Positions 1 through 26,491 of a stretch of 26,491 bases of DNA are shown here, one piece after another (positions within the stretch are counted from its first letter, which is position 1; the number at the start of each line of letters is the position of its first letter). The stretch is from a virus: the IMG/VR virus record IMGVR_UViG_3300010354_000534, positions 1-26,491 of that record; one strand, given 5' to 3'. Below the pieces are notes generated by a model that did not search any database, was not told the origin of the DNA, and was given only the letters and a program-made list of their open reading frames with translations. The position numbers were made by a program, and so were the translations under genes.

Positions 1-1
1 A

Positions 2-542
<541 letters not shown>

Positions 543-567
543 AGAGGGCGAAATGCCCTCTTTTTTT
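543..567 (+). terminator. Rho-independent terminator of psbA
   Basis: A 7-bp stem, AGAGGGC (543-549) with GCCCTCT (555-561), closes a 5-nt loop and runs into a tract of seven T. It lies 26 bases after the psbA stop codon. Confidence 0.85.
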
Positions 568-816
568 ATGCTTATTGAAATTTATACAATCCCAGGATGT
601 ACTTATTGTGTCAAAGCAAAAGAATTAATGGAACGAGCTGAACTTGAGTACACTCAATATGTTGTCGGTAAAGATATCCTAAGAGATTCTTTTAAAGAAC
701 AATATCCCAAAGCAACTTCATATCCTTATGTTGTAATTGATTCTGAACCAGTGGGAGGTCTTGTGGATACAGTCAAATTGTTTGTTGAAAGAGGATTGGT
801 CTCTTCTAAAAAATGA
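568..816 (+). CDS. Glutaredoxin-like protein (NrdC-like)
   Basis: This is an 82-residue thioredoxin-fold protein with the redox motif CTYC near the N-terminus (IYTIPGCTYCVKAKELM) and the TSYPYVVID / VGG region that forms the glutathione site, including the cis-proline. In T4-like phages such proteins reduce ribonucleotide reductase and other thiol enzymes. The chosen ATG at 568 gives the usual length and begins directly at the first beta strand. An upstream in-frame ATG at 553 has an AGAGGG Shine-Dalgarno-like stretch, but that would not be on a transcript starting at the 514-542 promoter. It overlaps the next small gene by 4 nt (ATGA). Confidence 0.85.
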   Translation: MLIEIYTIPGCTYCVKAKELMERAELEYTQYVVGKDILRDSFKEQYPKATSYPYVVIDSEPVGGLVDTVKLFVERGLVSSKK

Positions 817-971
817 AAAACAATACTCACGAACAAATAAATAGAGGTGTGGAGCTGATGCTCAGGAGGGAAAAACGACAACTCGCAAAGAGTGGATTAA
901 AGATTCAAAAAAATTTTTCCTTCCTAAAGAAAAAATTTGAAATTAAATTTGAATTTACTTGGGAAGGATAG
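813..971 (+). CDS. Small basic protein of unknown function
   Basis: This is a 52-codon reading frame that starts on the ATGA overlapping the glutaredoxin stop. The product is lysine-rich (MKNNTHEQINRGVELMLRRE at the N-terminus) and ends in alternating charged and aromatic residues suggestive of beta strands. Translational coupling, the tight packing and the absence of a competing frame support it as a real gene. No function is recognised. Confidence 0.6.
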   Translation: MKNNTHEQINRGVELMLRREKRQLAKSGLKIQKNFSFLKKKFEIKFEFTWEG

Positions 972-994
972 AACTTACTAATAGGAGTAGGGAA

Positions 995-1225
995 ATGTCT
1001 ATCTCAGTCATATTATTTTTTTCTGCAGCATTAATGATTATGTTTTTAACTGTTGGAGTTACAATTGGGTGGACCGTAAACGAGTTTGCTTATAATTATT
1101 TGGTTAAACCAAAACTTCAGGGGCATCCAGAAATGTATGACGAAGAAGGAATCTGGATTAATGAAGAACTTCTTGCAGTTAGATTTGTAGACGAAGAAGA
1201 ATACGAGGAAGAGGAAGAAGATTGA
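995..1225 (+). CDS. Small single-pass membrane protein with acidic tail
   Basis: The product has 76 residues. Residues about 3-28 form one hydrophobic membrane-spanning segment (ISVILFFSAALMIMFLTVGV and onward), followed by a soluble region and a C-terminal run of almost only Glu and Asp (DEEEYEEEEED). The ATG at 995 is preceded by AGGAGTAGGG, a good ribosome binding site. A longer in-frame start at 959 would overlap the previous gene and place polar residues before the membrane segment. The stop codon abuts the RNase H start codon, suggesting co-translation. Function is unknown; a membrane-anchored acidic peptide is all that can be seen. Confidence 0.75.
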   Translation: MSISVILFFSAALMIMFLTVGVTIGWTVNEFAYNYLVKPKLQGHPEMYDEEGIWINEELLAVRFVDEEEYEEEEED

Positions 1226-2086
1226 ATGGTTATTATTGATATGAATCAGATTATGATTAGCAATCTGATGACACAATTAAAAAATGATTTTTTAAATGAA
1301 AATCTTGTACGTCATATGGTTCTCAGTAGTTTGAGATCTTATGAGAAAGAATATGCTGCTGATTATGGTGAGGTAGTTCTTGCGTATGACAGTAAACATT
1401 ATTGGAGAAAAGATTTTTTCCCGTTCTATAAACAAAATAGAAAAAAAGATAGGGAAAGATCTGGTCACGATTGGCATAGCATCTTTGAAGTTTTAAATAA
1501 AATAAGAGATGAGATAAAACAATACTTCCCTTACAAAGTAATAGAAGTTTTGGGAGCAGAAGCAGATGATGTTGTTTCTACCTTGTGTAAAAATAAGGGG
1601 AAAGAAAAAATTTTGATTCTTTCTGGCGATAAAGATTTTATTCAATTGCAAAAATATCCTGGAGTTTATCAATACAATCCGATAACAAAACAGTATATAA
1701 TTAATAACAATCCTTATCTTTATGTGAAAGAACATGTTCTTCGTGGTGACAAGTCAGATGGGATACCAAATTTTCTTTCTGACGATCAAGTATTTGTAAG
1801 TGGCGAAAGACAAAAACCATTAAGTCAAAAAAAATTGTCTAAATGGGTTGAAGAAGAACCACATACATTTTGTACAACTCCAGAACTTCTGAAAAATTAT
1901 AATAGAAATAAAGTTCTAATTGATTTTGATTATGTTCCAGAAGATATGGAAGAAAAAATAATGCTAGAATTTAACTCACTAAATACTAGTGAAAAAAAAG
2001 TGCCCTTAGAATACTTTCAAAGATATCAATTGAATGATTTGATGGAAGATTTCTTTTTTCGTAGTTCGTTACCATTTAAAAAATGA
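1226..2086 (+). CDS. rnh: RNase H, FEN-1/T4 Rnh family 5'-nuclease
   Basis: This is a 286-aa homologue of T4 RNase H, a 5'-3' flap/exonuclease that removes RNA primers and adjacent DNA from Okazaki fragments behind the fork. The metal-binding acidic motifs of the family appear in order: IIDMNQ at the N-terminus, YDSKHYWRKDFFPFYKQNRK (substrate-binding arch region), GAEADDVVSTL, LSGDKDFIQLQ, and the helix-hairpin-helix segment RGDKSDGIPNF. Length is close to T4 Rnh (about 305 aa). It starts immediately after the upstream stop and overlaps the next gene by ATGA. As in T4, it lies upstream of genes 33 and 32, but here several cyanophage genes intervene. Confidence 0.93.
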   Translation: MVIIDMNQIMISNLMTQLKNDFLNENLVRHMVLSSLRSYEKEYAADYGEVVLAYDSKHYWRKDFFPFYKQNRKKDRERSGHDWHSIFEVLNKIRDEIKQYFPYKVIEVLGAEADDVVSTLCKNKGKEKILILSGDKDFIQLQKYPGVYQYNPITKQYIINNNPYLYVKEHVLRGDKSDGIPNFLSDDQVFVSGERQKPLSQKKLSKWVEEEPHTFCTTPELLKNYNRNKVLIDFDYVPEDMEEKIMLEFNSLNTSEKKVPLEYFQRYQLNDLMEDFFFRSSLPFKK

Positions 2087-2517
2087 AACTATTAATTTCT
2101 GAAGTGCTCCAAAAAGTGAGCAACGCAAAGACCAAAGCTGAGAAGATTGAATTATTGAGGCAAAATAATACCCCAGCTCTTAGATCAATTCTAATTGCTA
2201 ATTTTGATGAAAGTGTTATATCAGAATTGCCAGAAGGAGAAGTTCCTTTTACTCCGAATGATGTACCAAAAGGAACAGAACACACAGTTTTAGAAAAAGA
2301 ATACCGTCGTCTTTATCTATTCTTTAAAGGAGGAAGTTCTTCTTTAAGACCAGCACAAAGAGAAAATCTTTTTATTCAAATGCTGGAAGGTCTTCACGAA
2401 GAAGAAGCTAATGTTCTTATTTTAGTAAAAGACAAAGCACTTGGTAAAAGATATAAGATCACTCGTGCATGTATAGAAGAAGCTTTCCCACAGATTCAAT
2501 GGGGGGGACGTAGTTAA
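2083..2517 (+). CDS. Conserved T4-like cyanophage protein, unknown function (DUF6433-like)
   Basis: The product has 144 residues and starts on the ATGA overlap with rnh. The N-terminal third is helical (LLISEVLQKVSNAKTKAEKI) and is followed by PALRSILIANFD and a basic C-terminal half with RLYLFF and KRYKITRACIEEAFPQIQW. I recognise the type as a conserved protein next to replication genes in T4-like cyanophages. The family name DUF6433 is from memory and unchecked. No catalytic motif is apparent; the helical, basic character would suit nucleic-acid or protein binding, but that is inference. Confidence 0.8.
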   Translation: MKLLISEVLQKVSNAKTKAEKIELLRQNNTPALRSILIANFDESVISELPEGEVPFTPNDVPKGTEHTVLEKEYRRLYLFFKGGSSSLRPAQRENLFIQMLEGLHEEEANVLILVKDKALGKRYKITRACIEEAFPQIQWGGRS

Positions 2518-2771
2518 TGAAGATTCTCCATCAAAACTGTGACCCTGAATTGGCAAACGATAGGAGTTTGCCGTACACTGCTTACTTAGTTACCTATGAG
2601 ATTGATGGAGCAATCGCTTATGATTTAGTTATCCCAGATAAACAATTAGAAATTTTTGATTACTACTGGGATAGGTATAGAGAAGGTCTTAAGGGTTGGA
2701 AACAATCAGAAGGAAGAATTAACCCCAAAATGTGGGGCGTAAAACCACCAGATGAAAAAAAGAAAAGATAA
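2517..2771 (+). CDS. Cyanophage conserved hypothetical protein
   Basis: The product has 84 residues; its start codon shares one base with the upstream stop (TAATG). The sequence is rich in Tyr and Trp (YTAYLVTYEIDGAIAYDLVI, DYYWDRYREGLKGW) and ends in a basic tail DEKKKR. The regular alternation suggests a small beta-sheet fold followed by a helix. No known domain is recognised. It ends exactly at the speD start codon, so translation is probably coupled to it. Confidence 0.75.
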   Translation: MKILHQNCDPELANDRSLPYTAYLVTYEIDGAIAYDLVIPDKQLEIFDYYWDRYREGLKGWKQSEGRINPKMWGVKPPDEKKKR

Positions 2772-3098
2772 ATGGGAAAGCATTACCTCTTAAATTTGTA
2801 TGGATGCTCGTTGTCTTTATTAGATAACGAGTTTTTCTTGTGTGACTTACTAGAAAATGCTGCAGAAGCATGTGGAGCGCAAGTTTTGCAAACCATGTCA
2901 CACCAATTCCAACCCCAAGGAGTAACTGCTATTTGCTTGCTATCAGAAAGTCACATTAGTATTCATACATGGCCAGAGAAAGGGGAAGCAGCAGTAGATG
3001 TATTTACTTGCGGAGAATCTGAACCCAAAATTGCTTGTGATATTATTATTGAGCAACTATATGCAGAAAAATATAAAATGGAATTTATAGAACGGTAG
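2772..3098 (+). CDS. speD: S-adenosylmethionine decarboxylase
   Basis: This is a 108-aa class 1B (bacterial) SpeD. The enzyme decarboxylates S-adenosylmethionine to supply aminopropyl groups for spermidine synthesis. It self-cleaves to make a pyruvoyl cofactor: the cleavage site is Glu59-Ser60 in LLSESHISIHTWPE, with the processing histidine at His65 and the active-site Cys80 in FTCGE. The spacing 60/65/80 equals the 63/68/83 pattern of the Thermotoga enzyme. speD is a recurrent cyanophage auxiliary gene; polyamines may help DNA packing or photosystem stability. It starts directly after the upstream stop codon. Confidence 0.95.
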   Translation: MGKHYLLNLYGCSLSLLDNEFFLCDLLENAAEACGAQVLQTMSHQFQPQGVTAICLLSESHISIHTWPEKGEAAVDVFTCGESEPKIACDIIIEQLYAEKYKMEFIER

Positions 3099-3138
3099 TA
3101 GATAATACTAAATTACGTAGATATATAAAGAACGTTCA

Positions 3139-3160
3139 TTCGCTATTCATAAATAGCGAA
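3139..3160. promoter_or_regulatory. Perfect hairpin enclosing a late-promoter-like motif
   Basis: A 9-bp perfect stem, TTCGCTATT (3139-3147) and AATAGCGAA (3152-3160), closes a 4-base loop. The + strand of the loop and inner stem reads CATAAATA (3148-3155), which fits the NATAAATA late promoter motif of T4-like cyanophages. There is no T-tract, so it is not a typical terminator. It lies in the 97-base gap after speD, 36 bases before the next start codon. Confidence 0.5.
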
Positions 3161-3195
3161 CGGAAGTAAGACAACTCGGAACGGGTCGTTCATCT

Positions 3196-3348
3196 ATGGA
3201 GACACTCATTCTTACATGCCTACAAGCACAATTAATTGCTGGGAGAGTTAATAAACAAGACATTCCCAGGCAATATAAGAATGATTTGATATGGGAGATC
3301 AAACAGATCACACCTAAAGAGTGTAAGATAGACGCAAAAGTTGACTGA
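3196..3348 (+). CDS. Small conserved cyanophage protein
   Basis: This is a 50-residue reading frame. It begins METLILTCLQAQLIAGRVNK, an amphipathic/hydrophobic helix, and ends in a charged Cys-containing tail. I recall similar proteins of about 50 residues beginning MET..LI.TCL in other cyanophages, but cannot check this here. No domain or function is recognised. It sits between the hairpin at 3139-3160 and the DUF4278-like gene. Confidence 0.6.
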   Translation: METLILTCLQAQLIAGRVNKQDIPRQYKNDLIWEIKQITPKECKIDAKVD

Positions 3349-3388
3349 AGGAACGCCACCTCACCCACAAAGTAAAGGAGCAAACCTA

Positions 3389-3520
3389 ATGACAACAGCA
3401 ACATATCGTGGCGTTAAGTATAACGTCGAAGAGCGCAAGCTCAATGTTCTTCAAATGATTAAAGAACAGATTGAAAAAGAACAGCGTCGTAAAGCGGCAC
3501 AACTAGCTTCAATTAAATGA
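3389..3520 (+). CDS. Tiny DUF4278-like protein
   Basis: The product has 43 residues and is preceded by a good ribosome binding site (AAAGGAG, 8 bases before the ATG). It starts MTTATYRGVKYN; the YRGV.Y signature is that of DUF4278, a short domain of unknown function common in cyanobacteria. The remainder is a basic helix with repeated Glu, Lys, Arg and Gln. Its stop codon is followed after 8 bases by a strong terminator, making it the last gene of the psbA-downstream transcription unit. The domain assignment rests on the short motif only. Confidence 0.7.
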   Translation: MTTATYRGVKYNVEERKLNVLQMIKEQIEKEQRRKAAQLASIK

Positions 3521-3528
3521 AATTTCTA

Positions 3529-3553
3529 GGGGGTTGACTAACCCCCTTTTTTT
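3529..3553 (+). terminator. Rho-independent terminator
   Basis: GGGGGTT (3529-3535) pairs with AACCCCC (3540-3546) around the loop GACT and is followed by seven T. The loop and inner stem supply the -35 box of the next promoter. Confidence 0.92.
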
Positions 3554-3563
3554 GTGCTATAAT
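3534..3563 (+). promoter_or_regulatory. Strong sigma70-type promoter overlapping terminator
   Basis: TTGACT (3534-3539) and a perfect TATAAT (3558-3563) are 18 bases apart. The -35 box lies in the terminator hairpin at 3529-3546. The start site would be near 3570, about 15 bases before the next gene. It fits an early promoter recognised by unmodified host RNA polymerase. Confidence 0.85.
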
Positions 3564-3584
3564 TGTGTGTGCCGAGTTACGTAC

Positions 3585-3836
3585 ATGAGAAAAAATCGAG
3601 GCGTTAGAGCTTTAAAAAAAGCACTTAAATCTCCTGATTTGTATTCGGAAGAAGAATACAAATATCTTTTAACTGGATATTATAATCAATTAGTTAAGAA
3701 GGAATTAAAAAAATATGCAACAAAACAAAAAGGATTTGGATACATTAGTCAAACTCTTATCAGTGACGCCACAAGCGGAACAGACGATGGGGTATATAGC
3801 GAGGGTGAGCAACCCACAGAACCAAGAGAATCCTAA
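3585..3836 (+). CDS. Small basic cyanophage protein overlapping thyX
   Basis: The product has 83 residues. It starts MRKNRGVRALKKALKSPDLY and continues with EEEYKYLLTGYYNQLVKKEL, a lysine-rich helical region. The last roughly 40 codons lie inside the 5' end of thyX in another frame and have low-complexity, unstructured content (SDATSGTDDGVYSEGEQPTE). The functional core is therefore probably the first 50 or so residues, with the tail an accident of the frame. It is the first gene after the 3534-3563 promoter. Function is unknown. Confidence 0.65.
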   Translation: MRKNRGVRALKKALKSPDLYSEEEYKYLLTGYYNQLVKKELKKYATKQKGFGYISQTLISDATSGTDDGVYSEGEQPTEPRES

Positions 3837-4377
3837 TGTTGCTGGGTTATTAAAGTATTGTATTAAACATAATCATTGGTCTGTCTTTGAACAGGCACAC
3901 ATGACGTTAGAGATTCAAACAAATCGTGGTATTGCAGCTCAAATTTTGAGGCACCGTTCATTTACATATCAAGAATTTTCACAACGATATGCTGATATCG
4001 GACTGCTTGATAGCGATATTCCAGTACCAGAACTTCGTCGTCAAGATACAAAGAATCGTCAAAATTCTATTGATGATCTTGATCCAGAAAAAGTTTTTGT
4101 TATGAATAAAATGATACAAGATTTGTTCAAGGATGCACAAGATACATACAACTTCTTACTCTCCCAAGGAGTTGCGAAGGAGTGTGCAAGGTTTGTGCTT
4201 CCGTTGGCAACACCAACCAAAATTTATATGACAGGATCTGTGCGTTCTTGGATACACTATATAGATCTACGTTCCGCTCATGGAACGCAAAAAGAACACA
4301 TGGATATTGCTAACGCATGTAAGCAAATCTTTGTAGAACAATTTCCTATTTGTGCTGAAGCTTTGGAGTGGAACTGA
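3715..4377 (+). CDS. thyX: Flavin-dependent thymidylate synthase ThyX
   Basis: This 220-aa ThyX makes dTMP from dUMP using FAD, methylene-tetrahydrofolate and NADPH, supplying thymidine for phage DNA. The family signature RHRSFTYQEFSQRY is at residues 79-92, a common variant of RHRxxSxNExSxRY. The region RSWIHYIDLRSAHGTQKEH carries the C-terminal catalytic/dUMP-binding Arg and polar residues. The start ATG has AAGGA 11 bases upstream and lies within the preceding gene, giving a 122-base overlap. An in-frame ATG at residue 25 would delete the first beta strand, so the long start is preferred. The stop overlaps the next start (TGATG). Confidence 0.95.
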   Translation: MQQNKKDLDTLVKLLSVTPQAEQTMGYIARVSNPQNQENPNVAGLLKYCIKHNHWSVFEQAHMTLEIQTNRGIAAQILRHRSFTYQEFSQRYADIGLLDSDIPVPELRRQDTKNRQNSIDDLDPEKVFVMNKMIQDLFKDAQDTYNFLLSQGVAKECARFVLPLATPTKIYMTGSVRSWIHYIDLRSAHGTQKEHMDIANACKQIFVEQFPICAEALEWN

Positions 4378-4616
4378 TGCCTACATACCCTGTTATTCAT
4401 AAAGAAACTGGCGAGAAAAAAGAACTCTACATGTCTATGCCAGATTATGACCAGTGGCGTAAAGATAATCCTGATTGGGATAAAGATTGGTCTGCTGGTG
4501 TAGCTGGTGTTGGAGAGGTTGGGGATTGGAGAAATAAGATGGGCAAAACCCATCCAGGATGGAATGATATCATGAATAAAATGAAGAATATTCCAGGTTC
4601 AAACGTACAATGGTAA
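4377..4616 (+). CDS. Small protein with FmdB-like N-terminus lacking zinc cysteines
   Basis: The product has 79 residues and starts MPTYPVIHKETGEKKELYMS. The MPTY start and following strand resemble the FmdB-type zinc-ribbon family (MPTYEY.C..CG), but every cysteine of the ribbon is absent, so zinc binding is unlikely. The C-terminal half has DWRNKMGKTHPGWNDIMNKM, resembling the tail of phage FmdB-like proteins. It is coupled to thyX by a 1-base stop/start overlap. Assignment to the family is by pattern only, and the role is unknown. Confidence 0.7.
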   Translation: MPTYPVIHKETGEKKELYMSMPDYDQWRKDNPDWDKDWSAGVAGVGEVGDWRNKMGKTHPGWNDIMNKMKNIPGSNVQW

Positions 4617-4625
4617 TTAAAAATT

Positions 4626-5378
4626 ATGCCAAGATCTAGAAAAAGAAATCAACCAGACATTAATGGTATGAGTGTCAAGCAAATGAAAAGAAGAAAGCCA
4701 ATCAACGCTGACTATCTTTTAAACATAGAACCTCTTACAGACAACCAACGGTTTATGTTTGAGGAGTATGGTAAGGGACAAAATCTATTTGTATACGGTG
4801 CTGCTGGTACAGGTAAAACATTTGTAGCACTTTATCTTGCTCTTCGTGATGTTCTTAATGAGAACACTCCTTACGAGAAAGTTTATGTGGTACGTTCTCT
4901 AGTTGCCACCAGAGAAATTGGTTTCCTTCCTGGTACACATGAAGATAAATCTTCTCTTTACCAAATTCCATATAAGAATATGGTAAAGTATATGTTTGAG
5001 ATGCCAGACGATGCTTCGTTTGAAATGCTCTATGAAAACCTAAAGAATCAGGAAACTATTTCCTTCTGGTCAACTTCTTTCTTACGTGGTACTACTCTCG
5101 ATAAAGCTATTGTTATTGTAGACGAATGCCAAAACTTAAACTTCCACGAACTAGATTCGATCATCACTCGTGTCGGTGAAGATACTAAAATTATGTTCTG
5201 TGGTGATGCAAGTCAATCAGATTTGCAACGAAGCAATGAACGCTCTGGCGTCATTGATTTCCAACGCATCCTTCAGCAAATGAAGGAAGTATCTCTTGTT
5301 GAATTTGGAGTCGAAGATATTGTTCGCTCTGGATTAATTAAATCGTACATTATTGCTAAACTGAATCTAGGACTATGA
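4626..5378 (+). CDS. phoH: PhoH-family P-loop ATPase
   Basis: This is a 250-aa PhoH-like protein. The Walker A motif GAAGTGKT is at residues 58-65 and Walker B VIVDECQN at 161-168, followed by FCGDASQSD, the sensor-type motif typical of PhoH and superfamily 1 helicase-like ATPases. An N-terminal basic extension (PRSRKRNQP) precedes the domain. PhoH is very common in marine phages. In hosts it belongs to the phosphate-starvation regulon and may act on RNA; its phage role is not settled. It overlaps the next gene by ATGA. Confidence 0.95.
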   Translation: MPRSRKRNQPDINGMSVKQMKRRKPINADYLLNIEPLTDNQRFMFEEYGKGQNLFVYGAAGTGKTFVALYLALRDVLNENTPYEKVYVVRSLVATREIGFLPGTHEDKSSLYQIPYKNMVKYMFEMPDDASFEMLYENLKNQETISFWSTSFLRGTTLDKAIVIVDECQNLNFHELDSIITRVGEDTKIMFCGDASQSDLQRSNERSGVIDFQRILQQMKEVSLVEFGVEDIVRSGLIKSYIIAKLNLGL

Positions 5379-6103
5379 AAATATTTAATCACGTTGGTAT
5401 CATTGAACCAATCCAAATGGAAACCGTCACTATCGATAGTAGGCGACATTACATTACCCCAACTGGGAATAAGCATAAATCAGTTACCACCGTGATTAGT
5501 AATAATCCTAAAAAGGTGCAGGTAATACAACGATGGAGAGAGCGAGTTGGTTATGCGGAAGCAAATAGAATTTCATCTAGGTCTACGACCAGAGGAAACA
5601 GATACCATAAACTCGTTGAGAATTATTTAAACAACGAACATGATCCAAATCTTTATCAAGAATATCCTTTAGTTTGGGTCATGTTTAATTCTTCCCTTAA
5701 GGTATTAAATAATATAAATAACATATATCTTCAAGAGGCAGCATTATATTCTGACTACTTAAAAATCGCTGGTCGAGTTGATTGTATTGCAGAGTATAAT
5801 GGTAAACTTTCAATCATTGATTTCAAAACTTCAGCAGAAGAAAAGAAAGAAGAATATCTTTATGATTACTACGTGCAAGAAATAGCATACGCTTGCATGT
5901 TGCAGGAATTATACGGTTTAAAAGTAGAACAATTAGTTACCATAGTTGCCTGTGAATCTGGTGATGTTCAAGTGAGTATTGTGCCTCCCAAAAAAGAATA
6001 TTTTGTTACCTTACAACGATACCTTAGGGAATACGAAGAAACTTATGATAGAAAATTTGGAGGAGAAGTTCATGACAACTGCGAAGTTCTCGCAGGAAGT
6101 TGA
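5375..6103 (+). CDS. PD-(D/E)XK exonuclease, RecB/MGME1-like
   Basis: This 242-aa nuclease of the RecB-like PD-(D/E)XK superfamily carries TTRGNRYHKLVE (residues 71-82), a buried Glu at 121 (LQEAAL), the metal-binding GRVD (Asp136) and IDFKTS (Asp149, Lys151). It also has the RecB-family Gln-xxx-Tyr motif in YYVQEIAYACML (Gln168, Tyr172). The catalytic set is therefore complete. Such enzymes degrade single-stranded or duplex DNA from ends and are likely to act in recombination, repair or host-DNA recycling here. It overlaps phoH by 4 bases and gp33 by 32 bases. Confidence 0.85.
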   Translation: MKIFNHVGIIEPIQMETVTIDSRRHYITPTGNKHKSVTTVISNNPKKVQVIQRWRERVGYAEANRISSRSTTRGNRYHKLVENYLNNEHDPNLYQEYPLVWVMFNSSLKVLNNINNIYLQEAALYSDYLKIAGRVDCIAEYNGKLSIIDFKTSAEEKKEEYLYDYYVQEIAYACMLQELYGLKVEQLVTIVACESGDVQVSIVPPKKEYFVTLQRYLREYEETYDRKFGGEVHDNCEVLAGS

Positions 6104-6290
6104 AAAAATTGCATACGAAAATTCGATGAATTATATTGATGCGATCGTTCACTACTGCGAAACAAATGACATTGAAATTGAAACAGTTTCTAAACTGATT
6201 TCAAAACCGCTAAAAGAAAAATTAAAATTCGATGCACAAAAATTAAATTACATGAAGAAAACTTCAAGAGCAAAATTGATGCTTGTATGA
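6072..6290 (+). CDS. gp33: Late transcription co-activator gp33
   Basis: The product has 72 residues and matches the small, mostly helical gp33 of T4-like cyanophages: N-terminal EVEKIAYENSMNYIDAIVHY, then ETVSKLISKPLKEKLKFDA and a basic end. In T4, gp33 bridges the host RNA polymerase beta flap and the sliding clamp gp45, allowing gp55-dependent late transcription. The ATG at 6072 has AGGAG 6 bases upstream, inside the previous gene. Its position ahead of gp32 matches T4 order (rnh, dsbA, 33, 59, 32). The family is short and divergent, so the call relies on pattern and position. Confidence 0.75.
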   Translation: MTTAKFSQEVEKIAYENSMNYIDAIVHYCETNDIEIETVSKLISKPLKEKLKFDAQKLNYMKKTSRAKLMLV

Positions 6291-6291
6291 T

Positions 6292-6633
6292 ATGACTGAT
6301 TTTTTTAAGTCCGAAATGGTTCGTGGGGACCTTCAAAGAATGTCTGACTTACAACAGTATTGTGTCAAAGCAATGGTTGCATTTCCAGCGTTGTCTCCAG
6401 ATAAAAAATTAGAATACTTTGGAGTTCTTGAACAACTGATTGAAAAGCAAAAAATATTTTATGCTAGATTGAAGTTGAGTGATGATCCAGAAGCTTTAGA
6501 GATGGCAGAGAACATGAAAATGTCTGCTGTTATGCTAGGAGCAAATCCAGATTCAAATTTGATAACGATGTTTGATAGTTTGCTGGAAAAAATTTCTGTC
6601 ATGAAAGAAAAACTGGAAGGGGAGGGGGGTTGA
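6292..6633 (+). CDS. DUF1825-like cyanobacterium-type protein
   Basis: The product has 113 residues and begins MTDFFKSEMVRGDLQRMSDL. The arrangement FF-S-E.V at the start, then LEYFGVLEQLIEKQKIFYAR and KLSDDPEA, resembles the cyanobacterial DUF1825 family (FFDSEIV, LIEQMEALMDRY, ELSEDF from memory). It is all helical, with no catalytic motif. In T4 the slot between genes 33 and 32 holds helicase loader gene 59; this protein is about half as long as gp59 and does not look like it. The ATG at 6292 lies 1 base after the gp33 stop. A TTG at 6283 is possible but would overlap gp33. Confidence 0.75.
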   Translation: MTDFFKSEMVRGDLQRMSDLQQYCVKAMVAFPALSPDKKLEYFGVLEQLIEKQKIFYARLKLSDDPEALEMAENMKMSAVMLGANPDSNLITMFDSLLEKISVMKEKLEGEGG

Positions 6634-6648
6634 CGCACCCCCTTTTTT
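6625..6648 (+). terminator. Rho-independent terminator before gp32
   Basis: GGGGGT (6625-6630) pairs with ACCCCC (6637-6642) around a 6-base loop TGACGC, followed by six T. The DUF1825-like stop codon lies at the stem/loop border. Confidence 0.9.
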
Positions 6649-6658
6649 GTGTTATCAT
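6630..6658 (+). promoter_or_regulatory. Sigma70-type promoter for gp32, overlapping terminator
   Basis: TTGACG (6630-6635) and TATCAT (6653-6658) are 17 bases apart. The -35 box is formed by the terminator loop. Transcription would start near 6665, leaving a leader of about 47 bases before the gp32 ATG, which has GAGGA 7 bases upstream. Confidence 0.75.
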
Positions 6659-6711
6659 ATGTTAGTGGCGAGCGTCACAAAAGCCAAATCCAAAATATCC
6701 GAGGAAAAAAT

Positions 6712-7614
6712 ATGTCTTTCGCAGATCTTAAGCGCAAGTCCCAGAGCAATTTTGAGTTCCTTCAGAAGGAACTTGAAAAGTCCAGCAGCACTTCTGGTGG
6801 TGCCGACGAGAGGTTCTGGAAACCCGAACTTGACGCTTCTGGAAATGGATATGCAGTTATCCGTTTCCTTCCAGCTCCCGAAGGGGAGAATGTACCGTGG
6901 GCAAAAGTATATTCCCATGCTTTCCAGGGTCCTGGTGGGTGGTTGATTGATCAATGTCTTACTACAAAGGGAGAACAGTGTCCTATTTGTGCCGCTAATA
7001 ACAAACTATGGAATAGCGGAATGGAATCTGATAAAGAGATTGTTCGTCAACGTAAGCGTAAACTCTCTTATTATAGCAACATCTATGTTCTGAATGATTC
7101 AAAGCATCCAGACAACAACGGCAAGGTGTTCCTGTATAAGTACGGCAAGAAGATTCACGATAAAATTATTGCTGCCATGCAACCAGAGTTTCAAGATGAA
7201 ACTCCTATTAACGTATTTGATCTTTGGGAAGGTGCTAACTTCAAACTGAAGATTAAAACTGTTGCTGGTTATTGGAACTATGACAGTTCAGAATTTTCTG
7301 CTCCTATTGCTTTGAGTAAAGATGATGATAATCTTGAAGCAATTTGGAGGCAGGCACATTCTCTGGAAGCATTTACTGCTGCAGATCAGTTCAAAACTTA
7401 TGATGAACTTGAAAACCGTTTGTCGATTGTTCTTGGCAATAAGACAGCAAGTGCTTCTGCTGCCCGTCAACTTCAATACGAAGAAGATGAAGAACCGATC
7501 TCTACTTCTGTTGCTACCGCAACTCGTTCACGAGATGTAGATCTTCCTTCTTTTAAAACTGATGATGACGATGATGCACTCAGTTACTTCGCTCGTCTTG
7601 CAGAAGAAGATTGA
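6712..7614 (+). CDS. gp32: Single-stranded DNA-binding protein gp32
   Basis: This 300-aa homologue of T4 gp32 coats single-stranded DNA in replication, recombination and repair. It has the basic N-terminal cooperativity segment (SFADLKRKSQSNFEFLQKEL) and the zinc site His69, Cys82, Cys90, Cys93 (SHAF ... DQC ... EQCPIC). The OB-fold core includes YYSNIYVLND and GKVFLYKYGKKIHDKI, and an acidic C-terminal tail (DDDDALSYFARLAEED) in T4 contacts partner proteins. GAGGA lies 7 bases before the ATG. It has its own promoter at 6630-6658 and its own terminator, consistent with separate high expression. Confidence 0.96.
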   Translation: MSFADLKRKSQSNFEFLQKELEKSSSTSGGADERFWKPELDASGNGYAVIRFLPAPEGENVPWAKVYSHAFQGPGGWLIDQCLTTKGEQCPICAANNKLWNSGMESDKEIVRQRKRKLSYYSNIYVLNDSKHPDNNGKVFLYKYGKKIHDKIIAAMQPEFQDETPINVFDLWEGANFKLKIKTVAGYWNYDSSEFSAPIALSKDDDNLEAIWRQAHSLEAFTAADQFKTYDELENRLSIVLGNKTASASAARQLQYEEDEEPISTSVATATRSRDVDLPSFKTDDDDDALSYFARLAEED

Positions 7615-7621
7615 TACTAAC

Positions 7622-7645
7622 AAGGGGGCGTATGCCCCCTTTTTT
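7622..7645. terminator. Terminator between convergent gp32 and gp53
   Basis: AAGGGGGC (7622-7629) pairs with GCCCCCTT (7634-7641) around GTAT, with T continuing to 7645 on the + strand. In the minus direction the stem is followed by a weaker TTGTTAG tract, so it may serve both transcripts but works best for gp32. Confidence 0.88.
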
Positions 7646-8294
7646 ATACTCCAGTTTTCTTTAGTTTCCTAGAAACATAATCAGAACATTCTTTATAAAG
7701 ATTTGACTTCTGAAAATCCATTAAGAATGCTTGTAGATATTGTGGTTTCAATAACCAAATCTCTCGTTTGCTTTCGTTTATCTCTTGCTCGTATTCGAAT
7801 ATAGTTACTGGAGTGCATACAGAATTACCAGACACAACTTCTAGATTACCATTGTTGTAATATGTAAACACACCATCATAAAAATATTTGTCTACAATCA
7901 ATCCTTCTTTGAGCACTGGGAATCCATTATTATTATTTACTTCAATTGTTTTGTAATGTTTAATTGTCCCATATGGGTCATCATATTCTTTTTCGCAATG
8001 CTTTCTTAAATCATATTCGCTCAAAGGTAAAGCAAATAAAGGATTGATCATATTATTTGTGAGAACAATAATCCAATCCAAGAACGGATCACTGTATGCT
8101 TTTTCTGCAATACTATCTAAACGTTCTCCGTCTTGCACTGCATATTTTTTAAAGAATACTGAATATGAAAAGACATCTGGATTGACTTGATACCTTCTAA
8201 AGAAATTTTTTGCTACAATAAAATCCGAATTCGAAAATGGATACTGAATTGGTTTTAAATCGTATTCTATGTTTGGGATATTTGAAAAGTACAT
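7644..8294 (-). CDS. gp53: Baseplate wedge protein gp53
   Basis: This 216-aa homologue of T4 gp53 is the wedge component that joins neighbouring wedges around the hub. The N-terminal part carries PIQYPFSNSDFIVAKNFFRR, followed by a LysM-like stretch (YAVQDGERLDSIAEKAYSDP and then LDWIIVLTNNMINP) typical of gp53. It is the last gene of the leftward gp4-gp2-gp48-gp53 block, starting 1 base after the gp48 stop. T4 has the related order 2-4-53. Length is near the T4 protein (196 aa). Confidence 0.9.
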   Translation of the reverse strand: MYFSNIPNIEYDLKPIQYPFSNSDFIVAKNFFRRYQVNPDVFSYSVFFKKYAVQDGERLDSIAEKAYSDPFLDWIIVLTNNMINPLFALPLSEYDLRKHCEKEYDDPYGTIKHYKTIEVNNNNGFPVLKEGLIVDKYFYDGVFTYYNNGNLEVVSGNSVCTPVTIFEYEQEINESKREIWLLKPQYLQAFLMDFQKSNLYKECSDYVSRKLKKTGV

Positions 8295-8295
8295 C

Positions 8296-9543
8296 TTAAT
8301 ATGAAGCTCCCGATTCGTTTATTTCGTCTGCAAAAATTATCTTTGTTTCTTTAAATGCTACTGTTATTGAAGTTGAAACGGGAGTTCCATCTGCATCTCC
8401 AAATGTAGCATAAGATCCATCTGGGGTGTAATTAATATCAACATTTGATATGGCACATTGTTTGTACTGAGGTAATGATGGATGCACGGCATCTCCTTTC
8501 ATGAACGTCACTTGACATAAATTTGGTATTGTAATTAAATTAGGAGCAACAACAGTACCAAATAATGCTTGACCTCCAAAGGATGGAAGCATTGCCTTTT
8601 TAAATCGCTGACAAATTTTGCGGATGACCTTTGCTTCATTACCATCATGCGGTGTCATTTTAAATGTGAGAGAAAAATTTCTTAAATCTGGGGCTTCGTA
8701 CATCATCTCCACGTTTGGATTCACCACTGTACCAGATACTCCACCCATTAATTGATTTAAAGTTACACTACTATTCAGTCCTTTGTTAATTGCATCTACT
8801 GCTGTTTGGAATGCTTGAGTTTTTAACATTCCTTTTGCACTATCAATACCTGCTGTTATCGCATTACCATCGATGTCTGTTCCCATTACTCTGGCAAGTC
8901 CAGCAAAAGCTGTTCCAAATTGAGCTCCAGACCATCTGCCAGAAAATTGAGATTGTATGTCTTCTGGCATGTATAAAACTATGGGATCAAATGTTTTTTT
9001 CCCTCTGTTTCCTTGGTATAGTTTGTAACCAGCTGATGCTGTTAATGTTGGGTCTGCTACTGGAGTTCCATCTCCGCTACGACCTCTACCAAATGGAGGT
9101 TCATATTCAAAGAATTCAAACACCACATAGTCGGTATCTGGAGTCATTGATCTTGAAGAAGGATATCTTAAAGCTGCACCCGCAGCAGCACCTGCGCTGG
9201 GTTTTGGAATTGGGATAGAATTTATTGGTTCCCTTGGAGGAATGCCAGCAGGACCTAATAATGCCGCTGCTGCCGCTGCTGGCGTTGCTGGAGGGGGAGT
9301 TCCAACTGGACCAGCAGAAGTTATTCCTGAAATTTCTGCATCATATGTTGCTCTGGCAGAAGCTTGGTTTCTTGCTGCAGTAAATGATCCTGAACCAGAC
9401 GGAACTTCATTCACGACGTTTCCAGTTATTCGATCGTAAAATACCCCACTGCCAGAACTGAATTGCACATATCTAGTAGAGGCACCCCATGATCCTGGAT
9501 CTCCTCTACGATAAATTCCAGTTGCTGATGAAGCTGCTGCCAT
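8296..9543 (-). CDS. gp48: Baseplate tail tube cap gp48
   Basis: This 415-aa protein is the likely homologue of T4 gp48, which caps the baseplate hub and starts the tail tube. The C-terminal half carries VEMMYEAPDLRNFSLTFKMT and then EAKVIRKICQRFKKAMLPSF, with ISNVDINYTPDGSYATF near the end; this is the tube-protein-like fold seen in gp48/gp54. The N-terminal part contains an Ala/Pro-rich linker at about residues 75-125, probably disordered or surface-exposed. It overlaps gp2 by one base and lies 1 base before gp53. gp54 is the main alternative, but a better gp54 candidate is at 10859. Confidence 0.8.
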   Translation of the reverse strand: MAAASSATGIYRRGDPGSWGASTRYVQFSSGSGVFYDRITGNVVNEVPSGSGSFTAARNQASARATYDAEISGITSAGPVGTPPPATPAAAAAALLGPAGIPPREPINSIPIPKPSAGAAAGAALRYPSSRSMTPDTDYVVFEFFEYEPPFGRGRSGDGTPVADPTLTASAGYKLYQGNRGKKTFDPIVLYMPEDIQSQFSGRWSGAQFGTAFAGLARVMGTDIDGNAITAGIDSAKGMLKTQAFQTAVDAINKGLNSSVTLNQLMGGVSGTVVNPNVEMMYEAPDLRNFSLTFKMTPHDGNEAKVIRKICQRFKKAMLPSFGGQALFGTVVAPNLITIPNLCQVTFMKGDAVHPSLPQYKQCAISNVDINYTPDGSYATFGDADGTPVSTSITVAFKETKIIFADEINESGASY

Positions 9544-10388
9544 TACTTGACTCTCTTGATATCAGTTTTAGATTTTCCTTTAACTATTCGGTCTCCCAAG
9601 AGACGATCATTGTAGTATTGTTTCATTTCTTCCCAAACTAATTCTTTGTCGTAAGGAAATTTACCACCACCACGCATCAAAACAAAATCTTCAACTGGTA
9701 ACAACACTGCTGTTTCCCATTCTACTTTCGCTAAATCAAGAAAAAAACTTTCACACCTTTCGTTTAGATATTTATGTATGATTTTCTTGGGTATATCTAC
9801 TCTTCCATTTAAAATTTTCTGTATAATTTTCAATCTTTTCTGTGGCATAACGTAGTGTAAGTTGGCACCATAAAAATATTTACCAGCAACAGAAAGAACA
9901 TATACTAATGGAAACTTATCATAGTAAGGAAGAGATTCTGTTTCTGCTTTATAATTAAAGAATATTAAATGACCTTGATAAACTCTTTTAGTTCTTAAAT
10001 TTTCATCATGAAATTCTTCTCGATCTAAATTATCTAGAAGCTCTTGTTTAATTATTTTTTCTGGATCCTTTTTAAATTTTGATGCCAAGGAATTTAAATT
10101 TGTTTTATACCAAGATATACTTCTTGCTTTACCTCCTGCTTTTTCTTTCAGCAATTCGAAAATTGTTTTGAAAGATTGCTCTTCTTCTTCGAAAATTTTT
10201 AATAATTTTTGGATTAATTCTGGTTGGGTGAAACTAGAATAACTTTTAATTCCATATGTAGCAGCGAGAGCACGAATTTGGTCACGGGTATATTCTTCTA
10301 TTGGAAGTTCCTTACCTGTAAGGTGAGACCACTTATCGATATTGTTTTTAAAATTCTTTTTTGGTTGTAAATTATTTTTTGCTGCCAT
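9543..10388 (-). CDS. gp2: DNA end protector gp2
   Basis: This 281-aa protein fits T4 gp2 (274 aa), which binds the packaged DNA ends and protects them from host RecBCD on entry. The N-terminal part contains a SAP/Rho-N-like helical segment (YTRDQIRALAATYGI, then ELIQKLL) suited to DNA binding. The centre has GHLIFFNYKA and LPYYDKFPLVYVLS, a pattern I associate with the gp2 family. The C-terminal tail is basic (KGKSKTDIKRVK). It lies between gp4 and gp48 with 1-2 base spacing; T4 also pairs genes 2 and 4. Confidence 0.78.
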   Translation of the reverse strand: MAAKNNLQPKKNFKNNIDKWSHLTGKELPIEEYTRDQIRALAATYGIKSYSSFTQPELIQKLLKIFEEEEQSFKTIFELLKEKAGGKARSISWYKTNLNSLASKFKKDPEKIIKQELLDNLDREEFHDENLRTKRVYQGHLIFFNYKAETESLPYYDKFPLVYVLSVAGKYFYGANLHYVMPQKRLKIIQKILNGRVDIPKKIIHKYLNERCESFFLDLAKVEWETAVLLPVEDFVLMRGGGKFPYDKELVWEEMKQYYNDRLLGDRIVKGKSKTDIKRVK

Positions 10389-10389
10389 C

Positions 10390-10827
10390 TTATACCTTTA
10401 GATGATCTTCTGTTAGGATTATAAATTTCATTTGGCGATCCGCACAGAAATCTTTTGCTGCTTCCCACTTCGCTTGGTTTTTCATGAAAGTTAAAACCTC
10501 TCGTTTCCAAGCAACGGTTTTTCTTTTTGGAGTTGGTGATGGACCTTCTACTTGTTTCTTGGGTTTTACTTCCACCAAATATTTTTTACATTCTCCTGAT
10601 GAACTCTTTACTTTAATGTAAACATCTGGATAATAACGATGAACTCTACCATCTGTGGGACAACGGTATGGTATAATAATCTCTTCACTTCCCCACTCAA
10701 GAATATTTGCCGTTAAATCACAATAAACAAATAACTTTCTCTCCCACATAGATCTGTAGATTATACGAGTGGGATTGCCTTTATATTTTTGTGGATTTAC
10801 TGGTTTATAGATTCCAGAATAAGCCAT
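10390..10827 (-). CDS. gp4: Head completion protein gp4 (nuclease-like fold)
   Basis: This 145-aa protein is close in length to T4 gp4 (150 aa), which finishes the filled head before tail joining. The family hallmarks are GIYKPVNPQKYKG and IIYRSMWERKLFVYCD, then WGSEEIIIPYRCPTDGRVHR. It has a TnsA-like nuclease core: PDVYIKV (Asp68) and LVEVKPK (Glu86, Lys88). The frame is open to 11001, but the ATG at 10827 (MAYSGIYKP) matches the family start and avoids overlapping gp54. GGAG lies about 12 bases upstream. It is the first gene of the leftward block; no clear late promoter is seen for it. Confidence 0.9.
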   Translation of the reverse strand: MAYSGIYKPVNPQKYKGNPTRIIYRSMWERKLFVYCDLTANILEWGSEEIIIPYRCPTDGRVHRYYPDVYIKVKSSSGECKKYLVEVKPKKQVEGPSPTPKRKTVAWKREVLTFMKNQAKWEAAKDFCADRQMKFIILTEDHLKV

Positions 10828-10832
10828 AAATA
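10825..10832 (+). promoter_or_regulatory. Late promoter motif for gp54
   Basis: CATAAATA matches the NATAAATA late motif of T4-like cyanophages and lies 27 bases before the GTG start of gp54. Its first three bases are the complement of the gp4 start codon on the other strand. Confidence 0.55.
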
Positions 10833-10858
10833 AAGTTAAATCTCCAACTATATTTAGA

Positions 10859-11617
10859 GTGGCAGCATCTTCCTCAATCGCCAACTTCATAGCAGCTATA
10901 TCCGCCCAGGGCGGCATGTCCATGTCAAATGGATATGATGTAGAATTTAAATTTGGAAGTGCAACAAATGAACTAACAAAACTATTCAAATCTACAGGCA
11001 CATCTGGATTAGGAATAGACCCAGCTTCTGGTACTCCTTCAAATGGCGGATATCTATTAAAAGTTTTATGTGATGAAGCACAGTTGCCAAATGTTCAAGC
11101 AGCAACTGGTCAAATTAACGGTAGGTACTTGGGGGAAGGAACTGTAAACTATCCACACACAAGATTGTACAGTGACTTCTCTTTATCTTGGATGTGTGAT
11201 GCCAACATGCTTCCATTAAAGTTTTTAACTGTCTGGCACAGTTATATCTTTGCTGGTGATAGAGTTGGATTTACTCCTGACCCAAATAGTTCTGCTAGCA
11301 ACCTACCAAAATTTGTTAATGGTCAAAAATTAGAACAACTTAAAGGGGAGGCAGCAAGAATTCCTAACAGAAATGTTCGTTTAAAATTTCCTTCATCATA
11401 TGTTTGTAACGTTCAGATTACAAAGACCGAACGCTCAGCAAATGCACCAAATGGCAGAGCGTCTGCGACATATATTTTAGAAGATTGCTATCCATATTCT
11501 ATTGATGCAGTTCCATTATCTTATGGCACATCACAGATCACAAAGGTAAGTGCTAACTTCTATTACGCCAAGCAAACCGTAATCTTCAACAACATACCTG
11601 TGTCATTTAGAGGATAA
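10859..11617 (+). CDS. gp54: Baseplate tail tube initiator gp54
   Basis: This 252-aa tube-like protein is probably the homologue of T4 gp54, which sits on gp48 and starts tail tube polymerisation. An N-terminal helix (SSIANFIAAIS) leads into SNGYDVEFKFG, matching the helix-then-strand start of gp54/gp19 proteins. The remainder alternates strands (GRYLGEGTVNYPHTRLYSDF, KLFPSS-type loops, AVPLSYGTSQITKVSANFYY). The GTG start is chosen because it keeps the N-terminal helix and lies 27 bases after a late motif. ATG codons at 10916 and 10922 are alternatives. T4 gp54 is longer (320 aa). Confidence 0.75.
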   Translation: MAASSSIANFIAAISAQGGMSMSNGYDVEFKFGSATNELTKLFKSTGTSGLGIDPASGTPSNGGYLLKVLCDEAQLPNVQAATGQINGRYLGEGTVNYPHTRLYSDFSLSWMCDANMLPLKFLTVWHSYIFAGDRVGFTPDPNSSASNLPKFVNGQKLEQLKGEAARIPNRNVRLKFPSSYVCNVQITKTERSANAPNGRASATYILEDCYPYSIDAVPLSYGTSQITKVSANFYYAKQTVIFNNIPVSFRG

Positions 11618-11620
11618 ATA
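11613..11620 (+). promoter_or_regulatory. Late promoter motif for gp26
   Basis: GATAAATA fits the NATAAATA late motif. It overlaps the gp54 stop codon and lies 25 bases before the gp26 ATG at 11646. Confidence 0.5.
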
Positions 11621-11645
11621 ATATTACGAATTGATTTTAAAATAT

Positions 11646-12359
11646 ATGGCGTTACCTAAAATTGGTGTACCAAATTATGAGTTGGAGTTGCCTTCAACTG
11701 GTAAACATATTAAGTATAGACCGTTCCTAGTTAAAGAAGAAAAGGTTTTACTGTTAGCATTAGAATCTGAAGAAGAAAAACAAATTACTGCTGCAGTAAA
11801 AGATTTAATTAAGGGATGTGTTCTTTCTAGAATCAAAGTAGAAGAGTTGCCAGCTTTTGATTTAGAATATTTGTTCTTAAAAATAAGAGCAGCTGCTGTT
11901 GGTGAAATTATTACCATGAATGTAACCTGTCTTGATGATGGAGAGACAGTAGTAGAAGCTCAAATTGATATTAATGAAGTAGAAGTTTACAAACCAGAAG
12001 GGCATACAAATAAAATTATGATCGATGATTCCATTGGAATGATCATGAAGTATCCTAGTATGGATAGGTTTATTGAATCTGAATTTTTAAACAAAGATAT
12101 TAAAACGGAAGAAGTATTCGATTTCATTGCTGATTGCATTGAACAAGTATATCAGGGCGATGAAGTTTGGGATATGACTACTACCAGCAAGAAAGAATTG
12201 AAGGAATGGGTGGGAACATTTACTACAAAACAATTCGAGGAGATCAATAAATTTTATGAGACAATGCCTAAATTGAAGCATGAGTTTAAAGTTACAAATC
12301 CTAAAACCAAAGTAGAATCTACCTATACGATTGAGGGGTTACAATCTTTTTTCGCGTAG
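11646..12359 (+). CDS. gp26: Baseplate hub assembly protein gp26 (tail assembly chaperone candidate)
   Basis: This 237-aa protein matches the T4 gp26 family (T4_baseplate domain): MALPKIGVPNYELELPSTGK, IKYRPFLVKEEKVLLLALES, then the helical region with ETMPKLKHEF near the end. In T4, gp26 acts in baseplate hub formation. The ATG at 11646 matches the family start; the frame is open from a TTG at 11631. It terminates GLQSFFA, and the FF codons form a T_TTT_TTC slippery site. A fraction of ribosomes is expected to shift and continue into the next frame. The position directly before a tape-measure-like gene supports a chaperone role. Confidence 0.85.
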   Translation: MALPKIGVPNYELELPSTGKHIKYRPFLVKEEKVLLLALESEEEKQITAAVKDLIKGCVLSRIKVEELPAFDLEYLFLKIRAAAVGEIITMNVTCLDDGETVVEAQIDINEVEVYKPEGHTNKIMIDDSIGMIMKYPSMDRFIESEFLNKDIKTEEVFDFIADCIEQVYQGDEVWDMTTTSKKELKEWVGTFTTKQFEEINKFYETMPKLKHEFKVTNPKTKVESTYTIEGLQSFFA

Positions 12360-12385
12360 CACTCTTCCAAAATAGTTTGGAGGGG
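12347..12385 (+). promoter_or_regulatory. -1 programmed ribosomal frameshift signal
   Basis: The slippery heptamer T_TTT_TTC (12347-12353) is in register with the gp26 frame. An 8-base spacer follows, then a stem-loop: 12362-12371 pairs with 12376-12385 in 10 bp, including two G-U pairs, around a 4-base loop. Heptamer, spacer length and stem fit the canonical -1 signal. The gp26 stop codon (12357-12359) lies in the spacer. Confidence 0.8.
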
Positions 12386-12538
12386 TATTATAAAACTAAT
12401 TTTGCTTTAATGCAGTACCATAAATATAGCTTGAGTGAAGTTGAAAATCTAATACCTTGGGAAAGAGAAGTTTATACTTCTTTATTGATGCAGTATATTC
12501 AGGAAGAGAAAGCAAAACAAGAAGCAGCTAATCGATGA
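12353..12538 (+). CDS. Frameshift extension of gp26 (gp51 position; GT-like)
   Basis: This is a 61-codon open frame in -1 relation to gp26. After the shift it reads RVALFQNSLEGYYKTNFALM and later LSEVENLIPWEREVYTSLLM, ending in a charged helix EEKAKQEAANR. It has no start codon with a ribosome binding site: the only in-frame ATG (12410) follows GGAGGGG by a 24-base gap. Expression by frameshift is therefore favoured, giving a 297-aa fusion. The stop overlaps the start of the tape-measure-like gene (ATGA). Its place corresponds to T4 gene 51, and its form to the T part of lambda gpGT. Independent translation from 12410 (42 aa) is the alternative. Confidence 0.75.
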   Translation, partial: RVALFQNSLEGYYKTNFALMQYHKYSLSEVENLIPWEREVYTSLLMQYIQEEKAKQEAANR

Positions 12539-15500
12539 TACCCGATAATGCAATAAAACCAATAAGAAACCCCAACGGTAGAGATAATACAGAAATTGCT
12601 GTTGGAACTCTTATTGCTTATAGAGTTTTTCCGCAAACACAAGAAGGTATTCAACAGGCAAAGGATACTATTGCTGCTAATAATAATTGGGTAGTCCCTT
12701 CATTACTACCAGAATATTATGATGGTATTGATAGTGACTTGATGGTTGGAAAAGAGAATGATTCTATTAGAGCAATTCGTGAAACATTAAAACAATTTTA
12801 TGGATTGCTTTCTTCATCTGCTGGCACAGAAGAATTTATAGATACAACTGTATATACTCCAGCAGATAAATTTGTTGATGACGGTAAAGAATTTGCTTTA
12901 AAAATAGAAACTGATCTTGAAGATGCTTTAGAAAAAACATCTGACGAGATCATGGATTCTATTGATGAAATTCTTAGACAAGATCAGGAAAAGTTTGAAG
13001 AGTTTAAAAGAAAACAAGAAGAAGAGTTAAAGAAAAAAATTGAGAAACTCAATACACCAGAAAGAGTTTCCCAAGAACTTACAATAAAAATTCCCCCAGC
13101 TCATTATATACAGGGAACTGCTGGTAGATGGCAACCAGAATTTGAAAATGATATTGATCATGCCGTATACTTTGCTGGGAAATCTCCATTACCAAAGGGA
13201 GCAAAGCAACGAGAAGTTCTTGATTGGTTAAAAAGTTTAGGATTAACGTTTGAACAAATACATAGTCATCGTGAAAAAGTATTAGATCAAATTCGAAAAA
13301 CGATTGCCCTACCTGGAGTAGAAGAAGAATATCCATATGTTTATATTGATGCAGTAGATCAAGATTTTCAACTACGTGATAATGAAGAGGAAGAAAATCC
13401 TGAAGGACTTGATGATTTGTTAGGAGAGATACGAGATGAAACTGAGTTTGAAAAACAAGAACAAGAAGAGCAGGAAGAATTAGAAGAACAAGTAAGTGTT
13501 GCTGTAGATACTTTAGAGCAGGCCGATGAAGCAAAACAGGAAGTAATTGAAGAAGATTTACTAGATGATTTGCCCGACTCTGTTAAAGAATCTTTAATAG
13601 AGATTCTTAATAAAAGAAAAAGATCTACGAGCACCAAAGAAAAAAAATCTTCATCAATTACTAATGCAAAAATATATAATTTTCTAACAACAAATTTAAT
13701 TAAAATACAAAATCAATTTGAAAGTATAGACAGGTCTATTCAGAAACAAAACGAAATTCTTTCTGCGAATTTTGCTTCAACATCATCCATGATTCAAAGC
13801 ATGGAAGCACAGAATTCTCTGTTGATCGATAGGATTGATGCTTTAACACAAGAATATAAAAAGCAAAATCAATATCAAAAAGATTTACTTGATCAGCAAG
13901 AAAATATCGATGCAGAAAAAAGTTTAGAAAATATAAAAGATACTGCTGGAACTGAAGGGTTTGTTGATACAACTAAAGGTAACAAGAAAAAATCTGTACC
14001 GTCACATATAGCACAGTATTTTAAAAGACAAGCTTTAAGAAAATTATATAGAAAAATGCCAGGTGGATTGAGAAAGGCAAGAATTGGGTATAAAAAATTA
14101 CAAAGAAAACCACGAATATTAAGACAAAGAATTGCAGGACAGGTTTCTTCACGACTTCCTACATCTGTTCGAAAATCTATGTCAACGCTTTCTAAAGTAA
14201 AGGGAGCGGGATCTGTTGCAAGAAATCTTGGACCAGCGAAGTATGCATTTGCTGGAATGGAATATGCAGAAAGAAAGAAAGCGGGGCAAAGTAATTTACA
14301 AGCAACTGCTGGAGTAGGTGTTGGGTTGGCGGCAGCGTCAGCTGCTGGTGCAGCAGGTGCAAAGGGTGGTGCAATCATTGGAACATTCCTCGGTGGTCCT
14401 ATTGGCACAGCAATTGGAACTGTTGTCGGAGGACTTGGCGGTGCAATTATTGGTGGAATTCTTGGCAGCAAAGCTTCTGATGTTGTAACTGGTGTTCATG
14501 AAACTGGGGGAGAAACTAAACCAGGAATTGCTACGTTACATGGAACAGAACTTATCATAAACAAAAATAATCAAAACAATACAGAATTATATAATCCAGA
14601 AGCTACCATAGCAAGAGCACTTCTTGGCGCTACTGTTGGGTATGTTAATCAGGCTGGACCAGCAGCAGCATCGCTCACTCCAGTGATTAAACAGTTAGCA
14701 TCACCATTGATTAAACAATATGGTATGCCAAATATTCTAGTTCAAAGTGATTTTGGTGGTGCGATACCTCCATTAGAATCTACAATAAACGGAACAAAAA
14801 AACCTAAAACTGCTCAGGAAGAATTGTCGGAACTAGAAAGATCTTTATTAGAAGAACAAAATCCTCAAACGTTTGCAGAAAAACTTATGAAGATGCTGGA
14901 TCCAGAAGGAAGGTTCCAACAATTATTAAAGCAAATAGGAAGCGGAGATCCAAGTCCAGATGCATATGATGGTTCTGGTATTGTTGGAGATTTGAAAGGT
15001 AATATTGTCAATCCGATGGAAGCAGGAGAAATACAAGATTATCCTGGTGCTAAGTTTGGTGCTCCTAGAGAAGGAGGTAGGAAACATAAAGGAAGAGACA
15101 TTGTTGGAACACCTGGAATGAAATTTAGTGCTGCTTTACCTGGAACAGTGACTAATATTATTGAAGTTGCTGATCTTCCTGGTGGTGGGGTCAGTAAAGG
15201 AATATATGTTAAACATGATAATGGAATGGAAACCAGATATTTGCATGTGAAACCTTCTGTTAAGGTTGGGGATACGGTAAAAGCAGGACAAAAATTAGGA
15301 ACTATAACGGACACTGATAATATTAGTTCAGTACCTCATCTTCATTTTGAAGTCATAGTAAAAGGAACGCATGTAGATCCAGAACCTTTACTGAAGGGAG
15401 CATTTAAAATAAAAGATATCTCTGCTGGTAAAGTTCCTGGTCTGACAATAGAAAACTATGATGGAACTAAACCTCCAGAAAATAAACCCCAAGCAGCTCA

Positions 15501-16254
15501 AGAAATATCTCAAAACTATGGTAAAAAAGTTGGGGAAAGAATTTATTTTCCATTCAATAATAGAGAATTTAATGCATATAAAACTAGAACTGGGTGGGAT
15601 ATTTATGATGGTCCAACAAAACTCGACACCAGTAATGGAAAAAATTCTGATGTTGTGAAAGCGTTTACAGACCACGCCAGCACTCAAATGCCCAGAGACA
15701 CTGGAACTTCTCCTGATCTTACGGGCACGGACTTTCAAAGAGAAAGAGGTGGTCCAGTTGCTGCAAACACTCCTTACATAGTTGGCGAGGCAGGACCAGA
15801 ATTATTTGTTCCAAAAGAAAATGGATTTGTTATAAACAATCAACAAACTGCTGGACTTGTTGATATGGTTGACCGAATGATATTTGGTAAGCCAAATAGA
15901 GGTCCGTCAACTGTTAGGTATAAATCTGGACCTAGAGATGCTATCGAAGGAATTGGGGGTAAGTATTATGCTCCTTACAGTCCAGATCCATCCTTCAAAC
16001 CAGTGAGAGAAGCGATGCTTGATAAGAATATGTACAGTAAACCAAGCAAAGATACCTCATTGATTGCTACAAATTTAGATCAATCTTCTGATGCAGGACA
16101 GTATGTAATTGTGAATCAACAATCCCAAGAAAATGTTGCTTCTAACATTACACGACCATTTGAAGTAAATACGATACGTCAAGGACAATCAAGATCAAAT
16201 AAAGATCATAATAATACTATTAGAAACATAGTTATGCAGCGACTTGTTGGATAA
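12535..16254 (+). CDS. Tape-measure-like tail protein with M23 peptidase domain
   Basis: The product has 1239 residues. In order it shows an N-terminal domain, coiled-coil and very acidic segments (about 110-180 and 290-360) and a basic region near 490-550. A glycine-zipper hydrophobic stretch follows (about 600-650). An M23 metallopeptidase domain spans about 840-960, with His851-xxx-Asp855, His904 and His935-Leu-His937, the complete zinc and catalytic set. VGEAGPELFVP near 1083 is a motif often found at the ends of phage tape measures. Residues 990-1060 resemble a segment of the next protein. The position after the frameshift chaperone pair supports the tape-measure role. Substrate cleavage of peptidoglycan cross-links is inferred from the domain. 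Confidence 0.75.
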   Translation: MIPDNAIKPIRNPNGRDNTEIAVGTLIAYRVFPQTQEGIQQAKDTIAANNNWVVPSLLPEYYDGIDSDLMVGKENDSIRAIRETLKQFYGLLSSSAGTEEFIDTTVYTPADKFVDDGKEFALKIETDLEDALEKTSDEIMDSIDEILRQDQEKFEEFKRKQEEELKKKIEKLNTPERVSQELTIKIPPAHYIQGTAGRWQPEFENDIDHAVYFAGKSPLPKGAKQREVLDWLKSLGLTFEQIHSHREKVLDQIRKTIALPGVEEEYPYVYIDAVDQDFQLRDNEEEENPEGLDDLLGEIRDETEFEKQEQEEQEELEEQVSVAVDTLEQADEAKQEVIEEDLLDDLPDSVKESLIEILNKRKRSTSTKEKKSSSITNAKIYNFLTTNLIKIQNQFESIDRSIQKQNEILSANFASTSSMIQSMEAQNSLLIDRIDALTQEYKKQNQYQKDLLDQQENIDAEKSLENIKDTAGTEGFVDTTKGNKKKSVPSHIAQYFKRQALRKLYRKMPGGLRKARIGYKKLQRKPRILRQRIAGQVSSRLPTSVRKSMSTLSKVKGAGSVARNLGPAKYAFAGMEYAERKKAGQSNLQATAGVGVGLAAASAAGAAGAKGGAIIGTFLGGPIGTAIGTVVGGLGGAIIGGILGSKASDVVTGVHETGGETKPGIATLHGTELIINKNNQNNTELYNPEATIARALLGATVGYVNQAGPAAASLTPVIKQLASPLIKQYGMPNILVQSDFGGAIPPLESTINGTKKPKTAQEELSELERSLLEEQNPQTFAEKLMKMLDPEGRFQQLLKQIGSGDPSPDAYDGSGIVGDLKGNIVNPMEAGEIQDYPGAKFGAPREGGRKHKGRDIVGTPGMKFSAALPGTVTNIIEVADLPGGGVSKGIYVKHDNGMETRYLHVKPSVKVGDTVKAGQKLGTITDTDNISSVPHLHFEVIVKGTHVDPEPLLKGAFKIKDISAGKVPGLTIENYDGTKPPENKPQAAQEISQNYGKKVGERIYFPFNNREFNAYKTRTGWDIYDGPTKLDTSNGKNSDVVKAFTDHASTQMPRDTGTSPDLTGTDFQRERGGPVAANTPYIVGEAGPELFVPKENGFVINNQQTAGLVDMVDRMIFGKPNRGPSTVRYKSGPRDAIEGIGGKYYAPYSPDPSFKPVREAMLDKNMYSKPSKDTSLIATNLDQSSDAGQYVIVNQQSQENVASNITRPFEVNTIRQGQSRSNKDHNNTIRNIVMQRLVG

Positions 16255-16257
16255 ATA
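16250..16257 (+). promoter_or_regulatory. Late promoter motif
   Basis: GATAAATA fits the NATAAATA late motif. It overlaps the stop codon of the 1239-aa gene and lies 20 bases before the next ATG, which has its own AGGGGGAG ribosome binding site. Confidence 0.5.
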
Positions 16258-16277
16258 TGACGAAGGGGGAGCGATAA

Positions 16278-18821
16278 ATGGGAGCAGGAACCGAAGGTTT
16301 TACTGACACTACTGGAAGTGTAAATCCAATAGGAACAATTCTTTCTAAGGTTCTTGAAGCCAGAAAGATGGCGGAGGAAGAACGTCAGTACGCATCGGAT
16401 GTAGCAGAAAGAAATCAAACCTCTTTAGAAGAAGCTGGAATTGAAAGAGGATATTTTTTCAAGAAAGCATTGCAGTATAAATTTGGTGGAGAATTTGCTG
16501 ATAAAAAGAAACATGAATTAAAAAATTTCTTTGAGAAAAAAAATACTGCTAAAGCAATTATGCTTGGCAGATCTGGCAGAAGAAAATATGATAGATCAGA
16601 AAGAATAGATATGATCTGGTCTCTCTTTGAAGATGGACCAAAAGCACCTACATTTAGAGACAAATTTAAAGATTTATATAAGACATCAATTGATGATCCT
16701 TACTTAAGACCTCAATCACCCATCATCCCTGGGTCAACTAAAAAAATACAGAAATTAAATTCTTCTAATAAAAAAAGAATAAGCAAAGAAGAATTATTTC
16801 AAACACTTACTAGGTTACTATCTTCATTAGAAGCGACTGCAAATGCATTGAATGGTAATGTAGCTTCTTCATCTGGTGCAATTATAAAAGCAGCGAACGC
16901 ACAAGAAAATATAGCAGATCAATTAAAGCACAGAGGAACTGTACTAGAAGACAAATTAGATGATTTAATTAGAGCAATATCATCTCAAACAGAACTTAAA
17001 AAGAAAGAAAAACAAATAAAAAAAGTTTCGTCTGCAGAAAAAACATTAGAAAATATAAAGGATGCTTCTTCTACTGAAGCATTTGATAATTTAATGACAC
17101 CAGAAAATGAAAGTGTGGCAGCAACAAGTTCGCAAAGAATAGAAGAGCAACAACAACTTGCTTATCAACAATCTAATATACCACAAGCAGAAACTGGTGG
17201 TATTATTTCTGGACCAGACAGTGGATATAATGTAAGAATGCATGGCCGTGAAATGATTGTGCCCCTTGATAATGCATTTACTAATCCAAATAAAACTGCA
17301 GTAACAGAACAAGGAAGAAAACTAGAAAAATCTGGGGCATCTCCTAAAGTTTCGATGATGCCTAAAAAATCTTTTGAAGTTGGCACACCAACTCAACCTC
17401 CATCCATGGGGGGTAAGTTGGGATTTAATATAACAAACAAACTAGCAACAGGAGGAACAACACAATCATCTATGATGTCACAAACACTTGTAGATGCTAT
17501 GTCGTTGCCAATGATTGCTACTGGTGGAACAATACTGGCAACCACTACACAACTTATGAGAAGCATAGGTGATTCTGAAATGGCACCAAACATAAACAGA
17601 ATTGCCAGACCAATAGCAGATGTGTTTGGATTACCATCTTCTATTACACAGAAAGCAACTGCTGGTAAAAAATCTGAAAGAGAAAAGGCGGAGCAAGACA
17701 GCGAGGAAATGGGTTCTAAAAATATTTTGGCAAAACTTACTGAGGGGTTTGGTAAACTTCTTGAAAGTATGGGTAAACAAATTGAAGAGAACAGACCAGA
17801 TCCATCTGTTACTCCTGGAGCAAATTTAATTCCTGGCGATGCACCACCAGAAATTAAAGCATTGATGGAAACTATATCTGGTGGAGAGGGTGGACCCAAT
17901 TCAGTTCAAGGAATTGGAGAAGTTCCTGGTCTATCTGATATGACTATTGATCAAGCCATTGCTAAAGCAAAATCATATATTGGAAAAGGATCTGAAACTG
18001 GTGCATTGGGTGCCTACCAACAACACTCAGATTATTTGAGAGAAAGAGCAATTAAAGCTGGACTTGATCCGACTAAAGATAAATTTAGCATGGAAAATCA
18101 AACTCAAATTCAAAGAGTGTTTATGGTTGGTCTTTATGGTCAAACCGAAGAGACCTTGGTTAGACATTTGAAAGAAGGTAAATTAGAATCACATGTGTTT
18201 CCAAAACTTTCCAGAGATGCTGGTTGGCCATCTCTTCCTGGCGGCAGTCAACCCAACGTTCATACTGCTGGGTCTGCATCAAGGTATAAAACAAATTTAA
18301 AAAAATATAAACAAGCTGCTGCTTCTATGCCAGAAGCAACTCCAACTTCCAAGCAAGATCTTGGTCAATCAATAACTCAAAATTTTGGAATGAAAACTGG
18401 CGAAGAAAGAACATTCGATCATCCAAAATATGGCGAGATAAAAGCACATAAAACCGCAGTTGGATTTAAATTTTTTGGTGCTGGAATTAATAATGAATTA
18501 AATATGAATGTTGGAACTCCTCAAGCAGAATCAATTGTGGATTATTTTATAAAATCTAACGGAGGTAGAACTAAAATAGATGATACAGCACAAGCTCTTG
18601 CTCCCCCACCAAGAAAAACAACAACAGATCCATACAAACGAGATACATCTTCTGGGAATGGTGCTCAAGTTGCTATGTTAAATATTGGTGGGGCAAATTC
18701 TAGACCAACTGCTGGAACATCACCTCAACCAACAGCAACTAATTCAAGAGCTTCTGTACCACAAGGTCGCAGTCCTTTAGATGGAATATACACAAACCCA
18801 CAAGAAATATTGACAGGTTAA
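16278..18821 (+). CDS. Tail structural protein with muramidase-like domain, paralogue of the 1239-aa protein
   Basis: The product has 847 residues. It begins MGAGTEGFTDTTG, repeating a motif of the upstream protein, and shares LENIKD..xTExF near residue 260. A GGIISGPDSGYNVRMHGREM segment is like the MHG/VGEAGPE loops of tape measures. Residues about 530-660 carry a lysozyme-like pattern: an acidic centre SGGEGGPNS (Glu537), the MTIDQAIA helix, GALGAYQ (575-581), then KDKFSMENQTQIQ. This resembles phage muramidase/transglycosylase domains. Residues about 690-775 (ITQNFGMKTGEERTF) match the upstream protein's C-terminal domain. A baseplate-associated glycan-cleaving role is inferred. Confidence 0.65.
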   Translation: MGAGTEGFTDTTGSVNPIGTILSKVLEARKMAEEERQYASDVAERNQTSLEEAGIERGYFFKKALQYKFGGEFADKKKHELKNFFEKKNTAKAIMLGRSGRRKYDRSERIDMIWSLFEDGPKAPTFRDKFKDLYKTSIDDPYLRPQSPIIPGSTKKIQKLNSSNKKRISKEELFQTLTRLLSSLEATANALNGNVASSSGAIIKAANAQENIADQLKHRGTVLEDKLDDLIRAISSQTELKKKEKQIKKVSSAEKTLENIKDASSTEAFDNLMTPENESVAATSSQRIEEQQQLAYQQSNIPQAETGGIISGPDSGYNVRMHGREMIVPLDNAFTNPNKTAVTEQGRKLEKSGASPKVSMMPKKSFEVGTPTQPPSMGGKLGFNITNKLATGGTTQSSMMSQTLVDAMSLPMIATGGTILATTTQLMRSIGDSEMAPNINRIARPIADVFGLPSSITQKATAGKKSEREKAEQDSEEMGSKNILAKLTEGFGKLLESMGKQIEENRPDPSVTPGANLIPGDAPPEIKALMETISGGEGGPNSVQGIGEVPGLSDMTIDQAIAKAKSYIGKGSETGALGAYQQHSDYLRERAIKAGLDPTKDKFSMENQTQIQRVFMVGLYGQTEETLVRHLKEGKLESHVFPKLSRDAGWPSLPGGSQPNVHTAGSASRYKTNLKKYKQAAASMPEATPTSKQDLGQSITQNFGMKTGEERTFDHPKYGEIKAHKTAVGFKFFGAGINNELNMNVGTPQAESIVDYFIKSNGGRTKIDDTAQALAPPPRKTTTDPYKRDTSSGNGAQVAMLNIGGANSRPTAGTSPQPTATNSRASVPQGRSPLDGIYTNPQEILTG

Positions 18822-18822
18822 A

Positions 18823-20253
18823 ATGGCGAGAGAAAATCCACATGCAGTTAATTTTACACCGACTGCCGTAAAAATATATGCTGTAAATTCTAACAAAGCA
18901 TTACTTATAACTGATATGGTTATGAGATTTGATTACTTTGAGGATATTTTTTGCCCATCTATTGCAGCAACATTAGATATTGTTGACAACGGAGAAAATT
19001 TGGTATCATCTTTACCGATACAAGGGTTTGAAAAGGTTGAAGTAGAACTTAAAGATTCTAAAAATGTAACTCATACTTATGAATTTAGAGTATTCAAAAT
19101 CAGCAATAGATTTTCTGCAGAAAGATTTCAAACATATAATTTAGGATTGATTTCTTTAGAAGCTTTATATAATGAGGGAGTTAGAGTTCCTAAAACTTTA
19201 CAAGAGAAACCAGAACAAATTGCATCTAATTTGCTGAAGGAATATTTAAAAACAAACAAAGATGTTTTTGTTGATCCATCTACATATAAAATCTCATTTA
19301 ATCCTGGGAAAAAAACTGTATTCAGTATCATTAATCATCTTCAAAGTAAAGCAGTTCCTTCTAGTAGCAAATCATCTCTATCTAAAGTTGCATCTGTAAG
19401 TGCAACTGGTTCAGGAGCTGTTGCACGAACAGGCATAACACCAAATACACCAATCCCATCAACAGATTCTGGATCTTACGACGAATCATCTGGAACTGCT
19501 GGATATTTATTTTATGAAAATCGTGACGGATACTTTTTTAAATCAATTGATAAATTATGTTCCAAAGAAAATGAAAACATAGGAACATACTATCTCGAAC
19601 CAGAAGCAAAGCAAAGTGATCCCACAAAAAGAATTTTTGATATGGATTACAACAGCGAGCTTGATGTGATGGCAAAATTAAGAATGGGTGCTTACTCATC
19701 ATTGATATGTTTTTATAATTTTAGCACTGGTGCTTACGAAGAATATGTGTACTCTCTTTCAAATTCTTTTTCAAATATGAATCATTTGGGATCGCAAGAT
19801 AGGTTGGGAGCTGGTCAAAAAGAACTTTCCAAATACCCAACAAGAATTATGAGTATGTTATTAGACCATGAGACATGGTTTAATGAATCAACTATTGCAT
19901 CTCCAGAAAAAAGAGATCAAGCTGGATCAACGACAACTCCGTTTCCAGATTTTCAAAAAAATTATATGGCGCAATCCATATCAAGGATTGCTAGTTTATC
20001 TAATCAAAAATTAAACATACAAATAGCTGGTGACCCTTCAATTGCCATTGGTAAAAAAATAACTGTCAAACTTCCCAACCAAATTCCAACAAAAAATAGA
20101 ACACAAGTAGCATATGATCCAGAGCATAGTGGAGATTATTTAATTTCAAAAGTTAATCATGTGTTTGATTTTAAAAATAAAGTTACGAATACTTGGATGT
20201 CTTTAATAAGAGATACCTATGGCAGTTCTGAAATCGCTTCGGAAGTTAAATAA
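18823..20253 (+). CDS. gp27: Baseplate hub protein gp27
   Basis: This 476-aa protein is probably the T4 gp27 homologue, the trimeric ring of the central hub that holds gp5. The N-terminal beta domain (TAVKIYAVNSNKALLITDMV, FCPSIAATLDIVDN) and the C-terminal one (MAQSISRIASLSNQKLNIQI, then GDYLISKVNHVFDFKNKVTN) parallel the two tube-like domains of gp27. A Ser/Thr/Pro-rich linker lies near residues 183-225. It is longer than T4 gp27 (391 aa). Its position directly before the gp5-like gene, as hub partners, supports the call. It starts 1 base after the upstream stop. Confidence 0.8.
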   Translation: MARENPHAVNFTPTAVKIYAVNSNKALLITDMVMRFDYFEDIFCPSIAATLDIVDNGENLVSSLPIQGFEKVEVELKDSKNVTHTYEFRVFKISNRFSAERFQTYNLGLISLEALYNEGVRVPKTLQEKPEQIASNLLKEYLKTNKDVFVDPSTYKISFNPGKKTVFSIINHLQSKAVPSSSKSSLSKVASVSATGSGAVARTGITPNTPIPSTDSGSYDESSGTAGYLFYENRDGYFFKSIDKLCSKENENIGTYYLEPEAKQSDPTKRIFDMDYNSELDVMAKLRMGAYSSLICFYNFSTGAYEEYVYSLSNSFSNMNHLGSQDRLGAGQKELSKYPTRIMSMLLDHETWFNESTIASPEKRDQAGSTTTPFPDFQKNYMAQSISRIASLSNQKLNIQIAGDPSIAIGKKITVKLPNQIPTKNRTQVAYDPEHSGDYLISKVNHVFDFKNKVTNTWMSLIRDTYGSSEIASEVK

Positions 20254-20256
20254 ATA
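20249..20256 (+). promoter_or_regulatory. Late promoter motif for gp5
   Basis: AATAAATA fits NATAAATA. It overlaps the gp27 stop codon and lies 19 bases before the ATG of the gp5-like gene, which has no Shine-Dalgarno sequence. Confidence 0.45.
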
Positions 20257-20275
20257 CTAAAAAATTGTTTTGTAA

Positions 20276-23200
20276 ATGGATCCTGTATTATCTTCACTAT
20301 TTCCTGTGCATCAAATTGGTGTCGATGGATTTAATTGGTGGATAGGACAAGTAGAATCAAATAGAAGTGATGACCCCAAAAAATCTGGGAGATATCGTGT
20401 TAGAATTGTCGGACAACATTTAAAAGATTGTACAGCAACACCAACACAACAACTTCCATGGGCAAACGTAATGATGCCCGTCACCACGCCACATTCTGAC
20501 GGGGGTGTAACTGGAGCGACTTCTAATTTAAGAAAGGGTAATTGGGTAATAGGTTTTTTCTTAGATAATGATCAACAAAAACCAATTATCTTAGGATCAA
20601 TTGGTCACACTCATGGATCTACAAAAGCAATTGCTGAAGATACAAATCCTGGTTCTTCGTGTAAATCTTTTACAACTTATCTAGATCCAGAACGAAATCC
20701 TTCTACAGATAATCCAAAACATTCTCCAACCACTGCTTCTACTGACTCTGGTTTAGAATCTGGGTCAAATGTTACTGGTGCTGCTCCAGCAGCATCTTCA
20801 TATGCTGATACTCCAGACGGATTACCTCCAGAAATATTAGCTGCCTTTGGTAAAAACACAGAAGCAAATCCAACGGGAGGAAAGTTTTGTATCACGATAG
20901 CAGATCCAAATTGTGGCGCAGAAAGTGATTTAAAAAGTGGATTGCAAAAAATCCTTGGTGATTTTTTTGGAGCAGTGTCTTCTTCAGGAGGCAATGTAGG
21001 ATCTTATTATTTAAACCAAGCTACTGGTGCAGTAAACAGCAGTTTACAAGACGGTAAAAAATATATAAATCAAGCTGCTAGATTAGTAACATCAACTATT
21101 GCTAGAGCGAAGGGAGAACTATTGGAGGCAGTAAAAAATGGGGCAAAAGATCTAACAGACCTTGCTCTTTATAAAGAGACAAGAACTCTACCAATTATTC
21201 CAAATGATATTAATATTCCTGCAGAAACTCTAGCATCCCTAGGAGCGACTGCAGCGGCGTTTGATTCTGCATTAGCTGCTGGAGATACAGCAACCGCAGA
21301 TGTTCTTGCTGAAGCATACGTAGCATTATTAGAACAAGTTGCTGGTGAAAGAGGTCATCCTCCCGTAAAGAAAAAGGAAGCGAGATTAAAAGAAGTACAG
21401 GAATGGTTAGACAATATTCTAAAAACAATTGGATGTAGCATAGAAGATATTACTGATAGAATATTACAATGGTTGACTGAATTATTTAATTCCTTGATAT
21501 CAGAAGCTTATAATGCTGCTCTATGTTTGGTTGATAATATTGTAAACGGAATTATATCAGAAATTTTATCAGCAATTGATGAGTTAATTGATACTATTCT
21601 TTCTGCGATTTCGGAATTGCTCGGACCAATAGCACAAGCAATTGATATTGTTGGTAATGCCATAGCAGAAATCATGTCATTGCTTGGCATATCTTGCTCT
21701 GGTCTTCCTCAAACATGTACAAAATTGAAAACAGTTTGTGTTGACTGTACTAATGGAGAAACTGAACCAGATTTCTTGGATAATTTAATTTCTACCATAG
21801 AAGATGGAACATTAGATTATACTGAAGGTGTGTGTGAAGAAGCAACATACTATCCACCAGTACCAGCGACTACAATTGTTTTTGTTGGAGGGACACCAGC
21901 TGTTCCTGATAATACTATGACATATTCCTCTTCAAATATTGTAGTTGCTGAAGGATCGACGCAGGAATTTATAGTTACTAGAACAGGTAATGTCGATTCT
22001 GCTTCCAGTATTAGATATGAAATAACAAATGATACTGCTGTAAGGGGAACGGATTATGATATCTTAGGGACCTCAGGTATTCTTTCTACTGCTTCGGGCA
22101 TTCTTGCTTTTGCTCCAGGAGATAAAGAAAAACGTGTCAACATACAAGCATATGCAGATTCTTTAACGGAAGGAGATGAAACGTTTAACTTTAGAATTTT
22201 TGAAGAGCACACTCCAGATGGAATCACAGCTGTTTTCGTGAACCAAGATTTTATTGGTACAATTTCTGAAGTTATTACTCCAACAACACCAGTACCTGGG
22301 AGTGTTCCTACATCTCCAGGAATTGTTTCTCCAGGAGCAGGTACTCCTACTTCCCCTACTGGTGCCGCCACTGCTGCAGTACCAGTAGTTGTGCCTACAG
22401 GCGTCATACCTTCAGGGATTGTACCTGTTGCTCCAGTCGTAGCTGTAGTGCCAGCAGCAAGTTCATCGCCAGCGTTGCCATTATATTCTGTGACTGCAGA
22501 TAGAGTTTCAGTTGCAGAAACAGAAACGGTTACGTTTACTATTTCAACAGTCAACGTTACTGCTGGAACTGCATTTACTTATACAATAGATGGAACAAAT
22601 ATAACTGGTGCTGATTTTACAGACAATTCTTTAACTGGTTCTGGAACAATAAGTTCAACTGGAACAGCAACAATCACCAAGACATTGGCATCTAATGATG
22701 ATAATGTTGGATTAGATTTACAAGAATCATTTACGTTTACTGTGGATGGAACAGGAGCTTTCGCTACTGTTGCAATTGTAGAAGAAATAGATACAACTCC
22801 ACAGTATTTTGTAACAGCAGATCAAAGTAGTATTGATGGTGGTGAAACAGTAAACTTCATTGTAACTACAAGAAATGTTGCTGATAATACTTTATTGTCC
22901 TATAGATTAACAGGAACAATTGATGCATCTGATATTGATGGTGGTTCTTTGACTGGTTCCTTCAAAATTGTTGGAAATACAGCAACTATACCAATCAAAA
23001 CTGTGGTATCAACAACGATTGAAGATGCAGAAGCAATGACATTCTTATTAGTTGGAACGACTGCTGAAGCAACGGTAACAATTAATGCTACAACAACGTT
23101 TGCTCCAGCAACAACAACAATACTAAGAAGTTATGGTGTAGTTTCAGATAAGTTGGAGTATGAAGAAGGGGAAACAGTTGTACTAACAGTTAGCACAACT

Positions 23201-23992
23201 AATGTTCCTGATGGATCTGTGTTTGCTTATACTATCTTTGGATCTAATATAACCCCATCTGATTTTATTACTGGTAAATTAACAGGTTCTCTTACAATCA
23301 TTGATAATTCTGCTAAAGTATATCTTTCCATATCAGAAGATAGACAGGTTGAGTTAGATGAGACGGCAACTTTTTATATTAATGGAACTAGTGCATTTGC
23401 TGGATTTATTATTCTGGGAGATCAAATTAGAAGAACTCCACCAGAAAGTCCTAAAGTGACACCATGTTTATCCAAACCAGTTGCAGAGGCATTGACAGAT
23501 GAAAGTGGTAGAATTATTAGCATACCAATTATTGATAGGGGATGTCCTTACTCAACGCCACCTAAAGTTATCATTGGCGGATCTGGATATGGAGCTGGTG
23601 CAATACCGTTACTAGATGCAGATGGTTATGTATCAGAAGTACGCCTTACAAGAACTGGATTTAATTATAAAAAGAATACGCCAGACAATCTGACATGTAT
23701 TATTGATTCATTCACTATGATAAGACCAGGAACTGGTTATACAGAAGCACCAGATGTATTCGTTAATGGCGAATCAAATGTTGCTAGAGCAATCATACAA
23801 GACGGGAGAGTTTTTAGTATTCAAGTTATAGATAGAACTAAATCATACAAACAACTACCAGAAATTTTAATTGTTGGTGGTGGAGGTTCTGGAGCGAAGT
23901 TTTTACCTTCGCTTGCATGTTTAGATGTTGCAGAACTAGAACTCAACGATTACACCAAGATCGGCACAGGTAAATACATCGATTGTCCATAA
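20276..23992 (+). CDS. gp5: Large gp5-like baseplate hub protein, no lysozyme domain
   Basis: The product has 1238 residues. Residues 1-125 form the gp5 N-terminal OB-fold (WWIGQVESNRSDDPKKSGRY, RVRIVGQH, GNWVIGFFLDNDQQKPIILG), which seats on gp27. There follow a low-complexity linker, an unusual run of amphipathic hydrophobic helices (about 377-478), and a Calx-beta-like domain (about 545-655, with EGSTQEFIVTR and EGDETFNFRI). A Pro/Thr linker comes next, then three tandem Ig-like repeats (about 737-835, 844-940, 953-1058) and a C-terminal part with repeated Gly-rich strands. The T4 gp5 lysozyme domain is not recognisable, and the needle is a separate gene downstream. Confidence 0.82.
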   Translation: MDPVLSSLFPVHQIGVDGFNWWIGQVESNRSDDPKKSGRYRVRIVGQHLKDCTATPTQQLPWANVMMPVTTPHSDGGVTGATSNLRKGNWVIGFFLDNDQQKPIILGSIGHTHGSTKAIAEDTNPGSSCKSFTTYLDPERNPSTDNPKHSPTTASTDSGLESGSNVTGAAPAASSYADTPDGLPPEILAAFGKNTEANPTGGKFCITIADPNCGAESDLKSGLQKILGDFFGAVSSSGGNVGSYYLNQATGAVNSSLQDGKKYINQAARLVTSTIARAKGELLEAVKNGAKDLTDLALYKETRTLPIIPNDINIPAETLASLGATAAAFDSALAAGDTATADVLAEAYVALLEQVAGERGHPPVKKKEARLKEVQEWLDNILKTIGCSIEDITDRILQWLTELFNSLISEAYNAALCLVDNIVNGIISEILSAIDELIDTILSAISELLGPIAQAIDIVGNAIAEIMSLLGISCSGLPQTCTKLKTVCVDCTNGETEPDFLDNLISTIEDGTLDYTEGVCEEATYYPPVPATTIVFVGGTPAVPDNTMTYSSSNIVVAEGSTQEFIVTRTGNVDSASSIRYEITNDTAVRGTDYDILGTSGILSTASGILAFAPGDKEKRVNIQAYADSLTEGDETFNFRIFEEHTPDGITAVFVNQDFIGTISEVITPTTPVPGSVPTSPGIVSPGAGTPTSPTGAATAAVPVVVPTGVIPSGIVPVAPVVAVVPAASSSPALPLYSVTADRVSVAETETVTFTISTVNVTAGTAFTYTIDGTNITGADFTDNSLTGSGTISSTGTATITKTLASNDDNVGLDLQESFTFTVDGTGAFATVAIVEEIDTTPQYFVTADQSSIDGGETVNFIVTTRNVADNTLLSYRLTGTIDASDIDGGSLTGSFKIVGNTATIPIKTVVSTTIEDAEAMTFLLVGTTAEATVTINATTTFAPATTTILRSYGVVSDKLEYEEGETVVLTVSTTNVPDGSVFAYTIFGSNITPSDFITGKLTGSLTIIDNSAKVYLSISEDRQVELDETATFYINGTSAFAGFIILGDQIRRTPPESPKVTPCLSKPVAEALTDESGRIISIPIIDRGCPYSTPPKVIIGGSGYGAGAIPLLDADGYVSEVRLTRTGFNYKKNTPDNLTCIIDSFTMIRPGTGYTEAPDVFVNGESNVARAIIQDGRVFSIQVIDRTKSYKQLPEILIVGGGGSGAKFLPSLACLDVAELELNDYTKIGTGKYIDCP
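22480..23430 (+). repeat. Three tandem Ig-like protein repeats within gp5
   Basis: Three units of about 100 codons each start YSVTADRVSVAETETVTF, YFVTADQSSIDGGETVNF and YGVVSDKLEYEEGETVVL. Each continues through a Tyr-Thr-Ile/Leu strand, then LTGS, and ends with a strand near DGTGAFA or NGTSAFA. They are diverged at DNA level, so they are old duplications. Confidence 0.75.
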
Positions 23993-23993
23993 T

Positions 23994-25079
23994 ATGTCAG
24001 CACAAGATTCCTTAAAAACTAATAAAGCTCCTAAGCAACCAGCAACTACCCCAGCATCACCTAAAGGTGGAACTCCTCCTGGACCTCAATCTGGACCAGA
24101 TAAATGTACGGTAATTTTTAAAGAGAAAGAACTTACTATTGCTAGATATGAAACTAGTTCTGATGGAGCACATGGGTTCATCATAACAAATGGAACCAAT
24201 GTAATGCATTTTGATAGCAACGGCAATTTGATTCTTGCTGCTGGAAAATCTGGAGAAAGTGGTTGCGGAGGAAAATTAGTTATAGCAGCAGAAGAAGCAG
24301 TTCAAAAATATAATACTTATGCAATAGAAATTAAAGGTAATGATGGTGATGCCACACAAACGCAGGGGACTGATGGAAATACTGAAGTAAAAAAGGTTCC
24401 TCCTTTTTCTATTGCAGTTTATGGTGATGTCGCTATCGAAGCTATTGGTGGAGACATCGGACTCAAGGGAAAGAATGTTAGTATAAAAGCAGATAATAAT
24501 CTATCATTACAAGCAACAGAAAACATCACGTTGCAATCTGGTAAAACTGGATCTGGTAATGTGAACGTTTATACTGGCAACTTTAACCTATCAGCACAAT
24601 ATTTTAGAAGAAATGTTAGTGGTGCTGAATACGTAGAGGGCACTGGAGAAGTTGCAATTGAACAGAACAAACCTGGCGCCTCCCAATCATTCTCCACTCC
24701 TGGATCTGTTAATTATACTGTGAATGGAAACTATGAATTTGGTGTCAAGGGAGATTTAAATATTGTTAGTGAAGGTTCAATTGGAATGAGTTCCAAGAAA
24801 AATTTGTTTCAAACTGTTGCAGGAAATTTCGATTTGAAGGCAGGAGGAAAAGGAACTGTTACAATTGATGGGACAAAATCTACTCCACCAATAAGTCAAC
24901 CAGAAACATTTAAAATAAAGACAGGAACTACTGGTAAACCATCTTTCAAATTGGAAACTGGTGGTGATGCTGAAATTCAAGTAAGTCCTGGTGACTTTAA
25001 ATTAACAGCAACAAAAGACATTGACATGAAGGCAACTAAAGATATCAAATTGACTGCTATGAAGATTTATCTAAATTGA
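23994..25079 (+). CDS. Baseplate central spike (gp5 C-terminal beta-helix/needle) as separate protein
   Basis: This 361-aa protein is dominated by short alternating repeats (IAVYGDVAIEAIGGDIGLKG, NVSIKADNNLSLQATENITL, and TKDIDMKATKDIKLTAMKIY at the end). They are typical of the trimeric beta-helix needle of T4 gp5 and VgrG. The N-terminal 35 residues are Pro/Gly/Lys-rich and flexible. In T4 this needle is the C-terminus of gp5; here it starts 1 base after the stop of the gp5-like gene. It is likely the cell-puncturing tip of the tail. No metal-binding tip motif of the PAAR or gp5.4 type is seen. Confidence 0.78.
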   Translation: MSAQDSLKTNKAPKQPATTPASPKGGTPPGPQSGPDKCTVIFKEKELTIARYETSSDGAHGFIITNGTNVMHFDSNGNLILAAGKSGESGCGGKLVIAAEEAVQKYNTYAIEIKGNDGDATQTQGTDGNTEVKKVPPFSIAVYGDVAIEAIGGDIGLKGKNVSIKADNNLSLQATENITLQSGKTGSGNVNVYTGNFNLSAQYFRRNVSGAEYVEGTGEVAIEQNKPGASQSFSTPGSVNYTVNGNYEFGVKGDLNIVSEGSIGMSSKKNLFQTVAGNFDLKAGGKGTVTIDGTKSTPPISQPETFKIKTGTTGKPSFKLETGGDAEIQVSPGDFKLTATKDIDMKATKDIKLTAMKIYLN

Positions 25080-25150
25080 AAAACAAAAACCATAAATCTC
25101 GAAAAAAAATTCCCGCCAAAAATTAGCAAAAAAAGTCGAGGACATTTAAA

Positions 25151-25357
25151 ATGTATAATCTCTCCAGCAAAGATGTTAATAGAATCATTACGGCATGTAA
25201 GCATTATGCCTACCATGAAACTGGTAGTGAATGGATGCATGATGAATATATTCACATCATTGAAAAACTTTGCACCTATCTAGAACAAAATTTTGACACA
25301 GAAACTCCCATGCCCTTGGAATGTTATATCAGTGTAAAGAAAAATCACAGTGACTGA
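25151..25357 (+). CDS. Small hypothetical protein
   Basis: The product has 68 residues and begins MYNLSSKDVNRIITACKHYA. It is helical and His/Tyr/Glu-rich (YHETGSEWMHDEYIHIIEKL), with two cysteines in the helical part. GAGGA lies 8 bases before the ATG. It follows the needle gene after a 71-base gap that contains A-rich sequence and a weak CTCGA/TCGAG inverted repeat. No domain is recognised. It probably begins the small-gene cluster before the oxidase. Confidence 0.65.
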   Translation: MYNLSSKDVNRIITACKHYAYHETGSEWMHDEYIHIIEKLCTYLEQNFDTETPMPLECYISVKKNHSD

Positions 25358-25385
25358 TAGTATGTCACTAAATGAACAAAAATAG

Positions 25386-25413
25386 TTGACAGTAAAATAA
25401 CTGATATTATAAT
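25386..25413 (+). promoter_or_regulatory. Sigma70-type promoter for small-gene/PTOX cluster
   Basis: A perfect TTGACA (25386-25391) and a perfect TATAAT (25408-25413) are 16 bases apart. The start would be near 25420, 20 bases before the ATG at 25440. It fits an early promoter for the host polymerase and drives the oxidase cluster apart from the late tail operon. Confidence 0.85.
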
Positions 25414-25439
25414 TAAATGTATATGCGATGGGGCATAGA

Positions 25440-25646
25440 ATGAATCAAATAGAACCAGAACGTCTCGTAACGCAAAAACAATGTCAGGAGATGATCGATG
25501 CTGCTATACGAAGGCACAATCGGAATGCTTCCATTATTAGTATGTGCGTTGGTTGGGTTGTTCTTGCTTTATTTGCTGAAGGACTTTTGAGATTAGTAGG
25601 AGTTATTCCACCTTTACTGCCATGGCTAAATATTACCTTGAAATAA
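25440..25646 (+). CDS. Small membrane protein with HLIP-like helix
   Basis: The product has 68 residues. The soluble N-terminus (MNQIEPERLVTQKQCQEMID) precedes a basic segment RRHNRNAS and one hydrophobic helix (IISMCVGWVVLALFAEGLLR), ending LVGVIPPLLPWLN. The spacing HNRNA...G...FAEGLL.L.G recalls the chlorophyll-binding motif of high-light-inducible proteins, but the conserved Glu before Asn is missing, so chlorophyll binding is doubtful. The start at 25440 has GGGG 7-10 bases upstream and suits the promoter; an ATG at 25428 adds 4 residues. It overlaps the next gene by 25 bases. Confidence 0.7.
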   Translation: MNQIEPERLVTQKQCQEMIDAAIRRHNRNASIISMCVGWVVLALFAEGLLRLVGVIPPLLPWLNITLK

Positions 25647-25801
25647 TATCTGGTATTCTTTTGATAGTTTTTGCTATGACCATGTTCTATCAAGGAACAT
25701 GTATTATGAAGGGAAAACGTGGGTATTCTTTGCGAGATTATCTCAAGCAAGATAGCACCAATATGCGTAAAAGAATAGAAGAACTACTTAGAGACAAATG
25801 A
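25622..25801 (+). CDS. Small single-pass membrane protein
   Basis: The product has 59 residues. It begins MAKYYLEIISGILLIVFAMT, an N-terminal membrane helix, followed by a basic cytoplasmic-type tail (MKGKRGYSLRDYLKQD and MRKRIEELLRDK). It overlaps the upstream gene by 25 bases and the next by ATGA, so translation is coupled. The two adjacent one-helix proteins could interact, but no function is recognised. Confidence 0.65.
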   Translation: MAKYYLEIISGILLIVFAMTMFYQGTCIMKGKRGYSLRDYLKQDSTNMRKRIEELLRDK

Positions 25802-25911
25802 TAACTCTTACAGACGAAGATTTGCAAGAATTACAACAAAGAATATTCCAACAAAAAATGGATGAGTTGTTTGAAGAACCATCTACTTATGAAGATGATG
25901 AAGAAATTTAA
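25798..25911 (+). CDS. Tiny acidic protein
   Basis: The product has 37 residues and starts on the ATGA overlap. It is MITLTDEDLQELQQRIFQQK followed by an acidic end rich in Glu and Asp. It overlaps the oxidase start. It is plausible because of stop/start coupling and cyanophage packing, but has no recognised domain. Confidence 0.5.
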   Translation: MITLTDEDLQELQQRIFQQKMDELFEEPSTYEDDEEI

Positions 25912-26398
25912 TTCAATAATTTTAGAAACAACTGTTGCTATACTTGATTTTCTTTATAGAGGTCAAGACATACAAAGATTCTGGGTTCTGGAAACAATTG
26001 CCAGAGCACCATACTTTGCTTTCGTCAGTGTGTTACATCTCAAAGAATCATTAGGACTGAGAGATTTATCACACTACTATTTGATGAAAGAACACTTCGC
26101 ACAGACACTCAATGAAACCGAACATCTCATCGAAATGGAAAGGCGTGGTGGTGCCAACCGTTGGCATGACCGCTTTATTGCTTATCACTTGGTTCTCATC
26201 TATTATTGGATTCTGGTGGGTTATTACTTTATTGCTCCTGTCTCTGCTTATCACCTGAACGCAGGCATTGAATATCACGCCACAGAGACCTATCTAAACT
26301 ACTTCTGGGATCATCCAGAAGACGCCAGAATAGGTGAAATCGCAGTTGATGAAATCAATCATTATATTGAACTTTCAAGAGCAATGGAGATGGTGTGA
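25898..26398 (+). CDS. PTOX: Plastid terminal oxidase (PTOX), AOX-family diiron oxidase
   Basis: This 166-aa membrane-bound diiron ubiquinol/plastoquinol oxidase of the alternative oxidase family passes electrons from plastoquinol to oxygen, making water. The six iron ligands are present in numbering from the chosen start: Glu32 (LETIARAPYF), Glu73 and His76 (NETEH), Glu125 (IEYHATETY), and Glu152 and His155 (DEINHY). Two hydrophobic helices (FVSVLHL region; AYHLVLIYYWILVGYYFIAP) anchor it to the membrane. Alternative in-frame ATGs at 25862, 25889 and 25895 exist; the N-terminus is uncertain by 12 residues. In cyanophages PTOX is thought to act as an electron valve beside phage D1. Confidence 0.93.
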   Translation: MKKFNSIILETTVAILDFLYRGQDIQRFWVLETIARAPYFAFVSVLHLKESLGLRDLSHYYLMKEHFAQTLNETEHLIEMERRGGANRWHDRFIAYHLVLIYYWILVGYYFIAPVSAYHLNAGIEYHATETYLNYFWDHPEDARIGEIAVDEINHYIELSRAMEMV

Positions 26399-26491
26399 TG
26401 GATTTTCCATGGGGAGTAATCACTATCCTTGGAGTTGGACTAGCAGGTACTGCATACATCATTTATTATATTTTAAAATTAGCAAACGAGG
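26398..26491 (+). CDS. Small membrane protein, 3' end outside window
   Basis: This reading frame starts on the last base of the PTOX stop codon (TGATG) and is open to the window end (31 codons). It begins MDFPWGVITILGVGLAGTAY and continues as one hydrophobic helix (IIYYILKLANE). It is translationally coupled to PTOX. Function and full length cannot be judged from this partial sequence. Confidence 0.65.
   Translation, partial: MDFPWGVITILGVGLAGTAYIIYYILKLANE

Follow-up and report, generated by a model that had tools for sequence, protein, structure and literature searches.

In the window analysed here, the whole of a virus record of 26,491 bases, psbA is found at the left end and a gene for plastoquinol terminal oxidase at the right end. 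Its T4-like genes include gp32, gp53, gp48, gp2, gp4, a tail-tube-family protein and gp26. Because of the two end genes and this T4-like gene set, the window is identified as cyanophage DNA. The features discussed below follow one another on the plus strand. The first is the gene of the tail-tube-family protein (gp54-like; 10859-11617), whose product matches PF23849 (E 6.1e-52) and phrog_45 and whose true start is probably located further in. Downstream of it lies gp26 (11646-12359), which encodes a protein of 237 aa matching PF12322 (E 8.8e-72) and phrog_150 (E 1.1e-77); the ATG at 11646 is its most likely start, and the proteins of relatives begin at MALPK. The 3′ end of gp26 reads CAA TCT TTT TTC GCG TAG, with the stop codon TAG at 12357-12359. 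The -1 frame continues beyond this stop as an extension (12347-12538; 63 codons plus TGA) whose product, counted from 12347, consists of FF and 61 further residues before a TGA that forms part of an ATGA. The earlier note on this DNA had described a -1 frame open for 61 codons and ending on the ATGA of the next gene, and this description was borne out. The predicted junction peptide of the fusion between gp26 and the extension is EGLQSFFRVALF... The ATG of the next gene, at 12535, overlaps the stop codon of the extension. This gene (12535-16254; 1239 aa) is probably the tape measure gene. Its product contains an M23 peptidase domain at residues 850-949 (PF01551, E 3.5e-19) and has weak matches to tape-measure PHROGs; a single-sequence model of its first 500 residues displays long helices, but with a poor pLDDT of 51. 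Elsewhere in the window (20276-23992) lies the gene of a protein of 1238 aa, named hub subunit and tail lysozyme; this protein has an OB domain of the gp5 type and a Calx-beta domain and shows tape-measure-like matches to PHROGs.

Near the end of gp26 lies the slippery heptamer T_TTT_TTC (12347-12353, plus strand). The earlier note had placed it in register with gp26, and the phase is indeed the right one. By itself the heptamer says little, because the ORFs of the window, with 7558 codon positions in total, contain T_TTT_TTN in frame at 7 of them. The note had also proposed to align the junction across cyanophage genomes. A set of 90 loci including the window was assembled from IMG/VR and phage records, of which 81 are non-redundant, though not independent of one another. 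The alignment demonstrated that the T_TTT_TT core is present in all 81 non-redundant loci, always with six T, in the same phase and at a constant 10 nt ahead of the gp26 stop codon; the next base is C in 78 loci, A in 2 and G in 1. The naive probability of such conservation, calculated from codon usage and ignoring phylogeny, is about 1e-72. Elsewhere in these genes, Phe-Phe is written TTC TTT in 39 of 67 cases and TTT TTC in only 3. The conjunction of the heptamer with the features that accompany it, and the conservation seen in 81/81 loci, are not the product of chance.

One of the accompanying features is a predicted stimulatory hairpin (12361-12386, plus strand), separated from the heptamer by a spacer of 7 nt (12354-12360) that contains the gp26 stop codon and whose length lies within the 5-9 nt expected ahead of the RNA structure of a -1 frameshift signal. 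In the RNAfold prediction, positions 12361-12371 pair with 12376-12386 to give a stem of 11 bp closed by a 4-nt loop (12372-12375), with a stability of -13.1 kcal/mol when folded alone. The z-score against dinucleotide shuffles is -4.4, and 0 of 200 shuffles were as stable. The hairpin and the 4-base loop are those of the earlier note, which had omitted the outer pair and had therefore counted a 10-bp stem and an 8-base spacer. Selection on the structure beyond codon choice was analysed locus by locus, by randomising the synonymous codons of the -1 frame and comparing fold stabilities. With a 33-nt folding window, the mean z was -3.06 and the hairpin reached p<=0.05 in 55/81 loci, against 1 and 5 loci in the next two windows and 21 in a third, more distant one. 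Longer A/U-rich hairpins, that of S-PM2 (14 bp) for example, went undetected at 33 nt, and the analysis was hence repeated with 48 nt. In this form the hairpin was significant in 62/81 loci and not significant in the other 19 (L004, L006, L033 and L044 among them). The stem is thus selected at the nucleotide level in most of the loci. The compensatory changes that the earlier note had suggested looking for are a more modest matter. In the clade of the window, one C-G pair is replaced by G-C and many pairs alternate between G-U and A-U; in a second clade, covariation did not exceed that of shuffles. RNAalifold found no common structure across all clades, because the register of the hairpin slides between them. 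The third, more distant folding window of the 33-nt analysis covers the segment 12458-12490 and its equivalents in relatives (+101 to +133 after the gp26 stop), which fold somewhat better than synonymous shuffles, with p<=0.05 in 21/81 loci.

The third part of the signal, absent from the earlier note, is an internal Shine-Dalgarno-like GAGG (12333-12336, plus strand, within GAGGGG at 12333-12338) located 10 nt 5′ of the heptamer. Across the 81 loci, the Glu at this site is encoded by GAG in 58 of 67 codons, compared with 28% elsewhere. In 8 of the 9 cases where GAA is used, the next codon is GGG (Fisher p 1.4e-4), and Glu-Gly pairs elsewhere use GAA in 50/60. Pairing with the anti-Shine-Dalgarno sequence at the site has a z of about -13 against synonymous shuffles. 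The element is selected at the nucleotide level and is a putative stimulator of frameshifting. It also bears on the question of which enzyme would slip. The conservation of a homopolymer of exactly six T could mean that RNA polymerase, and not the ribosome, slips on the run and thereby makes a fused message. This explanation is extremely improbable, since the run never departs from the X_XXY_YYZ phase of ribosomal slippage, the Shine-Dalgarno-like element would act on ribosomes, and a run of six bases is short for efficient transcriptional slippage.

Evidence that the extension is translated comes from the pattern of substitutions. Between the gp26 stop and a late ATG (residue ~22), pN/pS in the -1 frame is 0.20, whereas the other two frames give 1.40 and 1.47; the values obtained for the extension are 0.20 and 0.14, and that of the gp26 tail is 0.23. 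Past the gp26 stop, the -1 frame is coding and subject to purifying selection. In 34/81 loci, the window included, it has no ATG before residue 21, and in 12/81 it has no ATG, GTG or TTG in this stretch, the residues there being conserved in both groups. On the 5′ side, a stop closes the frame a short distance ahead of the heptamer (median 24 nt), and in S-CREM2 this stop immediately precedes the heptamer. Because the stretch is conserved and the frame is closed just upstream, the loci devoid of start codons leave little room for an independent start of the extension.

These observations have to be set against an alternative in which the extension is an independent small gene (gene 51), expressed either by termination-reinitiation past the gp26 stop or from the ATG at 12410. 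Annotators have listed it as its own gene 51 in S-PM2, Syn1 and S-RSM4, and in many relatives belonging to other clades the -1 frame has an ATG at its codon 5 or 8, close behind the gp26 stop; in these, reinitiation is a possible extra route. The earlier note had pointed out that the extension has no ribosome binding site of its own, and no match resembling one was found before ATG 12410 or TTG 12377. This is a weak point, however, because gp26 itself lacks such a match and its absence is common in this phage; the argument that a missing ribosome binding site proves frameshifting was dropped for this reason. What makes a separate gene very unlikely is that purifying selection extends over residues encoded before any ATG, or before any start codon at all, in the loci counted above. 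It would also leave the invariant phase of T_TTT_TT, the internal GAGG and the hairpin unaccounted for, and in T4 both domains are fused in one ORF.

The comparison with T4 indicates what the fused product may be. The extension matches phrog_634 (E 1.1e-26), the family of the gp51 'hub assembly catalyst', as well as the C-terminal end of phrog_150 (E 1.5e-5), and hhalign (prob 92.8) places it on the final 50 residues of T4 gp51; it can be described as a gp51 C-terminal domain, or TAC-C-like. In T4 gp51, in turn, residues 1-201 match PF12322 and residues 147-246 match phrog_634, and T4 gp26 and T4 gp51 are paralogues (E 2e-6). Direct comparison of the window's gp26 with T4 gp51 by BLASTP and hhalign gave nothing useful, and the match was obtained with the family profiles. 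Because T4 gp51 consists of a complete gp26-like domain and an extension-like domain, the counterpart of the window's gp26 would be T4 gp26, and that of the frameshift fusion, in domain layout, T4 gp51. The earlier note had put the extension in the place of T4 gene 51. This holds for the ~50 C-terminal residues of gp51, but it is the whole fusion that would be equivalent to the T4 protein. Relatives of T4 gp51 are full-length single genes: at least 80% of the protein is held in one place in 1334/1339 records.

A chaperone function is proposed for the pair. The AlphaFold2 model of gp26 has a pLDDT of 89; the PDB entry that matches it with the highest probability is 2ob9, a tail assembly chaperone of HK97 (prob 0.77 and 0.72, but E 0.6), with 3fgx at prob 0.51. 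The match to 2ob9 is a hint only, because an E of 0.6 is below significance. A search of solved structures by sequence returned chance matches only. The frameshift could be real and its products could nevertheless be structural proteins of the baseplate hub. Databases name gp26 a baseplate hub subunit, and some studies place gp26 in the T4 hub, according to a review of the T4 tail (PMC3004832). That review also names gp26 and gp51 among the chaperones of hub assembly and reports that the finished particle lacks gp51 (PMC3004832). A short and a long form encoded directly before a probable tape measure gene is, moreover, the layout of chaperones, towards which the fold of gp26 also points weakly. 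A purely structural role in the hub is accordingly unlikely.

Taken together, the conserved signal, the selection on the -1 frame and the gp51 layout support the central proposal of the earlier note, and a programmed -1 frameshift very probably yields a pair of short and long tail assembly chaperones, gp26 and its fusion. Reading from the sequence, we infer that frameshifting takes place in cells, that its rate is such that only a minority of ribosomes shift, that the fusion is a functional product and that the pair acts as chaperones. The process might run as follows. As a ribosome approaches the end of gp26, which would encode the short tail assembly chaperone (TAC-N), the internal GAGG could pair with its 16S rRNA, and the hairpin located 7 nt past the heptamer would make it pause. 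On T_TTT_TTC, both tRNAs can re-pair one base back. Most ribosomes would terminate at the TAG at 12357 and release gp26, whereas a minority would slip into the -1 frame and extend the protein by 61 residues to the long form (TAC-NC), with the domain layout of T4 gp51. Both forms would coat the tape measure, recruit parts of the tail tube and hub and then depart.

The arrangement of the next gene raises a further possibility. In 71 of the 77 loci with an assigned start, the next gene begins between -11 and +3 nt from the stop of the extension (ATGA, TAATG), and in the window no Shine-Dalgarno match was found for it. With its start overlapping or abutting the stop of the extension, the tape measure might also be dosed by the frameshift, a suggestion that is tentative and rather doubtful. 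If most translation of the tape measure did come from frameshifted ribosomes, a single three-part signal would set the ratio of short chaperone to long chaperone to tape measure.

When the fused protein was used as query, at least 80% of it was found in one place in 521/886 matching phage records. The same type of heptamer, followed by the extension, was identified in Aeh1, AS-szw, Cronobacter S13, Vibrio CZ01 and VmeM-32, Stenotrophomonas Bhz51, Sinorhizobium phiM9 and phiN3, Rhizobium IG49 and S-CREM2, the heptamer being placed 7 to 13 nt before the stop in these ten phages. In the Ackermannviridae phage Mutine of Salmonella (2660-2821 of locus L097) and in Vibrio phage K445 (2579-2755 of L098), the -1 frame persists but a canonical heptamer is absent; gp26 ends in GAG ATT TTC ATT TAA and TCA CTT TTC AAG TAA, respectively. 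In Aeromonas phage Aeh1 (2513-3457 of L099), T_TTT_TTC stands 10 nt ahead of the stop codon of gp26; the -1 extension that follows is unannotated and overlaps the next gene by ATGA. It had been reported that gp51 of cyanophages and of marine vibriophages is devoid of its first ~200 residues and that Aeh1 has no gp51 (Sullivan et al., 2010; PMC3037559). Both the 'truncated' cyanophage gp51 and the 'missing' gp51 of Aeh1 fit long forms encoded by frameshifting, because the absent part fits as the other side of the frameshift. As a side observation, in the cyanophage S-CREM2, which has a 418-nm tail, virion proteins of 1565 and 1456 aa, both annotated as endolysin, are encoded directly after gp26 and the extension (3484-12555 of L102); one or both of them may be tape measures.

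These findings point to a probable route by which cyanophages, and several other T4-like lineages, produce the partner protein for which T4 has its gene 51. Since the extension is routinely called a separate gene or overlooked in cyanophage records, the annotation of hundreds of genomes could be corrected. The conserved three-part signal would also be a good test case of recoding in cyanobacteria.

The order of the three parts is familiar from dnaX of E. coli, where the -1 signal comprises an internal Shine-Dalgarno-like sequence ~10 nt 5′ of the homopolymeric heptamer A_AAA_AAG and a downstream hairpin. The window has T_TTT_TTC instead, the genes are unrelated and the purpose differs. The frameshifted chaperone is likewise well known in other tailed phages and does not constitute a new kind of system. 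In the lambda G/GT pair, one message yields a short and a long form through a -1 shift close to the 3′ end of the gene for the short chaperone, which precedes the tape measure gene (PMC5009743). Unlike it, the window has the heptamer T_TTT_TTC, a stop 3 nt past the heptamer, and a hairpin and an internal Shine-Dalgarno-like element. The chaperones of Vandenendeviridae and Andersonviridae, such as phage Adele, share a conserved -1 frameshift at a poly-T sequence (GTTTTT) at the end of TAC-N (PMC12846349), although these are different families from that of the window. The earlier note knew of no description of the device in T4-like cyanophages, yet frameshifted chaperones have already been proposed for T4-like phages. 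According to PMC10885494, tail assembly chaperones of T4-like phages were proposed by Vladimirov, Gautam and Davidson (2022, Virology 566:9-15), and some T4-like phages have a separate fused gene instead of frameshifting; according to PMC12846349, poly-T slippery sites are known in TAC-N genes of T4-like phages. The window resembles these TAC-N/TAC-NC pairs in having a short and a long form of one chaperone and a poly-T slippery site, and the domain comparison supports gp26/gp51 as the corresponding pair of T4. In T4 the long form is encoded by a separate full gene 51, whereas in the window it would be produced from one gene by a -1 shift.
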